Assembly: GCF_026625865.1 (NCBI RefSeq)
Contig: NZ_CP113067.1
Span: 868,001 to 932,000 of the forward strand
DNA: 64,000 nucleotides
Reading direction: 5' to 3'
DNA from: Microbacterium sp. SL75
GTDB taxonomy: Bacteria; Actinomycetota; Actinomycetes; Actinomycetales; Microbacteriaceae
Shown: positions 1 through 64,000 of the stretch, piece by piece
How the letters are laid out: every line of letters starts with the position of its first letter
Position numbering within the stretch: the first letter of the stretch is position 1
The notes under the pieces: generated by a model
The model's database searches: none
The model's input: only the letters and a program-made list of their open reading frames with translations
Told to the model about the DNA's origin: nothing
Translations under genes and position numbers: made by a program

Positions 1-1016
1 AGGTCATCCACCGCTCCGACATCGACGTCGTCGACATCGTGACCCCCGGCGACTCGCACGCCGAGATCGCCATCGCCGCCCTCGCCGCCGGCAAGCACGT
101 GCTGTGCGAGAAGCCCCTCGCCAACACCGTCGACGAAGCCCGCCGAATGGCCGAGGCCGCCGCGGCCGCCTCCGCCAGCGGCATCCGATCGATGGTCGGC
201 TTCACCTACCGACGCCTGCCCGCCACGACCTTCGCCCGCGATCTCATCACCGCCGGCCGTCTCGGCGACATCCGCCAGGTGCGCGCCGAGTACCTGCAGG
301 ACTGGTTGAGCGACGCCGAGGCCCCGCTCACGTGGCGCCTGCAGAAGGACCGCGCCGGCTCCGGCGCCCTCGGCGACATCGGAGCTCACGCCGTCGACCT
401 CACCGAGTTCATGACCGGGCAGCGCGTGGTCCGCGTCGCCGGCATCCTCGAGACGATCGTCGCCCAGCGTCCCGTCCTCGCTTCCGCGTCCGGACTCTCC
501 GGTTCCGCCGGCACCGAGCGCGGAGCCGTCACCGTCGACGATCTCGCTCTGTTCACCGGCCGTCTCGAGAGCGGCGCCCTCGCCTCGTTCGAGGCCTCGC
601 GCTTCCGCCTGGGTCGCAAGAACGCTCTGCGCATCGAGATCTCCGGCTCCCTCGGCTCGCTGTCGTTCGACCTCGAGAGCCCCAACGAACTGCAGTTCTA
701 CGACGCGACGGCCCCCGCCGCCGAACAGGGCTTCCGCCGGATCCTCGTGACCGAGCCCGAGCACCCCTACGTCGCCGCGTGGTGGCCGACCGGTCACATG
801 CTCGGCTACGAGCACGGGTTCTCGCACCAGGCGAAGGACTTCGTCGAGGCGGTCGCCGCGGGCACCGCGCCCACCCCGTCCTTCGCGGACGGCCTGCACG
901 TGCAGGAGGTGCTCGACGCCGTCGCGCGCAGCTCCGAGGGCGAGGGCGTGTGGACCGGGGTCGACGCCGATCTCGCCGCCGCCCCTGCCGCAGACCGCGC
1001 CTTCGCGGCATCCTGA
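1..1016 (+). CDS. Gfo/Idh/MocA family sugar dehydrogenase, 5' end outside window
   Basis: The frame is already open at base 3 and reads VIHRSDIDVVDIV before the first possible internal start (GTG at 39), so the N-terminal Rossmann start lies outside the window. The visible part has the family's EKP signature (HVLCEKPLAN), where the lysine contacts the cofactor and substrate, and the DxGxHxxD-type motif (GDIGAHAVDL) that supplies the catalytic histidine. These enzymes oxidise sugars, inositols or sugar acids with NAD(P). It is followed 38 bp later by a sugar-phosphate-isomerase-like TIM barrel, a pairing usual for inositol or keto-sugar catabolism. The substrate cannot be read from the sequence. 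Confidence 0.9.
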   Translation, partial: VIHRSDIDVVDIVTPGDSHAEIAIAALAAGKHVLCEKPLANTVDEARRMAEAAAAASASGIRSMVGFTYRRLPATTFARDLITAGRLGDIRQVRAEYLQDWLSDAEAPLTWRLQKDRAGSGALGDIGAHAVDLTEFMTGQRVVRVAGILETIVAQRPVLASASGLSGSAGTERGAVTVDDLALFTGRLESGALASFEASRFRLGRKNALRIEISGSLGSLSFDLESPNELQFYDATAPAAEQGFRRILVTEPEHPYVAAWWPTGHMLGYEHGFSHQAKDFVEAVAAGTAPTPSFADGLHVQEVLDAVARSSEGEGVWTGVDADLAAAPAADRAFAAS

Positions 1017-1054
1017 ACCCGATCCCGCACCCGCACCGACGAAAGGACGACGCG

Positions 1055-2059
1055 ATGACGCGACCGATCACTCTCTTCACCGGCCAGTGGGCCGATCTGC
1101 CCTTCGAGGAGGTGGCCCGTCTCGCCGGCGAATGGGGCTACGACGGCCTCGAGATCGCCTGCTGGGGAGACCACCTCGACCCCTGGCGCTGGGACGACGA
1201 GGCCTACGTGCAGGAGAAGCTCGCCGTCCTCGAGCGCAACGGCCTGAAGGTCTGGACCATCTCGAACCACCTGAAAGGACAGGTGGTCTGCGACGATCCC
1301 ATCGACCAGCGACACCGCGACATCGTCTCGGACCGCGTGTGGGGCGACGGCGACCCCGAGGGCGTACGCCAGCGCGCCGCCGAGGAGCTGAAGAACACCG
1401 CGCGCCTCGCCGCCAAGCTCGGGGTGAAAACGGTCACGGGCTTCACCGGATCGAGCATCTGGAAGTACGTCGCGATGTTCCCGCCCGCCACCGAAGCGAT
1501 GGTGGATGCCGGCTATCAGGACTTCGCGGACCGGTGGAACCCGATCCTCGACGTGTTCGACGAGGTCGGCGTCCGATTCGCCCACGAGGTGCACCCCTCG
1601 GAGATCGCGTACGACTACTGGACGACGAAGCGCGCGCTCGAAGCCATCGGCCACCGCGCGGCGTTCGGGCTGAACTGGGACCCCTCGCACATGGTGTGGC
1701 AGGACATCGACCCGGTCGCGTTCCTGTGGGACTTCCAGGACAAGATCTTCCACGTGCACTGCAAGGACACCAAGAAGCGACTGGGCAACGGCCGCAACGG
1801 CCGACTGTCGTCGCACCTGCCGTGGGCCGACCCGCGCCGCGGCTGGGACTTCATCTCGACCGGCCACGGCGACGTGCCCTGGGAAGACGCGTTCCGCATG
1901 CTGAACGCGATCGGCTACGACGGTCCGCTGTCGGTCGAGTGGGAGGACGCGGGCATGGACCGCCTGGTCGGAGCGCCCGAGGCGCTCGGCTTCGTGCGGA
2001 AGCTGTCGTCGTACGAGCCGTCGGGGGCGGCGTTCGACGCGGCGTTCAGCCAGCGCTGA
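1055..2059 (+). CDS. Sugar phosphate isomerase/epimerase (xylose-isomerase-like TIM barrel)
   Basis: 334-residue AP_endonuc_2-type TIM barrel. The start MTRPITLFTGQW is preceded by GAAAGGACGACGCG, a good ribosome site. Metal-binding residues of the family appear in order: Glu in HEVHPSE, Asp/His in NWDPSHMVW, His in HVHCKD, and a final Glu in SVEWED. Family members isomerise or epimerise sugars or inosose derivatives, or cleave keto-sugar glycosides, with a divalent metal. It sits directly behind the Gfo/Idh/MocA dehydrogenase and is probably co-transcribed with it. No signal peptide, so cytoplasmic. The exact substrate is unknown. Confidence 0.9.
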   Translation: MTRPITLFTGQWADLPFEEVARLAGEWGYDGLEIACWGDHLDPWRWDDEAYVQEKLAVLERNGLKVWTISNHLKGQVVCDDPIDQRHRDIVSDRVWGDGDPEGVRQRAAEELKNTARLAAKLGVKTVTGFTGSSIWKYVAMFPPATEAMVDAGYQDFADRWNPILDVFDEVGVRFAHEVHPSEIAYDYWTTKRALEAIGHRAAFGLNWDPSHMVWQDIDPVAFLWDFQDKIFHVHCKDTKKRLGNGRNGRLSSHLPWADPRRGWDFISTGHGDVPWEDAFRMLNAIGYDGPLSVEWEDAGMDRLVGAPEALGFVRKLSSYEPSGAAFDAAFSQR

Positions 2060-2088
2060 TCCGGGGGGATCGGTCGGAAGCGAAACGA

Positions 2089-2116
2089 GGGGCCGGATGC
2101 CATGGCATCCGGCCCC
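2089..2116. terminator. Perfect 28-bp palindrome after the isomerase gene
   Basis: The 13-base arm at 2089-2101 (GGGGCCGGATGCC) is followed by its exact reverse complement at 2104-2116, with only AT between. It lies 29 bp past the isomerase stop, between convergent genes. A U-run is absent, so it is a stem without the classical tail. The arms contain the 7-mer GGATGCC and its complement GGCATCC, which recur all over the window. Confidence 0.6.
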
Positions 2117-2175
2117 TCCGCATGTGCGGGCCGTAACCTTCGTCGGGGGCGGGGGCGGCCGGGTCGCGCGTCACC

Positions 2176-2247
2176 AGAACAGGGGGATGCCACCAGAACA
2201 GGACGTATCCGCCCCGAACGTCCTGTTCTCGGCGCATCCCCTGTTCT
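2176..2247. repeat. Two nested inverted repeats in a convergent intergenic region
   Basis: The outer arms AGAACAGGGGGATGC (2176-2190) and GCATCCCCTGTTCT (2234-2247) pair except for one extra G. The inner arms AGAACAGGACGT (2195-2206) and ACGTCCTGTTCT (2218-2229) pair perfectly. AGAACAGG is thus repeated twice on each arm, giving a long cruciform or hairpin just past the 3' end of the ebo operon. It could be a bidirectional terminator or a REP-like dispersed element. Confidence 0.6.
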
Positions 2248-2281
2248 CGGCGCACCGCCCGCGCCACAGGCAGCGCCCGCC

Positions 2282-3664
2282 TCAGACGCCCAGCCCGCGC
2301 AGCACGAGGTCGCGCACGCCCGCGGCGGGCAGCGACTCGGCGTCAGGCAGCAGGCCGGCGTCGCTCGTGAGCAGCATCGGTCCGTCGCGGCGCGACGACG
2401 ATAGTCGCCCGTGCGTCCCGCGCACGCACGACGGGTCGAGCGGCACCGTGCTCATGGCGTAGCGCAGGCCCAGTTTCTTCTTCACCAGGTTCGCCCCGGC
2501 TTTGGCCTTCGCGAGCCGGTCGGCGGGGTCGAAGAACAGCTCGGCGGGGTCGTAGCCCGGCTTGCGGTGGATGTCGACGCCCCGGGCGTACTCGGGCGCA
2601 CGCTCGTCGTCGAGCCAGAAGTAGTAGGTGAACCAGGCCCCGGGCTCGGCCACCACGACCAGTTCGCCGGAGCGCTCGTGATCCAGGCCGTACCGCGCCT
2701 GCGCGTCGCGGTCGAGCACCTCGTCGACGCCCTCGAGCCCGCGCAGCAGCGCCGTGACGCGAGGGAGGTCGGCGGCATCCGGAACGTAGACGTGGGCCAC
2801 CTGGTGATCCGCCACGGCGAAGGCGCGCGAGGTCCAGGGGTCGAGCTGCTCGCGGCCGCCCTGCACGTAGACCTCGAGCAGCCCCTCGCGGCGGAGGGCC
2901 CGGTTGATGTCGACGGGGCGCGAGGCGGGCTCGATGCCGTACTCCGAGACCGCCACGACGGTGTAGCCGCGGTCGGCCGCGTCGTCGAGCAGCGGGGCGA
3001 TCGCGTCGTCGAGCTCGCGGGCCGCGTGGTCGGCCTGGGGGCCGTTCGGTCCGAAGCGCTGCAGGTCGTAGTCGAGGTGCGGCAGGTACGCCATCGCCAG
3101 ATCGGGCGCCGGCCCCCACCGCTCGGTGATCACGCCCCGGGTCGCTTCGGCCAGCCACGCGCTGCTCTGGATGGTCGCGGTCGGACCCCAGTACTGGAAC
3201 AGCGGGAACTCCCCCAGCGCCCCGACGAGCTGGTCGTGCAGGGTGGCCGGTCGCACGTAGGCGTCGGGGCTCTTCCGCCCGTCGGCGTGGTAGATCGGAC
3301 GCGGCGTCACGGTGATGTCGGTCGTCGCTCCCATCGCGAACCACCAGCCGAGGTTCGCGGTCCTCAGCTCGGGGCGCGAGCGGCGGGCGGTCTCCCACAC
3401 CTTCTCGCCCGCGACGAGCCTGTTGTGCTGGCGCCAGAGCAGGGGGTCGCCGAGACCGCGGAAGTACCAGCCGTTGCCCACGATCCCGTGCTCGCGGGGC
3501 ATCGTGCCGGTGAGCATCGTCGATTGCACGCTGCACGTGACGGCCGGGAGGATCGTGTCGAGTCCCAGGTGCCCGCCGGAGCGGCCCAGGGCGGAGAGCC
3601 GGGGCATCGCCGAGAGCGCGCGCGGGGTCAGCCCCACGATGTCCAGCAGCAGAACCTTGTTCAC
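2282..3664 (-). CDS. Nucleotide pyrophosphatase/phosphodiesterase family protein of the ebo cluster
   Basis: 460 residues of the alkaline-phosphatase/NPP superfamily. The N-terminal metal Asp is in LLLDIVG. The nucleophile loop reads LPAVTCSVQSTMLTG, with Thr as the expected nucleophile, followed by MPREHGIVGNGW, the usual NPP context. Later metal ligands are plausible in HLDYDLQRFG and AVSEYG. It has no signal peptide. It is the last gene of a six-gene minus-strand operon, and its ATG overlaps the EboE stop by 4 bp. In other ebo clusters a phosphodiesterase of this family sits beside EboE. The natural substrate is not known; a phosphodiester or pyrophosphate bond in the pathway intermediate is the reasonable inference. 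Confidence 0.85.
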   Translation of the reverse strand: MNKVLLLDIVGLTPRALSAMPRLSALGRSGGHLGLDTILPAVTCSVQSTMLTGTMPREHGIVGNGWYFRGLGDPLLWRQHNRLVAGEKVWETARRSRPELRTANLGWWFAMGATTDITVTPRPIYHADGRKSPDAYVRPATLHDQLVGALGEFPLFQYWGPTATIQSSAWLAEATRGVITERWGPAPDLAMAYLPHLDYDLQRFGPNGPQADHAARELDDAIAPLLDDAADRGYTVVAVSEYGIEPASRPVDINRALRREGLLEVYVQGGREQLDPWTSRAFAVADHQVAHVYVPDAADLPRVTALLRGLEGVDEVLDRDAQARYGLDHERSGELVVVAEPGAWFTYYFWLDDERAPEYARGVDIHRKPGYDPAELFFDPADRLAKAKAGANLVKKKLGLRYAMSTVPLDPSCVRGTHGRLSSSRRDGPMLLTSDAGLLPDAESLPAAGVRDLVLRGLGV

Positions 3665-4830
3665 GCGCGGATCCTTTCGTCGATCGCGGATGCCGGGACC
3701 CCGGCGAGAGCGCGGGAAAGATGCGTGTGCGCCCAGCGCAGTTCGGCCGCGATCCCGCTGACGAGCGTTTCGGGCTGCAGTTCTCGGGGCAGCACCGACC
3801 AGGTGTACGTCTCGACGTCGAGGTGAGCGTCACCGCCGCCGGGGGCCTCGAGGACCGCGTCGATCGCGGCGATCAGCACCTCGGTCGTGGCGCGCAGCGG
3901 CTCTGCGGGCCGGGCGTGCAGGGGGATGTGCACGTGCACACGCCAGGGGCGGTCGGTCGGCCACGGCTCGGCGGCATCGAGCACCTCGGGCAGGTCGTCG
4001 GCCCGTCGCGTGCCCCCGGCCTCGCGCACCTGGTGCACGTAGCGCTCCTCGGCGAAGGGCCGCAACGCCTCGATCGTGCGCGGGTCGGCGGGGTCGGGCA
4101 CCTCGAGGGCGACCGAGGCCTGCACCTTGACGATCCGGATGCCGGCGGCGGCGACGTCCGCGACGGCTGCGGCGGGGTCGGCGAACGAGACGGCGAGGTG
4201 GCAGGTGTCGAGGCACAGGCCGAGACGCCCCCCGTCCGTGAGGTGGGGGCGGGCGCCGAGCCACGCCACCACGTCGGCGACGTCGTCGAGGATGCAGCCG
4301 GGTTCGGGCTCGATCGCGACCCGCACCGTCCGACCCGTCTCGCTCTCGAGGACGGCGAGGTCCTCGACCAGTCGGGTGAGGTTCTCGTCGGCGGCGCGGT
4401 CGGCCGCGGCATCCCACCCCGCTCTCCACCCCAGCGGGAGCGTCGAGATGCTCCCCTCCGCGCCGTCGGGGAGCAGGGCCGCGAGGGCGCGCGCGCAGTC
4501 GAGGGTGTAGTCCCGCCGCTCGCGCGTGGTCCAGTCGGGGCGGTAGACCGCGAGCTTGACGACATCGTCGTGGAACCCGCGATACGGGAAGGCGTTCACC
4601 GTCCGCAGCTCCAGAGCGTTGCGCTCGAGGGCGTCGGCGAGAACCGCACGGGCCCCCGGGTCGCCGGAGAGGGCGGATGCCACGCCCACCGGCATCCACA
4701 GTCCGACGCCGAGGCGGTCGAGACCCGCCGCCCGCCGGATCGGGCCCGCGTGCTCGTCGAGCTGGCGGACGATGCCGTCGAGGTCTTCGGCGGGGTGGAC
4801 GTTGGTGCAGTACGACAGCTCCACCCTCAC
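3661..4830 (-). CDS. eboE: Metabolite traffic protein EboE (TIM barrel)
   Basis: 389 residues, GTG start overlapping the EboB stop (GTGA). The N-terminus MRVELSYCTNVHPAEDLDGI is typical of EboE. The fold is a xylose-isomerase-like TIM barrel, with likely metal ligands in AIEPEPGC, LCLDTCHLAV and IVKVQAS. In cyanobacteria the ebo genes are needed to export the scytonemin monomer to the periplasm. EboE's reaction is unproven anywhere. Here it is embedded between EboB and the phosphodiesterase in a strictly coupled operon. Confidence 0.85.
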   Translation of the reverse strand: MRVELSYCTNVHPAEDLDGIVRQLDEHAGPIRRAAGLDRLGVGLWMPVGVASALSGDPGARAVLADALERNALELRTVNAFPYRGFHDDVVKLAVYRPDWTTRERRDYTLDCARALAALLPDGAEGSISTLPLGWRAGWDAAADRAADENLTRLVEDLAVLESETGRTVRVAIEPEPGCILDDVADVVAWLGARPHLTDGGRLGLCLDTCHLAVSFADPAAAVADVAAAGIRIVKVQASVALEVPDPADPRTIEALRPFAEERYVHQVREAGGTRRADDLPEVLDAAEPWPTDRPWRVHVHIPLHARPAEPLRATTEVLIAAIDAVLEAPGGGDAHLDVETYTWSVLPRELQPETLVSGIAAELRWAHTHLSRALAGVPASAIDERIRA

Positions 4831-5711
4831 GCCCCCTGGCGCGACGCGGTGCCGCGCAGCACTGAGTTGCCCTCGAACAGGTCGGGGCCCTGGCTCGCGG
4901 GGGCGAAGCCCTCGATCGGATCGGTGTTCACGCGGCCGCTCTGCGCGTAGAAGTCGCGGGGGTTACGCCACAGGATCCGGTCGACGTCGTCGTCGCTGAA
5001 ACCGGCGTCGAGCATCGCCAGGCCCGTCTTGGCGGTCTTGAGCGGGTCTGAGCGGCCCCAGTCCGCCGCGGAGTTGACGATGACGCGGTCGAGGCCGATG
5101 CGCTGCATGATCGCGACCACGCGTTGCTCGTCCATCTTCGTGTCGGGATAGATCGAGAAACCCATCCAGGCGCCGCTGTCGGCCACCGCATCGACGCAGG
5201 TCTCGTTGAGGTGATCGACGAGCACGTGCTGCATCGGGATGCCGGACTCGGCGACCACGTCCAGCGTGCGCTGCGTGCCCACGGTCTTGTCGCGGTGCGG
5301 GGTGTGGACGAGAACGGGGAGCTCGAACTCGATGCCGAGGGCGAGGTGCTGGCGGAGGATCTCGTCCTCCTCGGGGGTCATCGAGTCGTACCCGGTCTCT
5401 CCCACCGCCACGACCCCGTCCTTGGCGAGGTAGGTCGGCAGCTCGGCCATCACCTCGCGGCAGCGTGCGTCGTTCGCCTCCTTCGGGTTCAGCGCGATCG
5501 TGCAGTGGTGGCGGATGCCGAACTGCGCGGCGCGGAACCTCTCCCACCCGATCAGCGCGTCGAAGTAGTCGAGGAACGACCCCACGCTCGTGCGCGGCTG
5601 GCCCAGCCAGAACGCCGGCTCCACGAGCGCGCGCACGCCCGCCTGATACATGGCCTCGTAGTCGTCGGTGGTGCGCGCCGACATGTGGATGTGGGGGTCG
5701 AAGATGCGCAT
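4827..5711 (-). CDS. eboB: TatD family metal-dependent hydrolase (EboB-like)
   Basis: 294 residues from ATG at 5711, one base after the EboA stop, with GAAAGGGCC upstream. A longer frame from 5732 exists but lacks a ribosome site. The amidohydrolase metal motif HIHMSAR follows FDP at the N-terminus. Further ligands fit GETGYD (Glu), VHTPHRDK (His), VDHLNET (His) and NSAADWG (Asp). The ebo clusters always carry a TatD-like member, EboB. It is cytoplasmic. The substrate is unknown and may be the shared pathway intermediate rather than DNA. Confidence 0.85.
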   Translation of the reverse strand: MRIFDPHIHMSARTTDDYEAMYQAGVRALVEPAFWLGQPRTSVGSFLDYFDALIGWERFRAAQFGIRHHCTIALNPKEANDARCREVMAELPTYLAKDGVVAVGETGYDSMTPEEDEILRQHLALGIEFELPVLVHTPHRDKTVGTQRTLDVVAESGIPMQHVLVDHLNETCVDAVADSGAWMGFSIYPDTKMDEQRVVAIMQRIGLDRVIVNSAADWGRSDPLKTAKTGLAMLDAGFSDDDVDRILWRNPRDFYAQSGRVNTDPIEGFAPASQGPDLFEGNSVLRGTASRQGA

Positions 5712-5712
5712 G

Positions 5713-7224
5713 TCAGGCCCTTTCGCGAGCACGGAGGAGAGAGAGGTCGTCGGGCACGGGCCGGCCCGCGGCGCGGCGCTCGGCCGCGAAGCGCTCGGCC
5801 ATCGCGGCGAGCTCGTCGTCGGCGCGGGCGCCGAGGCCCGAGACGACGGAGAGGGGGATGCCGAGGAACACGCACTTCAGCACGCCGTGACGCCACGCGT
5901 GGTCGTCGAGGTGCTCCGCGGCGAAGGTCCCGAGCGCGGCGGCGACGAGCCGGGTGTCGTTGGCGCGCAGGGCGTCGGCGATCAGCTCGAGACCGGCCTC
6001 GCGCCAGGGGGCCGGGGGCGCCTCGATCGCGTCGAGCCCTCGCAGCACGCCCCGGCGCTCGGCGTCGTCGCCGCGGCGGTACAGCGCGAGCACCACGTCG
6101 GGGTCGGCTCCGCTGTCGGCCAGGGCCGCGACGATGGCCGCGCGGGCGGCGTCGTCGGCGCTCGGCGCGAAGGGCTCGGCGGAGAGGGGATCGCGCCCCA
6201 CCTCGCGGCCCGCCGAGGCGAACAGGCGCGGCGCACGAGTGGCATCCGTCCGCACCTGCTCGACCGCGCGGGTGGTCCAGGGGTGCGGTACCGGTGTCGC
6301 GGGGGCGCTCGACCCGGGAACGGAGGATGCCACGGGGGTGCGGGGTTCTCCCCCTGCGGGTTCTCCTCCCCCCGCGAGTCCCGCGGACGCCGTGCGCTCC
6401 GCCGCCGCGACCAGCGCGGCCATGCTCGCGCGGGCCAGCTCGGGCGCTGCGTGCGCGTGCCGCGGCAGCTCGACCGCGACCACCCCGGTGTAGTCGATCT
6501 CGCGCAGCGCCGAGAGGGCGGCATCCAGGTCGAGCTCCCCCTCGCCGAAGGGCAGGTGCTCGTGCGCCGCGGACCGCATGTCGTCGGCCTGCACGTTGCG
6601 CAGCAGGGCGCCCGCCGCGCGCAGGGCGCCGACCACTCCCTCGGGCTCGACGACCACGCAGTGGCCGAGGTCGACGGTGAGGCCCAGGTTCTCGGGGTGG
6701 CCGAGGCGGGCGCGGAGCGCGAGGGCGTCGGCCACGGTCTCGACGAGCATGCCGGGCTCGGGCTCGAGGGCGAGGACGACGCCCGAGTCGGCGGCGAACC
6801 CGGTGAGCTCGAGCAGACGCTCCTCGAGCAGGACGCGCGCCTGGTCGACCGAGACGTCGTCGGGCACGACCCCGCTCCAGAGCGACACGCAGTCGGCGCC
6901 CAGGATCGCGGCGATCTCGACGGCACGGCGCAGGAACAGCATGCGCGGCCCGGCCTCGCGGTCGACGAGGGTCGGGCGGTGCTTGCGCAGCGGGTCGAGC
7001 AGATAGCGGGCTCCCGTCTCGACCACCACGCGCAGGCCGCGGCGACGCAGGTCTGCGGCGAGCGCCTCGGTCTGCGCACGCCAATCGGCGGCGAAGGGGT
7101 CGAGGTGCGGGTGGCCGAGGGTCAGCGCGACCGCCCCGTAGCCGTGGTGCTGCAGCACGTCGAGGGCGGCGGGCAGCGGGTGGTCGGTGAAGCCGTTGGT
7201 GCCGTAACCCCAGGTCCAGCTCAT
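5713..7224 (-). CDS. eboA: TIM barrel sugar isomerase fused to an EboA domain
   Basis: 503 residues. Residues 1 to about 275 are a sugar-phosphate-isomerase-like TIM barrel (MSWTWGYGTNGF start; metal ligands plausible in LALEPEPGM, LTVDLGHC and NVQADDMR). A Gly/Pro/Ser-rich linker follows (about 285-330). The C-terminal part, with VLALYRRGDDAERRGVLRGL and a final HGVLKCVFLGIPLS, matches the helical EboA domain. EboA is usually a separate protein. The ATG overlaps the prenyltransferase stop by 4 bp. The fusion suggests EboA works directly on the product of a sugar isomerase step; that is inference. Confidence 0.85.
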   Translation of the reverse strand: MSWTWGYGTNGFTDHPLPAALDVLQHHGYGAVALTLGHPHLDPFAADWRAQTEALAADLRRRGLRVVVETGARYLLDPLRKHRPTLVDREAGPRMLFLRRAVEIAAILGADCVSLWSGVVPDDVSVDQARVLLEERLLELTGFAADSGVVLALEPEPGMLVETVADALALRARLGHPENLGLTVDLGHCVVVEPEGVVGALRAAGALLRNVQADDMRSAAHEHLPFGEGELDLDAALSALREIDYTGVVAVELPRHAHAAPELARASMAALVAAAERTASAGLAGGGEPAGGEPRTPVASSVPGSSAPATPVPHPWTTRAVEQVRTDATRAPRLFASAGREVGRDPLSAEPFAPSADDAARAAIVAALADSGADPDVVLALYRRGDDAERRGVLRGLDAIEAPPAPWREAGLELIADALRANDTRLVAAALGTFAAEHLDDHAWRHGVLKCVFLGIPLSVVSGLGARADDELAAMAERFAAERRAAGRPVPDDLSLLRARERA

Positions 7225-8087
7225 GTGATGTCTCCCCTCGATCGGCGGCGGCCGAGCCAGCGGCCGAGAGTCTCGACGCCCAGCAGGGCGGCGGTCGCCA
7301 GCGGCGAACCCGCACGGGCGGCGAGGGCCGACTGCAGGGGGACGACCGCGCGGATGCCGGAGCGGGTGGCGTCTCGCGCCTCGCCGGCTCCGGGACGGCG
7401 GGCGACCGCCAACTGCCCGGGGAGGACCGCGGCGAGGTAGCGCGCTCCCCCGAGCACGGTGGCGGGGTGGTTTCCCCCACCGAGCAGACCGGATGCCGCG
7501 ACGGCGACGCTCGCGGCCGCGGCGGCGCGACCGGTGGTCACGGTCGACCCGTCGACCTCGCCCCGCGAGATCGCGGTGACGGCGACGGTGTGCGCGGCGA
7601 CCGCGCCCGCGGGGACCACCGCCGAGCGCCACCCCGGGCCCGCGGCGCCCATCATCACGTCGAGCCCCCGGCACGCCGCCATGACCACGGGGCCTGCCGC
7701 GGTGGGCTTGAACACGGTGTCGTACGCCCACAGCGCGCCGGCCAACGCGACCGAGACCAGGCCCGAGGCGCGACCCGCGGCGAACGCCGAGCCGACCCCC
7801 AGGGCGGTGAGGCACACGCCGACCGCGAGGGCGCGGCCACGGCTGATCCGCCCCGAGGGGATGGGGCGTTCCGGGCGTTCGCGCGCGTCGAGGTCGGCAT
7901 CCGCCCAGTCGTTCACCGCCATGCCGGCGCTGTACAGGCAGACCGACGAGACCGCGAGGGCACCGACGCGCAGGGGTCGGTCCGCGCCCGGCCCGCGCGC
8001 GCTCAGCGCACCGACGAGGGCATCGCCGAGGACGGTGAGCGAGGCGGGGGCGCGGACGAGGTCGAGGTAGTCCGCGACCCGGGTCAC
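7221..8087 (-). CDS. eboC: SCO3242-like UbiA prenyltransferase (EboC counterpart)
   Basis: 288 residues, GTG start overlapping the inositol-phosphate synthase stop (GTGA). The first UbiA aspartate motif is clear: NDWADADLDARERPERPIPSGRIS, shown here as NDxxDxxxD followed by RPIPSG. The second motif region (AISRGEVDGS) is weaker. Many hydrophobic segments (for example LAVGVCLTALGVGSAFAAG and GLVSVALAGALWAYD) indicate a multi-pass inner-membrane enzyme. UbiA proteins transfer isoprenoid chains to acceptors. Beside an inositol-phosphate synthase, a polar polyol phosphate acceptor is plausible but unproven. Confidence 0.85.
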   Translation of the reverse strand: MTRVADYLDLVRAPASLTVLGDALVGALSARGPGADRPLRVGALAVSSVCLYSAGMAVNDWADADLDARERPERPIPSGRISRGRALAVGVCLTALGVGSAFAAGRASGLVSVALAGALWAYDTVFKPTAAGPVVMAACRGLDVMMGAAGPGWRSAVVPAGAVAAHTVAVTAISRGEVDGSTVTTGRAAAAASVAVAASGLLGGGNHPATVLGGARYLAAVLPGQLAVARRPGAGEARDATRSGIRAVVPLQSALAARAGSPLATAALLGVETLGRWLGRRRSRGDIT

Positions 8088-9283
8088 GGTGCGGCGACCC
8101 GAGCTGCCGCGACGGCGGCGGCGGTCTCGTGCACCCACGAGACGAAGTGGGCGGTCTGCTCGCCGAAACCGTGGACGTCGCTGCCCCACGGGTCCTTGAA
8201 GAAACAGCCGAGGGCGGTGACGACACCGGCATGACCGGCGCGGGTCGCGAGCGAGAGGGCGCGGACGAGGTCGATGACCAGGGGCGCCGCCAGAGCCGAG
8301 TCGTACGCGCTCCAGGTGGTCTGCAGCGTCACGCGGCTGCCGAGGAAACCTGTTGCGCTGACGTGGTCCCAAGCGGTCTTGACGTCGCCGAGGTCGGGCA
8401 CGTTGTCGATGTGCAGGGGGGTCACGACGTCGTCGCCGACGAGGGCGTGCAGACCGCGGTTCTTCGACACGAGCTTGGAGCGCACCGCCTCGGGGTCGGC
8501 CAGGGTCGCCCCGTCGCCTCCGCCGAGCAGGTTCGTGCCCGCCCAGGACTGCACGCGGAACCCGCGAGCCGTGAACATCGGGGCCAGCACGGTGCGCAGC
8601 AGCGTCTCTCCGGTCTTGCCGTCCTGACCCGCGTACGCGATGCCCGCCCGTTCGGCGCGGTCGCGCAGGACGGGAAGGTTGAGGGATGCCGAGGGAGTGA
8701 AGGCCGCGTACGCGGCTCCGGCGGCTATCGCGGCGAGGGCGGCGCGCGAGCTGGGCGGCAGCACCCGCACGCCCGGCGTCGTGAGGGCTGCCTGCAGCAG
8801 CTCGTCGTCTTCGAATCCCGGGTGGTAGGGCGGCAGGGGCTCGGTGGACGAGACGTCGATGACGACGACCTCGCGCAGGTCGTGCCGCTCGCGGAAGTCG
8901 ACGATGTCGGCTGCCAGCAAGTCGATCTCCTCCTGCTGGGTCGCTGTCATCGCGGGGACGGTGCGGAGGTTCCGATCGGTCTCGCGCAGGCGTTCGGCGA
9001 CCGCGTCGACGAGGGCCGCGGGGAACATGCCGCCCGCGGCGAGCTGGCGCGCCCGCTCCTCGAGCGGGGTGGTCGAGATGTCGTGGCCGCCGACGACGAT
9101 ATCGGCGAGCGCGGCGAACTCGTCGACGCGCACCGCGTCGGTCTCGGTCGTGAGCCCCACGGGGGTTGCGACCTCCGCGGCGAGGGCGTGGATGCCGAGG
9201 GTCGCCGTCGTGGCGAGCGAGCCTCGTGCGCCGATGAACCAGGCGCCGACGTCGGCGGTGTGTCGGGTGTCCGAAGTGTTCAC
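8084..9283 (-). CDS. Inositol-3-phosphate synthase family cyclase
   Basis: 399 residues from GTG at 9283 (VNTSDTRHTADVGAWFIG). The upstream in-frame stretch is Pro/Arg-rich spacer with no homology. The Rossmann motif is GAWFIGARGSLATT. The family signatures FTPSASLNLPVL and AGQDGKTGETLLRTVLAPMF follow, then SWAGTNLLGGGDG and the C-terminal cyclase region. These enzymes convert glucose-6-phosphate to inositol-3-phosphate with NAD. It is the first gene of the ebo operon. Because no EboD (dehydroquinate-synthase-like) gene is present, it may be the sugar-phosphate cyclase that feeds the pathway. A substrate other than glucose-6-phosphate is possible. Confidence 0.88.
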   Translation of the reverse strand: MNTSDTRHTADVGAWFIGARGSLATTATLGIHALAAEVATPVGLTTETDAVRVDEFAALADIVVGGHDISTTPLEERARQLAAGGMFPAALVDAVAERLRETDRNLRTVPAMTATQQEEIDLLAADIVDFRERHDLREVVVIDVSSTEPLPPYHPGFEDDELLQAALTTPGVRVLPPSSRAALAAIAAGAAYAAFTPSASLNLPVLRDRAERAGIAYAGQDGKTGETLLRTVLAPMFTARGFRVQSWAGTNLLGGGDGATLADPEAVRSKLVSKNRGLHALVGDDVVTPLHIDNVPDLGDVKTAWDHVSATGFLGSRVTLQTTWSAYDSALAAPLVIDLVRALSLATRAGHAGVVTALGCFFKDPWGSDVHGFGEQTAHFVSWVHETAAAVAAARVAAP

Positions 9284-9576
9284 GTGAGGGTCCGTTCTTC
9301 GTTGAGGGACGTCGATTGCCGGGCACGCGCGACGGCGCGACTCCGCGGGTGGGAGCTGTGGGGGTGGGGCGCTCCGGTGGGGGATGGAGGGCGGCCCGGG
9401 GGTGGTCGGGGGGACTCGTCGTCGAGGTGTCCTGGTCTGTTCGACAGTAGTGAGGCTTTTGCGGAAAGGCAACCAAAAGATGTTGCATTGAAGTGCAATA
9501 TTCGCCGCCGATTCGACGTCGGGAGCCGGGTGCATGTCGAGGAGGATTCTCGAGCGCCGCCTGCGACACTGCTCTC
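9284..9576. promoter_or_regulatory. Divergent intergenic region of the ebo operon with a TTGCA dyad
   Basis: This 293-bp spacer separates the ebo operon from the diiron protein and must hold both promoters. It contains a markedly AT-richer core at about 9450-9500, unlike the surrounding GC-rich DNA. A dyad TTGCATTGAAGTGCAA sits at 9483-9498 (half-sites TTGCA and TGCAA, 6-bp spacer), of the kind used by LacI or GntR regulators. No regulator gene is adjacent. The 16-bp dyad is seen; its function is inference. Confidence 0.5.
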
Positions 9577-10314
9577 ATGACCGCCCACCGAGACACGACA
9601 GCGTCCGACGTCGCGTTCGAGAAGTGGGTGACGCATTTCACCTCGAACCGTCGACGCCACGACGCGATCGAGGCGATGATCGACTGGGAGGCTCCCGCCC
9701 GCCTACCGACCGGAGTCCGGGCCATCCTCGTGCGGTCGTTTCAAAGATTCGAGCTGGGTGAGGGCGGCGACGGGCTCCATCTGCTCCGCAAGGCAGAGGG
9801 CTGCGGTACCGCTCAACGGGAGGCCCTGAGACTCCTGGTGGCGGAGGAGCAGAAACACTCGGCGCTGTTCCGACGCGGACTCCAGCACCTCGGAGCGGGC
9901 ACGTTGACCAATCATTGGTCCGACCTCATCTTCACGCGACTTCGGCGCGCGCTCGGGCTGCGCACCGAGCTGGCCCTGTTCCTGACGGCCGAAGCCGTCG
10001 CCATGCCCTACTTCGTCGTCCTTGCGCGTTCCGGGCCCGACCCCGTGATCCGCGGAATCGGCACGCGCATCGCGCTGGACGAAGAGCATCACCTCGCTTT
10101 TCAGATTGCTCAGCTCCGAGGAGGGCTCGCCGCCCTCACGACGCCCGTGCGGACGCTCGTCCTGCTCCTGTGGTGGGTGGTCGCCGTCGGAGCGGCGACC
10201 GTCGTGGCCCTCGACCACGGATCCGCTCTGCGCGCGTGCGGCCTCCCCGTGCGGCGCTATTGGGGAGCAGCGTTGCGCTCTTTCCGTCGGGCCGTCGAGG
10301 CGACGGTGTCCTGA
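9577..10314 (+). CDS. Ferritin-like diiron protein with C-terminal hydrophobic segment
   Basis: 245 residues. Two carboxylate/histidine iron motifs are visible, EEQKH at about residue 91 and DEEHH at about 169, spaced like AurF-type or ferritin-like diiron proteins. Extra carboxylates lie in the helices between (TAEAVA). A hydrophobic run (TLVLLLWWVVAVGAATVVAL) near the C-terminus could be a membrane anchor. Such proteins bind two irons and activate oxygen. No ribosome site is evident before the ATG, so a leaderless message or an upstream start is possible. It is divergent from the ebo operon and might act on its product, which is only a guess. The family assignment rests on motifs alone. Confidence 0.7.
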   Translation: MTAHRDTTASDVAFEKWVTHFTSNRRRHDAIEAMIDWEAPARLPTGVRAILVRSFQRFELGEGGDGLHLLRKAEGCGTAQREALRLLVAEEQKHSALFRRGLQHLGAGTLTNHWSDLIFTRLRRALGLRTELALFLTAEAVAMPYFVVLARSGPDPVIRGIGTRIALDEEHHLAFQIAQLRGGLAALTTPVRTLVLLLWWVVAVGAATVVALDHGSALRACGLPVRRYWGAALRSFRRAVEATVS

Positions 10315-10390
10315 GCGGCGGCGCCGGTCACGCCCGCTGGTCTCGAACCCGACTCTCGTCCAGCGTCACTGTTTACACCACGCCGTAGCA

Positions 10391-10404
10391 GCGCCCCCGG
10401 GCGC
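10391..10404. terminator. Short GC hairpin between convergent genes
   Basis: GCGCCC (10391-10396) and GGGCGC (10399-10404) can form a tight stem between the diiron gene and the esterase gene, which are convergent. It has no U-run, so the assignment is weak. Confidence 0.35.
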
Positions 10405-10408
10405 CACG

Positions 10409-11380
10409 TCAGCCGTGCACAGCGAGCGCGCGCAGCACCTCGAGCTGATGCGCCGGACCGCCACCCTCGTGGCCGTTCCACGGGTAGACGCGGATGCTCT
10501 TCTCCCCCGCGTAGTGGTTGTACGCCGCATACACGGTCGACGGCGGGCACACGGCATCCCGGAGCCCGACCGAGAACAGCGCGGGGACGCTCGCCCTCGC
10601 GGCGAAGTTCACGCCGTCGAAATAGGAGAGAGTGCGGAAAACCTCCTCTTCCTCGCCGCGCCGGGTCTGCAGGTAGGTGACGATCTCGCTGTACGGGGCG
10701 GCGTCGGTGATGGCGACGGCCCGACGCATCGCGCTCAGGAACGGGAAGTCGATCGCGGCGAACCGCAGCCCCTCGCTCAGCGCCGTCGCGGCGAGCGCGA
10801 TGCCCCCACCCTGGCTGCCGCCCCACACGCTCACGCGCGTCGCGTCAGTGGCCGGGTGCGACCGCACGGCGTCGATTGCGAGCACCGCGTCGCAGAACAC
10901 GCGCCGGTAGTAGGAGCGGGCGGGGTCGTCGAGGCCCTCGGTCACGCGACCGGCGACGTGTGGAGCGCCGCCCACGGGGTCGGCGGTCGCGCCGGGGAGC
11001 GACCCGCTGGTCTGGCCCCGCGTGTCCATGACCATCACCGCGAAGCCGGCGGAGGGCAGGAGCGTGTGCTGGTGCGCGAAGCCGCGGCCAGAGTTATAGC
11101 CGATGTACTGCACGACGCACGGCAGGGGGCCGGAGGCCCCGCGCGGGCGCAGCAGCCACGCCCGCACCTCGTGTCCCGCGAACCCCGCGAAGACGACGTC
11201 GTCGACCTCGACGCCGATCACACCGCTGTCGGCCGCGTCGACCGGGGTGAATCGCGCGGGCCATGCCCCCGCGCGCGCCTCGGCGAGCGTATGGGTCCAG
11301 AACCGGTCGAAGTCGACGGGCTCCTCGCGCTCCGGGTAGAACGCCTTGAGCTCGGCCAGGGGCAGATCGAACTGGGTCAC
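10409..11380 (-). CDS. Acetyl xylan esterase family (AXE1) hydrolase
   Basis: 323-residue alpha/beta hydrolase of the acetyl-xylan-esterase/cephalosporin-C-deacetylase family. N-terminus VTQFDLPLAELKAFYPEREE is typical. The oxyanion and nucleophile elbow is VWGGSQGGG, the acid is likely Asp in GLRDAVCPP, and the His is in WNGHEGGGP. Y in QYIGYNSGRG fits the oxyanion hole. It deacetylates xylan oligosaccharides or related esters. No signal peptide, so intracellular. Its GTG overlaps the stop of a second, divergent esterase of the same fold. Confidence 0.88.
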   Translation of the reverse strand: MTQFDLPLAELKAFYPEREEPVDFDRFWTHTLAEARAGAWPARFTPVDAADSGVIGVEVDDVVFAGFAGHEVRAWLLRPRGASGPLPCVVQYIGYNSGRGFAHQHTLLPSAGFAVMVMDTRGQTSGSLPGATADPVGGAPHVAGRVTEGLDDPARSYYRRVFCDAVLAIDAVRSHPATDATRVSVWGGSQGGGIALAATALSEGLRFAAIDFPFLSAMRRAVAITDAAPYSEIVTYLQTRRGEEEEVFRTLSYFDGVNFAARASVPALFSVGLRDAVCPPSTVYAAYNHYAGEKSIRVYPWNGHEGGGPAHQLEVLRALAVHG

Positions 11381-12375
11381 GAGTTCTCCTTCTCTCCGAC
11401 GAGGCGCGAGAGCACACCGTCGATGTGAGCGCGCGTGGCGGCGAAAGCCCGCGTCCGGACCTCGTCGAGACCGGCGTACTCGCGATGGCCGTAGGGCTGC
11501 ACGTCGAGCTCGAGCTCGGCGCCCGGCGCCTCGTCGATCGCATTCGCGACCGCGAACTGGCCGGGCGGGGGAACGTGGCGGTCGCGCAGCGCGCACTCCA
11601 CACGCACCGGTATCCGGAGGTGGGTCGCCGCCGTCGAAGCGTCGAAGAAGCGCAACACCTCGCGCGCCTCGGGGTGGGTGGCGACGTGGGCGCGCACCCG
11701 CTCCCCGCTGCCCTCGCACGGCAGGCGCAATCGCAGGTCGTACTGACCGAAGCTCGGCACGATCAGCGTCGCGCCGACGAATCGGTCGTCCCACGGCAGG
11801 GCCAGCGCGCCGATCCCGCCCCCGAAGCTCTCGCCCACGTAGTACAGGGGAACGGACCCGGCGAGCGCCCGCAGCGCCGACCCGGCGTGCCAGAGGTCGA
11901 CGGCGCACCTGCCGAGGACGTACTCGTGGATCGAGTGGATGCCGTGGAGCACATGCCCCTCGGCGGGCGTCGGCGCCCCGAGACCGGCGTTGAGCACCCC
12001 TTGCCCCCGGGCGACGGGGAAGAACACCGCCGCATCGTCCGGGACGCGGTCGACGTCGGGCGCCTCTCGACCGCCGTAGCCGTGGCCGTGCACGATACCC
12101 ACGCGGGGCGGCACCCCGTCGACGGTCGTGGCGAACCACCCGCGCAGGCGCAGGCCGTCGGCGACGGTGTGCTCGACCAGGAACAGGGCACGGCCGGCGA
12201 CCCGCCCCAGGGGGCTCATGCGGGGGTCGGGGTCGACCCGCATCGCCTCCGCCGCCCAGGCCCGCCAGCGCTCGGCGAATCCGGCAGGCGGGGCGACCGG
12301 TGGCACCGCGCGCAGGGCCGGCAGCTCGAAGCCGTACGCTCCATCGCCCGCGGGATCGGCGATGACGCCGTTCAC
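11377..12375 (-). CDS. Second acetyl xylan esterase-like alpha/beta hydrolase
   Basis: 332 residues. The nucleophile elbow reads YYVGESFGGGIG. An HGHGYGG motif precedes it and a likely acid Asp lies in ALRDRHVPP. The terminal His is probably in QPYGHREYAG. It is homologous to AXE1 esterases but clearly different in sequence from its downstream partner. A GTG start at 12375 is used because the frame does not extend further and DeoR begins 48 bp away on the other strand. Its ribosome site is poor. It is probably cotranscribed with the following esterase and may be controlled by the divergent DeoR. Confidence 0.8.
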   Translation of the reverse strand: MNGVIADPAGDGAYGFELPALRAVPPVAPPAGFAERWRAWAAEAMRVDPDPRMSPLGRVAGRALFLVEHTVADGLRLRGWFATTVDGVPPRVGIVHGHGYGGREAPDVDRVPDDAAVFFPVARGQGVLNAGLGAPTPAEGHVLHGIHSIHEYVLGRCAVDLWHAGSALRALAGSVPLYYVGESFGGGIGALALPWDDRFVGATLIVPSFGQYDLRLRLPCEGSGERVRAHVATHPEAREVLRFFDASTAATHLRIPVRVECALRDRHVPPPGQFAVANAIDEAPGAELELDVQPYGHREYAGLDEVRTRAFAATRAHIDGVLSRLVGEKENS

Positions 12376-12383
12376 AAGCGAAC
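12370..12383. promoter_or_regulatory. GTTC-N6-GAAC dyad over the esterase start, possible DeoR site
   Basis: GTTCACAAGCGAAC is an inverted pair of GTTC/GAAC half-sites that overlaps the GTG of the divergent esterase. Binding there could repress the esterase pair. The DeoR gene begins 40 bp away. A four-base half-site is short, so this is a weak candidate. Confidence 0.3.
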
Positions 12384-12422
12384 CGCCGTGGAAGACTGGA
12401 GGCCCGAACGAGAGGAGCGATC

Positions 12423-13217
12423 GTGCTCGCCGCCGAACGCCGATCCCGCCTCCTGGCCGAGGTCCGCCGCCAGGGCGCCGCCTCGGTTCCCGACCTGGCC
12501 GTGACCCTCGGTGTGAGCGAGATGACCGTCCGGCGCGATCTCGACGTGCTGGCCGCCGACGGCCGCGTCGACAAGGTGCGCGGCGGAGCCCGCAGCCCGC
12601 AGCCCGGGATCGGCGGCTCTCGCGACCTCGCCACGCAGGCCCGCCGCAACGGCGACGGCAAGCGCGCCATCGCGCGCCGCGCCGCCGAACTCGTCGAGGC
12701 GGGCATGTCGGTGGGTCTGGGCGGTGGATCCACGACCTGGGCGCTCGCCCGCGAGCTGCGCGGAATCGACGACCTCACGATCGTGACGAACTCGCTGCCC
12801 GTCGCCGACGTCTTCGCCCGCCCCGACCGGGCGGACGAGCCCTACACCCAGACCGTCGTACTCACCGGTGGCGTCCGTACCCCCGCCGACGCGCTCGTCG
12901 GCCCGGTCGCGGTCGCTTCGCTCGAGCACCTCCATTGCGACATCGTCTTCCTGGGCGTCCGTGGGATCGACCTCACCGCGGGGTTGACGACCTCGAACCT
13001 GCTTGAGGCAGAGACGAACCGCGCGCTGGTCGCTGCGGGGGCCCGGGCGGTCGTGCTCGCGGATCACACCAAATGGGGAGCGGTGGGACTCACCACGATC
13101 GTCGACCTGAACGAGGTCGACCTCGTCGTCACCGACGCGGGGCTCTCCCAGGAGGCCGAAGAGACGCTGCGCGCGCACGTCGCCGAGCTGTGGGTGGCCG
13201 CCGACGGCGACGACTGA
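12423..13217 (+). CDS. DeoR/GlpR family transcriptional regulator
   Basis: 264 residues, GTG start with GAGAGGAGCGATC upstream. The N-terminal winged helix has the family signature VSEMTVRRDLDVLAADGRVDKVRGGA (given here as SEMTVRRDLDVL). The C-terminal sugar-phosphate-binding domain has GLGGGSTTWALAREL, VTNSLPVA and VLADHTKWG, as in other DeoR effectors. These proteins repress sugar catabolic genes and respond to a phosphorylated sugar. It is divergent from the two esterase genes and convergent with the LacI-like gene. Confidence 0.92.
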   Translation: MLAAERRSRLLAEVRRQGAASVPDLAVTLGVSEMTVRRDLDVLAADGRVDKVRGGARSPQPGIGGSRDLATQARRNGDGKRAIARRAAELVEAGMSVGLGGGSTTWALARELRGIDDLTIVTNSLPVADVFARPDRADEPYTQTVVLTGGVRTPADALVGPVAVASLEHLHCDIVFLGVRGIDLTAGLTTSNLLEAETNRALVAAGARAVVLADHTKWGAVGLTTIVDLNEVDLVVTDAGLSQEAEETLRAHVAELWVAADGDD

Positions 13218-13261
13218 GACGCGCCCGCGTCCTCGAGAAGACCGGGCGGCGACAGCCGCGC

Positions 13262-14155
13262 TCACCGCGCCGTGCTCGCTCGCGCGATGACCGTGGCGTC
13301 GACCACGATGTGCCGGACCGGGACGTCGGCGCCCGGGCGAGCCGCCATCTGACGCTCGAGCTCGGCGAACGCCGCCTCGACGATGCCGTGGTCGTCGGGT
13401 GCGACCGACGACAGCGCCGGCACCGAGAACTGCGCAGCGTGTACGTTGTCGATACCGATCACCGCGACATCGCCGGGCACCACGAGCCCGCGCTCGTTCA
13501 GTGCCGCCAGCACGCCGAAGGCCACGGAATCGTTCGAGCACACCACGCCGTCGAAGGCGATGCCGGAATCGTGCAGACGCCGCAGCGCCTCCGCACCCTC
13601 TTCCGAGGTGAAGGCGTCGACCGGCACGATCAGGCCGGGCTCGTCGGCCAAGCCCAGGCGCGACACGGCGTCGCGGTAGCCGGCGAAGCGTTGGTCCGCG
13701 GCATCCGAGGGACGGGACACGCGAGGACCCAGGAAGGCGACCCGACCGCACCCGGAGGAGGCGAGGTGCGCCGTCGCCAGGTCCGCCGTGCGACGGTTGT
13801 CGATCGAGACGTGAGTGAAGGGGCTCACGGCGATGTGCTCGCCGAGCAGGACGAGCGGACCCGGGTCGGTGCGCCGCGTCAGATCTCCGACGGTCAAAGA
13901 CCGAGGGATGTGGATCAGGCCGTCGGTCGCCGGGAGCCCCACCCCGTTCGCGACATCGATCTCTCGCTGGTGGTCACCCTCGGTCTGCTGGATGAGGATC
14001 GACAGCCCTCGCGCCTCGGCGCCGCGTGCCAGCAGGGTCGTCAGCTCGGCGAAGTACGGTTCCTCGAGATTCGGCACCGCCAGCGCGACGATTCCCGTGC
14101 GCTCGCGACGCGACAGGGGGGAGATCCGCCGCGTCGCCGAGGGCGTGTCGGTCAT
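13262..14155 (-). CDS. LacI-type substrate-binding protein without HTH domain
   Basis: 297 residues from ATG at 14155, which has GAGGAG seven bases upstream. A longer frame from 14254 adds only a low-complexity RTDRPAARASAAR stretch. About 24 residues after the start, the periplasmic-binding-protein fold of LacI/GalR begins (RERTGIVALAVPNLEEPYF) and runs to the end with GVVCSNDSVAFGVL and VPGDVAVIGIDNV. The N-terminal helix-turn-helix that LacI proteins need to bind DNA (about 50 residues with a VSxxTVSR motif) is missing, and I see no frameshifted copy upstream. It is the last gene of the polysaccharide locus. It may be a cytoplasmic sugar sensor or modulator, or a decayed regulator. Confidence 0.8.
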   Translation of the reverse strand: MTDTPSATRRISPLSRRERTGIVALAVPNLEEPYFAELTTLLARGAEARGLSILIQQTEGDHQREIDVANGVGLPATDGLIHIPRSLTVGDLTRRTDPGPLVLLGEHIAVSPFTHVSIDNRRTADLATAHLASSGCGRVAFLGPRVSRPSDAADQRFAGYRDAVSRLGLADEPGLIVPVDAFTSEEGAEALRRLHDSGIAFDGVVCSNDSVAFGVLAALNERGLVVPGDVAVIGIDNVHAAQFSVPALSSVAPDDHGIVEAAFAELERQMAARPGADVPVRHIVVDATVIARASTAR

Positions 14156-14240
14156 GGCGGGGCTCCTCGTCGAGGACCGGGCGGCGCTCGCGCGCGCCGC
14201 GGGGCGGTCTGTTCTGGGGGCTACGGTATCGCGCGGCATG

Positions 14241-16496
14241 TCACTCCTGAACACGGAAGGCCACGATGCGGGCCTCCGGCGCGCCGTGGGTCGCCGTCAC
14301 CACCACTCGCGCGGCGCTGATCGCGCCGAGCCCCTCGGGTAGCGGGTGCCGGCGGCGGCGACGCCTGTTCTGCGCCACCGCCGCGACCTCGACCCATTCC
14401 TGCGCCCCGGCCGTCTGCGCCTCGACCCGGTAGGCCTCGACGAGCGAGGGCATCACGAGGTGGGGATCGCGATGGTGGTGGAGGGTGTTGAGCTCGACGT
14501 CGGGGTCGTCGTCGAAGATCAGCACGACCTCGCGCGCGACGACCGGCCGCTCCCAGTCGAGACGGAGCCACGCGTCGCCCTCGGCCAGAGGAGCCGAGGC
14601 CCAGAGGTTCGGACCACCGAAGGGGCGCTGGTAGCCGCCGAACGCACGCTCGGGCGCCAGCGCCTCTGACGGCGTGGGCACGCGGAACTGCACCGACCGC
14701 CCCCGCAACGGCTTGGTCGGCCACTGCACGAGCAGCTCGTCGAGGCTCACCTGGACGTTCTGGTCGTCGGCATCCGAGGTGTGGACGAGGGTCAGGATGC
14801 CGGGCGGAAGCTCGTCCGCCACGAACACGCTCACGCCGGGTCGGGCGCGCAAGACGACGACCGCGTTGGCCGGGGTCTGCGGCTCCCACCGCACCGGGGC
14901 GTGCACCCACTGCGCCTGGCCCGCGGTCACGGCGACGGTGACCGCGTGCTCGAGGTGCTCGGGGACGACGTTCTGTGGGAGCCCCGTCGACCACACCTCG
15001 ACCTCGAGATCGACGTCGTGCTCAGCGGTGACCCGCAGGTCGAAGCCGTCGAGACGCGGGTGCACGGGCACGACGATGCCGAGGTCGTGCTCGAGCGGAT
15101 GGAGCCGGACCGAAGCTGCCTCGCTGGGTCCGAGCCCCCCGCGCACGCCCGAGGCCGTCACCCGCGCCGTGGCGGCGAGGTTCTGCGGGTCGGTGTCGGC
15201 CACGCCGATGAGCGGGGCGTCCTGTCGCAAAAGCAGCTGTCGGAGTTCTTCACGGTGATTCTCGTAGAGCCCGCGGGGGCTCGTGTGATGAGCGAGCGCG
15301 AGGGATGCCGCGGTCCCCGCCGCCTCGCCCATCGCGGCGCACGTGGCCATGACGCGCGCCGCGCCGAACGCGATGTGGGTGGCCGAGACGTCGCGCCCCG
15401 CCATGAAGAGATTCTCGACGTCGGCGGAGTAGAGGGAGCGGAACGGGATCTCGAAGACGCCGTTCGAGAAGCGCTGCACGGCGCCCGCACCGGTCGAGTA
15501 CATCCCTTCTTTGGGGTGCAGGTCGATCGACCAGCCCCCGAAGGCCACGCCGTCGTCGAAACGCGTCTGCTCGATGATGTCGCGCTGGTGCAGCGTGTAG
15601 TCGCCGACGAGGCGGCGGTACTCGCGCTTGCCGGGGACGTTGCCGATCCACTCCAGGTCGAGGTTGTCGGCGTCGAACTCGCCCGAGTTCTTGATGTGGT
15701 TCCAGATGCCCAGGATGACCGAGCGCAGCTCGTCGCGGATGCGCTCGTTGTCGTGCACGATGTCGAGCTCGCCACCCCACTCGATCCACCAGTAGTGCGC
15801 TCCGCTGTCACCGCTTCGGATGATGCGCGACGACGGGATCGGGGTCTCGAGGATCGACTTCGCCGAATCGGGTGCGACGAAGCGCACCGGATGCCCCACA
15901 TCCTTCGTGTAGAACAACAGCGTCGAGCCGAGGAAGGTGCGCTCGGCCTCTTCCGGCGCCCAGTCCTCGTCGAACTCCACCCGCGACTCCTTGCCGAGCC
16001 GCGCCCTCGCTCCGGAGAGGTGGCCGACGAGTCCGTCACCGGTGCAGTCGAGGAAGACCGGGGCGACGAAGCGCGTCTCGGTCTCGGCTCCCATGGTCCA
16101 TCCCGTCACCGACTCGATGCGGCGCGCACCCTCGGGGCCGGTGGCGGCCACGTCGCGCACGTCGGTGTTGAGGTACAGCGAGATGTTCGGCTCGGCACGC
16201 ACGGCATCCAGCACCACGTCGTCCCAGTGGATGGGGTTGCCGTCGGGGTTGCGGTACTGGTTCTCGAGGTACAGCTCGCCGATGATGCCGTTCTCGCGCG
16301 CCCACCGCTGATTGCCGTGCGCGGTCGCCCCGCACACCCAGACACGGACCTCCGACGAGGAGTTCCCGCCCAGGACCGGTCGGTTGTTGATGAGGGCGAC
16401 GCGCCGGTCGAGCCGGGCGGCGGCGATGGCGGCGGCGACTCCGGCGAGTCCTCCGCCGACGACGACCACGTCGTAGTCGGCCGTGTGTGAACGCAT
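14241..16496 (-). CDS. FAD-dependent oxidoreductase of a carbohydrate locus
   Basis: 751 residues with AGGAAGGAC before the ATG. The N-terminal dinucleotide-binding motif DVVVVGGGLAGVAAAIAAAR is followed by NRPVLGGNSSSEVRVW, a signature of the PF12831-type flavoproteins found in polysaccharide loci. A second flavin contact is NLFMAGRDVSATHIAFGAARV (partial). The C-terminal 250 residues look like beta-sandwich or carbohydrate-binding domains. No signal peptide is seen. In sugar loci this family is thought to oxidise a monosaccharide or glycoside. It is behind the secreted BNR_4 protein (65-bp gap), so it probably acts on the imported product. Substrate unknown. Confidence 0.85.
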   Translation of the reverse strand: MRSHTADYDVVVVGGGLAGVAAAIAAARLDRRVALINNRPVLGGNSSSEVRVWVCGATAHGNQRWARENGIIGELYLENQYRNPDGNPIHWDDVVLDAVRAEPNISLYLNTDVRDVAATGPEGARRIESVTGWTMGAETETRFVAPVFLDCTGDGLVGHLSGARARLGKESRVEFDEDWAPEEAERTFLGSTLLFYTKDVGHPVRFVAPDSAKSILETPIPSSRIIRSGDSGAHYWWIEWGGELDIVHDNERIRDELRSVILGIWNHIKNSGEFDADNLDLEWIGNVPGKREYRRLVGDYTLHQRDIIEQTRFDDGVAFGGWSIDLHPKEGMYSTGAGAVQRFSNGVFEIPFRSLYSADVENLFMAGRDVSATHIAFGAARVMATCAAMGEAAGTAASLALAHHTSPRGLYENHREELRQLLLRQDAPLIGVADTDPQNLAATARVTASGVRGGLGPSEAASVRLHPLEHDLGIVVPVHPRLDGFDLRVTAEHDVDLEVEVWSTGLPQNVVPEHLEHAVTVAVTAGQAQWVHAPVRWEPQTPANAVVVLRARPGVSVFVADELPPGILTLVHTSDADDQNVQVSLDELLVQWPTKPLRGRSVQFRVPTPSEALAPERAFGGYQRPFGGPNLWASAPLAEGDAWLRLDWERPVVAREVVLIFDDDPDVELNTLHHHRDPHLVMPSLVEAYRVEAQTAGAQEWVEVAAVAQNRRRRRRHPLPEGLGAISAARVVVTATHGAPEARIVAFRVQE

Positions 16497-16561
16497 TCTG
16501 CGGGTGTCCTTCCTGGGGACGCGGGGGCGTCCGAATGTGGTGCGGGGAGAGATCGACGGGC

Positions 16562-18382
16562 TCAGTCCACGGCGATCGCCTCGATCTCGAAGACCCGGGC
16601 GACGTCGGTGGTGGATGCCGACGGGTCGCTGATGAGCAGCCGCACGCCGTCCGCGACGACGCCGCCGGCCGGGACGCTCACGAGGCGCTGCGTGTTCGCG
16701 GTGACGGAGCCGAGACTCGTCCAGCCCGTGGGGGTGTGCACCTGCACCTCGAAGGAGCGCAGGACGGCGGCGGAGCCCGAGTCGGCGCTGTAGCCGCTGC
16801 GCACGCGCACCTCGTCGAGCGCCGCCGGCGCGGTCATGCTCAGCGAGATCCACGGAGCGGTGCCACCGACCGCCGAGATCCACCGGCTGGCGTCGCTGCA
16901 GACGCCGTCGATGGCGAGTGCGGGGCCGGTGTCTGCTCCCAGGCTCGACGAGGCGGTGGCCGTCGCGCCCAGCGCGACGTTCACGCCGCCCGGGTCGTCG
17001 CGGAGGTCCGAGACGAGGGTCGACAGCGAGGTGGCGGGACCGACGGCCGCGTCTCGAGGAACGACGGCGCGGGTGAGACGGGCTGGGGCCGCCGCAGGAG
17101 CGGAGAGGTAGACGACGTCGGCGTCATCGGTCGATCGCGTCTGTGCCCGCAGGCGCTGCTGGCCCAGAAGCGGCTCACCGACAGCGGCATAGGTCCACGC
17201 GGCGGCTGCGTCGGCGCGCTCGGCGACGATTGCGCGGCTGCGCACCTCGCCGCAGACCTGGGCGGTCACGACGGTGTAGAGCCGCGTCGTCGACCCGGCG
17301 CGGGTGAGGTCGACGGCAGCCGACGTGGCGACGCCGTCGCCGAGGGCCGCGGAGTCCACGACCTTCTCGTCGATCCAGGACGATCCGTCCCACCGCACGA
17401 AGCGGGCGTCGTAGGCCGTGCGGTCCTTCTCGACGAAGCGGTAACCGATGCCCGCGAGAGCGGAGCCGTCGAGGGCGAGCTTCGCGGACTGCACCGCCGG
17501 GGTGTAGCTGCGGATCGTCTCGCCGGTGAGGAACGGTCGCCAGACGATCGCGCCCGTCGAGGCGGGGGTGATCGGGCCGGGGACCGTGGCGCCGGCAGCG
17601 TCCGCGAGTGACCCCGTCGCCGGATCGTAGACGGCGTACGAGCCGAGGTGGCGCGCGGGGTCGGCGGGGAACGGGCCCCACTCCCACAGCACGTGCACGC
17701 GACCGTCGGGCGAGACCTCGAGGTCGTCGGGGTAGAAGGAGTAGCCCTTCGCCGCGGCGATGGTCGTCTCGCGCCCCCATGAGCCGGCATTCCGGTCGTA
17801 GTGGTAGAGCACGCCCTCGCGCGCACCGTCGGCATCCGTCCCGGTCCGCACCAGCACCCACGCGTCGCCGTCGGCTCCGCGGGCGGTCACGGGGTAGGTG
17901 ATGTCGACGTCGAGATCGGGCATGGTCGAGGTGCGATCCACCATCGTGCTCACGTCGCCCGCGGTGTCGGAGCGGAAGTAGTTCCACTGCTCGTTGTGCA
18001 TCGAGACGAAGGCGTGGATGACCCCGTCACCGTCGACGACGATGGAGGGCTGGTTGTGACCGTTGTCGTCGACGAAGGTGACGCACGCCGCTCCCGGGGA
18101 GGTGCGCAGGCACCCCTCGGCCCACGTGCCGTCGGCAGCACGCGAGGCGAGATGCACCTCGTGCCGCGCGGCCTGGGCCGCGGGGGCGTTGAAGGCGAAG
18201 TAGGTCACGTCCCCCACGACGTCGAGGGGGTTCCACCACGCCGCCTGGTTCGACGAGTCGACCGCGAACGGGAGCTCTTCGACCGTCGGCACCCCACCGA
18301 CGGCGTGTGCCGACGGCGCGACGATCAGCCCGAGGGCGAGCGCGGCGATCGCCGCCGCGCTCCCTCCGCGCAGAAACCGCAC
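16562..18382 (-). CDS. Secreted BNR_4 domain protein with C-terminal discoidin domain
   Basis: 606 residues, GTG start one base after the binding-protein stop. A signal peptide with a strong hydrophobic core and AHA cleavage site is present (AAAIAALALGLIVAPSAHA). The following 400 residues show the BNR_4 pattern, with HNQPSIVVDGDGVIHAF and repeated Asp-box-like loops (SPDGRVHVLWEWG). Such beta-propellers occur in ulvan lyases (PL24/PL25) and related rhamnose-rich polysaccharide enzymes. Residues about 460-606 are an F5/8-type C (discoidin) domain with NVALGATATASSSLG. A carbohydrate-degrading or binding role at the cell surface is likely. The lyase assignment is inference. Confidence 0.8.
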   Translation of the reverse strand: MRFLRGGSAAAIAALALGLIVAPSAHAVGGVPTVEELPFAVDSSNQAAWWNPLDVVGDVTYFAFNAPAAQAARHEVHLASRAADGTWAEGCLRTSPGAACVTFVDDNGHNQPSIVVDGDGVIHAFVSMHNEQWNYFRSDTAGDVSTMVDRTSTMPDLDVDITYPVTARGADGDAWVLVRTGTDADGAREGVLYHYDRNAGSWGRETTIAAAKGYSFYPDDLEVSPDGRVHVLWEWGPFPADPARHLGSYAVYDPATGSLADAAGATVPGPITPASTGAIVWRPFLTGETIRSYTPAVQSAKLALDGSALAGIGYRFVEKDRTAYDARFVRWDGSSWIDEKVVDSAALGDGVATSAAVDLTRAGSTTRLYTVVTAQVCGEVRSRAIVAERADAAAAWTYAAVGEPLLGQQRLRAQTRSTDDADVVYLSAPAAAPARLTRAVVPRDAAVGPATSLSTLVSDLRDDPGGVNVALGATATASSSLGADTGPALAIDGVCSDASRWISAVGGTAPWISLSMTAPAALDEVRVRSGYSADSGSAAVLRSFEVQVHTPTGWTSLGSVTANTQRLVSVPAGGVVADGVRLLISDPSASTTDVARVFEIEAIAVD

Positions 18383-18383
18383 G

Positions 18384-19703
18384 TCAGCCGACCAGCTTCT
18401 GCGCGGCCTCGCCGGCCCGCTTCATCGCGTCCGCCGGCGAAGCGGATCCGATCAGCACGGCCTGGACGTTGTCGGCGATCGCCGACTCGATCTGCGAGTA
18501 CGCGGTGAACTTCCACAGCGGGTTCGAGCTGGCCGTGGCCGTGATGCGCTCGCCGAACTGCGCACCGAAGGTGTCGGCGGCGACCTCCGACGACGAGAGC
18601 GCCTCTGTGGTCGCCGGCGGCAGACCGCGCAGGGCGTAGTCGGCCAGGATCGCGTCGAGGTCGGACGTGGCGTACTGGGCGAAGTCGCCCGCGGTCGCCG
18701 CACCCGTTCCGTTGACCACGGCGATCGCGCCGCCCCAGACGAGGGCACGCGGGGTGTCGCCGGCCTTCATTACCGGACGTGAGACAGGGGCGAGCTTGCT
18801 CGCGAGATTCGCGTCGGGCGATTCCTTCGTCACCGCGGCACGGCCCACGGGGGCGTCGTCGTACATCGCGGCGCGACCCTGTGCGAACAGGCTCCGCGCG
18901 TCGAAGCGATCGACGTCGGCGGCGATCAGGCCCTGGTCGTAGAGCCCCTTGTACCAGGTGACCGCCTCGATGCTGGCGTCATCGCCGATCGTGACGGTGT
19001 CGCCGTCGACCAGCGGGCTGCCGAAGGTCTGCATCCAGATGAGGATGTCCTTGAGCTGCGCGGCCTTCGTCGAGGCGGCGTACGGGATGAGGCCGTTTCC
19101 GAGGCCCTTGAGCGCGACCAGGGTCTTCTCGAACTCGTCCACCGTCGTCGGGAACGCATCGGGGGCGACGCCGACCTTGCCGAGCGTCTCGGAGTTGGCG
19201 ACGAGGCCGATCGCGCCGATGGTCCAGGGCAAGGCATACTGAACGCCGTCGAAGGTGGCCGCCTGCAGGGCCGAAGAGGTGTAGCCGCGACCGGATGCCA
19301 GGGCCGAGACGTCCTGCAGCTTGCCGGTGGCCGCGAGGCTTCCGAGCCAGGCGACGTCGACGTGCGCGGCGCCGGTGAACTGACCGCCCGTGACCTGCAG
19401 CATGAGCTGGTTGATGTACTCGTTGTACGGGAACGCCGTGCGCTTGATCGCGACGCCGCGGGCCTTCTCGTAGGCCGCGAGGGTGCCCTCGAGCGCCGGC
19501 TTCGCCGACTCCTCGGTGAGCGACCACGACGAGAACGCGAAGTCGGTGGGGTCGGCGCCGTTCAGGCCGGCCGCGCCGGCTGCGGGACCGGCGCTGCCGC
19601 TGGGTACGCACCCGGCGAGGGCCGCGGCGGCGGCGCCGATGCCGAACATCTGCAGCGCGCGACGACGGGTGATCAACGGGTTGGGGAGCGATGAAGCTGA
19701 CAT
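18384..19703 (-). CDS. ABC transporter sugar-binding lipoprotein
   Basis: 439-residue family-1 extracellular solute-binding protein. A lipoprotein signal with twin-arginine-like ITRRRALQMFGIG and lipobox LAGC places it on the outer face of the membrane. The fold signatures include YNEYINQLMLQVTGG and VDVAWLGSLA. The ATG is preceded by GGAGGACACCT. It follows the two permease genes and precedes the secreted BNR_4 protein by one base, so it very likely imports an oligosaccharide released by that protein. No ATPase gene is in the window; family members often share one encoded elsewhere (MsmK-type). Confidence 0.92.
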   Translation of the reverse strand: MSASSLPNPLITRRRALQMFGIGAAAAALAGCVPSGSAGPAAGAAGLNGADPTDFAFSSWSLTEESAKPALEGTLAAYEKARGVAIKRTAFPYNEYINQLMLQVTGGQFTGAAHVDVAWLGSLAATGKLQDVSALASGRGYTSSALQAATFDGVQYALPWTIGAIGLVANSETLGKVGVAPDAFPTTVDEFEKTLVALKGLGNGLIPYAASTKAAQLKDILIWMQTFGSPLVDGDTVTIGDDASIEAVTWYKGLYDQGLIAADVDRFDARSLFAQGRAAMYDDAPVGRAAVTKESPDANLASKLAPVSRPVMKAGDTPRALVWGGAIAVVNGTGAATAGDFAQYATSDLDAILADYALRGLPPATTEALSSSEVAADTFGAQFGERITATASSNPLWKFTAYSQIESAIADNVQAVLIGSASPADAMKRAGEAAQKLVG

Positions 19704-19748
19704 AGGTGTCCTCCTTGACAGGTGAGCAGAAGAAAGGGAGAAGGGCGG

Positions 19749-20678
19749 TCAGCCCTTGACGGCGCCGGCCGTCATGCCACTGACGAGGAAGCGCTGCAGC
19801 AGCATGAAGGCGATCGCCACGGGAAGTGACACGACGAGCGAGGCGGCCATGAGCTCGGGCCACGCCGTTGCCGCTTCACCGACATAGGTGTTGACGAGCC
19901 CCGGGGGCAGCGTCTGCTTGTCGGGGCCGGCGAGGGTCAGGGCGAAGATGAAGTCGTTCCAGCCGCGCACGAAGGCGAACAGACCGGCGGCGACCAGACC
20001 GGGGGCGGCCAGCGGGAGCACGATCGAATGGATCGTGCGCAGGCGCGATGCACCGTCGACCCGGGCCGCCTCGATCAGCTCGTCGGGGATGGTGTCGAAG
20101 AAGCCCTTGAGCATCCAGACGCACAACGGCAGCGTGAAGGTCGTGAACGACAGCACCAGCGCCGTGTAGGTGTTGAGCAGACCGTAGGCGCTGAACACGC
20201 TGTAGAGGGTGACGAGCAGCAGCGCCTGCGGGAACATCTGCGAGGCCAGCACGAAGTACATCAGCTGGCGGCGCCCGCGGTACCGGAACTTCGAGAACGA
20301 ATACCCCATGTAAGCCGAGACGATCACCGACAGCAGAGCGGTGATGACCGAGACGATCACGCTGTTCTGCAGGTAAGTGAACAGCTGCGGGTTGGAGGTC
20401 AGCGAGGTGTAGGCGTCGAAGGTGATCTCGGTGGGGAACAGCTTCGGCGGGTACGAGAAGACCTGGTCCCGCGGGGTCAACGAGGTGGCGAGCAGCCAGT
20501 AGATCGGGAGCAGGGCGAAGCCGCCGCAGACGATGAGCGCGACCCACGACGCGAGCCGGACGCCGGGGCGGTCGGAGCGCAGCCCCGAGCTCGGGCGACG
20601 ACGACGCTCGGGTGCCGGAGCGACCACGGGCGGCACGTCGGGGGCGGGGGTGACGGTGGGGAGTGCGGTGCTGGTCAT
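19749..20678 (-). CDS. Sugar ABC transporter permease, MalG type
   Basis: 309-residue inner-membrane permease. The ATG overlaps the other permease stop by 4 bp. Six hydrophobic segments and the cytoplasmic EAA loop (EAARVDGASRLRTIHSIVLPL, shown here as EAARVDGASRLRTI) that binds the ATPase are visible. The N-terminal Pro-rich tail (residues 1-35) precedes the first membrane segment. It pairs with the MalF-like permease to form the channel of the carbohydrate importer. Confidence 0.92.
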   Translation of the reverse strand: MTSTALPTVTPAPDVPPVVAPAPERRRRPSSGLRSDRPGVRLASWVALIVCGGFALLPIYWLLATSLTPRDQVFSYPPKLFPTEITFDAYTSLTSNPQLFTYLQNSVIVSVITALLSVIVSAYMGYSFSKFRYRGRRQLMYFVLASQMFPQALLLVTLYSVFSAYGLLNTYTALVLSFTTFTLPLCVWMLKGFFDTIPDELIEAARVDGASRLRTIHSIVLPLAAPGLVAAGLFAFVRGWNDFIFALTLAGPDKQTLPPGLVNTYVGEAATAWPELMAASLVVSLPVAIAFMLLQRFLVSGMTAGAVKG

Positions 20679-21622
20679 CGCTTCTCGCCCCTCTCGGAGA
20701 ATCGGACGTAGACGACGACGAGCGCCATGAGCAGGATGAGCCAGAGCAGGCCGAGGGCACCGGCGTGACCGAGATCGAAACCGTGGAAGGCCGTCTCGTA
20801 CACCGAGGTCGCGAAGGTCTCGGTGGATCCGGCCGGACCGCCGCCGGTGAGCACGTAGATGATGTCGAAGTGCTGGAAGTTCCAGATGAACTCCAGCAGC
20901 AGCACGAGGCCGATGATCCCGCCGATCTGCGGGACGGTGATCGAGAAGAATCGGCGCACGGTACCGGCCCCGTCCATCTCGGCGGCCTCGTGCAGCTCCT
21001 TCGGTACCGTCTGCAGGCCGGCCAGGAGCATGACCATCATCCAGGGGAACGACTGCCAGGTCTTGGCCACGATCACGGCGAACATCGCGGTCCCGGGCTG
21101 GGCGAGCCACGCCTGCGGGCTGACCCCGAGCGGCTCGAGGATCGCGTTCATCACGCCGTAGTTGGCGTTGAAGATCCACATCCACAGGAACGAGACGACG
21201 ACCCCCGGAACGAGCCAGGGGATGAGCATGAGCCCGCGGAAAACCTTCGACCCGCGAATCTGCGTGTTCAGGGCCAGCGCCAGCGCGAAGCCGATGACGA
21301 ACGGGGCGATCGTGGTGCCGAGCGTGAAGACCAGCGTCTGCCACAGCAGGCGAAGGAAGTCGTCCTGCAGCACGTCGACGATGTTCTGGAACCCGACGAA
21401 CTCGCGACCGGGCAGCACCAGGCTCTGCTTGAAGAAGGCGGTCACCAAGGCCGAGACGAGGGGATACGCCACGACGACGGCCATGAGCGCCATGCCCGGC
21501 ACCACCAACAGGACGGCGAACATGCCGTTGCCGAGCCGCTCCGGGCGCGAAGCCCGAGCCTGAACCCACCTCGGCGTCCTGTTGGGGTTGTTTACTTCTG
21601 TTGAGATTTGTGAGTTTGTCAT
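20675..21622 (-). CDS. Sugar ABC transporter permease, MalF type
   Basis: 315 residues from ATG at 21622 (MTNSQISTEV). Its ribosome site is poor, and a start 10 codons upstream at 21652 is possible. The first membrane segment is FAVLLVVPGMALMAVVVAY and the EAA loop reads LHEAAEMDGAGTVRRFFSITVP. It is the first gene of the importer operon and lies 140 bp below an AT-rich stretch with phased repeats. Confidence 0.88.
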   Translation of the reverse strand: MTNSQISTEVNNPNRTPRWVQARASRPERLGNGMFAVLLVVPGMALMAVVVAYPLVSALVTAFFKQSLVLPGREFVGFQNIVDVLQDDFLRLLWQTLVFTLGTTIAPFVIGFALALALNTQIRGSKVFRGLMLIPWLVPGVVVSFLWMWIFNANYGVMNAILEPLGVSPQAWLAQPGTAMFAVIVAKTWQSFPWMMVMLLAGLQTVPKELHEAAEMDGAGTVRRFFSITVPQIGGIIGLVLLLEFIWNFQHFDIIYVLTGGGPAGSTETFATSVYETAFHGFDLGHAGALGLLWLILLMALVVVYVRFSERGEKR

Positions 21623-21762
21623 CGTCACGTCCGTGTGCGCTTTCCTCAGCATTGAGGGACCCGAGGGCCCATTTGCGGCGCCACGCGCCGCCATCGACCG
21701 CTTCAGCTTGGCCGTTCACGGCCGCGGGGTCAATTCGCAGGAGGTAACGCTTGAATTACGGC

Positions 21763-21792
21763 GTGTTCGTACATGTTCATACGTGTTATCAA
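21763..21792. promoter_or_regulatory. Three phased 10-bp repeats upstream of the sugar importer operon
   Basis: GTGTTCGTAC (21763-21772), ATGTTCATAC (21773-21782) and the looser GTGTTATCAA (21783-21792) run head to tail with a 10-bp period, putting each copy on one helix face. The region is clearly AT-richer than its surroundings and lies about 140 bp above the MalF-like gene. An operator for a regulator of the importer is likely. Confidence 0.5.
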
Positions 21793-21869
21793 AGTGTGAA
21801 ATAGCACACGCGATTGACCGCGCACGAACACAGCGACTCCGCGACAAAGAGCGACGTGCGCCATCCTGG

Positions 21870-22718
21870 TCAGCGGCGCTGCGGCATCCGCTCGTCGAGC
21901 CACGCCAGCAGATCCGCCCGCACCTCGGCCTGGCACCGCTCGGCGAAGATCTCGTGACGGGCACCCGGGTACACGAGAATCGTGACATCCGTCAGTCCGG
22001 AGCGACGCGTGTAGGCGTCCGCCAGTCTGTGCACGCTGCGCGGCCCGCCGACGGTGTCGTCGCGACCGACCATGAGCAGCAGGGGCACGTCGCGTTCGAG
22101 GCCGCGTCGCGGCCGCCCGAGGAGCTTCGCCGTCTCGAGGGGACCGAAGAGCCGCGCGAGCGGCGTGGAGGTCGTGAGCGGGTCGGCGACGAAGTCTCGA
22201 CCCACCTGCTCATCGCTCGACAGCCACTGCATGCCCGAGCCCCGCAGGTGCTTCCACGGGGCGTTCAGATCCCCGGCGTTGAGCGAACCGGGCACCCGCA
22301 GGGCCGAGCCGGTCATCACCACGGCGTCGAAGGCCTCGGGATGCCGATCCAGCAGCATCTGCGCGAGGAACGAACCCCACGAGTGTCCGAGCAGCACGAG
22401 AGGCAGGTCGGGGTGCTCCGCGCGGATGCGCTGCGTGAGGGTCCACACCGCGTCGCGGGCGGCTCCGAGTCCGCCGGGCCCGAGCCGTCCGAGCTTGCGG
22501 CGGTCACCGCTCCATTGCCGCAGCCCCGTGCGCCCGTGACCGCGGTGATCGTCGGCATAGACCGTGTAGCCCGCGTCGACGAGCGCCTCGATAAGTGCGC
22601 CGTAGCGCCCCGCGTGCTCCCCCACACCGTGCAGCAGCTGCACCACCGCCCGGGGCTCGGCCGCTTCGTAGACGTCGTAGACGATCGAGATGCCATAGGC
22701 GTCGACGAACTCGGGCAT
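21870..22718 (-). CDS. Monoacylglycerol-lipase-type alpha/beta hydrolase
   Basis: 282 residues of the serine aminopeptidase/lysophospholipase (hydrolase_4) family. The family's HGVGEHAGRY is followed by the nucleophile elbow LLGHSWGSFLAQ, the acid Asp in VGRDDTVGGP and the terminal His in GARHEIFAE. It has no signal peptide and no membrane segment, so it is cytoplasmic. It hydrolyses mono- or lysolipid esters in known relatives. It is divergent from the MarR gene across 88 bp and may share its control, which is not shown. Confidence 0.9.
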   Translation of the reverse strand: MPEFVDAYGISIVYDVYEAAEPRAVVQLLHGVGEHAGRYGALIEALVDAGYTVYADDHRGHGRTGLRQWSGDRRKLGRLGPGGLGAARDAVWTLTQRIRAEHPDLPLVLLGHSWGSFLAQMLLDRHPEAFDAVVMTGSALRVPGSLNAGDLNAPWKHLRGSGMQWLSSDEQVGRDFVADPLTTSTPLARLFGPLETAKLLGRPRRGLERDVPLLLMVGRDDTVGGPRSVHRLADAYTRRSGLTDVTILVYPGARHEIFAERCQAEVRADLLAWLDERMPQRR

Positions 22719-22769
22719 GGGGGGAGTCTAGGGCGGCGGACGCGGGGAGAACGGGGTCCGCCCGTTCCT

Positions 22770-22782
22770 TTAGCAAGGCTAA
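22770..22782 (+). promoter_or_regulatory. TTAGC-N3-GCTAA operator in the MarR promoter
   Basis: A perfect 5-bp inverted repeat TTAGCAAGGCTAA lies just upstream of GATAAT (22786-22791), a good -10 element about 15 bp before the ATG with AGGA as ribosome site. Such a position suits autorepression by the MarR protein encoded at 22807. The half-site AGC/GCT resembles the dyad before the second exporter gene. Confidence 0.6.
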
Positions 22783-22806
22783 TGAGATAATCTGACGTCT
22801 AGGAAT

Positions 22807-23268
22807 ATGAATGATCGCGTCGACGAATCCCCCCTTCCCGACTTGAGTTCTGACCACAGCGCAGCGGCGTCCGAGCTGCGCATGGCCACGTTCCGGCTCG
22901 CCCGGCGCCTTCGGGCGCAGCGGGCCGTCGACACCATGAGCGACGGGCAGTTCGCCGTCCTCGCCGCGTTGACGGTGCACGGGGCGCACACGCTCGGCCA
23001 GCTGGCCGACCGCGAGCGCGTCACCGCCCCGTCGATGAACCGCACGGTGTCGCTGCTGGAGGACGCGGGATACCTGACCCGCATTCCCGATGAGGTCGAC
23101 CGACGCCGCGTGAGCATCGACCTCACCGATCTCGGCCGCCGCATCGTCGATGAGACGGTCCGGCGACGAGACGCCTTCGTCGAAGAGGCTCTCGCCGAGC
23201 TCTCCCCCGAAGAAAGACAGGCGCTGGCCCGCGCCACGACGATCATGAGGAAGGTGGCCGACAGATGA
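22807..23268 (+). CDS. MarR family transcriptional regulator
   Basis: 153-residue winged-helix repressor. The HTH region is HTLGQLADRERVTAPSMNRTVSLLEDAGYL and the wing RIPDEVDRRRVSIDLTDLG (given here by its core DEVDRRRVSI) is typical. ATG at 22807 is preceded by AGGA. Its stop overlaps the ATG of the MFS exporter, so the pair is coupled. MarR proteins release DNA on binding aromatic or other small molecules, which would turn on the exporter. Confidence 0.92.
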   Translation: MNDRVDESPLPDLSSDHSAAASELRMATFRLARRLRAQRAVDTMSDGQFAVLAALTVHGAHTLGQLADRERVTAPSMNRTVSLLEDAGYLTRIPDEVDRRRVSIDLTDLGRRIVDETVRRRDAFVEEALAELSPEERQALARATTIMRKVADR

Positions 23269-24638
23269 GCACATCGATGTTCCGGTCGCTGTCGATCTTC
23301 AACTACCGCGTCTGGTTCATCGGAGCCCTCGTCTCGAACGTCGGCGCATGGATGCAGTCCACGGCCCAGAACTGGGTCGTGCTGACACAGCTCACGAACA
23401 ATGACGCCGCCGCCATGGGCATCACCATGGCCCTGCAGTTCGCTCCCCCGCTGCTCCTGGTGAGCGTCACCGGGTGGGTCGCCGACCGGTTCGACCGCCG
23501 CAAGCTCATCATGTGCACGCAGAGCGCTCTTCTGCTGCTGGCGGTGTCACTCGGCATCCTGCTGCTGAGCGGGGCGATGACCCTGCCGTTGATGTTCTGC
23601 TTCGCACTGGCCCTGGGTGTCGTCACGGCCTTCGACAACCCGGCGCGGCAGGCCTTCGTCTCCGACCTGGTCTCACAGGAGAACGCCTCGAACGCCGTCG
23701 CCCTCAATGCGGCGTCGTTCAACATGGCCCGCCTCATCGGTCCCGCCGCCGCCGGCATCATGATCGTGCTCGTCGGCACCGGCTGGGTCTTCCTCGTCAA
23801 TGCGTTCACCTTCTTGGCGATGCTCGGCGCTCTCTTGCTCATGCGCCCGCACGAGCTCGTCGCCCGTCACCGCCGCGGCGGCCCCGCTCGCCTGGCCGAC
23901 GGCTTCCGCTACGTCGCACGGCGACCCGACCTCGTGGTCATCTTCGTGATGGTGTTCCTCCTCGGCGCCTTCGGCATGAACTTCCCGATCTTCGCCTCGA
24001 CGATGGCCCTCGAGTTCGATCGCGGCGCCGACGGCTTCGGCCTCCTGAGCTCCTTCGTCGCGATCGGCTCCCTTGCCGGAGCCCTCCTCGCCGCGAGACG
24101 AGAGCGCGCCCGGATGCGGGTGGTGATCGTCGGCTCCGGCGGCTTCGCCGTGGCATCCGCCCTCTCGGTCTTCGCGCCCAGCTACGGCGCCTACGCGGCC
24201 ACGCTCGTGCTGACCGGCTTCTGCGTCGTGACGACCCTGACCACCGCGAACGGCTACGTGCAGACCACGACCGACCCCCTCCTGCGTGGTCGCGTGCTGG
24301 CGCTGTACATGGCGATCCTCCTCGGGGGCACCCCCGTGGGCGCCCCGATCGTCGGCGCGGTCGCGGCGCAGTTCGGTCCTCGCGTGGCCATCGCGCTGGC
24401 GGCGATCGTGGCGGTCGTCGCGTGCGCCATCGGCGCGACCTGGACCGCGATGTCGGGCCGTCTGCACCGACACGAGACCAAGCGCTTCCGCCTCACGCTC
24501 GACGAGACTCGGCCCATCGCGACCGTCGCGGCCGAGCCCGAGGACTTCAGCGACGAGGTCGCCGGCACGACGCCGATTCCGCTTCCGCCGGGCGAACGTT
24601 CGCCGCGTGCGACGCCGCGCCCACGCCACGGCGGCTGA
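23265..24638 (+). CDS. MFS exporter, EntS-like
   Basis: 457-residue inner-membrane protein of the MFS_3 (EntS-like) group. The start is MSTSMFRSLSIFNYRVWFIG. The loop 2-3 motif is GWVADRFDRRKLI and several membrane helices are visible. A soluble tail of about 60 residues at the C-terminus is Pro/Arg-rich. The coupled MarR gene suggests export of a toxic or self-produced small molecule. Confidence 0.9.
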   Translation: MSTSMFRSLSIFNYRVWFIGALVSNVGAWMQSTAQNWVVLTQLTNNDAAAMGITMALQFAPPLLLVSVTGWVADRFDRRKLIMCTQSALLLLAVSLGILLLSGAMTLPLMFCFALALGVVTAFDNPARQAFVSDLVSQENASNAVALNAASFNMARLIGPAAAGIMIVLVGTGWVFLVNAFTFLAMLGALLLMRPHELVARHRRGGPARLADGFRYVARRPDLVVIFVMVFLLGAFGMNFPIFASTMALEFDRGADGFGLLSSFVAIGSLAGALLAARRERARMRVVIVGSGGFAVASALSVFAPSYGAYAATLVLTGFCVVTTLTTANGYVQTTTDPLLRGRVLALYMAILLGGTPVGAPIVGAVAAQFGPRVAIALAAIVAVVACAIGATWTAMSGRLHRHETKRFRLTLDETRPIATVAAEPEDFSDEVAGTTPIPLPPGERSPRATPRPRHGG

Positions 24639-24655
24639 CGCCCTCGCCCCAGCGC

Positions 24656-24755
24656 GCCGCCGCCCCGCCGCGCCGCCCCACCGCCCCGTCACCCCGCCGC
24701 CCCGCCGCCCCGACGCCCCGCCGCCCCGCCGCCCCGCCGCCCCGCCGCCCCGCCG
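24656..24755. repeat. Octanucleotide CCCCGCCG tandem repeat
   Basis: From 24692 to 24755 the unit CCCCGCCG is repeated eight times in a row (only one copy has a base change, at 24708). Degenerate copies extend it left to about 24656. It fills the spacer between the two MFS genes. An 8-bp unit is prone to slippage and cannot stay in a coding frame. No coding function is likely. Confidence 0.8.
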
Positions 24756-24801
24756 CGGGGGCGATCGTCGCCGCTCGCGCAAGCCCTCCCGCTCCTGGAC
24801 A

Positions 24802-24820
24802 TAGCTAGATAAGCTAGCTA
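24802..24820 (+). promoter_or_regulatory. TAGCT-N5-AGCTA dyad overlapping a likely leaderless promoter
   Basis: TAGCTAGATAAGCTAGCTA lies directly against the ATG at 24822. Its TAAGCT at 24810-24815 fits a TANNNT -10 element placed six bases before the ATG, the spacing of leaderless actinobacterial messages. The dyad TAGCT/AGCTA covers this -10, so a repressor bound here would block transcription. The half-site resembles the MarR operator at 22770. Confidence 0.6.
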
Positions 24821-24821
24821 C

Positions 24822-26423
24822 ATGAACCACACACAGGCAGGGCGCCGCTGGGCGGGGCTCGTCTTCATCAGCATCGCCGTGTCGCTGATCATCGTCGACT
24901 CGACGATCGTCAACGTCGCCGTGCCCTCGATCGTCGACGAGCTGAAGATCTCCTCGACCGAGGTGCAATGGGTCCAAGAGGCCTACACCCTCGTCTTCGC
25001 GTCGTTCCTGCTCGTGTTCGGCAGCCTCGCCGACCGCTTCGGGCGACGACGGCTGATGCAGCTCGGCGTCGTGATCTTCGCGGGGGCATCGATCGCCGCA
25101 TCCCTCGCGCCCACCGGCGGCCTGCTGATCCTCTCGCGACTGATCCAGGGCGTGGGCGGCGCGATGATCCTGCCCACGACCCTGTCGATCATCAACGCCA
25201 CCTTCCGCGGGCGCGAACGCGGCATCGCCTTCGCGGTGTGGGGCTCGACCATCGGCGGCATGGCCGCGGTGGGTCCCCTCCTCGGCGGGTGGCTGACCAC
25301 GTCGTTCTCCTGGCGGTGGGCTTTCGGCATCAACATCCCCCTCGGCGTCGTCATCGTGATCGGCGTCGCCCTGACCGTCGCGGAGTCCCGGAGCGAGAAG
25401 GCCCAGCGCATCGACGGCGTCGGCGCGCTGCTCTCGGTGCTCACGATGGCCCCGCTCGTCTTCGGACTCATCGAGGGCCGCACGTACGGGTGGTGGACGC
25501 TCGATCAGACGCCCTCGGTGGGCGGCTGGACCTGGCCACTCTCGCTCTCCCCCATCCCGATCGCCTTCGCGGTGGCCCTGATCTCTCTGGTCGCCTTCAT
25601 CGCGTGGGGCCTGCGGCGCCAGCGTCGGGGACTCTCGACCCTGCTGGCCTTCGACCTGTTCCGGATCACGTCCTTCCGCAACGGCAACATCGCCGCGGCC
25701 GTCGTGTCTCTGGGAGAGTTCGGCATCATCCTGGCGCTGCCCCTCTGGCTGCAGTTCGTCGTCGGCTTCGATGCGCTGCAGACCGGCCTGCTGCTGCTGT
25801 CCTTGGCCGTCGGCTCGTTCGTGGCGAGCGGGTTCGCGGGTGCTCTCAGTGGCAGGGTCGCGCCCGTCTGGGTGGTGCGCGGGGGGCTTCTCGCCGAGAT
25901 CGTGGGCGTCGCGGGCGTTGCCTTCACCATCGGACCGGATGCCGGCTGGGGGCCGCTCGTGCCCTTCCTCTTCGTCTACGGACTCGGTGTGGGCCTGGCC
26001 ACGGCGCAGCTCACCGGCGTCGTCCTGGCCGACGTCCCTCCCTCGGCGAGCGGACAGGCCTCGGGTACGCAGTCAACCTCGCGCCAGCTGGGGGCAGCGC
26101 TCGGTGTCGCGATCCTCGGCACGGTGCTCTTCTCGACCACGGCGGGGGTGCTGGCATCCACCCTCGACGAGCGAGGGATCCCCGCGGCCCCGCGCGACCA
26201 GGTGGTTTCGGAGGTGGTCGACAGCGCCGGCGCCGCGATCGCGGGCCTGGGCGCCTCACCGGAGACGCAGGATCTCGCGATCAACGCCCGCGCGGCGTTC
26301 AGCGACGGAACCCGAGCGGCGGCCTTCACCGCGGCCGCCTTCCTGACCCTGGGGCTCGCCTCGACCGTCACGCTCGGCACGGGTGCGCGGCGGCGCGACG
26401 ACGGCGACGTGCGAACCGATTAG
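24822..26423 (+). CDS. DHA2-family MFS drug exporter
   Basis: 533 residues with 14 predicted membrane segments, EmrB/QacA type. Helix 1 contains the DHA2 motif IIVDSTIVNVAVPSI, loop 2-3 reads GSLADRFGRRRLMQLG, and motif C is AVWGSTIGGMAAVGPLLGG. It is preceded by no ribosome site, which fits a leaderless start. It is probably regulated by the upstream MarR protein through the dyad overlapping its promoter. Confidence 0.92.
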   Translation: MNHTQAGRRWAGLVFISIAVSLIIVDSTIVNVAVPSIVDELKISSTEVQWVQEAYTLVFASFLLVFGSLADRFGRRRLMQLGVVIFAGASIAASLAPTGGLLILSRLIQGVGGAMILPTTLSIINATFRGRERGIAFAVWGSTIGGMAAVGPLLGGWLTTSFSWRWAFGINIPLGVVIVIGVALTVAESRSEKAQRIDGVGALLSVLTMAPLVFGLIEGRTYGWWTLDQTPSVGGWTWPLSLSPIPIAFAVALISLVAFIAWGLRRQRRGLSTLLAFDLFRITSFRNGNIAAAVVSLGEFGIILALPLWLQFVVGFDALQTGLLLLSLAVGSFVASGFAGALSGRVAPVWVVRGGLLAEIVGVAGVAFTIGPDAGWGPLVPFLFVYGLGVGLATAQLTGVVLADVPPSASGQASGTQSTSRQLGAALGVAILGTVLFSTTAGVLASTLDERGIPAAPRDQVVSEVVDSAGAAIAGLGASPETQDLAINARAAFSDGTRAAAFTAAAFLTLGLASTVTLGTGARRRDDGDVRTD

Positions 26424-26424
26424 T

Positions 26425-26440
26425 CCATTCAGAAGAATGG
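26425..26440 (+). terminator. Hairpin after the exporter gene
   Basis: CCATTC (26425-26430) and GAATGG (26435-26440) form a stem with an AGAA loop, 2 bp after the stop. There is no U-run, so the terminator assignment is tentative. Confidence 0.5.
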
Positions 26441-26554
26441 ATGCCATATCCCCGTGGGGCCTGTCAAGCCCGTGGGCGCGCGGGCCCATCTCGCGGCGGC
26501 TCCTTTATCGTGCCGGTGTCTAATTCGCTTACTGATCTTGTGGGGAGATTCATC

Positions 26555-27145
26555 ATGCCGAAATTCACACGCCGTTCCTCTCGCATCGCCACCGCGATCG
26601 CCCTTCCCGCGGCATTCGTCGCGGCGGGCCTGCTGGTGTCGACGAGTTCGTACGCCGCCTTCTCCGACACCACCTCCAACGGGCAGAACAGCTGGCGGGC
26701 GGGGACCGTCCAGCTCGACGACGACGACGCGGGCCGCGCACTGTTCACCGCCGGCAACGCCAAGCCGGGAGATGGGGGGACGAACTGCATCGCGGTCACC
26801 TCGACCGGCACCCTCGCCTCGCAGGTTCGCCTCTACGCCGCGGACGTCTCGGGAACCGCGGGCCTGGCCGATCACCTGATCTTGCGCGTGGAGCAGGGCA
26901 CCGGCGGAGGCTCCGGCACCTGCGACGGTTTCGCCTCGCAGCGCACGGTGTTCGATGGCCGCCTCTCCGGCTTCACCGGAACGTTCTCCTCGTACGGTTC
27001 GGGGGTCACCGCGTGGAGCCCGACCGGGGGCGGGAGCGAGACGCGCACCTTCCGCATCACGTGGAAGCTCGCCGACGACGCACCCAATGCCGTGCAGGGC
27101 GGAACCGCCTCGGCCTCGTTCGTCTGGGAAGCCCAGAACAGCTGA
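26555..27145 (+). CDS. TasA-like secreted protein with SipW-type signal
   Basis: 196 residues with GGGGAG before the ATG. The N-terminus is a SipW-dependent-type signal: basic residues, a hydrophobic run (IALPAAFVAAGLLVST), then SSYAAFSDTTSNGQNSWRAGTVQL, the FSD and W-x-AG motifs that mark TasA/camelysin-like substrates. The mature part is a beta-rich Gly/Ser/Thr domain (about 155 residues). Relatives form extracellular fibres or biofilm matrix in Firmicutes; the role here is not shown. Its processing enzyme is likely the next gene. Confidence 0.85.
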   Translation: MPKFTRRSSRIATAIALPAAFVAAGLLVSTSSYAAFSDTTSNGQNSWRAGTVQLDDDDAGRALFTAGNAKPGDGGTNCIAVTSTGTLASQVRLYAADVSGTAGLADHLILRVEQGTGGGSGTCDGFASQRTVFDGRLSGFTGTFSSYGSGVTAWSPTGGGSETRTFRITWKLADDAPNAVQGGTASASFVWEAQNS

Positions 27146-27149
27146 GTCC

Positions 27150-28145
27150 GTGCGCTCTGGTCGCATCATTTCCATCGCGGGGGTGGCGGCGGCGCGAGCG
27201 GTCGTGGCGCTGGTACTGGCGCTGGCGTTCTGGGCGGCGGCACCCGTCGCCCTGGGGTGGCTGCCGACCACCGTGATGACGGCGTCGATGACGCCGGCGA
27301 TCGAGGTGGGCGACATCGTCGTGTCACGACCCGTTCCGCGGGAGGCCCTCCTTCCCGGTCGTGTCGTGCTGGCGACAGACCCCGACTGGGCTGACCGGTT
27401 GCGCCTGCACCGCATCGCCGAGCTCGGCCCCGACGGCGATCTCGTCACGAAGGGCGACGCCAACCCCGACGCCGATTCGACCCCGCTGCACCCCGATGCC
27501 GTCCTCGGCGTCGGGGTGCTGCGGGTGCCCGGGATCGGCATGCCGATCGTGTGGCTGCGCACCGGCGAGGTCCTCCCGCTCGCGGGCGTCGTGGCGGCAT
27601 TCGCCCTCTGCCTCGCGGTCGCGTTGCGCCGCGGGGTCGACGACGATCCTGAGGACCCGTCCCCGCCGCCCGAGGACACCCCTCCGACCCGTCGAGCTCT
27701 GCGCGCGCCACCCGCCAGGTCTCGCCTGTTCCGACGCGGCTTCGGTTTCGCGGTCGCCGTCGCGACAGCGGGGGTGACCGTGAGCACCCCGGCCTCCGCG
27801 TCGTTCAGCGACGAGTCCGCGGCATCCGGAACCGTCACCGCGGGTCGCGTCACCGGTCCGGAAACGCTCGGCTGCTACAACGACGGCGGAGCGGTGGTGA
27901 CCTGGGCATACGACGGGTGGGAGCCCCGCAGCTTCGACCTGCTGGTCAACGGACGCGTCGTGATCGCCGACATCCCCCCGCGGTTCCGGGCCGCCCGCGT
28001 GCCGGACGACGGTTCGTACTCGCTGTTTCGCACCGACCGGGTCACCGTGCGCACGAACGTGGGCGAGCAGTGGTCGGCCGAGTCGGGTGAGAGCGTGCCC
28101 GTGGGAGGCGTGCTGCTCGGGTTCGGCCGGCCGTTCTGTCGGTGA
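27150..28145 (+). CDS. SipW-type signal peptidase fused to a TasA-like substrate domain
   Basis: 331 residues, GTG at 27150, four bases after the TasA-like stop. Residues about 15-36 are a membrane segment. Residues 43-50 give TASMTPAI with catalytic Ser46, His87 in RLRLHRIAE replaces the bacterial Lys as in archaeal/ER-type (SipW) enzymes, and TKGDANPDAD has the conserved Asp103. A second membrane segment spans about 141-159. After a Pro/Asp-rich linker (165-182), residues 193-232 are another SipW-type signal (VAVATAGVTVSTPASASFSDE) with ASA/SFSD cleavage site and TAGRV, followed by an approximately 95-residue domain. The enzyme thus carries its own substrate. Confidence 0.8.
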   Translation: MRSGRIISIAGVAAARAVVALVLALAFWAAAPVALGWLPTTVMTASMTPAIEVGDIVVSRPVPREALLPGRVVLATDPDWADRLRLHRIAELGPDGDLVTKGDANPDADSTPLHPDAVLGVGVLRVPGIGMPIVWLRTGEVLPLAGVVAAFALCLAVALRRGVDDDPEDPSPPPEDTPPTRRALRAPPARSRLFRRGFGFAVAVATAGVTVSTPASASFSDESAASGTVTAGRVTGPETLGCYNDGGAVVTWAYDGWEPRSFDLLVNGRVVIADIPPRFRAARVPDDGSYSLFRTDRVTVRTNVGEQWSAESGESVPVGGVLLGFGRPFCR

Positions 28146-28557
28146 TCGGGCGCCGCCGCACCCTCAGCGATCCGCACATCCTCAGTCGAACTCGCCCCGA
28201 ACGACCAGAGGATGCGCGAATCGCGGAGACTCGCGCGGCGCGACCCCGGCCGCGACGCCGGCGCACCCTCAGCGATCCGCACATCCTCAGCCGAACTCGC
28301 CCCGAACGACCAGAGGATGCGCGAATCGCGGAGACTCCCGCGGCGCGACCCCGGCCGCGACGCCGGCGCACCCTCAGCGATCCGCACATCCTCAGCCGAA
28401 CTCGCCCCAACGACCAGAGGATGCGCGAATCGCGGAGATTCGCGCGGCGCGACCCCGGCCGCGACACCGCCGCACCCTCACCGATCCGCCCAACCTCAGC
28501 CGCATCCATGCCGAACCGCCGGAGGATGCGCGAATCATCGAGGTCGCGCAGCCGGCG
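28146..28557. repeat. 105-bp tandem repeat array, intergenic
   Basis: The marker GCACCCTCAG occurs at 28158, 28263 and 28368, and a variant (GCACCCTCAC) at 28472, so the period is 105, 105 and 104 bp. Copies 1-3 are nearly identical, including GGATGCGCGAATCGCGGAGA; the fourth is diverged and breaks off near 28540. Identity extends through all codon positions, which argues against a coding function. The array fills the space between the peptidase gene and the lactate dehydrogenase gene, which is read in the opposite direction. 105 bp is close to ten DNA helical turns. Confidence 0.85.
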
Positions 28558-29814
28558 TCACACCCGCGCGTCGACCGCCTGGTCGGCCACCGGCACCAGC
28601 CGCGTCAGCTGGGTGACGTGACGCGGCTCGAGCTCGGCGAGGGACGAGACCCCGAGCAGGGTCATCGTGCGCTCGATCTCGCTGCGCAGGATCGCGATCG
28701 TGCGGTCGACGCCCTGGCGCCCGCCCGCCATGAGGCCATAGAGGTAGGCCCGGCCGATGAGGGTGAACTTCGCCCCCAGAGCGACGGATGCCACGATGTC
28801 GGCCCCGTTCATGATGCCGGTGTCGACCATGATCGTCGCGTCCTTGCCCACCTCGCGCACGACCTTCGGCAACAGGTGGAAGGGGATGGGGGCGCGGTCG
28901 AGCTGGCGCCCGCCGTGGTTCGACAGCACGATGCCGTCGACGCCGAGGTCGACCAGGCGCGCGGCATCCTGGACGTTCTGCACGCCCTTGACCACGAGCT
29001 TCCCGGGCCACATCCCGCGGATGACGTCGAGGTCGTCGTAGCTGATCGTGGGGTCCATCGCCGCGTTCAGCAGCTCGCCGACAGTGCCCCCGGTCGTGCT
29101 GAGCGATGCGAACTCGAGCTTGGGCGTGGTGAGGAAGTCGATCCACCACCAGGGCCGCGGGATCGCGTTGACGATGGTGCCGACGGTCAGCTGCGGCGGG
29201 ATCGAGAAGCCGTTGCGCTTGTCGCGCAGACGGGCGCCGGCGATGGGGGTGTCGACGGTGAACTGCAGGGTGTCGAAGCCCGCCGCGGCGGCTCGCTCGA
29301 CGAGGCCGTACGAGATGCTGCGGTCTTTCATGACGTAGAGCTGGAACCAGTTGCGGCCGACGGGGTTGGCCGCCTTGACGTCCTCGATCGAGGTCGTCCC
29401 CAGGGTCGAGAGCGTGAACGGGATGCCGGCGGCGGCCGCCGCGGAGGCTCCCGCCGTCTCGCCCTCGGTCTGCATCAGACGCGTGAAGCCGGTGGGCGCG
29501 ATACCGAACGGGAGCGCGGAGGGCCCGCCGAGGATCTCGCACGAGGTGTCGACGTCGGCCGCGGGGCGGAGGATGTCGGGGTGGAACTCCACGTCCTCGA
29601 AGGCGCGGCGCGCGCGGTCGAGCGACAGCTCACCCTCGGCCGCACCGTCGGTGTAGTCGAAAGCGGCCTTGGGGGTGCGACGCTGGGCGATCGCGCGCAG
29701 GTCCGCGATCGTCAGCGCCGCGTCGAGACGGCGCTTTCGCGCGTCGAGCTCGGGCTTCTTGAACTGCATGAGCTCGAGGAGCTCGCCGACCTTCGGCAGC
29801 TGACGCTGAACCAT
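28558..29814 (-). CDS. lldD: FMN-dependent L-lactate dehydrogenase
   Basis: 418-residue alpha-hydroxy-acid dehydrogenase. ATG at 29814 has GAGAGATCC upstream. The FMN-binding and catalytic residues are recognisable: [39 protein letters not shown], and [11 protein letters not shown] with the catalytic His. The C-terminal [12 protein letters not shown] binds FMN phosphate. It oxidises L-lactate to pyruvate. Downstream of the rhamnose operon by 66 bp, it can finish the lactate made from lactaldehyde. It has a private LldR-type operator, so it can also be induced alone. Confidence 0.93.
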
Positions 29815-29831
29815 GGGGGATCTCTCTTTCG

Positions 29832-29846
29832 TGTGGTCTGACCACA
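29832..29846 (-). promoter_or_regulatory. LldR/FadR-type operator TGTGGTCTGACCACA
   Basis: This 15-bp palindrome is perfect apart from its central base and contains TGGTCTGACCA, which matches the FadR-subfamily (GntR) consensus TNGTNNNACNA. It sits 18 bp before the lldD ATG. Lactate-responsive LldR repressors bind such sites. No gntR gene is in the window. Confidence 0.7.
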
Positions 29847-29880
29847 TCGTATGCCCGCTCGGGCGGGTCGGGAAGGGGTT

Positions 29881-31314
29881 TCAGGATCGTGGGGAGAAGC
29901 GCTTCGGAGGGTAGGCCGCCGATACGCGGGCCCGCAGGTCTTCGAGAGAGGCGTCGGCGCCGAAGCACCCCCGCGCGCGGGCCTGCACCAGGACGTTTCC
30001 GAGCGCGGTCGCTTCGACGGGCCCCGCGAGCACGGGAAGGCCCGAACGGTCGGCCGTCGCCTGGCACAGCAGGGCGTTGAGCGCCCCGCCGCCCACGAGG
30101 TGCACGACGTCGATCTCGCGCTCGGCGAGCCTCTCGGCCGCGCGCAGGGTCGTCGCGAACGCCTCGGCGATGCTCTCGACGATGATTCGCGCGAACATCG
30201 GGCGGCCCGAGCGCCCCGGGGCGGCACCGCCGAGCAGGGCCGCGATCCGCGCGGGCATGTCGCCGGGGGCGGCGAGCGAGGGGTCGTCGGCATCGAACAG
30301 GCGCGCGGGTGCCGCGACCGACGCCGCGGCCGCGAGCAGTTGTCCGAGGTCGACGGGTGCGCCGTCGGCCTCGGACCACGCCCGCACGGTCTCGCTGAGC
30401 AACCACAGGCCCGTGACGTTGCGCAGGAAGCGGATGCGCCCGTCGACACCGCCCTCGTTGGTGAAGTTCGCCGCACGCGCGGCATCCGTCACGATCGGCG
30501 CCTCGAGCTCCAGACCCACCAGGCCCCACGTGCCGCACGAGATGTAGGCCGCGTGCGGCGACGACATCGGTACCGCCACCACGGCCGAGGCGGTGTCGTG
30601 CGAGCCGACGGCCACGACCGGCAGGCCCCCGAGATCCTCGGGCGCGTTCCCGATCGTCTCTCCGGGGTCCACGAGCGGGGGCAGGACGGATGCGGGGGTG
30701 CCGAGCGCCTCGGCGAGCGCGGCGTCCCACTCCCCCGTGTGCACGTCGAGCAACCCGGTCGTCGAGGCGTTCGTACGCTCGGCGACCCGCTCGCCGGTGA
30801 GACGCTCCGCGAACAGGTCGGGAATGAGCAGGCTCGACTCCGCCGTAGCGAGCTGCGGATCGGCAGCGTACTGGTACAGCGTGTTGAAGGGCAGGAACTG
30901 CAGCCCGTTCCGGCGGTACAGCTGCTCGAACGGAACGGCCGCGTGCACGGCATCCACTCCGCGCGCGGTGCGGTCGTCACGGTAATGGAACGGCTCGGCG
31001 ACGAGCTCGCCGTCGCGCAGCAGTCCGTAGTCGACGGCCCACGAGTCGATGCCCACGCTCTCGATCGAGGGCTCGCGGCGCAGCGCCTCGGCGAGACCCG
31101 CGCGCACGTGGCGCCACAGGGCCTCGATGTCCCAGTGCCACCCGTCCTCGCGTTCGACGGGCCCGTTGGGGAAGCGGGCGACCTGCTCGAGCTCGAGCAC
31201 CGCGTCGCCGACCCGACCGATCATCACACGGCCGCTGGTGGCGCCCAGGTCCACGGCCGCCACGGCACGGACGGCTCCGATCGGCGCGGCCCCGACCGGC
31301 TCGGCGCTGCTCAT
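29881..31314 (-). CDS. rhaB: Rhamnulokinase
   Basis: 477 residues of the FGGY kinase family. ATP-binding motif AAVDLGATSGRVMIGRV at the N-terminus, substrate and catalytic region SVGIDSWAVDYGLL (Asp base), and C-terminal VVHLVGGGALNALLCQATAD. The length and order match RhaB, which phosphorylates L-rhamnulose. The ATG overlaps the aldolase stop by 4 bp. It is the fifth gene of the rhamnose operon. Cytoplasmic. Confidence 0.93.
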   Translation of the reverse strand: MSSAEPVGAAPIGAVRAVAAVDLGATSGRVMIGRVGDAVLELEQVARFPNGPVEREDGWHWDIEALWRHVRAGLAEALRREPSIESVGIDSWAVDYGLLRDGELVAEPFHYRDDRTARGVDAVHAAVPFEQLYRRNGLQFLPFNTLYQYAADPQLATAESSLLIPDLFAERLTGERVAERTNASTTGLLDVHTGEWDAALAEALGTPASVLPPLVDPGETIGNAPEDLGGLPVVAVGSHDTASAVVAVPMSSPHAAYISCGTWGLVGLELEAPIVTDAARAANFTNEGGVDGRIRFLRNVTGLWLLSETVRAWSEADGAPVDLGQLLAAAASVAAPARLFDADDPSLAAPGDMPARIAALLGGAAPGRSGRPMFARIIVESIAEAFATTLRAAERLAEREIDVVHLVGGGALNALLCQATADRSGLPVLAGPVEATALGNVLVQARARGCFGADASLEDLRARVSAAYPPKRFSPRS

Positions 31315-33359
31315 CGCAGGAAAGCCGCGGCGACGCCCGAATCGACGGGGATGTGCAGGCCCGTCGTGCGCGAGAGCTCTGGGCCCGTGAGCACATACAC
31401 CGCGTCGGCGACGTTCTCGGGCACGACCTCGCGCTTGAGGATCGTGCGGTTGGCGTAGAACTGGCCGAGGTCTTTCTCTTCGACGCCGTAGGTCGCGGCG
31501 CGGTTGGCGCCCCAGCCGGCGGCGAAGATGCCCGAGCCGCGCACGACCCCGTCGGGGTTGATGCCGTTCACGCGCACACCGTGCTCGCCGAGCTCGACCG
31601 CGAGCAGTCGCACCTGGTGCGCCTGGTCGGCCTTGGTCGCCGAGTACGCGATGTTGTTGGGCCCGGCGAAGACGGAGTTCTTCGACGAGATGTAGATGAC
31701 GTCTCCGCCCATGCGCTGCTCGATGAGCGCCTTCGCGGCGGCCTTCGAGACGAGGAAGGAGCCCTTCGCCATGACGTCGTGCTGCAGGTCCCAGTCCTTC
31801 TCGGTGGTCTCGAGCAGGGGCTTGGACAGCGAGAGTCCGGCGTTGTTGACGACGAGGTCGATGCCGCCGAAAGCGAGCACGGTCTCGTCGATCGCGGCCT
31901 GCACGCCCTCGGCATCCGCCACGTTCGCGGCGACCCCGATCGCGACGTCGGTCGACCCGAGCTCGGCGGCGACCGCCCTGGCCTTGTCGAGGTCGAGGTC
32001 GGCGACGACGACGCACGCGCCCTCGGCGGCGAGGCGCGTGGCGATGGCCTTTCCGATTCCGGATGCCGCGCCCGTGACGAACGCGATGCGCCCCTGGTGC
32101 GTCTTCGGCTTCGGCATCCGCTGGAGCTTGGCCTCTTCGAGTGCCCAGTACTCGATGCGGAACTTCTCGGCATCCGAGATCGGAGAATACGTCGACAGGG
32201 CCTCGGCTCCGCGCATGACGTTGATCGCGTTGACGTAGAACTCCCCCGCCACCCGGGCGGTCTGCTTGTTCGCGCCGTACGAGAACATGCCGACGCCCGG
32301 CACGAGCACGATGAGCGGGTCGGCGCCGCGGATCGCGGGGCTGTCGGCGTCGGCGTGCGCGTCGTAGTACGCCTGGTAGTCCGCGCGGTAGGCGACGTGC
32401 AGTTCCTTCAGCCGGACGATCGCATCGTCTACCGCGGCGTCGGCCGGCAGGTCGAGGATGAGCGGCTTGACCTTGGTGCGCAAGAAGTGATCGGGGCAGC
32501 TCGTGCCGAGCTCGGCCAGGGCCGGAGCCTTCTCGGATGCCAAGAAGTCGAGCACGACATCGGCGTCGGTGAAGTGGCCGACCATCGGCTTGTCGGTCGA
32601 GGCGAGGCCGCGAATGGTCGGGGCGAGGGCCGCCGCCTTCGCGCGGCGCTCCGACGCGGGCAGGGCGGAGAATCCTTCGCGCACGCCGCCGAAGGGCTCG
32701 GCGGCGCCGTGCTCGTCGATGTACGCCTGCGCCGTGTCGATGATCCACAGGCTGTTCCGCTCAGCCTCTTCCGAGGTGTCTCCCCACGCGGTGATGCCGT
32801 GGCCGCCGAGGATCGTGCCGATCGCCCGCGGGTTCTTCTCCTTGATCGCGGCGATGTCCAGCCCCAGTTGGAAACCGGGGCGACGCCACGGCACCCACAC
32901 GACCGCGTCGCCGAAGATCTTCTGCGTCAGAGCCTCGCCGTCGGCGGCCGTCGCGATCGCGATGCCCGCGTCGGGGTGCAGGTGGTCGACGTGCGCGGCA
33001 TCGACCAGTGCGTGCATGGCAGTGTCGATCGAGGGCGCTGCTCCCCCCTTGCCGTGCAGGCAGTAGTCGAAGGCCGCGACCATCTCGTCTTCGCGCTCGA
33101 TGCCGGGATAGACGTCGACGAGCGCGCGAACGCGGTCGAGGCGCAGCACGGCGAGCCCTTTCTCGGTGAGGGTGCCGAGGTCACCCCCGGAGCCCTTCAC
33201 CCACAGCAGCTCCACCGGCTGACCGGTGACGGGGTCGGTGTCGGTGCCCTTGGCGGAGGTGTTGCCGCCGGCGTAGTTGGTGACCTTGGGGTCGGAGCCG
33301 AGGCGGTTGCTGCGCGCGACGAGGGCGGCGGCGGTGTCGGCGGAGGGGGAACTGGTCAT
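31311..33359 (-). CDS. rhaE: Bifunctional rhamnulose-1-phosphate aldolase / lactaldehyde dehydrogenase
   Basis: 682-residue fusion. The N-terminal class II aldolase domain has HVDHLHPDAG and GGHGITAWG, whose histidines bind the metal. From about residue 425 an SDR domain follows, RIAFVTGAASGIGKAIATRL with the NAD-binding GxxxGxG and the catalytic YSATK. It splits rhamnulose-1-phosphate into dihydroxyacetone phosphate and L-lactaldehyde, then oxidises the aldehyde to lactate. The architecture is the actinobacterial/Bacillus RhaE form instead of separate RhaD. It lies between the MFS importer and rhaB. Confidence 0.92.
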   Translation of the reverse strand: MTSSPSADTAAALVARSNRLGSDPKVTNYAGGNTSAKGTDTDPVTGQPVELLWVKGSGGDLGTLTEKGLAVLRLDRVRALVDVYPGIEREDEMVAAFDYCLHGKGGAAPSIDTAMHALVDAAHVDHLHPDAGIAIATAADGEALTQKIFGDAVVWVPWRRPGFQLGLDIAAIKEKNPRAIGTILGGHGITAWGDTSEEAERNSLWIIDTAQAYIDEHGAAEPFGGVREGFSALPASERRAKAAALAPTIRGLASTDKPMVGHFTDADVVLDFLASEKAPALAELGTSCPDHFLRTKVKPLILDLPADAAVDDAIVRLKELHVAYRADYQAYYDAHADADSPAIRGADPLIVLVPGVGMFSYGANKQTARVAGEFYVNAINVMRGAEALSTYSPISDAEKFRIEYWALEEAKLQRMPKPKTHQGRIAFVTGAASGIGKAIATRLAAEGACVVVADLDLDKARAVAAELGSTDVAIGVAANVADAEGVQAAIDETVLAFGGIDLVVNNAGLSLSKPLLETTEKDWDLQHDVMAKGSFLVSKAAAKALIEQRMGGDVIYISSKNSVFAGPNNIAYSATKADQAHQVRLLAVELGEHGVRVNGINPDGVVRGSGIFAAGWGANRAATYGVEEKDLGQFYANRTILKREVVPENVADAVYVLTGPELSRTTGLHIPVDSGVAAAFLR

Positions 33360-33389
33360 GGGGAAGCCCTTCGATCGGACGGGAGCGGA

Positions 33390-34706
33390 TCAGAGATTCG
33401 GCGGGACGGGCGTCGACAGCGGCACGCCGGTGCCGTACCGCTCGTGCTCGATCTCATCGAGCGACTTGCCCTCGGTCTTCGGCGCCCACACGGTGCCGAT
33501 GACGAGCGCCGCCACGAGCAGCGCGAGGATGATGAGCCCGAGCACGGCCAGCCCGGTCTGGGCCAGCAGGATCGGGAACACCAGGCTCAGCAGTCCGACC
33601 ATCACGCGAGCGAGCATGAACAGCACGCCCTGCGCGCTCGCCCGGTAGCGGGTCGCGAACAGTTCGGCCGTCCACAGGCCGTAGAAGGCCTGCGCGCCGA
33701 GTCCGGCCGACACACCCCACGCCACCGCGAAGAACAGCAGCGAGCCCAGTCCGGGCGGGGCGTAGATCAGCACGGCCCACGCGACGACGCCGAGAGCGGC
33801 TCCGCCGAAGTACAGCCAGCGCCGGCTCACGCGATCGCCGTAGCGCATGAACCCGAAGTACGTCGCGGCCGCGGTGAGGGTCCACACCAGCACCTGCAGG
33901 AGGTTCTGCTGCACCGGGTCGTGCAGGCCCGAGGCGTCGTAGACCCGGGGCTGGAAGATGCCCGCCTGCCCGGCGACGGTGTTCCACAGGCCGTAGACGC
34001 CGAGGAGGAACAGCAGCGCCGTCCAGTTCTTCCGCTCGCGCAGGAGCCCCGCCAGACCGCTGAAGAACGAGATGCGCTCGCCGGCGTTGGTCGCCGCCTC
34101 CCGCTGTTGCTTCCACCGGCGCGACTCGGGCAAGCCCCGCCGCACCCACCAGGTGACGGCGGCGATGACGAACAGGTGCAGGAAGATCAGGCGCGAGCCC
34201 CACAGGCCGAGGGGGGCCACCACGACGGCGAGGAGGAAGCCGATGGCCGGTCCGATCGACCACGCCAGCTGGGCGGTTCCGACATGGGCCGCGCGGTGCT
34301 CGCTGGGCGCCTCCTCGGCGATGTAGGTCCAGGATGCCGGCACCCCGGCGCCCACGGCGATACCCATGAGGATGACTCCGGCCAGCAGCACGCCGACGTT
34401 GCCCGAGAAGGCGACGAGAAGGGCACCGACCATGAACACGATGAGGTCGTAGGTGTAGATGAACTTGCGGCCGAGACGGTCGCAGAGGGGGCCGCCGATG
34501 GCGGCTCCGATCGCCGAGCCGAAGGCGTTGGCCGAAAGGGCCGCGATGACGCCGACGACGCCGTCGCTGAAGCCGAAAGACTCCTGCCAGAGCGTGAGGC
34601 TCGTGGCGAGGGCGATGATCGCGCCCGCCTCGATGTAGTTCGACATCGCCACGGCGATCGTGGCTTTCCAGGCCGAGAGCGGCCGCTTGGTGGTGGTCGT
34701 GGTCAT
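33390..34706 (-). CDS. Sugar-porter MFS transporter, likely L-rhamnose importer
   Basis: 438 residues, 12 membrane helices, ATG at 34706 with GGGGAG seven bases upstream. The loop 2-3 motif is GGPLCDRLGRKFIYTYDL and loop 8-9 reads MRYGDRVSRRW. It is encoded two bases after rhamnose isomerase within the operon, so import of L-rhamnose is the clear inference. An energy source by proton symport is usual for the family. Confidence 0.88.
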   Translation of the reverse strand: MTTTTTKRPLSAWKATIAVAMSNYIEAGAIIALATSLTLWQESFGFSDGVVGVIAALSANAFGSAIGAAIGGPLCDRLGRKFIYTYDLIVFMVGALLVAFSGNVGVLLAGVILMGIAVGAGVPASWTYIAEEAPSEHRAAHVGTAQLAWSIGPAIGFLLAVVVAPLGLWGSRLIFLHLFVIAAVTWWVRRGLPESRRWKQQREAATNAGERISFFSGLAGLLRERKNWTALLFLLGVYGLWNTVAGQAGIFQPRVYDASGLHDPVQQNLLQVLVWTLTAAATYFGFMRYGDRVSRRWLYFGGAALGVVAWAVLIYAPPGLGSLLFFAVAWGVSAGLGAQAFYGLWTAELFATRYRASAQGVLFMLARVMVGLLSLVFPILLAQTGLAVLGLIILALLVAALVIGTVWAPKTEGKSLDEIEHERYGTGVPLSTPVPPNL

Positions 34707-34708
34707 GA

Positions 34709-35875
34709 TCAGGCTCCCCATCCGGCCTGGGTGCCGCCGACACGGTCGGCGGCGATGCGGGTCTGGTAATCGGAGGCGGCGTACGCCGCCATCGGGTCGG
34801 CGGGAAGGCCCCGCGCGGTGCGCCATTCGGCCAGGGCCGGGCGCACGTCGGTCGCGAAGGCGTCCATCATCACGGCGTTGGCGCCGAGCACGTCGTTCGC
34901 CTGCTGCGCGGATGAGAGTGCGTCACGATCCAGCAGCAGGGCGCGGGCCGTCATCTCCTGCACGTTGAGCACCGAGCGGATCTGCCCGGGGATCTTGTCC
35001 TCGATGTTGTGGCACTGGTCGAGCATGAACGCGACCTCGGGGTTGTTCAGGCCGCCACCGCGCACGACCTCGACGAGGATGCGGAACAGCTGGAACGGAT
35101 CGGCCGCACCGACGATGAGGTCGTCGTCGGCGTAGAAGCGGGAGTTGAAGTCGAACGAGCCGAGCTTCCCGAGCCGCAGCAGCTGCATCACGATGAACTC
35201 GATGTTCGTTCCGGGTGCGTGGTGTCCCGTGTCCAGGCACACCATCGCCTTGTCACCGAGCGACGCCACCTGCACGTAGGAGGTCCCCCAGTCGGGAACA
35301 TCGGTGTGGTAGAACGACGGCTCGAAGAACTTGTACTCCAGCACGAGACGCTGGTCGTCGCCGAGGCGGGCGTAGATCTGCCGCAGGGAGTCGTTCAGGC
35401 GGTCCTGGCGGTCGCGCATGTCGTTCTGACCCGGGTAGTTCGACCCCTCCGCGAGCCAGATCTTCAGGTCGCGCGAGCCCGTGGCATCCATCACGTCGAT
35501 GCAGGCGAGGTGGTGCTCGATGGCCTTGCGGCGGATCCGCTCGTCGTGGTGGGTGAGGGCGCCGAACTTGTAGTCCTCGTCCTGGAACGTGTTCGAGTTG
35601 ATCGTGCCGAGGCGCACCCCGAGGTCCTCGGCGTGCCGACGCAGGGCGTCGAAGTCGTCGACGAGATCCCACGGGATGTGGAGGGCGACCGAGGGGGCGA
35701 GGCCGGTGAGGCGGTTGACCTCGGCGGCGTCGGCGATCTTCTCGAAGGGGTCGCGCGGGGTGCCGGCGGTCGGGAACACGCGAAAGCGCGTGCCGGAGTT
35801 GCCGAAGGCCCACGAGGGCAGCTCGATCGCCTGCTTCTCGAGGGTCGCGAGGACATCGGGTGACAGCGTCGTCAT
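34709..35875 (-). CDS. rhaI: L-rhamnose isomerase
   Basis: 388 residues of the RhaI type found in actinobacteria and Pseudomonas (not the RhaA of E. coli). Residues for two metal ions fit KFFEPSFYHTDVPDWG (Glu), VCLDTGHHAPGTN (Asp, His) and FDFNSRFYADDDL (Asp). It converts L-rhamnose to L-rhamnulose. The ATG overlaps the mutarotase stop by 4 bp. Confidence 0.93.
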   Translation of the reverse strand: MTTLSPDVLATLEKQAIELPSWAFGNSGTRFRVFPTAGTPRDPFEKIADAAEVNRLTGLAPSVALHIPWDLVDDFDALRRHAEDLGVRLGTINSNTFQDEDYKFGALTHHDERIRRKAIEHHLACIDVMDATGSRDLKIWLAEGSNYPGQNDMRDRQDRLNDSLRQIYARLGDDQRLVLEYKFFEPSFYHTDVPDWGTSYVQVASLGDKAMVCLDTGHHAPGTNIEFIVMQLLRLGKLGSFDFNSRFYADDDLIVGAADPFQLFRILVEVVRGGGLNNPEVAFMLDQCHNIEDKIPGQIRSVLNVQEMTARALLLDRDALSSAQQANDVLGANAVMMDAFATDVRPALAEWRTARGLPADPMAAYAASDYQTRIAADRVGGTQAGWGA

Positions 35876-36252
35876 GGCTGGGTGCTTTCGTTCGGGGCGG
35901 ATGCCGAGGATCCGGCGTCCGCGAGCTGGTCGGCGAGGTGGAAGACCTCGACGAGGGGGGTGGCCGCCTGGTCGGGGCGGCCGTCGAGGTCGGCGAAGAA
36001 GGGGGCCATCTCGGCTTCCCAGGCCGCGGCGATCGGGGAGGCGGCGAGGTACTGCTGCGCGGCGGCGGCGTCGTCGGTCTCGTAGTAGCCGAACAGCGTG
36101 CCGGTGGCGCGGTCGAGGAACAGCGAGTAGTTGCGGCGTCCGGCCGCGGCGATCTCGGCGAGCATCTCGGCGCTCACCGGGCTGTGCCGGGAGACGTACG
36201 CGTCGGCGAGCTCGGCTCGGACGCGCAGCGTGAAAGCAACGCGGGCTGTCAT
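35872..36252 (-). CDS. rhaM: L-rhamnose mutarotase
   Basis: 126 residues, GGAGTG before the ATG. The RhaM motifs VAFTLRVRAELADAYVSRHS (His) and RRNYSLFLDRATGTLFGYYETDD are present. It speeds up interconversion of the alpha and beta anomers so that RhaI gets its substrate. First gene of the operon. The C-terminal SSASAPNESTQP is an extra tail. Confidence 0.93.
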   Translation of the reverse strand: MTARVAFTLRVRAELADAYVSRHSPVSAEMLAEIAAAGRRNYSLFLDRATGTLFGYYETDDAAAAQQYLAASPIAAAWEAEMAPFFADLDGRPDQAATPLVEVFHLADQLADAGSSASAPNESTQP

Positions 36253-36312
36253 GTCACTCCTTCGTGGTCGTCCACGGATCGGAGGGGGCTGACGGTGCCC
36301 GACGATTCGATG

Positions 36313-36342
36313 TTGAATCGTTCCAATCGGTGAATCGTTTCA
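36313..36342. promoter_or_regulatory. Two LacI-type operators between the rhamnose operon and its regulator
   Basis: TTGAATCGTTCCAA (36313-36326) and TGAATCGTTTCA (36331-36342) are both dyads of the TGAAwCGwTTCA type with CG centres, 17 bp apart. They lie between rhaM and the divergent LacI gene, so one repressor can control both directions. Their pattern matches LacI-type rhamnose regulator sites of other actinobacteria. Confidence 0.75.
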
Positions 36343-36389
36343 GAGAGTAACCTGGACGCCACACGTTCGTCAACAACCGGGAAGAAACG

Positions 36390-37385
36390 ATGACGCCGAG
36401 CATCAAAGACGTCGCCGCCGCCGCCGGCGTCTCGGTGGGCACGGTCTCGAACGTGCTCAACCGCCCCGAGAAGGTGTCCGCCGCGACCGTCGAGCGCGTC
36501 CACGAGGCCATCGACGACCTCGGATTCGTGCGCAACGACGCTGCCCGCCAGCTTCGGGCCGGAAACAGCCGCTCGATCGGCCTGATCGTCCTCGACAGCG
36601 CGAACCCCTTCTTCGCCGAAGTCGCCCGCGGCGCCGAAGACCGCGCCGCGGAGCACGGCATGACGGTACTGCTCGGCAACGGCGGCCATGACGGTGCCCG
36701 CGAGAGCGCCTACCTCGATCTCTTCCGCGAGCAGCGCGTACGCGGCGTGCTGCTCACGCCCAGCGATCTCGCCTCACCCACCCTGGCCGCCGCCGGCATC
36801 CCCCTCGTCCTCGTCGACGGCGAGCTGCCCGACGCGCGCATCGCCGCCGTCTCCGTCGACGACGTCGAGGGCGGCTATCTCGCCGTACGCCACCTGTTGT
36901 CACGCGGTCGACGCCGCATCGCCTTCGTGGGCGGGCCGGCCTCCGTCCGCCAGGTCGCCGACCGCCTCGCCGGCGCGCGCCGCGCGCTCGACGAGGTACC
37001 GGGCGCCACCCTCGAGGTGCTGGCGACGCCGGCACTGACGGTCCTGGCCGGTCGTGCGGTGGGCGAGCGGATCGCCGCCCGCCCGGCGGAGGACCGACCG
37101 GATGCCGCCTTCTGCGCCAACGACCTGCTCGCCGTCGGAGTGCTGCAGGGCGCCACGATCCTCGGGTCGGTCCGCGTACCGGACGACCTCGCCCTCATCG
37201 GCTACGACGACATCGACTTCGCCCAGGCGACGGTCGTCCCGCTGTCCTCCATCCGGCAGCCCGCTCACGCGATCGGGGCGACGGCGGTCGACCTGCTCCT
37301 CGAGAGCATCGTCGACCCGACCGCCGCGCCACGGACCGTGCGCTACCGCCCCGAGCTCATCGCGCGCGCCTCGACGGGCTCCTGA
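36390..37385 (+). CDS. rhaR: LacI-family regulator of rhamnose catabolism
   Basis: 331 residues with a complete HTH (SIKDVAAAAGVSVGTVSNVLNR) and hinge helix (FVRNDAARQLRAGNSRSIGL), unlike the LacI-like gene at 13262. The effector domain follows, ending in FCANDLLAVGVLQGA and IGYDDIDFAQATVVPLSSI. Divergent orientation and two shared operators point to rhamnose as inducer. The gene symbol is assigned by context. Confidence 0.85.
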   Translation: MTPSIKDVAAAAGVSVGTVSNVLNRPEKVSAATVERVHEAIDDLGFVRNDAARQLRAGNSRSIGLIVLDSANPFFAEVARGAEDRAAEHGMTVLLGNGGHDGARESAYLDLFREQRVRGVLLTPSDLASPTLAAAGIPLVLVDGELPDARIAAVSVDDVEGGYLAVRHLLSRGRRRIAFVGGPASVRQVADRLAGARRALDEVPGATLEVLATPALTVLAGRAVGERIAARPAEDRPDAAFCANDLLAVGVLQGATILGSVRVPDDLALIGYDDIDFAQATVVPLSSIRQPAHAIGATAVDLLLESIVDPTAAPRTVRYRPELIARASTGS

Positions 37386-37400
37386 CGCACCGCCCGCCCG

Positions 37401-38870
37401 TCAGTGCGCGGGCGTCGCCTCGGCGCCCTCGACCTGCTTCGGCGTCCGCACGAACACCGCGAGCACGATCACCGCCAGCGACAGGCACGCCGCGACGAAG
37501 AAGGCGGTGTGGATGCCGGAGGCCGTGGCATCCACGACACCGGTGCCCTGCGCCGCCGACGCCGCCGCGCCCACCGTCATGAGGGTCACGAACACCGCCG
37601 TACCGGCCGCCCCCGCGAGCTGCTGGACGGTCGACACGATCGCCGAGCCGTGCGGGTAGAGGTGGCGAGGGAGCGAACCGAGGGCCGAGGTCATGAGCGG
37701 GGTGAACATGAACGCCAGCCCCAGGCTCAGCACGCAGTGCACGGCGATGACGAACCCGATCGACGTGTCCACCGACAGGGTCGCGAAGCCCCACAGGGCC
37801 ACGCTCGCCACGATCGCCCCCGGAAGAACAAGCGGCCGGGCACCGAAGCGGTCGAAGAGGTTGCCGACGAGCGGCGCCATGAGCCCCATCAGCAGACCAC
37901 CCGGCAGCAGCATGAGACCGGCCGACAAGGTGCCGAGACCCAGCACGTTCTGGACATACAGCGGCAGCAGGATCAACACCCCGAAGAGCACCGTCATCGC
38001 GACCACCACGAGCACGACCGCGATGGTGAAGGTCGAGTGGCGGAACACCGCGAGGTTCAGCAGCACGCGGTCGGTCGCGCCCAGACGCAGCTGACGCACG
38101 ACGAAGCCGGCCAGCGCCACCGCACCGACCACGAGCGGGACCCAGATCGGCACGAGCGCGTGTCCGCCGGCCGCCTCGCCGATGCTCGAGAGGCCGAAGA
38201 TGATGCCGCCGAAGGCGAGGGCCGAGAGCACCACCGAGAGCACGTCGAGGCTCACGCGACGCGTCTCGGTGAGGTTCTTGACCCAGCGGGCGCCGAGCGC
38301 GATCGCCACGAGGGCGATCGGCACCATCACGATGAACATCGCGCGCCAGGGGAAGACCGAAAGGATCAGCCCCGAGACCGTCGGGCCGACGGCGGGTGCG
38401 ACCGAGATCACGATCGAGATGAGGCCCATCATGCGTCCGCGGCGGTTCGCGGGCACCACGTTGAGCACCGTCGTGAACAGCAGCGGGATCATGATCGCCG
38501 TACCGGACGCCTGCACGATGCGTCCGATCAGCAGCACGCCGAAGCCGGGGGCCGAGGCTGCGATGACGGTTCCGAGAGTGAACAGACCCATCGCGGTGAA
38601 GAACAGGGTGCGCAGGGGGAAGCGCTGGATGAGGAAGCCCGTGGCCGGGATGACCACGGCCATCGTGAGCAGGAACGCCGTGGTGAGCCACTGGGCGGTG
38701 GCCGCGGTGATGTCGAGCTCACGCATGAGTTCGGGAAGCGCGACTCCCATGATCGTCTCGTTGAGGATCACGACGAAGGCGGCGACCACCAGCAGGGCGA
38801 TGACCGCACCCGGGCGGGCGGCGGTCCTTCCGGGTGGCGCGGCGGTGGGGACAGTTCCGGTGGCGACCAT
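37401..38870 (-). CDS. DHA2-family MFS exporter under TetR control
   Basis: 489 residues from ATG at 38870; an alternative TTG at 38894 is less likely because it overlaps the operator region. Helix 1 has the DHA2 motif FVVILNETIMGVALPELM. The loop 2-3 and motif C (IVISVAPAVGPTVSGLIL) are typical. It has 12 to 14 membrane segments. It is divergent from a TetR gene with one palindrome in between. Confidence 0.92.
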   Translation of the reverse strand: MVATGTVPTAAPPGRTAARPGAVIALLVVAAFVVILNETIMGVALPELMRELDITAATAQWLTTAFLLTMAVVIPATGFLIQRFPLRTLFFTAMGLFTLGTVIAASAPGFGVLLIGRIVQASGTAIMIPLLFTTVLNVVPANRRGRMMGLISIVISVAPAVGPTVSGLILSVFPWRAMFIVMVPIALVAIALGARWVKNLTETRRVSLDVLSVVLSALAFGGIIFGLSSIGEAAGGHALVPIWVPLVVGAVALAGFVVRQLRLGATDRVLLNLAVFRHSTFTIAVVLVVVAMTVLFGVLILLPLYVQNVLGLGTLSAGLMLLPGGLLMGLMAPLVGNLFDRFGARPLVLPGAIVASVALWGFATLSVDTSIGFVIAVHCVLSLGLAFMFTPLMTSALGSLPRHLYPHGSAIVSTVQQLAGAAGTAVFVTLMTVGAAASAAQGTGVVDATASGIHTAFFVAACLSLAVIVLAVFVRTPKQVEGAEATPAH

Positions 38871-38900
38871 GAGAGACCAATCTGAGCAGTTCAAGACAAG

Positions 38901-38917
38901 TTGGCAGTTACTGCCAA
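38901..38917. promoter_or_regulatory. TetR operator palindrome TTGGCAGT-T-ACTGCCAA
   Basis: Near-perfect 17-bp palindrome between the divergent exporter and TetR genes. A TACTGT -10 element (38930-38935) lies seven bases before the TetR ATG, so its message is probably leaderless. The palindrome is well placed to repress the exporter. Confidence 0.75.
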
Positions 38918-38942
38918 TAAGACATGGACTACTGTAGCCGAT

Positions 38943-39578
38943 ATGGAGACCGCAGCGGCACCCGCCGGCGAGGGATTACGAGAGCGTCGTCGACGCGAGA
39001 CCACCCTCGAGATCTGCCAAGCGGCCCTGGACCTCTTCGAGCAGAAGGGGGTCGCCCGCACCACGGTCGACGAGATCGCCGCTCGAGCGGGAGTGTCGGC
39101 GCGCACGTTCTTCCGCCTGGCGGGCACGAAAGAAGACGCCGTCTTCATCGACGACGAGCGCTTCGTCTCCGCCCTCGCCGAGGTCGGAGCCGACGGCGAC
39201 AACATCGGCACCCTCACCCGCGCTCTCCGAGACGTCTTCGCCCTCGAACTGGCGCGCCTGCACGCGGACGCCCGAGCGCGAGAGAGGTTTCTCCGCGTGC
39301 GCCGGCTGATCGGTCACGAGCCCTCACTGCTGGGCGCCGCCATCCGCCGCGAGACGACCTCGTCCGACCGCTTCATCCCCGAGATCGCCGCACGCGTGGG
39401 CCTGAGCGAGCTCCCCGTGCGGGCCGCCGTCGGCCTCGCGGCGCTCGAGATGCGAACCGCACTCGACGAGTGGGCCCGCCGCGCCGACCGCGGCGAGACG
39501 GCGGACCTGCTCGCCGTGCACCGCGACGTCCAGCGGTTGCTCGGCGCCGCGGCATCCGCGGTCGGCCCGCAGGATTGA
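38943..39578 (+). CDS. TetR-family transcriptional regulator
   Basis: 211 residues from ATG at 38943; the reading frame is open further left, but the palindrome lies there. The N-terminal HTH is EICQAALDLFEQKGVARTTVDEIAARAGVSARTFFRL (core GVARTTVDEIAARAGVSARTFFR). The C-terminal ligand domain has no obvious family signature. It is divergent from the exporter gene and is its likely repressor. Confidence 0.92.
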   Translation: METAAAPAGEGLRERRRRETTLEICQAALDLFEQKGVARTTVDEIAARAGVSARTFFRLAGTKEDAVFIDDERFVSALAEVGADGDNIGTLTRALRDVFALELARLHADARARERFLRVRRLIGHEPSLLGAAIRRETTSSDRFIPEIAARVGLSELPVRAAVGLAALEMRTALDEWARRADRGETADLLAVHRDVQRLLGAAASAVGPQD

Positions 39579-39628
39579 CCCGCGGCATCCCGTTCCACCG
39601 TGCCGCGCCGTCCCGCGGACGTCGTGGT

Positions 39629-39666
39629 CGACACGCCTGTCCGGGATGCCGGCTCCCGGCGTGTCG
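39629..39666. terminator. Hairpin between TetR and transglutaminase genes
   Basis: CGACACGCC (39629-39637) pairs with GGCGTGTCG (39658-39666), a 9-bp stem with an inner CCGGG/CCCGG possibility. The genes on either side are convergent, so it may stop both. The loop contains GGGATGCCGG, another copy of the window-wide motif. Confidence 0.55.
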
Positions 39667-39713
39667 AGCACAGGCTCCGCACGACGGCCCGCGTCCGGAC
39701 CTGCCCGGGGACC

Positions 39714-40559
39714 TCAGGTCTCGCGCGTGATCGTGACCTTGACCTTGAGGTTGCTCTTGCCGGGGCCGGCGTACACGCCGCGGAGCGGGGGCACGTCGTT
39801 GTAGTCGCGGCCGCGACCCACCAGCACGTGCCGGTCGCCGATCTCGATGTTGTTCGTCGGGTCGAAGCCCTGCCAGTCGCCGGCGAACCATTCGACCCAC
39901 GCGTGCGACTCCCCCGTCACCGCTTCGCCCACCTCGGCGGAGGGCTTCGGGTGCAGGTAGCCCGACACGTATCGGGCCGGGATGCCGACCTCGCGCAGGG
40001 CCCCGATCGCGATGTGGGCGATGTCCTGACAGACGCCTTTTCGCGCCTCCCACGCGTCGACCGCCGTCGAATGCACGCCCGTGACGCCCTGCATGTAGTC
40101 GATGGCGTTGCCGATCGCCTCGGCGATCGCGTGCGCCGCGGGGCCGGGCCGGTCGTGCTGCGCGGCGATCGAGCGGGCGAGCTCCGCCACCTCGGGGTGC
40201 GGGGTCGTGCGACGGGTCTGCGTCAACTGCTCGACGGTCGTGATCGAGCGAGCGGCCTCGGAGGCCAGCTGCTCCCACGTGATGTCGGCGTGTTCGATGG
40301 GACGAGGACGCACCTCGACGAGGGAGCGCGCGGTGATCGTGAGCGCCCCGTGCGGAGACAGCACGTCGAACGCCGCCACCCGCGTGCCGAAGTAGTCGAC
40401 GTACTGGTTGACGGAGGTCGACGGCTCGATGTCGAGCGACGAGCTCAGCACGAACTGGCTGTCGGTCGAGTGCGGCAGCATGCGCGCCTCGTTGTACGAG
40501 GCGACGACGTCGCCCGGGTAGACGAACCCGGTCTGGTGTTCGATGCGCAGACGTTTCAT
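39714..40559 (-). CDS. Transglutaminase-like protease family protein
   Basis: 281 residues. The catalytic triad of the fold is visible: Cys in RKGVCQDIAHIA, His in ESHAWVEWF and Asp in FDPTNNIEIGDRHV. N-terminal segment MKRLRIEHQTGFVYPGDV is the Bact_transglu_N domain. It belongs to a trio with an alpha-E protein and a circularly permuted ATP-grasp enzyme, in which this member is thought to cut or rearrange peptide bonds. Substrate unknown. Confidence 0.9.
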   Translation of the reverse strand: MKRLRIEHQTGFVYPGDVVASYNEARMLPHSTDSQFVLSSSLDIEPSTSVNQYVDYFGTRVAAFDVLSPHGALTITARSLVEVRPRPIEHADITWEQLASEAARSITTVEQLTQTRRTTPHPEVAELARSIAAQHDRPGPAAHAIAEAIGNAIDYMQGVTGVHSTAVDAWEARKGVCQDIAHIAIGALREVGIPARYVSGYLHPKPSAEVGEAVTGESHAWVEWFAGDWQGFDPTNNIEIGDRHVLVGRGRDYNDVPPLRGVYAGPGKSNLKVKVTITRET

Positions 40560-40605
40560 CGACGGCTCCCCGAGGTCGTCATCCGGGCAGTGGCCACGGC
40601 ATCCG

Positions 40606-41538
40606 TCATGAGATCTCTCCGATCCAGCTCGGCTCGGCCTGCGTCGGGAAGAACCGCGAGCGGATCGCCTCCGACGCCTCCCGGGTCACCGTCTGCACGC
40701 GCTGCATGTGCTCGGGCAGCTCCGCCAGGATGTCGCTGACGGGGCGGTACTCGAGGTCGTTGCGGATCTGGCCGAGAGCCCGGAGCACCGTGTTGGAGTG
40801 ACCGACGCGGTCGGCGCGCGGGTCGATGGCGCTCATGCAGTCCTCGGCACGCTGGATCGAGTAGATGATCGAGCGCGGGAAGAGCCGGTCGAGCAGGAGG
40901 AACTCCGCCGCGTTGCGGGCGCTCGGCATGCCGCGGTAGGTGCGCAGGTACGCCTCGTACGCGCCGCACGAGCGGAGGATCGTCGTCCACGACGGGCCCG
41001 AGACCTCGGTGAGCGAGCGCGTCGCCAGCAAGCGCGCGGTCATGTCGGTGCGCTCGATGCTGCGCCCGAGGGTGAAGAACTGCCAGGCCTCGTCGCGGTT
41101 CGTCGAGGAGTCGACGATGCCGATCGCGAGGGCCGCGCGCTCGCGCACCCACTGGAAGAACTCGTGCACCTTGTCGGTCTGCAGGCGCCGGGGCATCCGG
41201 GCGTTCGTGGTGTTGAGGATCTCCCATAGCTCGGTCGAGACGATCTCTCGCGCGCGCCGGGCGTTCTCGCGCGCCGCGGTCAGCGAATAGGCGATGCTCG
41301 ACGGGTTCATGCGGTCGACCGCGAGACGGGCGAGGACGTCGTCGCGGCGTACGGAGTCGACGTTCTCGGGCCAGGCAGAACCCATGACGCTCAACAGCGA
41401 ACGGCACGCGGTGTCCTCATCGATCCACGGGTCCTCGAGCAGCAGCTGCAGGTGCACGTCGAGGATGCGGGCGGTTCCGTCGCTGCGCTCGATGTAGCGC
41501 CCGATCCAGAACAGCGATTCGGCGATGCGACTCAGCAT
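40606..41538 (-). CDS. Alpha-E domain protein
   Basis: 310 residues, AGGAGGTGCCCGG right before the ATG. MLSRIAESLFWIGRYIERSDGTARILDVH is the diagnostic start of the alpha-E helical domain; RSIERTDMTARLLATRS repeats this element in the middle. It is linked to the ATP-grasp gene (7-bp overlap). In such clusters the three proteins are predicted to build or modify a peptide. Confidence 0.9.
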   Translation of the reverse strand: MLSRIAESLFWIGRYIERSDGTARILDVHLQLLLEDPWIDEDTACRSLLSVMGSAWPENVDSVRRDDVLARLAVDRMNPSSIAYSLTAARENARRAREIVSTELWEILNTTNARMPRRLQTDKVHEFFQWVRERAALAIGIVDSSTNRDEAWQFFTLGRSIERTDMTARLLATRSLTEVSGPSWTTILRSCGAYEAYLRTYRGMPSARNAAEFLLLDRLFPRSIIYSIQRAEDCMSAIDPRADRVGHSNTVLRALGQIRNDLEYRPVSDILAELPEHMQRVQTVTREASEAIRSRFFPTQAEPSWIGEIS

Positions 41539-43259
41539 CCGGGCACCTCCTGCGACTGCTGCTGCTGCTCGGCCTGCGGACCGTGCTGCACGGCGGCATC
41601 CTGCTGCTGTTGCTCTTGCTGCTCCTTGCCGGAGGTCGAGCCGGGCCGCGGGTCGCGCGGCGACGTCGAGGGGGCGGGCTGACCGTCGTAGACGATCGGG
41701 ATCGCCTCGGTCACCGCGGCCTGGTCGGCGACGAGTCCCGAGACGCCGTTGCCCTGCCCGTACTCCACGTGGGAGGGGGCCGAGCCGCCGACGACCCAGG
41801 TGTCCTTCGAGCCGCCGCCCTGGCTGGAGTTCACCACCAACTGCCCCTCGGGGAGGGCGACGCGGGTGAGGCCCCCGGGCAGCACCCAGATGTCGTCGCC
41901 GTCGTTGACCGCGAAGGGGCGCAGGTCGGCGTGGCGAGGGCGCATGCCGTCTTCGACCAGGGTCGGGATGGTCGAGAGCATGACGACGGGTTGGGCGATC
42001 CACCCGCGCGGGTCTGCCAGAAGCCGCTTGCGCAGGGCGTCGAGCTCGGCGGGCGAGGCGTCGGGCCCCACGACCAGGCCCTTTCCGCCCGAACCGTCGA
42101 CGGGCTTCACGACCAGCTCGGGAAGACGGTCGAGCACCTCTTCGAGAGCGCCCGGGTCTTCCAGCCGCCAAGTGTCGACGTTCTTGAGGATCGGCTCCTC
42201 GGCGAGGTAGTACCGGATGAGGTCGGGAACATACGTGTAGAGCAGCTTGTCGTCGGCGACGCCGTTGCCCACCGCGTTCGCGATCGTGACGTTTCCCAGA
42301 CGCGCGGCGAGCATGAGCCCGGGGGCGCCGAGCATCGAGTCGGCGCGGAACTGAAGCGGGTCGAGGAAGTCGTCGTCGACGCGGCGGTAGATGACGTCGA
42401 CGCGCTGGGGGCCTCGGGTCGTGCGCATGAACACCTTGCCGCCGATGCAGAGCAGGTCGCGCCCCTCGACGAGCTCGACGCCCATGAGGCGCGCGAGCAG
42501 CGTGTGCTCGAAGTACGCCGAGTTGTAGACACCCGGGGTGAGCACGACGATGTTCGGGTCGTCGATCCCGGGCGGGGCCGAGGCGCGGAGGGCGGCGAGC
42601 AGCTTGTTCGGGTAGTCGCCGACGGGGCGGACCCGCATCGAGACGAACAGCTCGGGCAGCGTCTGCGCCATGACGCGGCGGTTCGAGATGACGTACGAGA
42701 CGCCGGAGGGCACGCGCACGTTGTCTTCGAGCACGCGCATCTCGCCGTGCTCGTCGCGGATCAGATCGATGCCCGACACCTGGATGCGCACGCCGTTGGC
42801 GCTGCGGATACCCGCGGCCTGACGGTAGAAGTACTGCGACGACGAGATGAGACCCGCGGGCAGGATGCCGTCGCGTACGCAGTGCTGATTGCCGTAGGCG
42901 TCGTCGAGGAACGCCTCGAGAGCCTTGACGCGCTGCTTCACGCCGGCCTCGATGCGCGACCACTCGTCGTACGCGATGACCCGGGGCACGGCATCCAGCG
43001 GGAAAGGGCGTTCCTCGCCCGCGAAGTCGAACGTCACGCCCTGCGCGAGGTACGAGCTGGCGAGCGACTCGGTGCGCCCGCGCAGCTCTTCCTGCGTCAT
43101 CTGCGCGAGCGTCTGGTACAGCTCCCGGTACGCCTCGCGCGAGGGGGCGGCATCTCCGGGACTCGCCGGAACGCCGAACATCTCGTCGAACGCCGGGATG
43201 CCGGAAGCGGTCTTGCGCGGCGCCAGCGTGGAGCCGTAACCGTCGAACAGGTCACCCAT
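41532..43259 (-). CDS. Circularly permuted type 2 ATP-grasp protein with Gln-rich tail
   Basis: 575 residues. Start MGDLFDGYGSTLAPRKTASG, then VRIQVSGIDLIRDEHGEMRVLEDN, VVLTPGVYNSAYFEH and VVKPVDGSGGKGLVVGPDA, the circularly permuted ATP-grasp motifs. The end (from about residue 530) is low complexity: SGKEQQEQQQQDAAVQ and AEQQQQSQEV. It is the first gene of the trio with alpha-E and transglutaminase proteins and would make an amide or peptide bond with ATP. Confidence 0.9.
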   Translation of the reverse strand: MGDLFDGYGSTLAPRKTASGIPAFDEMFGVPASPGDAAPSREAYRELYQTLAQMTQEELRGRTESLASSYLAQGVTFDFAGEERPFPLDAVPRVIAYDEWSRIEAGVKQRVKALEAFLDDAYGNQHCVRDGILPAGLISSSQYFYRQAAGIRSANGVRIQVSGIDLIRDEHGEMRVLEDNVRVPSGVSYVISNRRVMAQTLPELFVSMRVRPVGDYPNKLLAALRASAPPGIDDPNIVVLTPGVYNSAYFEHTLLARLMGVELVEGRDLLCIGGKVFMRTTRGPQRVDVIYRRVDDDFLDPLQFRADSMLGAPGLMLAARLGNVTIANAVGNGVADDKLLYTYVPDLIRYYLAEEPILKNVDTWRLEDPGALEEVLDRLPELVVKPVDGSGGKGLVVGPDASPAELDALRKRLLADPRGWIAQPVVMLSTIPTLVEDGMRPRHADLRPFAVNDGDDIWVLPGGLTRVALPEGQLVVNSSQGGGSKDTWVVGGSAPSHVEYGQGNGVSGLVADQAAVTEAIPIVYDGQPAPSTSPRDPRPGSTSGKEQQEQQQQDAAVQHGPQAEQQQQSQEVPGC

Positions 43260-43326
43260 GCGTCGACTCTACTCAGCGCCGTGTTGCGCACACGTTTCCC
43301 ACCCGCGCGCGGCGCCGCCGCACGGC

Positions 43327-44508
43327 TCAGACGCCGGGGCGCAGGACCACCTTAATGCAGCCGTCCTCCTTCTTCTGGAACGTCTCGTACAGGCCCGGGG
43401 CATCTTCGAGCGGGGCGTGGTGCGTCACCAGGTCCATCACGCCGAGCGGGTCGGCGGGGTCTTCGACCAGCGGCAGCAGGTCGTCGATCCAGCGCTTGAC
43501 GTTGCACTGCCCCATCCGCATGGCGATCTGCTTGTCGAACATCGTCTTCATCGGCAGCACGTCCGCCTCACCGGCGTACACGCCGCTTAACGAAACGGTG
43601 CCGCCGCGGCGCACGAGGTCGATCGAGGCGTAGACCGCGGCGAGGCGGTCGAGCCCGGCCTTGTCCATGACCTTCTGCGCGAGGGCATCGGGGAGCAGCC
43701 CCACGGCGTTCTGCGCCAGCCGGATGCCGCCGTTTCCGTGGGCCTCCATGCCCACGGCATCCACCACGGCATCCGCTCCGCGACCCTCGGTGAGATCGAT
43801 CAGCTCGTCGACCACCGTGTCGGTCAGGTCGTAGGTCAGGATGCCGTGGCGCTCGGCCATCGCGCGGCGCTCGGGTTCGGGCTCGATCGCGAGCACGCGG
43901 TAGCCCAGGTGCACGCCGATACGGGCGGCAAACTGCCCCACCGGGCCGAGGCCCATGACCGCGAGCGTGCCGCCCTCGGGGACGTTCGCGTACTGCACTC
44001 CCTGCCAGGCGGTCGGCACGATGTCGCTGAGGAAGAGGTAGCGGTCGTCGGGCAGGTCGTCGCCGACGCGGATGTGGTTGTAGTCGGCCAGCGGCACGCG
44101 CAGGTACTCCGCCTGACCGCCGGGCACCTGCCCGTAGAGCTTCGTGTAGCCGAAGAGCGCCGCACCACTGCCGTACTCGCGCACCTGCGTCGTCTCGCAC
44201 TGCGACTGCAGGCCGCGGCGGCACATGAAGCAGTGACCGCACGAGATGTTGAAGGGAACGACGACGCGGTCGCCGACGGCCAGGTTCGTCACGGCCGAGC
44301 CCACCTCGACGACGACGCCCATCGGCTCGTGGCCGAGCACGTCGCCTCTGTCGATGAACGGGCCGAAAAGTTCGTAGAGGTGCAGGTCGGAGCCGCAGAT
44401 CGCGGTCGAGGTGATCTTCACGATCGCATCGGTCGGCTCGAGGATCTCGGGGTCGGGGACCTCCTCGACGCTCACGTTGCGCTTGCCCTGCCAGGTCAGT
44501 GCCTTCAT
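43327..44508 (-). CDS. Zinc-dependent alcohol dehydrogenase (formaldehyde-dehydrogenase-like)
   Basis: 393 residues. Catalytic zinc ligands are Cys in AICGSDLHLYE and His-Glu in LGHEPMGVVVE. The structural zinc loop is CGHCFMCRRGLQSQC (four Cys). NAD-binding GLGPVGQFA is followed by AIEPEPERR. It is of the long-loop zinc ADH group (glutathione-independent FDH-like) that oxidises or dismutates aldehydes and alcohols. It stands alone between the trio and the glycosyltransferase operon. Confidence 0.9.
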   Translation of the reverse strand: MKALTWQGKRNVSVEEVPDPEILEPTDAIVKITSTAICGSDLHLYELFGPFIDRGDVLGHEPMGVVVEVGSAVTNLAVGDRVVVPFNISCGHCFMCRRGLQSQCETTQVREYGSGAALFGYTKLYGQVPGGQAEYLRVPLADYNHIRVGDDLPDDRYLFLSDIVPTAWQGVQYANVPEGGTLAVMGLGPVGQFAARIGVHLGYRVLAIEPEPERRAMAERHGILTYDLTDTVVDELIDLTEGRGADAVVDAVGMEAHGNGGIRLAQNAVGLLPDALAQKVMDKAGLDRLAAVYASIDLVRRGGTVSLSGVYAGEADVLPMKTMFDKQIAMRMGQCNVKRWIDDLLPLVEDPADPLGVMDLVTHHAPLEDAPGLYETFQKKEDGCIKVVLRPGV

Positions 44509-44594
44509 GGTGGTGCCTCTCGTTCCGGGGGACGATCAGTCTGCGACGCGCGTGCGCGACGGCCGAGGTGGTTGACGAGCCCCCGCCCGATGCG

Positions 44595-45314
44595 TCAGGC
44601 GCCGGGGGCCGCCAGGGGTGGCGCATCGACCCAGGCGTGCACCCGCGCGAGGAACGCCGCGTAGCCGGCGGGTGTGCGCCCCGTGAATCGGCCGGACGTC
44701 TCGACCTCGTGCGCATCGCTCGCCCGCTCCCGCGCGCCGAGGGCCCGAGCCGCGCCGACGAGGGCCACGTCCTCGTGCTCGAGGAGATCCGGGATGCCGC
44801 CCGCCCGGGCGTACGTGCTCGCCCGCACGCCGAGGTTGGCCCCGTGGACGTTCCCGGGCGGTGCGCCCCGATGGTGCGTGGCACGCCAGTACGCGGCGTG
44901 GCGGGCGCTGAGGTCGGCGAAGTCGGGGCGGACGGTTCCGAGGACGAGGTCGACCCCGGCCTCGGCGAGGTCGAGCTGGTGCGTGATCCAGTTCGACGGC
45001 ACGACGGTGTCGGCGTCGGTCATGGCGATCCACGTGTCGGCCGGACTCGCGGAGAGCGCCCCGAGCGCATGAGCGACACCGACCCGCCGCGCGGTGCCCA
45101 CGCGGCGAGCGCCGATCTCGACCGCCTCGACCGGCCAGCGCCGCACCTGCGCGGCGGTGGTGTCGGTGCACGCATCGAGCACGACGACGACCGCGACATC
45201 CAGGTCGGGGGTGCGCTCCTTCGCGTGGGAGACGGCCCGGTCGACCGCTGCCAGGCAGCGCCCGATCAGGGCCTCCTCGTCGTGCGCCGGGATCACCACG
45301 GCCACCGCCCTCAC
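44595..45314 (-). CDS. Family 2 glycosyltransferase
   Basis: 239 residues, GTG start overlapping the PIG-L gene stop (GTGA). The GT-A fold motifs are VAVVIPAHDEEALIGRCLAA, VLDACTDTT and the metal-binding AMTDADTVVPS. Later HEDVALVGAAR resembles the acceptor or catalytic segment. Third gene of a three-gene operon with PIG-L-methyltransferase and acyl-CoA dehydrogenase. It transfers a sugar in a pathway of unknown product. Confidence 0.85.
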   Translation of the reverse strand: MRAVAVVIPAHDEEALIGRCLAAVDRAVSHAKERTPDLDVAVVVVLDACTDTTAAQVRRWPVEAVEIGARRVGTARRVGVAHALGALSASPADTWIAMTDADTVVPSNWITHQLDLAEAGVDLVLGTVRPDFADLSARHAAYWRATHHRGAPPGNVHGANLGVRASTYARAGGIPDLLEHEDVALVGAARALGARERASDAHEVETSGRFTGRTPAGYAAFLARVHAWVDAPPLAAPGA

Positions 45315-46675
45315 GGGACGAGTCCGGACTCGGCCGCCACCGATCGCACGCCCGGGTGCGCGTACACCTCGAGCACGAAGTCCTCCTCGTCGTGCCGCGC
45401 GAGGCGCACGAGGTCGCCCCGGGCGGCGAGCGCGTCGTGCACCTGGTCGCCGCTGAGCGGATACTCGGCGACCGGATGCCGCCAGTGGCAGGCGACCAGG
45501 TGGCCGTCGACGCTCAGCGAGGCGGCGGCCGCCGTGAGCCCGCGATCGAGGTCGACTCCCGCCCAGTAGTACGCCACCTCCGACAGCACGACCAGGTCGA
45601 ACTCGCCCTCCGGCCACGCGCCGGGAAGCGTCGCGAGACGCAGCTCGACGTTGTCGTGCCCCGCCAGACGCGTCCGTGCGCGTTCCAGGGCCGCGGGGGC
45701 GAGATCGACGGCGAGCACCCGATCGCTCCGATCGGTCAGCTGCGCGGTCAGCGCTCCGGTCGAGCACCCCGCCTCGAGGGTCGAACGGTAGCGGCGCCGC
45801 GGGAGGGCGGAGAGGAGCACGGCGCGTTTGCGCTCCTCGTACCACCGCGAGTCGAAGCCCCAGGGGTCGTCGTGGCGGGCGTACATGTCGTCGAAGTACT
45901 CCCGGCCGACACTGGCCGCCGGGGCGGCGGGGCGCTCCGGAACGACGAAGAACTCGGCGTCGCGCTCGGCGTGCGCGCGCATTCCGGCGTGGATCATCGC
46001 CTCGTCCCCCGGTGCTCGCGACAGCGGCTCGAGCTGACTGCGGTGCGCGTCGAGGGCGCGGGTCTTGGCCTCGCGCGCGCGGGGCTCGAGCACGAGACGT
46101 TCGACGCGGTCCCACGGCACGTCGTCAGGGCCGCCCCAGTGCCAGAGCCAGATCGGGAAGGCCCGCGAGCGCACCCCGCGGGCGGCGCAGACCTGCTCGA
46201 CGATCTCGCCGACGACCCGGTGGTCGCGGTGCCCGTCTCCCCGCCACGGCGACAGCACCAGCACGCGCCGACCGGCCGCGGCGTCGAGCGTTTCGCGCAG
46301 CGCCGCGGAGACGGCATCCCGATACTCCTCCGTCCCGCCGTCCGGCAGGCCGAGGAAGATCGGTTCACCGACCAGCCCCACGATGCGCGCCGCATCGTAG
46401 AGCTCGCGGCGGCGCATCAGCGCGAGGGTCGCGGGCCCGTGGGTGGGCGAATCGGGGTGAGAGCCCTCGCCGTCGGTCACGACGAGAAGATCGACCGGGA
46501 TGCCGCGGGCCGCCGCGGTCGCGAGCAGACCCGCGGCTCCGAGGCTCTCGTCGTCGGGGTGCGCGGCCACCACGATCAGATGGTCGACGTCGAGATCGAG
46601 CGGGGGCAGGTCTCGGCGAAGAGCCTCGGCCCAGACGCTCTCGTCGGTGCCGGGATCGCGATGGTCGAAGCTCAC
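45311..46675 (-). CDS. PIG-L deacetylase fused to a class I methyltransferase
   Basis: 454 residues from GTG at 46675 (which overlaps the dehydrogenase stop); a GTG one codon earlier is equally possible. The N-terminal PIG-L domain has VVAAHPDDESLGAAGL (zinc site) and GDGHRDHRVVGE. From about residue 270 a SAM-binding methyltransferase follows (FDDMYARHDDPWGFD, then STLEAGCSTGALTAQL and LAVDLAPAALE). PIG-L enzymes remove N-acetyl groups from sugars. Second gene of the operon. Confidence 0.88.
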   Translation of the reverse strand: MSFDHRDPGTDESVWAEALRRDLPPLDLDVDHLIVVAAHPDDESLGAAGLLATAAARGIPVDLLVVTDGEGSHPDSPTHGPATLALMRRRELYDAARIVGLVGEPIFLGLPDGGTEEYRDAVSAALRETLDAAAGRRVLVLSPWRGDGHRDHRVVGEIVEQVCAARGVRSRAFPIWLWHWGGPDDVPWDRVERLVLEPRAREAKTRALDAHRSQLEPLSRAPGDEAMIHAGMRAHAERDAEFFVVPERPAAPAASVGREYFDDMYARHDDPWGFDSRWYEERKRAVLLSALPRRRYRSTLEAGCSTGALTAQLTDRSDRVLAVDLAPAALERARTRLAGHDNVELRLATLPGAWPEGEFDLVVLSEVAYYWAGVDLDRGLTAAAASLSVDGHLVACHWRHPVAEYPLSGDQVHDALAARGDLVRLARHDEEDFVLEVYAHPGVRSVAAESGLVP

Positions 46676-47718
46676 CACGCGACCGCTCCCGTCGCGACCT
46701 CGGCGCCGATCCGCGCGACGTCGCGCTCGCCGTGGTGCTGACGCAGGTAGACCTGCAGGTCGGCGACGCGCCGCGCGTGCGCCTCGTCGGCGACGAGCGG
46801 CAACGGTCCCAGCGCGTGCGCGGCCTGGACGAGGGTGGTCTCGACGGCGTCGGCGACCACGGTGCGCGCGCGGGCGGCACGCAGACCGGCGGATGCCGCA
46901 CCCCCGGCCTCGAAGACCGCCGCCGTCTCGCGCAAGACGGTGCGGGCGGCCCAGAGCGCCGTATCGGCGCGGCCGAGATGCACGCGGGAGAGCTGGTCGG
47001 CGCGGTCGACGGCTGCAGCCGCCTGCAACGCGTCACGCAGCGGCAGGGCCCCGCCCCACCAGCACGCCGCGACCCCCACCCCGCCGTGCGCGAAGCCGGG
47101 CCGACGCAGGTACCAGCCGGGCTCCCCCACGGGGACGGCGACCGCTTCGTCGAGGTCGATCGGCGCGCTGACGACCCGGTCGAGTCCGCGGGCGTGCCAG
47201 GGGCCGGTCCGCGCGGTGACGCCCGGGGCGCGCAGGTCGAGGGCGAAGAGCTGTCGCCGTTCGTCGTCGACCCACGCGGTCACGAGCGCGCGATCGAGGT
47301 GGGCGGCGAGCGAGCACCACGGCTTGGTCCCGTGCAGTGTCCAGGTACCGGCGGAGCGTCGCGCCTCTACGCGCGTGCCGGGCCCCTCCGCCGCGAAGAC
47401 CCCCCACGACCCGCCGGGCTCGAGGTCGACGTCGATCCCCTCGCGGGCGGCCTCGTCGAGGATCGCGAGGGCGTCGAGGTGCGGCTCGAGCACGCGGGCG
47501 GCGGCCACGTCGCGCGCCGAGACCGAGGCCAGCAGCTCCCAGGTCGCGCCGAGAGAGCGCGGCGAGGTGACGGTCGTCGCCCAGGCCAGGGTCGCGGCGA
47601 TGTCGCGGCCGGGCACCTCGACGGCATCCATGCCCGCCAGCGCCTCGCGGACATCGTCGAGGTCGGGGGCGTCGTCGGACAGGAGAAGAGGGGATGCCGA
47701 ATGGTCGCGGTGCTTCAC
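46672..47718 (-). CDS. Acyl-CoA dehydrogenase-like protein
   Basis: 348 residues from GTG at 47718; earlier frame residues have no support. The family pattern is recognisable (GTKPWCSLAAHLDRALV, SRVHLGRADTALWAART and a C-terminal HALGPLPLVADEAHARRVADLQVYLRQHHGERD), but the middle is divergent and the usual catalytic Glu is not obvious. It begins the operon with the PIG-L-methyltransferase and glycosyltransferase. Its role, perhaps desaturation of a carrier-bound intermediate, is inference. Confidence 0.75.
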   Translation of the reverse strand: MKHRDHSASPLLLSDDAPDLDDVREALAGMDAVEVPGRDIAATLAWATTVTSPRSLGATWELLASVSARDVAAARVLEPHLDALAILDEAAREGIDVDLEPGGSWGVFAAEGPGTRVEARRSAGTWTLHGTKPWCSLAAHLDRALVTAWVDDERRQLFALDLRAPGVTARTGPWHARGLDRVVSAPIDLDEAVAVPVGEPGWYLRRPGFAHGGVGVAACWWGGALPLRDALQAAAAVDRADQLSRVHLGRADTALWAARTVLRETAAVFEAGGAASAGLRAARARTVVADAVETTLVQAAHALGPLPLVADEAHARRVADLQVYLRQHHGERDVARIGAEVATGAVAW

Positions 47719-47863
47719 CGCGTCAGTGTGGGGATCGCGGAGACTTTCGGATAGAAGCTTGACACCGCCCTCCGTCTGCGACCCCGTGCGGCGACGGGTG
47801 CCGGTTGCCTGTGAATATCGCACGCGCGGCGCCCGGGTGCCCGGGGCTCCCTAGGCTCCCTTC

Positions 47864-49399
47864 GTGACCCCCGCATCTTCCCGCCGCCGTGATCTCGCGG
47901 CGATCGTCGCCTCGATCGCCGCCACCGTGTTCGGCGCCGGCCTCGGCGAGCTCGCCGCGGCGGTCGTCTCGCCCACCGCGAGCCCGTTCGCCGTCATCGG
48001 CGGGGGCATGATCGACCTCGCCCCGGCCTGGGCGAAAGACCTGGCCATCGACCTGTTCGGCACGGGCGACAAGGCGGCCCTGCTCGTGGGGATCGCGGTA
48101 CTGCTGCTGATCGTCGCCGGGGTCGCCGGAGTTCTCGAACGGCGCAAGGCCCCGTGGGGGCGGGTCGTCCTCGTGGCGCTCGGGGTGATCGGCGCGATCG
48201 TCTCGATGACGCGGGCGGATGCCGGGACACTGTCGCCCCTCCCGTCGCTGGTCGCGGGAGCCGCCGCCCTGGTGGCCGGGCTGCTGGTCGCCCGGCTCCG
48301 GCGACGGTCGACGAAGGCCCCGACCGACGACGGCGTCTCGCGGCGCAGCGTCCTCGCGCTGTCGGGGGTGGCCGTCATGGCCGGAGCCCTCGCCGCCGTC
48401 GGATCCGTCGCGGTGAGCGGGGGCGCGCGCGCCGTCAGCGCGGTGCGCTCCGCCCTGCGCCTGCCCTCGCCCGCGACGACCACGCCCGTCCCGGCCGGAG
48501 CCGACCTCGGCATCGACGGGCTCGGGCCGATCATCACCGCCTCGTCGGACTTCTACCGCATCGACACCGCCCTCGTCGTTCCGCAGGTGGACCCCGCGAC
48601 CTGGACACTGCGGGTGCACGGCATGGTCGAGCAAGAGGTCGTGCTGCGGTGGGACGATCTGGTCACCCTCCCCCAGAAGGAGACCGTCGCAACCCTCGTG
48701 TGCGTGTCGAACGAGGTGGGCGGATCGCTCATCGGCACCGCCCGCTGGCTGGGGGTGCCCCTTCGCGACATCCTCGAGCGCGCGAAGCCGACGACCGAGG
48801 CCGACATGGTGCTCTCGCACTCGGTCGACGGGTTCACGGCATCCACTCCGCTCGAAGCCCTCACCGACGGCCGAGACGCCCTGCTGGCCATCGGCATGAA
48901 CGGCGAACCCCTGCCGATCGAGCACGGCTTCCCCGTGCGGATGGTCGTGCCGGGCCTGTACGGGTACGTTTCGGCGACGAAGTGGGTGAGCGAGCTCGAG
49001 GTCACCCGCTACGACCGGGCCGAGGGGTACTGGACCTCGCGCGGCTGGTCGGAACGCGGACCCGTCAAGCTGCAGTCGCGCATCGACGTGCCCCGGTCGG
49101 GCGCTCGAGTGGGTGCGGGCGACACCGTCATCGCGGGCGTGGCCTGGCAGACGCACGTGGGCGTCTCGGGCGTCGAGGTGCAGATCGACGACGGCCCGTG
49201 GCAGGCGGCGACCCTGGCGACCGCGATCTCGGCCGACACCTGGGTGCAGTGGAGCCTGCCGTGGAACGCCACGAGCGGATCGCACACGATCCGGTGCCGG
49301 GCGATCTCGGCCGACGGTCAGACGCAGACGAGCGACGTGGCCGCCCCCGCCCCCGACGGCGCGACAGGCTGGGACGAACGCACGGTCTCGGTGGCCTGA
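47864..49399 (+). CDS. Membrane-anchored molybdopterin-dependent oxidoreductase, sulfite-oxidase-like
   Basis: 511 residues, GTG start. Four or five hydrophobic segments fill residues 1-200 (for example LLVGIAVLLLIVAGVAGVLE). From about 225 the sulfite-oxidase catalytic fold follows: TWTLRVHGMVEQEVVLRWDDL, then TLVCVSNEVGG with the Mo-binding Cys, GYVSATKWVSELEV, and a C-terminal dimerisation domain (VSGVEVQIDDGPWQ). It would bind a molybdenum cofactor and oxidise or reduce a substrate, with the catalytic part on the outer face. The substrate is unknown. Confidence 0.88.
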   Translation: MTPASSRRRDLAAIVASIAATVFGAGLGELAAAVVSPTASPFAVIGGGMIDLAPAWAKDLAIDLFGTGDKAALLVGIAVLLLIVAGVAGVLERRKAPWGRVVLVALGVIGAIVSMTRADAGTLSPLPSLVAGAAALVAGLLVARLRRRSTKAPTDDGVSRRSVLALSGVAVMAGALAAVGSVAVSGGARAVSAVRSALRLPSPATTTPVPAGADLGIDGLGPIITASSDFYRIDTALVVPQVDPATWTLRVHGMVEQEVVLRWDDLVTLPQKETVATLVCVSNEVGGSLIGTARWLGVPLRDILERAKPTTEADMVLSHSVDGFTASTPLEALTDGRDALLAIGMNGEPLPIEHGFPVRMVVPGLYGYVSATKWVSELEVTRYDRAEGYWTSRGWSERGPVKLQSRIDVPRSGARVGAGDTVIAGVAWQTHVGVSGVEVQIDDGPWQAATLATAISADTWVQWSLPWNATSGSHTIRCRAISADGQTQTSDVAAPAPDGATGWDERTVSVA

Positions 49400-49440
49400 G
49401 CGCGCTCAGAGGCGCGACGCCCGTCCGCGGCGCGACGGCC

Positions 49441-49494
49441 CGTGTCCCACTTCGTGCAGAAGATCCGCACGGGGTCCGCACGAAGTGGGACACG
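49441..49494. terminator. 17-bp perfect stem with 20-base loop
   Basis: The arm 49441-49457 (CGTGTCCCACTTCGTGC) is exactly matched at 49478-49494. The loop contains GATCCGCACGGGGTCC, which can pair partly itself. It separates the convergent oxidoreductase and aminotransferase genes and may act as a bidirectional terminator or dispersed palindromic element. Confidence 0.65.
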
Positions 49495-49534
49495 CACGCC
49501 TCGGCGCGGGCGCGGGCGCGGGGCCGTTCGGCGC

Positions 49535-50752
49535 TCAGGCCGACAGCACGTGCCGAACCTGCTCGACGGCCCAGTCCAGCTCGGTCGCGCGGATGGTCAG
49601 CGGCGGCGCGATGCGGATCGTCTGACCGTGCGTGTCCTTGACGAGCACGCCACGCGTCAGCAGCTTCTCGGCCACCTCGCGCCCGGTGCCGTACGCGGGG
49701 TCGATGTCGACGCCGGCCCACAGGCCCGCGATGCGAACGGTCGTGACGCCGTTTCCGACCAGCGATTGCAGCGACGCCTCGAGGTGCGCCCCCAGCGCCT
49801 TCGCGCGGGTCTGGAATTCTCCGGATGCCAGCATCTCGACGACCCGCAGGCCCACGGCCGCGGCCAGCGGGTTGCCGCCGAAGGTCGAGCCGTGCTCGCC
49901 GGCGCGGATGACGCCGAGCACGTCCTCGTTCGCGACCACGGCCGACAGGGGCAGGATGCCGCCGCCGAGCGCCTTGCCGAGCAGATAGACGTCGGGCACG
50001 ACGCCCTCGCGATCGCACGCGAACGTCTCGCCCACTCGTCCCAGACCCGACTGGATCTCATCGGCGATGAAGAGCACGTTGTTCTCGGTGCAGATCTCGC
50101 GGACCCGCTGCAGGAACCCCTCGGGCGGGAGCACCACACCGGCCTCGCCCTGGATGGGCTCGAGCATGACGGCCGCGGTGTTCTCGTCGATCGCGGCGGC
50201 GATGGCATCCGCGTCGCCGTAGGGCACGTGCACGAAGCCCGGCGCATAGGGACCGAAGTCGTCGTGCGCCGTGGGGTCGTCGCTGAAGCCGACGATCGTG
50301 GTGGTGCGGCCGTGGAAGTTGCCGTTCGCCACGATGATCGTCGCGGCATCCGGGGCAATGCCCTTGGTGCGGTAGCCCCAGGCGCGCGCGAGCTTGATCC
50401 CGGTCTCGACGGCCTCGGCGCCGGTGTTCATCGGCAGCACGAGATCTTTGCCGCAGAGCTGCGCGAGCGCGGCGGCGAAGGGACCGAGACGGTCGTTGTG
50501 GTACGCGCGACTGGTGAGAGTCAGGCGCTCGAGCTGCTCTCGGGCGGCGGCGAGGATCGCCGGGTGTCCGTGGCCGAAGTTGAGCGCCGAGTATGCCGAC
50601 AGCAGATCGAGGTACCGCTTGCCCTCGATGTCGGTGACCCAGACGCCCTCGGCGCGCGAGACCACGACGGGCAGCGGGTGGTAGTTGTGGGCGAGGTGCG
50701 CGCCCTCTTCGGCGATCAGACGAGCGCCGAGGTTGTCGACGGTGGTACTCAT
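49535..50752 (-). CDS. rocD: Ornithine aminotransferase
   Basis: 405 residues, ATG overlapping the dimethylargininase stop (ATGA). Class III aminotransferase motifs are clear: SAYSALNFGHGHP, MNTGAEAVETGIKLARAWGY (PLP phosphate), FIADEIQSGLGR, and LLGKALGGGILP with the Schiff-base Lys. It transfers the delta-amino group of ornithine to 2-oxoglutarate, giving glutamate semialdehyde. With ddaH upstream it belongs to arginine/ornithine breakdown. Confidence 0.93.
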   Translation of the reverse strand: MSTTVDNLGARLIAEEGAHLAHNYHPLPVVVSRAEGVWVTDIEGKRYLDLLSAYSALNFGHGHPAILAAAREQLERLTLTSRAYHNDRLGPFAAALAQLCGKDLVLPMNTGAEAVETGIKLARAWGYRTKGIAPDAATIIVANGNFHGRTTTIVGFSDDPTAHDDFGPYAPGFVHVPYGDADAIAAAIDENTAAVMLEPIQGEAGVVLPPEGFLQRVREICTENNVLFIADEIQSGLGRVGETFACDREGVVPDVYLLGKALGGGILPLSAVVANEDVLGVIRAGEHGSTFGGNPLAAAVGLRVVEMLASGEFQTRAKALGAHLEASLQSLVGNGVTTVRIAGLWAGVDIDPAYGTGREVAEKLLTRGVLVKDTHGQTIRIAPPLTIRATELDWAVEQVRHVLSA

Positions 50753-51633
50753 CGCGAACCGCCGCGCAGCTCCAGCGTGCAGCACTTGATGCCGCCGCCG
50801 CCGAGCAGCAGCTCGGAGAGATCGACCTTCACGGGGGTGTACCCGCGCTCGCGCAGCTGCGCCTCGAAGCCCACGGCGCGGGGAGAGATGATGACGTTCT
50901 TGCCGTCGCTGGCGGAGTTCAGCCCGAAGACCGCACCGTCACTGTCGGACACGCGGATGGCATCCGGGTAGCGCTCGCGCAGGATCGCCTGGCTCCGATC
51001 GTCGAACGCGTTGGGGAGGTAGGCGATGTTCGCCTTCTCGACGCCGCCGGGGCCCTCCACGGGATCGAGCACGGCGATCGCGGTGTCGAGGTGGTAGAAC
51101 CGAGGGTCGGTCAGCGTCAGCGACACGACCTCGCGCGAGAAGACCTCGCCCACCTCACGGTGGCTGTCGCCGGTGGAACGGAAACCCGTGCCGGCGAGGA
51201 TCGTGTCGCCCACGAGCAGGAAGTCGCCCTCGCCCTCGTTGACCTCGACCGGCTCGGCGACCTCGAAGCCGTTCGCGGCAAACCAGTCGATGAACGCGGG
51301 GGCCTCGGCCGCGCGCTCACGGAAGCGGAACTTGGGACCGTACGCGACCCCGTCGATCACGAAGCCGCCGTTGGCCGTGTAGACCATGTCGGGCAGTCCC
51401 TCGAGCGGGTCGATCAGCTCGATCTCGTGCCCGAGCTGCGTGTAGGTGTCGTAGAGCGACTGCCACTGCCGCACGGCGAGGTTCGTGTCGGTGGGGCGCG
51501 AGGGCTCCATCCACGGGTTGATGCTGTAGCTCACCGTGAAGTGCTCGGGGCGGCACATGAGGTACCGACGGTGCTGCTGCACGCGCTCGGCGGGCGTGAC
51601 CTCGGCGGGGGTGGCGACGGGGGTAGCGGACAT
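50749..51633 (-). CDS. ddaH: Dimethylarginine dimethylaminohydrolase family amidinotransferase
   Basis: 294 residues from ATG at 51633 with GAGGAGCAGAG upstream. The amidinotransferase fold is seen as CRPEHFTVSYSINPWM, DPLEGLPDMVYTANGG, EGEGDFLLVGD, FYHLDTAIAVLD (catalytic His) and GGGGIKCCTLELR (catalytic Cys). It removes dimethylamine from dimethylarginine to give citrulline, or acts as an arginine-type hydrolase. Coupled to rocD. Confidence 0.9.
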   Translation of the reverse strand: MSATPVATPAEVTPAERVQQHRRYLMCRPEHFTVSYSINPWMEPSRPTDTNLAVRQWQSLYDTYTQLGHEIELIDPLEGLPDMVYTANGGFVIDGVAYGPKFRFRERAAEAPAFIDWFAANGFEVAEPVEVNEGEGDFLLVGDTILAGTGFRSTGDSHREVGEVFSREVVSLTLTDPRFYHLDTAIAVLDPVEGPGGVEKANIAYLPNAFDDRSQAILRERYPDAIRVSDSDGAVFGLNSASDGKNVIISPRAVGFEAQLRERGYTPVKVDLSELLLGGGGIKCCTLELRGGSR

Positions 51634-51896
51634 CTCTGCTCCTCGGAGGAAAGGTGCGGCGGACGCTGTCCTGGGGCTCGGTGGCCCTTCGAACCCACGC
51701 GGCACCCATCAACTGCATGTGGCGCCGTGCGGGGAAAGGTCGGTCCGAGCACGCCGGTGTCATTGTCGCACGCGTGTGCGCGCGGAGGCGAGCGGCGCGA
51801 CGCGGCGGTCCGCCCTGCCGCCGGTGGTCCCGCGAGAAAGCCCGGGCCTCGCGCCTTGCGCGCGCGAAGAGGGTCGTCCCGCGAGACCCGCGTCCC
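51634..51896. other. Intergenic region before ddaH
   Basis: 263 bp between the GH51 gene and ddaH, both on the minus strand. It must hold the ddaH promoter, but I see no strong -10/-35 pair. The phrase GTCCCGCGAGA occurs twice (about 51827 and 51876). No reading frame in it has supporting evidence. Confidence 0.4.
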
Positions 51897-53411
51897 TCAG
51901 CCCGTGCGCCGCAGCGACAGCGCGATCCACGCGACGGGCGGGAGGGACACCGACAGGATGCCGTTCACCAGGCGCGTCTCGACCGCCCGCGGCCGCACCC
52001 GCTCGGGCTCGTCGAGGGTGTTCGCGGCACCGGGGTCGTCGTCGTGGAGGAGGTGGGTCTCGACGACCTCCACCTCGCCGAGGGCGCTGACGTCGATGTC
52101 GACGGCGACGGGGTGTTCGAGCCCCCTGTGGACGACGAAGACCGCGGCGGTTCCGGCCTCGTCGTCGACGGTGGCCACGGCATCCACCGCGGGCACCGTC
52201 CCGTAGCGGGCGGTGTCGAGCGTCGGGGCCTCGAGGGGTAGTCGCACCGCTCGCCCTCGAGCCAGGCGCGAGCAGATCGCGAAGGGGAAGAAGGTCGTCT
52301 GGCGCCAGGCGGGGCCGCCGGGCTCGGTCATGATCGGCGCGATGACGTTCACGAGTTGAGCGAGAGACGCCGACGCCACCCTGTCGGCATGCTTCAGAAG
52401 CGAGATGAGCAGACTGCCGAAGACCACGGCATCCAGGACGGAGTACACGTCTTCGAGCAGGCGCGGGGCGATCGGCCAGTCGTCGATGGCGGTGGGTTTC
52501 ACGGCATCCACGCGGTCGATGTACCAGACGTTCCACTCGTCGAACGAGATGCCGATGCGCTTCGTGCTGCCGCGCGCCGCGCCGACGTGGTCGGCGGTGG
52601 CGACGACCGCCTCGATGAAGCGATCCATGTCGACGGCGGAGGCGAGGAAGGATGCCGCGTCACCGTCGTGCTCCTGGTAGTAGGCGTGGCACGAGATCAT
52701 GTCGACGTCGTCGTAGGTGTGCTCGAGCACCACCCGCTCCCACTCGCCGAAGGTGGGCATCTGCGCACCCGACGAGCCGCACACGACGAGCTCGATCGAG
52801 GGGTCGAGCTGGCGCATGCCCTTCGCCGTGCGGGAGGCGAGCTTTCCGTAGTCGTCGGCGGAGCGGTGGCCGAGCTGCCACGGGCCGTCCATCTCGTTGC
52901 CGAGGCACCACACGCGCACGTCGAACGGTGCGGTGCGGCCGTTGTCGATGCGCTGCTGCGACAGCGCCGACCCACCCGGGACGTTGGCGTACTCGAGCAG
53001 GTCGATCGCCTCGAGCGTGCCGCGCGTGCCGAGATTGACCGCGAGCATGAGGTCGCTGCCGACGGCCTCGAGCCAGTCCGAGAACTCGTGCAGGCCGACC
53101 TCGTTCGTCTCGGTCGAGTGCCACGCGAGGTCGAGGCGACGAGGCCGCTCGGCGCGGGGCCCGACGCTGTCCTCCCACCGGAAGCCCGAGACGAAGTTGC
53201 CACCGGGGTAGCGGATCGTCGAGACCCCGAGTTCGCGGACGAGGGCGATCACGTCGCGGCGGAACCCGCGCTCGTCGGCTTCGGGGTGGTCGGGCTCGTA
53301 GAGGCCGTCGTAGACGTGGCGGCCGAGGTGCTCGACGAACCCCCCGAACAGGCGCCGGCGCACGGGGCCGATCGCGAAACGGGGGTCGACGGTCAGTCGG
53401 GCAGCGGTCAT
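51897..53411 (-). CDS. GH51 alpha-L-arabinofuranosidase, intracellular
   Basis: 504 residues, CGCGAGGAGCACCG before the ATG. The acid/base Glu is in VWCLGNEMDGPWQLGH and the nucleophile Glu in ISFDEWNVWY. N-terminal beta-sandwich/TIM-barrel order agrees with AbfA. No signal peptide, so it works inside the cell on imported arabino-oligosaccharides. It complements the secreted GH43-GH51 protein at the right edge. Confidence 0.93.
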   Translation of the reverse strand: MTAARLTVDPRFAIGPVRRRLFGGFVEHLGRHVYDGLYEPDHPEADERGFRRDVIALVRELGVSTIRYPGGNFVSGFRWEDSVGPRAERPRRLDLAWHSTETNEVGLHEFSDWLEAVGSDLMLAVNLGTRGTLEAIDLLEYANVPGGSALSQQRIDNGRTAPFDVRVWCLGNEMDGPWQLGHRSADDYGKLASRTAKGMRQLDPSIELVVCGSSGAQMPTFGEWERVVLEHTYDDVDMISCHAYYQEHDGDAASFLASAVDMDRFIEAVVATADHVGAARGSTKRIGISFDEWNVWYIDRVDAVKPTAIDDWPIAPRLLEDVYSVLDAVVFGSLLISLLKHADRVASASLAQLVNVIAPIMTEPGGPAWRQTTFFPFAICSRLARGRAVRLPLEAPTLDTARYGTVPAVDAVATVDDEAGTAAVFVVHRGLEHPVAVDIDVSALGEVEVVETHLLHDDDPGAANTLDEPERVRPRAVETRLVNGILSVSLPPVAWIALSLRRTG

Positions 53412-53461
53412 CGGTGCTCCTCGCGGTTTCGACGACGGTACCCCGGCGCGGGCGCCGCGCT

Positions 53462-53476
53462 AAACGTTTTCGAAAC
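53462..53476 (-). promoter_or_regulatory. AAACGTTTTCGAAAC palindrome upstream of the arabinofuranosidase
   Basis: Two overlapping palindromes (AAACGTTT and TTTCGAAA) sit about 50 bp above the GH51 ATG. Such CG-centred sites are typical of LacI repressors of sugar genes. No regulator gene is adjacent. Confidence 0.5.
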
Positions 53477-53578
53477 CCCGCGGAGGCGCCGTACCGCCGA
53501 GGGCGCGGTCGTTCGGCGAGGCCGCCGCGGACGCGGAGCGCGGGTCGGGCGCGGGTCGGGCGCGGGTCGCGGGGCCGG

Positions 53579-56500
53579 TCAGATGACCGACGCGCTCCAG
53601 GCATCGACGGCGCCGGAGCGGAACGCGCCGATCGACACCGCCTGCTCGCGCAGGAACGGCAGCAGCTCGAGGCGGCCGGCCGTCGTGACCTCGTCCGCGT
53701 ACACGGTGAGCGAGACATCGCCCGCGACCGTCTCGGCAACGGCCGCGCGCAGCGTCGCCACCGTCTCGGCGGGGCCCACGAGGCGCAGGCGCCCGGGGCG
53801 CGGGGCGACGACGAGGGTTTCGGCATCGCCGTCGGCGGCATCCGGGATGCCACCCGCCAGACGCTGCAACCACTCGGCGTCGCTCTCGACCGAGACCGCG
53901 ACCCCGCTGTCGCCCAGCAGGTGTCGGACGGCGGCGGGAAGACCCACCGGGGTACTGAGGCTGAAGGCCGAGCCCGAGCGCACCGCGGCCACCAGAACGC
54001 GCAGCACCGCCTCCCACGCGGCGTCGGCGGTGGCGCGCACGGCGACATCGACCGGACGGTAACGCCGGAGGTTGCGTTCGACGACCAGGCGCGACACGTC
54101 GCGGACGCGGCCGAACTCGCGATCCCACGCGACGGCGTCGGCGAGGGCGCCCCGACGGAGCCAGTCGAACGCCTCGTACGACAGGGTCGGTTGGGCCGCT
54201 TCGATCAGGGCCGTGATGCGCGAGTCGAGTCCGCGCAGGTGCAGGGTCGACGACGACGCCCCTCCTGACGACGGCCGCCACGATCCGAGGGTGACGAGAC
54301 GGTTCGGCCCGCCCGACATCGCCCCGTCGCCCACGGACGCCTCGCCCCACCCGCCGAGCGGCTCGCGCTGGATGACGGCCCCCGTCGAGGGACGGTTGAC
54401 CCGCAGCACGGCGGCCTCGACGGTGTCGAGCCAGAGCTCGAGATCGGCCTCGTCGCGGGTGTGGAGACCGGCGACGAAACCCGAGCCGATCGCGTTCTGC
54501 AGCTCGATCGCGCGTGTCACGGTGGGAGCGTGCAGGATGCCGAGCACCGGCGCCGCGACCGCGGCCCGGGTGAGGTGAGACCCGGCGGTGACGCCCGTAC
54601 GCACGCCCGGCGACCAGAAGCGGCCGGCCGTGTCGGGTCCGAGGTCGAGCTCTCGCGGTTCCACGAGCCAGCGTTCGCCGTCGCCGAGGACGGTCAGGGC
54701 GCGTCGCACCTCGCCCGCGGGTTCTTCGACGAGCGGACCGATGTCGGAGAGCGGGTCGTCGGCGGGACCCACACGCAACGACGAGACCGCGTCCTTGAGC
54801 TGCTCGGTGAACCACGGCGAGCGACCGACCGCCCCGACGAGGATGACGAGCGACACGGCCGTGGCGGCCTGGCCCGCTCGGGCGAAAGCCCCGGCGACGA
54901 TGTCGGCGACGGCGGCATCCACGTCGGCGGAGGGGGCGACGATCGCGACGTTGCGCCCGGCGGTGAGCGCCTGCACGGGCAGGGCCGGTCGCCAGGCGGC
55001 GAAGCGCTCGGCCGTCGTCCGGGCTCCCGCCAGCAGCACGCGGTCGACGCCGGGGTGGGCGATGAGCGCGCGGCCCGAGGCGTCCTCGTTGAGGTCGACA
55101 TAGGCGAGCAGGTCGCGCGGCACCCCCGCGGCCCAGAGAGCCTCGGCCACGACGGCTCCGCAGCGCCGTGCGCGCGGCGAGGGCGTGAGCAGCACCCCGG
55201 ATCCGGCGGCCAGCGCGGCGACGGCCTCGGCGGCGCAGAGCCCGACCGGGGCGTTCCAACGCGGGGCGACGACGCTCAGCCGATCGGGTACGAACACGGC
55301 CCCGGGCACGCGATCGAGCTCCTTCGCGGTGGCGGCGTAGTACGCGGCGGCGTCGACGGCCTGGCTCACCTCGGTGTCGGCCTCGGCGAGCAGAGCCCCG
55401 CCCTCGGAGGCGAGAACCTCGATCAGCTCGCCCCGGCGCTGCTCGAGGCTGCGTGCGACCGACTGCAGCACAGCGGCCCGGTCGGCGGCGGCGAGCGCAC
55501 CCCAGGGCTCTGCGGCGGTGCGCACGCGGTCGATGACCGCGTCGAGCCCCGCTTCGTCGTCGATGCGTCCCGCGGCGGCCGTGGCGTCTCCGGCGGTCGA
55601 ACCGGCGACCCGGCCGAGGGCGGCCATCGACCAGGCGCGGTCGGCGGGGAGCGTCGGGTCGGTGTCGGGCACATTGCGGAACCCGGGTGCGCCGCCCGCG
55701 AGTTCCGCGCTCTCGCGAGCCGAGAACACGGCGGTGTCGACGAAGGCCTGTCCGCCGAACAGCATCTGCTGCACGTCGGGGCCCAGAGCGGAGGTGTCGG
55801 CGGATGCCGCGGCCTCGCGCGCGATGCCCAGCACCGCCTGCGTGAGTCCGGGCTCGGCGGCGTCGTCGGCCGCGCGCTCGCGCAGGATCGCCGGATCGGC
55901 CTCGGTGTCGCGCTGCGGAGCGCGCACGGCGGGCGAGGGAAGGTCGGCTGCGGCCAGGGCGCGTCGAGCGCGGGCCGCGATGGATGCGGTCTCGGGGGCG
56001 TCCTCGGGCGTGCTCTCGTCGGGCTCATCCTCCGACGCGGGCACCGCCAGCGGCAGGTCGGGGGCACCGGCCACCGCGATCGCGTAGCGGGCGGCGAGGC
56101 GCGCGACGACGGCATCGACGTCGTCGGGGTACGCGGTCGGCGCCGTCCACAGGTGCCCCTCCCCCGGTGTCCACGGCGCGGTGTGCGGCACGGCGAGCGC
56201 GAGCTCGGCCCCGGCCTCCGTCGCGAGGGACAGGGCGAGGGCGGCACGTTCGGGGTCGGCGGTCGCAAGCTCCAGGGCGAAGCCCTCGATCCCCCTCGGG
56301 CTCAGGGCCTCGCGCAGGCCGCGCACGAGGGCGGCATCCACGTCGTCTCGAGCCGTGACCGCCGGGGCGAGCCACCCGTGGCGCGCCGCCGACACGGCAT
56401 CCGGGGTCTCGATGGGGGCATCGCTCAGACGCAGCGTCAGTCGGGCGCCGCCCTCGGAGGTGCGCACGCGCGCCCACGCCGACAGCTCCCGGACGGCCTC

Positions 56501-57277
56501 GGGGACCTCGGCGACCGCCGCCGGCAGCTGGACACCGGCCCGGAGCGAGGTGAGGCGCGGCTCCTCGAGCACGCGGGTGAGCACCGCGACGGTGAGATCG
56601 AGGTCGTCGCGTCCTTCGGCGACGAGGGTGACGTGGGTGCGCGCGGCGAGCGCATCGAGGAAGACCGGCAGCAGCCGCTCGGCCGCGTGCTCGACCTCGG
56701 CATCGAAGGCCCACGGCGACGGCGTGACCACGACATCGGAGATCGCGAGACAGACCCGCGGGACGTCCTCGCGCGAGAGAAGAGAACGGATGCCGTCGAC
56801 CCGGCGTCGCGCACCCGCGTCGCCCACGACGGCGGGACCGACGAGGCGCACCTCGACCGGTGAGCCGAGCGCATCGAGCGCGGGGCTGAGCCGCTCGGGG
56901 CGCGCGTCGAGCACGAGGGCGGCGAGGAGGTCGCGCAGCGCGCGGCGAGCGAGGGGTACGGCGGGACTCGGCAGGACGGGCGCGACGGCTCCGCCGAGCT
57001 GCAGGGCACCGCGGACGAACCACGGGAGAGACGCGGGGAGGTCGCCGGCGAGCCGGTGCAGCGCGGAGGCGGCCGAGGTCAGCGACTCCGGACGGGAGAC
57101 GCCGTCGACCGCTGCGGCCAGGAACGCCGCGGCGGCGGGGTCGGCGGGCAGTTCGCCACGACGCGGCACGGAGGCGGGGACCGTTCGTCGAGAGAACGTC
57201 GCGGCGACGCGAGCGGCGCGGGCCGGAAGGCCCGGAGAGAGCGCGGGAACGGGGGCGCCGGGGTCGTTCGTGCTCAT
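53579..57277 (-). CDS. PutA-like bifunctional proline dehydrogenase/aldehyde dehydrogenase, apparently inactive
   Basis: 1232 residues with the layout of PutA: N-terminal proline-dehydrogenase-like region, a linker, an ALDH domain from about residue 560, and a C-terminal ALDH-like extension. In the ALDH domain the catalytic Glu of the AETGG motif is replaced by Leu771 (ALTAGRN) and the catalytic Cys of GQRCSA by Ala805 (AGQAATA). The spacing between the two, 34 residues, equals that of E. coli PutA, so this alignment is safe. The cofactor Lys of AKP is Thr (LLTPSP), and the EVFGPVL Glu is lost (AAVAAPVL). The proline dehydrogenase part lacks the RLVKGA lysine (RLTLRLSDAPIE). The frame is intact, so it is a pseudoenzyme or a regulator. 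Confidence 0.8.
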   Translation of the reverse strand: MSTNDPGAPVPALSPGLPARAARVAATFSRRTVPASVPRRGELPADPAAAAFLAAAVDGVSRPESLTSAASALHRLAGDLPASLPWFVRGALQLGGAVAPVLPSPAVPLARRALRDLLAALVLDARPERLSPALDALGSPVEVRLVGPAVVGDAGARRRVDGIRSLLSREDVPRVCLAISDVVVTPSPWAFDAEVEHAAERLLPVFLDALAARTHVTLVAEGRDDLDLTVAVLTRVLEEPRLTSLRAGVQLPAAVAEVPEAVRELSAWARVRTSEGGARLTLRLSDAPIETPDAVSAARHGWLAPAVTARDDVDAALVRGLREALSPRGIEGFALELATADPERAALALSLATEAGAELALAVPHTAPWTPGEGHLWTAPTAYPDDVDAVVARLAARYAIAVAGAPDLPLAVPASEDEPDESTPEDAPETASIAARARRALAAADLPSPAVRAPQRDTEADPAILRERAADDAAEPGLTQAVLGIAREAAASADTSALGPDVQQMLFGGQAFVDTAVFSARESAELAGGAPGFRNVPDTDPTLPADRAWSMAALGRVAGSTAGDATAAAGRIDDEAGLDAVIDRVRTAAEPWGALAAADRAAVLQSVARSLEQRRGELIEVLASEGGALLAEADTEVSQAVDAAAYYAATAKELDRVPGAVFVPDRLSVVAPRWNAPVGLCAAEAVAALAAGSGVLLTPSPRARRCGAVVAEALWAAGVPRDLLAYVDLNEDASGRALIAHPGVDRVLLAGARTTAERFAAWRPALPVQALTAGRNVAIVAPSADVDAAVADIVAGAFARAGQAATAVSLVILVGAVGRSPWFTEQLKDAVSSLRVGPADDPLSDIGPLVEEPAGEVRRALTVLGDGERWLVEPRELDLGPDTAGRFWSPGVRTGVTAGSHLTRAAVAAPVLGILHAPTVTRAIELQNAIGSGFVAGLHTRDEADLELWLDTVEAAVLRVNRPSTGAVIQREPLGGWGEASVGDGAMSGGPNRLVTLGSWRPSSGGASSSTLHLRGLDSRITALIEAAQPTLSYEAFDWLRRGALADAVAWDREFGRVRDVSRLVVERNLRRYRPVDVAVRATADAAWEAVLRVLVAAVRSGSAFSLSTPVGLPAAVRHLLGDSGVAVSVESDAEWLQRLAGGIPDAADGDAETLVVAPRPGRLRLVGPAETVATLRAAVAETVAGDVSLTVYADEVTTAGRLELLPFLREQAVSIGAFRSGAVDAWSASVI

Positions 57278-57508
57278 GCCCGTCAGCCTAATTAGCGCGT
57301 GCGCGGCACCTCGGCGGCCCGCCGCGCAACCCGCGGATCGGCGGCCGGGTCGCAGCTCACGGGGGCCGAATCGCGTGTCCCCCGAATGGGCGACATATTT
57401 GCACTCTGATCAGAAATTCACAGGAATTCCTTCGCTTTTCGTCCGGGTCGTGTTTTCATGGCGGTGGGTACCCCGCCATTTATCCCCCTGGATGGAAGGT
57501 CACTCCAC
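57278..57508. promoter_or_regulatory. Divergent region before the secreted protease
   Basis: 231 bp between the PutA-like gene and the protease gene. The part 57390-57440 is strikingly AT-rich for this window (CATATTTGCACTCTGATCAG), with TTGCAC as a possible -35 and small palindromes CTGATCAG and GGAATTCC. It probably contains the protease promoter. The -10 is not clear. Confidence 0.4.
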
Positions 57509-58633
57509 GTGAACCGCATATCGAAAACCGTCGTGGGCGCCACCGCTCTCGGCCTGTTCCTGACCACCGCCGCCACCGCTCCCGCGCTGGCGCAGACCCC
57601 CACGTCATCGCCCGGCGCGGCCGTCGACGGAGTCGACGCCCAGCTGCTCGAAGCGATGGCGGCCGACCTCGGCACCGACGTGGCCGGAGCGCAGGACGTC
57701 CTGCGTTTCCAGGCCGACGCGGCCGGGACCGCCGACGAGGTCGCCGCCGTCTCAGGCGACGCCTTCGCCGGCACCTGGCTCGACGAGTCGACGCGCACCG
57801 TGTACGCCGCGGCGACCACGGATGCCGCTCGCGAAGCGGCCGCCGAGGCGGGCGCCGTCCCCGTCGCCGCGGAGCACTCCCTCGACGACCTCGAGGCGCT
57901 CGCCGCGAAGCTTGCGGCGAGCCCCGTTCCCGACGCGATCCCCTCGTGGTGGATCGACGTCGAGCAGAACGACCTCGTCGTCGACGTAGTGGCCGGCGGC
58001 GACCAGGCCGCGGCCGACTTCGTCGCGACGCTCGACGCCCCCGCGGGCGCCGTGCGCCTCGAGACCGGAGCCGAGGCCCCGGAGACCTTCGCGACGATCC
58101 AGGGCGGCATCGCCTACAACATCAACAACCAGAGCCGCTGCTCGGTGGGCTTCGCGGTGCAGGGCGGTTTCGTCACCGCCGGCCACTGCGGCGACGCGGG
58201 CGACAGCACCACCTACGGCACGTTCCAGGGCTCCTCGTTCCCCGGCAACGACTACGCCTGGGTCAGCACGCCCAACCACACCCCCGTCGGCTCGGTGTCG
58301 AACTACTCCGGCGGCTCCGTCGCCGTGAAGGGCTCGACCGCCGCCGCCGTCGGCGCGACCGTGTGCCGCTCGGGCTCGACCACCGGCTGGCACTGCGGCC
58401 AGATCCAGGCCTACAACTCCACGGTGCGCTACGCCGAGGGATCGGTCTCGGGCCTCATCCGCACCAACGTCTGCGCCGAGCCCGGCGACTCCGGCGGCTC
58501 ACTGCTCGCCGGCAACCAGGCCCAGGGCGTCACCTCGGGCGGCTCGGGCAACTGCTCGAGCGGCGGAACGACGTACTTCCAGCCCGTGAACGAGATCCTG
58601 CAGACCTACGGCCTGCGCCTGCTCACCAGCTGA
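57509..58633 (+). CDS. Secreted alpha-lytic-type serine protease (S1 family)
   Basis: 374 residues from GTG at 57509 (VNRISKTVVGATALG); GGAAGG lies upstream, and a longer ATG frame at 57458 is less likely. A signal peptide ends in PALAQT. A pro-domain (about 40-190) with alpha-lytic-protease pro-region character precedes the mature enzyme, which begins near IQGGIAYNIN. The triad is His in FVTAGHCGD, Asp in GNDYAWVS and Ser in EPGDSGGSL. Six cysteines suit three disulfides. It is a secreted endopeptidase that matures by self-cleavage. Confidence 0.92.
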   Translation: MNRISKTVVGATALGLFLTTAATAPALAQTPTSSPGAAVDGVDAQLLEAMAADLGTDVAGAQDVLRFQADAAGTADEVAAVSGDAFAGTWLDESTRTVYAAATTDAAREAAAEAGAVPVAAEHSLDDLEALAAKLAASPVPDAIPSWWIDVEQNDLVVDVVAGGDQAAADFVATLDAPAGAVRLETGAEAPETFATIQGGIAYNINNQSRCSVGFAVQGGFVTAGHCGDAGDSTTYGTFQGSSFPGNDYAWVSTPNHTPVGSVSNYSGGSVAVKGSTAAAVGATVCRSGSTTGWHCGQIQAYNSTVRYAEGSVSGLIRTNVCAEPGDSGGSLLAGNQAQGVTSGGSGNCSSGGTTYFQPVNEILQTYGLRLLTS

Positions 58634-58649
58634 TCCCCCTCCGGTACCC

Positions 58650-58691
58650 CGGTGCCCCGGTCGCCTCACGGCGGCCGGGGCACCGTTTTTT
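58650..58691 (+). terminator. Strong rho-independent terminator of the protease gene
   Basis: CGGTGCCCCGG (58650-58660) and CCGGGGCACCG (58675-58685) form an 11-bp GC stem, followed at once by TTTTTT (58686-58691). It lies 17 bp past the protease stop. Confidence 0.9.
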
Positions 58692-58863
58692 CGAGCCTCC
58701 TGTCCGGGATGCCGCGGTCACCTTACGGCGGCCGGGGCACCGTTTCCCCGTCTCCTGTCCGGGATGCCGCGGTCACCTCACCGCGGCCGGGGCATCGTCT
58801 TTGCCAGTCCCCTGTTCGGGATGCCGCGGTCGCCTTGCGACGGCCGGGGCACCGTTCGACTCC
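58659..58863. repeat. Four degenerate copies of a 56-bp repeat derived from the terminator
   Basis: The phrase GGTCxCCTxACGGCGGCCGGGGCACCGT begins at 58659, 58716, 58771 and 58828, so units are 57, 55 and 57 bp. Copies 2 to 4 are each preceded by TGTCCGGGATGCCGC or a variant (TGTTCGGGATGCC). Copy 1 is the terminator; the others lose the U-run and parts of the stem. The array fills the space between convergent genes. Confidence 0.8.
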
Positions 58864-58867
58864 GTCG

Positions 58868-61800
58868 TCAGCTGATCGCCCGGCGGCGGCGCTTCAGGGC
58901 CGCCCCGACCAGGACCGCGAGCAGTCCCAGGGCGAGGGCCGCGCCCGAGACCGCACCACCGGTCACCGCAAGCGGTGCCGTGCTCGAATCTGCAGCGTCG
59001 TCCCGAGCCGGGGGAACGACGGGGGTGGTGCCCGTGGCGGCAGCCGTGACCTCGATACCCACCGCGGCCTCGACGCCGCCGATGCGCGCGATCACCCGGT
59101 GGACGCCCGCGGGGCTGTCCGAGGGGAGCGTGACGTTCACGAGGAACGCCCCGGCGGCGTCGGTGCGGACCGTGCCCAGCTGGACCGGAGTGGAGCGCAG
59201 TTCGAGCTCACCGTCGGCGTTCGCCGGCCAGCCCGTGCCCGACACGGTGATGACCCCGCCGGCGGTGAGGTCGCCCGAGACCGACAGAGTCGGGTCTCCC
59301 GCGTTCGCGCCGACAGAGGTCGATCCGATCCCGCTGACGTTGCCGGCCACGTCCACCGCCCGGTACGACACGGTGGTCACGCCCGCACCGACGCTCGCGA
59401 CCGCCCGCTCCCCGGACGCGGTCGTCCAGGCCGCCGCGTCGCCGACGCGGTACTCGAGGCGCGCGACTCCCGACCCGCTGTCGCTCGCGAGGAGTGTCAC
59501 CGTGCGGGCCGCGGCATCCACCGTCGCCGTCGTCGCCGGGGCGGTGCGATCGATCCTCACCGCCGCCGTCACCGACTCCGAGACGTTGCCCGCGGCGTCC
59601 GTCGCGCGGAACGCGAGGTTCCACGTCCCCTCCGCCGGGGTCACCGCGCCGGTGTACGTCGCCCAGGTCGTCCCCCCGTCGGCGCTGAACTCGAGGCGCG
59701 GCGCCGGGTCGAGGTCGTCGGTCGCCGAAGCCGTGACCGTCGGCTGCGACACGTACCACCCGTCGGCTCCATCGGGCGAGATCGGATCGGCCGTCACGGC
59801 CACCGTGGGCGCCGTCTTGTCGGCCGGACGCGTGTGCATCCGCACGAACGTGACCGAGTACGGCTCGAACGAGTGCGTGAAGGAGTTCGAGACCGGCATC
59901 TGTGAGGCCTTCGGGGCCACGGGCGTCGACGTCGCCGTGTTCAGCGCCGTCGGAGCCGCCTGCAGGGTCGTCACGTCCGCGGTCGGGAGCACCGTGAGCC
60001 CTCCGAGATCGACCTTCGTCACCGCCGCCTTGGCCTGGGCGTTGACGACCTTCAGGATCACGTCTCCCGTTGACTCGTCCTTCGTCATGACCTGGGCGAA
60101 AGGCTCGACCGCCGTGTTGGAGAACTGCCCCTGCTGCACGCCGTCGGCGAAGAGCGTCACCTGGGCGCCGCGCACCTGGACGCGCAGGTCATAGGTCCGA
60201 CCGGTCTCGACGCGGGGGGTACCCGTGTCGGCGACGATCGATTTCGCACCGTCCACGGCCTTCTCCACGACGCTGCGGGTGTTCCCCCATCCGCCGAGGT
60301 TCCACCACAGGTAGTCGGCCGACCCCTTCACGCCGAAGCCCACGAGGAAGCCCTCGGCGCCGGCGAGCTTCGTGGCCTTGAGCGAGACGTCGTAGTCGGT
60401 GGCGGTCAGTGCGGGACCGGCGACCAGCGTGTTGTTCGCCGTCGTCGAGGACTGCACGTAGCTGCCGTCGGCGGCCGACCACGAACCCGCGCCCGCGAGC
60501 TTGGTCCATCCGTCGTCGTTCTTGTCGGCGAAGTCGTCGGAGAAGAGCGTCTTCCCGTCGGGCGTCGTGACCTTCACGTCGTCGTAGCGGGCGGAGGTGC
60601 TCCACGTCGACAGCCCTACGGCACCGGAGACAGCGGTGGATGCCAGGTCTCCGCCCGCCGTGGTCGGAACGACCCGGTCGCCGACGTTGCGCATGAAGAG
60701 CTTCTGCACCTCGTAGTTCGCCGAGCCCCACACCTGGTCGCGGTCGAACCAGATGAGGTCGGGGCTCCACTGCACGTTGCTGGTGTCGGCCAGCAGCGGC
60801 GCGTACGACGCCATCTTGACCACGTCGGCGTTGCGCTCGAGGCCCGTCATGTACGCGGCCTCGGAGAGAGCGTTCGCGAACCGGTTGTCACGCGAGGCGT
60901 ACTCACCGATCCACACCTTGGGTCCGCCCCGGTCGTACGAGTCGTACCGCTGGTTGTGCGAGAGGAACCACGAGGGGTCGCGGTAGTAGTGCTCGTCGAC
61001 CATGTCGACCTTCTCGGCCCTGTTCTGCTCCCAGTGCTTCTCGAAACTCGCGCCCTCGGCGTCGGGGCCCGAGTTGCTGATCAGGATCATGTCGGGGTAC
61101 TTCGACGTGATGGCATCCCGGAACTGCACGAAGTTCGCCATGAACGCCTCGGGGTAGTTCTCCTCGTTGCCGATCTCGATGCGGTCGAGCGCGAAGGGGG
61201 CGGGGTGGCCCATGTCAGCGCGGAGCTTGCCCCACGTCGTCGTCACGTCGCCCTTGGCGAACTCGATGAGGTCGAGGGTGTCCTGGATGTGGCGCTGGAG
61301 CAGGGCCGGGTCGGTCGGCTGGAGGGCCTGACCGCAGCCGTTCATCAGGGCCGGCACATCGGGGACGGGCTTGGCGCCGATGTCTTCCGCGAACTGGAAG
61401 TACTCGTAGTACCCCAAGCCCAGCGACTGGTTGTAGCCCCAGAAGTTGGCGTTGGTGGCTCGGGTCTCGACCGGGCCGACGCTGTCCTTCCACTGGTACG
61501 ACCGGGCGCGCTCCCAGTTCGAGTCGGCCGAGTAGTCCTCGTGGCTGTTGACGTTGACGATGCAGCCGCCGGGGAAGCGCACGAACTTGGGGTGGAGGTC
61601 GGCGATCTTCTGCGCGATGTCCTTGCGCAGGCCGTTCTCGCGGCCCTTGAAGGTGTCGCGCGGGAACACCGAGACCTCGTCGAGCCGGAGCGTTCCCGCC
61701 CCTGCCGCCTGCACGAGCACGCGCGCGGCGTCGGTCGTGGCCGTCGCCGTCACGGAGCCGCGGTACTTCACCCAGCCGTCTCCGCCCACGGTCGCGGTGA

Positions 61801-64000
61801 AGGGGTTCGACAGCACCGAGCCGTCGGCGGAGCGCAGCGCGAGCGAGACGGGGGTACCGCTGGTCGCGGTGGTGCGCGCCCAGAACGACACGTCGTAGAC
61901 GCCGTCCTTCGTGAGGGCCACCCCGGTGTCGAAGCCCGCGTTCTCCACGCCGTACGTCCCCGCGCCGCTGTTCAGGTCGAGCTGCAGGTAGGTGCGGTTG
62001 CGCTCGTTCATGCGCTCGTCGTCGTCGACCGGCTTCGCCGATCCCGCACCGCCGCCCAGGGCCACGGGCGTCCACGCGGTCATCCCGGTGAAGCCCCGGT
62101 TGTCGACGGGCAGGAACTCGAACGAGCGGTTGCGCACGAGCTCGGCGTACAGGCCGCCGTCTGCGGCATTGTTGATGTCTTCGAAGAAGACGCCGTACAT
62201 CGCGTCATCGATCTCGGCGCCGTTCTGGCTCGGGTCAGCCGTGATCGAGTAGTCCGCGGTCTCGTCCGTCGGGTACGCCGCGAGCAGCCGCTGCTGCTCC
62301 GCTGCGCTGATCGGCAGGACGGTTCCGTGACGCGGACGCGCCGGGAGGGTGGCATCCAGAACCGACGTCCAGTTCCCGGAACCGATGTCTCGGGTCTCGA
62401 ACATCATGTAGCCCTGACCGCCGTGGTAGCTTGGTTGGTCGATGAGCATGTACCAGTGACCGGCCTCGGCGTTGTCGGCGAACACCGTGGGTCCCTCGCC
62501 GTTGGTGAACGTCCCGCCCCAGGGGTTGGGCTGACCGACGCCGATCTGCTCCTTCACGAGCTGCCAGCCGGGGCTGGAGGTCGGGGTGGGAAGGGAGCCG
62601 GATACGGTCGCGGTGAGCGAGGTCGAGCGCTCCTGGCGCACGGTCATCGACGCTTCGTCTTTGATGAAGCGGTAGTACGTGTCGCCGTCGCGCACGACGG
62701 TGGCGTCGATCGTGCCCTTACCCGCGCCGCGCTGGACGTCGACCCATGGCTGCGGCTCGCTGAAGGTGACGAAGTCGCGCGTGGTGACCATCATCATGCG
62801 GTTGTAGGTGTCCGATGCCTTCCGGCCCGCGGTGGACGCGCTCGGGTACAGGTTCGATGCCCAGTAGACGACGTACTCACCGCGGTCGGCGTCCCACGTG
62901 GCTTCGGGGGCCCAGGTGTTGCCGGCCAGCTCGCTCGACACGGTGATCTGCCGGAGCGGGCTCCAGGTCGCGAGGTCGTCGGACTGCCAGACATTGAGCG
63001 TGCGGCTGCCGACCTCCTGTGCGCGGCCGAAGTCGCCGTTGTAGAGGTCGTACATGTTCAGGTCGGTCGACAGCATGTAGAAGCGGTCACCGTCGGGCGA
63101 ACGCATCACGAAGGGGTCGCGGATGCCCTTCTCGCCCTGGTCCGAGGTGAGCACGGGCTGCCCGTCGTTCAGGGTCAGCCAGCTCTTCGGGTCGTTCCCG
63201 CGGCTCGTGGCGAACGAGATCTCCTCGTCCGTTGTCGTGCTCTCACCGGTGAAGAACGGGAAGAAGTAGCCCTCGAGCTTCTGCTGCGCGGGCTTCGGCT
63301 GGACGACCAGGTCGAAGGTGCGCGTGGTCTCGCTCGACCCCTTCGCGACCGTCGCGGTGAGCGTCACGGTCACGGCCGCCGACCCGGTGGCCGGTCGCGC
63401 GACCTCGCCGGTCGGGGTCACGACCTGCGCGTTCGACGACGACCACGCCACCGATGTGCCGTTCGACCCGACCGTGGGCAGCGTCACGTTGCCGCGCACG
63501 TCGTCGGCATCCGGGATCGAGAGGGCCTTCGCGGCGGTGTCGACGTCCTGGGCGTTCGTCGGGGTGCCCTGCGCGACGAGCGCCTTGACGTCGTCGTCGC
63601 TGAGCGCGCTGTCGAAGATCGCGACATCGCGCACGCCGCCCTTCCACGAGCGATCGGGATAGGACGAACGACCGATGTAGCCCACGAGACCGGAGCCGAA
63701 GTCGGCGATCGAACGCGAGGTGGCGACCGTGCCGATCTTCGTCTCGCCCAGGTAGGAGGTGATCGAGGTGGGCGTGATCACCGTGGTGTAAAGCGCCCAT
63801 TCGGACGTCGAGGAAGGACCCGGGATGCCGCGGGTGCCGTCAGTCGGAGCGATCCCGCGCTCGAGGGTCCAGGGCTGGGCGATCCGCGGCCCGTCGGTGA
63901 GGACCGACTTGACCTGACCGGCCGGATTGGCGGGGTTGAGCAGCCAGTACTGCTGGGGGAGGTTCTCTGTGGTGCCGAAGAACATCGCGGCCTGGTTGCC
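58868..64000 (-). CDS. Giant sortase-anchored GH43-GH51 arabinan-degrading protein, N-terminus outside window
   Basis: At least 1710 residues; the frame is open to the right edge, so the signal peptide is missing. Order of domains (residues approximate, counted from 63985): LamG-like 1-150; atrophied Ig-like 150-235; GH43 five-blade propeller 240-570 (IRDPFVMRSPDGDRFYMLS, APEATWDADRGEYVVYW); carbohydrate-binding domain 600-770; GH51 catalytic barrel 780-1110 with acid/base in DRIEIGNEENYPEAF and nucleophile in KVWIGEYASRD; a LamG/CBM66-like domain 1160-1330; Ig-like modules 1400-1610. It ends in LAVTGG (58958-58972 encode LAVTG), a membrane segment and KRRRR, a class E sortase signal. It likely removes arabinose from plant polysaccharide at the cell wall. 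Confidence 0.9.
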   Translation of the reverse strand, partial: GNQAAMFFGTTENLPQQYWLLNPANPAGQVKSVLTDGPRIAQPWTLERGIAPTDGTRGIPGPSSTSEWALYTTVITPTSITSYLGETKIGTVATSRSIADFGSGLVGYIGRSSYPDRSWKGGVRDVAIFDSALSDDDVKALVAQGTPTNAQDVDTAAKALSIPDADDVRGNVTLPTVGSNGTSVAWSSSNAQVVTPTGEVARPATGSAAVTVTLTATVAKGSSETTRTFDLVVQPKPAQQKLEGYFFPFFTGESTTTDEEISFATSRGNDPKSWLTLNDGQPVLTSDQGEKGIRDPFVMRSPDGDRFYMLSTDLNMYDLYNGDFGRAQEVGSRTLNVWQSDDLATWSPLRQITVSSELAGNTWAPEATWDADRGEYVVYWASNLYPSASTAGRKASDTYNRMMMVTTRDFVTFSEPQPWVDVQRGAGKGTIDATVVRDGDTYYRFIKDEASMTVRQERSTSLTATVSGSLPTPTSSPGWQLVKEQIGVGQPNPWGGTFTNGEGPTVFADNAEAGHWYMLIDQPSYHGGQGYMMFETRDIGSGNWTSVLDATLPARPRHGTVLPISAAEQQRLLAAYPTDETADYSITADPSQNGAEIDDAMYGVFFEDINNAADGGLYAELVRNRSFEFLPVDNRGFTGMTAWTPVALGGGAGSAKPVDDDERMNERNRTYLQLDLNSGAGTYGVENAGFDTGVALTKDGVYDVSFWARTTATSGTPVSLALRSADGSVLSNPFTATVGGDGWVKYRGSVTATATTDAARVLVQAAGAGTLRLDEVSVFPRDTFKGRENGLRKDIAQKIADLHPKFVRFPGGCIVNVNSHEDYSADSNWERARSYQWKDSVGPVETRATNANFWGYNQSLGLGYYEYFQFAEDIGAKPVPDVPALMNGCGQALQPTDPALLQRHIQDTLDLIEFAKGDVTTTWGKLRADMGHPAPFALDRIEIGNEENYPEAFMANFVQFRDAITSKYPDMILISNSGPDAEGASFEKHWEQNRAEKVDMVDEHYYRDPSWFLSHNQRYDSYDRGGPKVWIGEYASRDNRFANALSEAAYMTGLERNADVVKMASYAPLLADTSNVQWSPDLIWFDRDQVWGSANYEVQKLFMRNVGDRVVPTTAGGDLASTAVSGAVGLSTWSTSARYDDVKVTTPDGKTLFSDDFADKNDDGWTKLAGAGSWSAADGSYVQSSTTANNTLVAGPALTATDYDVSLKATKLAGAEGFLVGFGVKGSADYLWWNLGGWGNTRSVVEKAVDGAKSIVADTGTPRVETGRTYDLRVQVRGAQVTLFADGVQQGQFSNTAVEPFAQVMTKDESTGDVILKVVNAQAKAAVTKVDLGGLTVLPTADVTTLQAAPTALNTATSTPVAPKASQMPVSNSFTHSFEPYSVTFVRMHTRPADKTAPTVAVTADPISPDGADGWYVSQPTVTASATDDLDPAPRLEFSADGGTTWATYTGAVTPAEGTWNLAFRATDAAGNVSESVTAAVRIDRTAPATTATVDAAARTVTLLASDSGSGVARLEYRVGDAAAWTTASGERAVASVGAGVTTVSYRAVDVAGNVSGIGSTSVGANAGDPTLSVSGDLTAGGVITVSGTGWPANADGELELRSTPVQLGTVRTDAAGAFLVNVTLPSDSPAGVHRVIARIGGVEAAVGIEVTAAATGTTPVVPPARDDAADSSTAPLAVTGGAVSGAALALGLLAVLVGAALKRRRRAIS

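Follow-up and report, generated by a model that had tools for sequence, protein, structure and literature searches.

In the window, i.e., the 64,000-nucleotide stretch of Microbacterium sp. SL75 analysed here, an open reading frame of 1232 aa on the minus strand encodes a proline utilization A protein (PutA); the genome belongs to the Microbacterium testaceum group. This product, hereafter pseudo-PutA, is by its residues a catalytically dead copy of PutA1; the same genome contains an intact PutA2 (frame G000:C1:559478-563341). Pseudo-PutA is of common descent with PutA and exhibits the domain order PRODH, linker, P5CDH and C-terminal domain. Its Aldedh Pfam score is 214 bits (cut-off 23), and its Pro_dh score is 23.2 bits, below the cut-off of 27 (27.3 bits with frame neighbours). 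With Pfam at E up to 1, only Aldedh and Pro_dh were found, and not the N-terminal ribbon-helix-helix DNA-binding domain of type C trifunctional PutA. The gene, its regions and two neighbours are:

53579..57277, minus strand: pseudo-PutA (dead PutA1), 1232 aa
56078..57100, minus strand: proline dehydrogenase region, residues 60-400; without its motifs, under relaxed selection (dN/dS 0.36)
54323..55687, minus strand: aldehyde dehydrogenase (P5CDH) region, residues 531-985; without its catalytic residues, under purifying selection (dN/dS about 0.17)
53948..54322, minus strand: C-terminal domain part 1, residues 986-1110, containing LHLRGLD; most constrained segment (dN/dS 0.124)
53582..53947, minus strand: C-terminal domain part 2, residues 1111-1232; dN/dS 0.317
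50749..51705, minus strand: ddaH, dimethylargininase; NCBIfam 425 bits (cut-off 300)
49535..50785, minus strand: rocD, ornithine aminotransferase; TIGR01885 474 bits (cut-off 378)

Residues lost from the two active sites

In the P5CDH part, the following positions of pseudo-PutA were compared with those of a main dead clade of 62 proteins:

55184..55186, minus strand: Thr698 in place of the NAD-site Lys; Thr in 62/62
54965..54967, minus strand: Leu771 in place of the general-base Glu; Leu in 34, Phe in 21, Val in 4 and Ile in 3 of 62
54863..54865, minus strand: Ala805 in place of the nucleophile Cys; Ala in 56, Pro in 5 and Ser in 1 of 62
54560..54562, minus strand: Ala906 in place of the EFFGP Glu; Ala in 58, Ser in 3 and a gap in 1 of 62
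55226..55237, minus strand: C681-A-A-E684; Cys and Glu fixed (at least 95%) in the main dead clade

Leu771 aligns to the catalytic Glu column (AETSGKN) and Ala805 to the Cys column (GQKCSA), as the original prediction had stated, and the spacing of 34 residues that it gave is also that of the intact PutA2, the active PutA with which it had proposed an alignment. The losses of the cofactor Lys and of the Glu in EVFGPVL, claimed at the same time, were likewise recovered (KPAP to TPSP at position 698, EFFGP to AVAAP at position 906). The changes are not peculiar to this genome: Cys and Glu are gone in all 62 clade proteins and in the 28 main-clade loci covering both sites, and in a search of genome contigs the losses were common to 28 of the 29 loci reaching the sites, the single exception being a distant Amnibacterium PutA. 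Ser replaces the NAD Lys in 2 of 152 intact database proteins, as in genome G219. Asn675, which we take to be the oxyanion hole, is retained in 60/62 clade proteins. An alternative Cys/Glu pair in the active site was also sought, and none of the three cysteines of the protein (176, 681 and 706) falls in the nucleophile column. At 40 ALDH sites, the residue fixed in the dead proteins is another than that fixed in the intact ones; two of these sites lie shortly after Asn675, where P has become C681 and G has become E684.

Concerning the PRODH half, the loss of the Lys in RLVKGA is real, yet the earlier claim was too modest: all five motifs checked, i.e., DMEEYRD, VKGANL, AGHN, EMLLG and the RRLEEN arginine pair, are replaced. 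DMEEY, VKGAN, GHN and RRLEE presumably are proline/FAD-site motifs of this domain. Judged from its residues, pseudo-PutA would not carry out the oxidation of proline to glutamate, while modelling indicates that the fold is retained.

Selection on the gene and conserved non-catalytic elements

The open frame of 1232 aa had been taken as a sign that selection keeps the gene; the frame was confirmed, but in G+C-rich DNA this is weak evidence of selection, so dN/dS was needed. Pairwise NG86 estimates for 16 dead genes (120 pairs, median dS 0.5-0.75) gave dN/dS of 0.166 for the ALDH region, 0.124 for residues 986-1110, 0.155 for the linker block (residues 470-525) and 0.358 for PRODH, and the ALDH and 986-1110 values were below that of PRODH in 120/120 pairs. 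The corresponding values for intact PutA1 of 14 other genomes, a wider sample in which the linker aligns less well, were 0.202, 0.210, 0.435 and 0.183, such that the linker block and residues 986-1110 are under tighter constraint in dead than in intact PutA1, whereas among the large regions of pseudo-PutA relaxation is strongest in the PRODH half. Sites conserved to at least 95% amount in dead and intact proteins to 61 and 59% in the ALDH region, 75 and 54% in residues 986-1110, and 28 and 65% in PRODH. Pseudo-PutA is thus not simply decaying; purifying selection acts on its ALDH shell, its linker motifs and C-terminal domain part 1. With an ALDH fold, no catalytic Cys or Glu and purifying selection, it is an ALDH-fold pseudoenzyme, a term that describes a way of working and not a family.

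An antisense gene keeping the frame open was considered as well. No antisense frame is conserved among the 16 dead genes: the best contains 0 stops in 5 of them and 1-4 in the other 11 (4 in the window genome), the remaining two contain 2-13 and 15-28, and the best antisense frame of the eight PutA2 genes examined contains 1-6.

The hardest-kept parts, i.e., the linker block and the beginning of the C-terminal domain, hold none of the catalytic motifs. Conserved elements in the linker and upstream of the gene are:

55817..55846, minus strand: linker motif LTQAVLGIAR, residues 478-487; pattern in 60/62 main-clade dead proteins, 122/152 intact PutA1, 0/15 PutA2
55721..55762, minus strand: linker motif LFGGQAFVDTAVFS, residues 506-519, core [FY]x[ED]TAV[FY]; low model confidence
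57285..57290, minus strand: -10-like TAGGCT of leaderless type, ending 7 bases before the ATG; in 17/17 aligned dead-clade upstream regions
57313..57323, minus strand: upstream palindrome GGCGGGCCGCC; exact in 15/17 aligned dead-clade upstream regions

The pattern LTxxVLGIxR is found family-wide in Microbacteriaceae, and it is unmatched in P0027, P0061 (which begins near the motif), P0108 (last residue only) and L146. The core of the second motif occurs in Microbacterium (61/62 dead proteins, 137/152 intact PutA1, 0/15 PutA2); its FGG extension is present in 61/62 dead proteins versus only 26/152 intact PutA1. Both linker motifs and LHLRGL are missing from all 15 PutA2 proteins, each of them from Microbacterium. 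Of the 31 intact PutA1 genes whose upstream region was scanned, 24 have a TANNNT 4-9 bases before the start. The palindrome, which differs by one change in L009 and L029, is a possible operator.

Repeated loss beside a second PutA

Cys or Glu has been lost again and again, in at least four lineages and four genera. Such a loss is found in the main clade, in the M. nymphoidis/gorillae clade (P0121-P0124, L147), and in L146, P0108 and L196. Further loss-bearing proteins group with intact ones: P0069 with L088 (97/97), L067 and L197 of genus g18 with L214 (98/92), and L199, which lies on the PutA2 side of the tree, with L032 (97/90). L199 has lost Glu while keeping Cys and Lys, and L197 and P0108 keep Glu, so some cases are less fully dead than the window protein. 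Copies with one change also exist (Cys to Tyr in G339, Lys to Ser in G219).

A single origin of all dead PutA was rejected, since P0069, L067/L197 and L199 cluster with intact proteins and an rpoB AU test rejects the main clade, G257 and G314 as one clade (p 0.007). The full PutA1 tree unites L146 and L147 with the main clade through long branches, for which the tool gave a warning; the tree of the C-terminal domain places the main and nymphoidis clades in one group with L146 and P0108 (95/75), whose members could, on that tree, share one origin. The firm minimum of four consists of this set, P0069, g18 and L199; counting the rpoB test, L196 or G339 as well raises it to at least five.

PutA2 stands beside dead PutA1 in 21/21 genomes of the genus sample and in 4/4 of other genera, and this second copy is intact in all 25 genomes with a Cys- or Glu-losing PutA whose PutA2 was read (one in part). 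Among 149 sampled genomes, PutA1 defects were found in 23/73 with PutA2 versus 0/62 without (Fisher test, p 1.6e-7 with kinship ignored; p 0.044 when counted as four events versus none). Scoring covered the top four candidates of each genome, and PutA2 presence means E <= 1e-225, such that G106, with two shorter PutA2-like pieces, was counted as lacking it. G287 (68% complete), whose PutA1 is frame-broken with intact ALDH residues, was counted as intact, as were the partial copies in G228, G304 and G320 on the residues shown. In G205 the PutA1 copy is frame-broken, and in 11 of the 149 genomes, all with PutA2, PutA1 was not found; its function is therefore dispensable in some lineages.

Possible roles and comparison with known systems

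We consider it rather probable that pseudo-PutA is a double pseudoenzyme, i.e., a Microbacterium PutA1 without PRODH and P5CDH chemistry that is kept for a pre-existing non-catalytic job. PutA2 could take over proline catabolism, which would leave PutA1 free to lose both chemistries while a docking or regulatory job already present in PutA1 is maintained; in the genomes read, the losses were seen only alongside PutA2. The linker motifs and the C-terminal domain might form a docking surface, with the protein acting as scaffold or regulator. The locus itself would be inherited, its chemistry presumably absent. Since genomes and genera with an intact PutA1 retain these linker and C-terminal elements too, the partner is probably other than PutA2 itself. 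A broader reading, held more tentatively and at somewhat less than even chances, is that PutA1 of Microbacteriaceae generally has an unrecognised second, non-enzymatic function in the linker and C-terminal domain part 1, and that a second PutA repeatedly allows dead, pure carriers of it.

The oligomer contacts of PutA lie in the ALDH shell and the C-terminal domain, both retained here, and dead PutA1 and PutA2 occur together in 25/25 genomes; pseudo-PutA might thus join PutA2 in a mixed oligomer and tune or stabilise it. By analogy there is a precedent in the prozyme, a dead paralogue that does this for trypanosome AdoMetDC (PMC5201418). It, too, exists next to an active paralogue, but the enzyme is unrelated and pseudo-PutA and PutA2 are linked by co-occurrence only, for which redundancy accounts equally well. 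As the hardest-kept elements are common to intact PutA1 and the PutA2 of this genus lacks them (0/15), such a partnership seems unlikely. Less likely still is a functionless relic that fades slowly, its frame still open owing to the scarcity of stops in G+C-rich DNA. The relaxed PRODH half, the frame-broken and missing PutA1 copies and the one-change copies in G339 and G219 would agree with it, but dN/dS of 0.12-0.17 over about 630 codons, the fixed switched residues and the conserved -10 element argue against it; decay may well apply to less common, rapidly evolving copies, e.g., L146 and L196.

According to the original prediction, the protein could sense or channel glutamate semialdehyde/P5C from the nearby RocD. 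The genes ddaH and rocD do lie nearby, as at some intact PutA1 loci (in 20-kb regions of 5/11 PutA1 genes from other Microbacterium genomes, and adjoining the intact Amnibacterium PutA L032), and Asn675 is kept. Yet the Glu column has become hydrophobic, Cys, NAD Lys and proline-site motifs are lost, the PRODH half is the part most relaxed and the hardest-kept parts lie elsewhere; moreover, the neighbourhood may be mere inheritance, and in the flanks examined, some of them short, ddaH was seen at only 7/29 dead-clade loci. The dead active sites, the purifying selection and the neighbourhood thus stand from that interpretation, whereas the semialdehyde role is quite improbable. The least probable of these readings is a new enzyme activity on the ALDH shell, e.g., around the newly fixed Cys681/Glu684: the pair is among the 40 switched sites and near Asn675, but it is absent from L146, L147, P0069 and P0108, and its position in the fold is, we assume, not that of the nucleophile.

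Compared with type B PutA, which has the C-terminal domain (e.g., Corynebacterium freiburgense PutA, PDB 5ux5), the window protein has lost the catalytic residues of both domains, and its constraint has moved from PRODH to the linker and C-terminal domain. The homologous PutA2 from this genome differs in having its motifs intact and in having neither of the linker motifs nor the LHLRGL segment. The human ALDH pseudoenzyme ALDH16A1 likewise has an ALDH fold without the catalytic triad and is evolutionarily kept (PMC10650815); it belongs to another ALDH family without a PRODH half, whereas pseudo-PutA is hit in both domains and similar losses recur. A second, non-enzymatic role of a PutA is also found in Ralstonia solanacearum, whose PutA is DNA-binding and regulatory (PMC9132996), but that protein is an active enzyme, and Pfam gave no DNA-binding domain in pseudo-PutA.

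No report of a catalytically dead PutA was found in the open-access literature among the matches listed, and the sole listed match joining "proline utilization A" with "pseudoenzyme" (PMC9065289) concerns NQO2. What is new here is the repeated loss of catalytic residues from PutA1 tied to the presence of PutA2. Pseudoenzymes are usually encountered singly; here a large bifunctional enzyme repeatedly loses its catalytic residues in a single bacterial family, next to a working copy in the genomes read, and there are apparent intermediates, from copies lacking a single residue through those affected in one domain to those affected in both. This permits a direct test of the non-catalytic work of PutA and reveals which parts of the protein serve it; if the second-function reading is true, the dead copies would be natural separation-of-function mutants. 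The dead copies also bear on database naming, as relatives of pseudo-PutA are called proline dehydrogenase or RHH-type PutA.

Loss of the catalytic residues

The protein under study is encoded in the window as follows:

53579-57277, minus strand: dead PutA1 gene, open reading frame of 1232 residues

Its aldehyde dehydrogenase (ALDH) domain is clear in Pfam, and its proline dehydrogenase (PRODH) domain is strongly altered, with a Pfam score below the cut-off. Alignment with PutA2, the second and intact PutA of the same genome, and with other PutA proteins confirms the originally noted loss of the ALDH catalytic residues: the P5CDH catalytic Glu is replaced by Leu771 and the nucleophile Cys by Ala805, as are the cofactor Lys by Thr698 and the Glu of EFFGP by Ala906. 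Damage to the PRODH half had also been predicted correctly, but was understated, all five motifs (DMEEYRD, VKGANL, AGHN, EMLLG, and RRLEEN) being replaced. An AlphaFold2 model of residues 34-1232, built on a 56-row alignment, reaches a pLDDT of 86.4 and a pTM of 0.87, with values below 50 in the linker and in short stretches, and the top PDB match is PutA 5ux5. Descent and fold place the window protein in the PutA family; its catalytic residues do not.

A scan of GTDB representative genomes yielded 31 loci, 29 of which (L003-L031; from Microbacterium, one Microbacteriaceae bin, and one Actinomycetota bin) constitute the dead clade, with 66-99% identity; the other two are L032, an Amnibacterium PutA that is intact and more distantly related, and L033, a C-terminal fragment. 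One dead-clade locus (L031) stops short of the Cys and Glu sites, and the other 28 all lack both residues. A database of 5.8 billion proteins was searched twice; among the matches listed (best 120 of 151 and best 120 of 208), 220 proteins are distinct, the window's own included; 152 possess both Cys and Glu, and 68 lack one or both.

A second PutA and repeated loss

The host genome, a single contig of 3.44 Mb, contains PutA2 complete, in the reading frame G000:C1:559478-563341. Its identity with the window protein is 47% across the ALDH domain and C-terminal part vs 34% across the PRODH part. A LysR-like regulator, named by eye from the sequence, is situated divergently from PutA2 (positions 9031-9918, plus strand, of the PutA2 locus L034).

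Among 149 sampled Microbacterium genomes, 135 possess PutA1 (the intact ones mostly sharing 48-59% identity with the window protein): the checked ALDH residues are intact in 112, a single one is changed in two (G219, G339), and 21 copies are dead. Of these 135 genomes, PutA1 defects occur in 23 of the 73 with PutA2 and in none of the 62 without it. In a further 11 genomes PutA1 was not found, and all 11 possess PutA2; three incomplete genomes showed neither at the thresholds used. PutA2 accompanies dead PutA1 in all 21 genomes of this sample (19 of the main clade, plus G257 and G314) and dead PutA in four of four genomes of other genera, its motifs being read and intact in all 25 (for G240, in the ALDH part only, within the piece read).

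Beyond the main clade, Microbacterium PutA proteins without Cys and/or Glu are found in G257 (its protein is listed as M. nymphoidis; P0121-P0124), in G314 (L146), and as P0069 and P0108, the last having lost Cys and retained Glu. Sampling outside the genus was partial (199 genomes searched, three of them Microbacterium; residues read in 48 family loci, 28 + 20, picked by score) and revealed such proteins in three other genera: G017 and G160 (g18; L067 and L197), G035 (g36; L199), and G073 (g74; L196). In L067 the ALDH half alone is affected (Cys to Arg, Glu to Gln), with intact PRODH motifs; L197 retains Glu; L199 has lost Glu, retains Cys and Lys, clusters on the PutA2 side, and may not be a PutA1. 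In the tree of the C-terminal domain, P0069 pairs with the intact L088, L067/L197 with the intact L214, and L199 with the intact L032. Several pseudo-PutA proteins have arisen in the family, among them the conserved window protein. The one-change copies, with catalytic Cys to Tyr in L301 (G339) and NAD-site Lys to Ser in L141 (G219), have their other checked motifs intact and PutA2 in the genome; they are possibly first steps of the same loss.

Concerning rpoB, the seven main-clade genomes used form one clade (100/100); a single clade of the main group, G257, and G314 was rejected (p 0.007).

Locus and upstream region

As predicted, the dead gene lies near ddaH (dimethylargininase) and rocD (ornithine aminotransferase). 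Of 11 PutA1 genes in other Microbacterium genomes (L131-L141), 5 have the same pair within their 20-kb regions, so the dead gene probably occupies the inherited PutA1 place. The intact Amnibacterium PutA also adjoins ddaH-rocD, yet it clusters with PutA2 on long branches and is weaker evidence for an inherited locus. On the other side of the gene follow:

57313-57323, minus strand: palindrome GGCGGGCCGCC, upstream of the dead gene (upstream alignment)
57458-58633, plus strand: serine protease of the alpha-lytic type, with prodomain; oriented divergently to the dead gene
58868-63985, minus strand: 1705-residue multidomain arabinofuranosidase, adjoining the protease gene

The protease neighbours dead PutA1 in 19 of the 29 dead-clade loci. 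All 17 aligned dead-clade upstream regions retain a -10-like TAGGCT with the ATG 7 bases downstream. Of 31 intact PutA1 genes scanned with the loose pattern TANNNT, several start codons being tried per gene, 24 have it 4-9 bases 5' of a start codon. The palindrome, exact in 15 of the 17 regions and also preceding the intact L091 gene, is a possible operator.

Constraint on linker and C-terminal domain

Median dN/dS (NG86; 16 dead genes, 120 pairs; intact PutA1 from 14 genomes; PutA2 from 14 genomes of the same clade)
Region	Dead	Intact PutA1	PutA2
PRODH	0.358	0.183	0.068
Linker block 470-525	0.155	0.435
ALDH	0.166	0.202	0.124
Residues 986-1110	0.124	0.210
Residues 1111-1232	0.317	0.339

In all 120 dead pairs, dN/dS of both ALDH and residues 986-1110 is lower than that of PRODH. 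Percent identity exhibits the same inversion: three intact pairs share 82-88% of the PRODH residues and 70-84% of residues 986-1110, vs 43% and 78% between the window protein and the intact L089. Constraint appears to have shifted away from the PRODH barrel and onto the linker and the beginning of the C-terminal domain. Conservation of 95% or more is seen at 282 of 460 ALDH sites across 62 dead proteins and at 271 across 152 intact ones; 40 sites have changed to another fixed residue in the dead proteins, eight of them to arginine, and many of the 40 lie near the NAD and aldehyde site motifs.

Proteins with each motif (all PutA2 from Microbacterium)
Motif	Main-clade dead	Nymphoidis dead	Other dead	Intact PutA1	Other-genus PutA1-like	PutA2
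LTxxVLGIxR (linker motif 1)	60/62	4/4	1/3	122/152	23/27 (24 when the search window is lengthened slightly)	0/15
LHLRGL	61/62	4/4	3/3	149/152	27/27	0/15
[FY]x[ED]TAV[FY] (linker motif 2 core)	61/62	4/4	3/3	137/152	3/27	0/15
FGG extension of motif 2 (kinship ignored)	61/62	4/4	3/3	26/152	0/27	0/15

Redundancy with PutA2 accounts for the permitted loss of PutA1 catalysis, but leaves the tighter linker block and C-terminal segment unexplained. From these sequence comparisons, the simplest account would be that dead PutA1 keeps a non-catalytic role already held by the ancestral PutA1. In type B PutA, roles in ALDH activity, in channelling, and in lipid binding that depends on proline have been linked with the C-terminal domain (PMC5293562).

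The window's version of linker motif 1, LTQAVLGIAR, falls within the low-confidence linker of the model. The FGG extension, shared by 68 of the 69 dead Microbacterium proteins tested (P0108, P0069, and L146 among those outside nymphoidis) and by 26 of 152 intact ones, is therefore a marker of the dead lineages and of some intact ones. One M. testaceum protein of the same clade (P0061, 826 residues) starts in the linker and has no PRODH half, which reflects either a real deletion or merely the annotated start.
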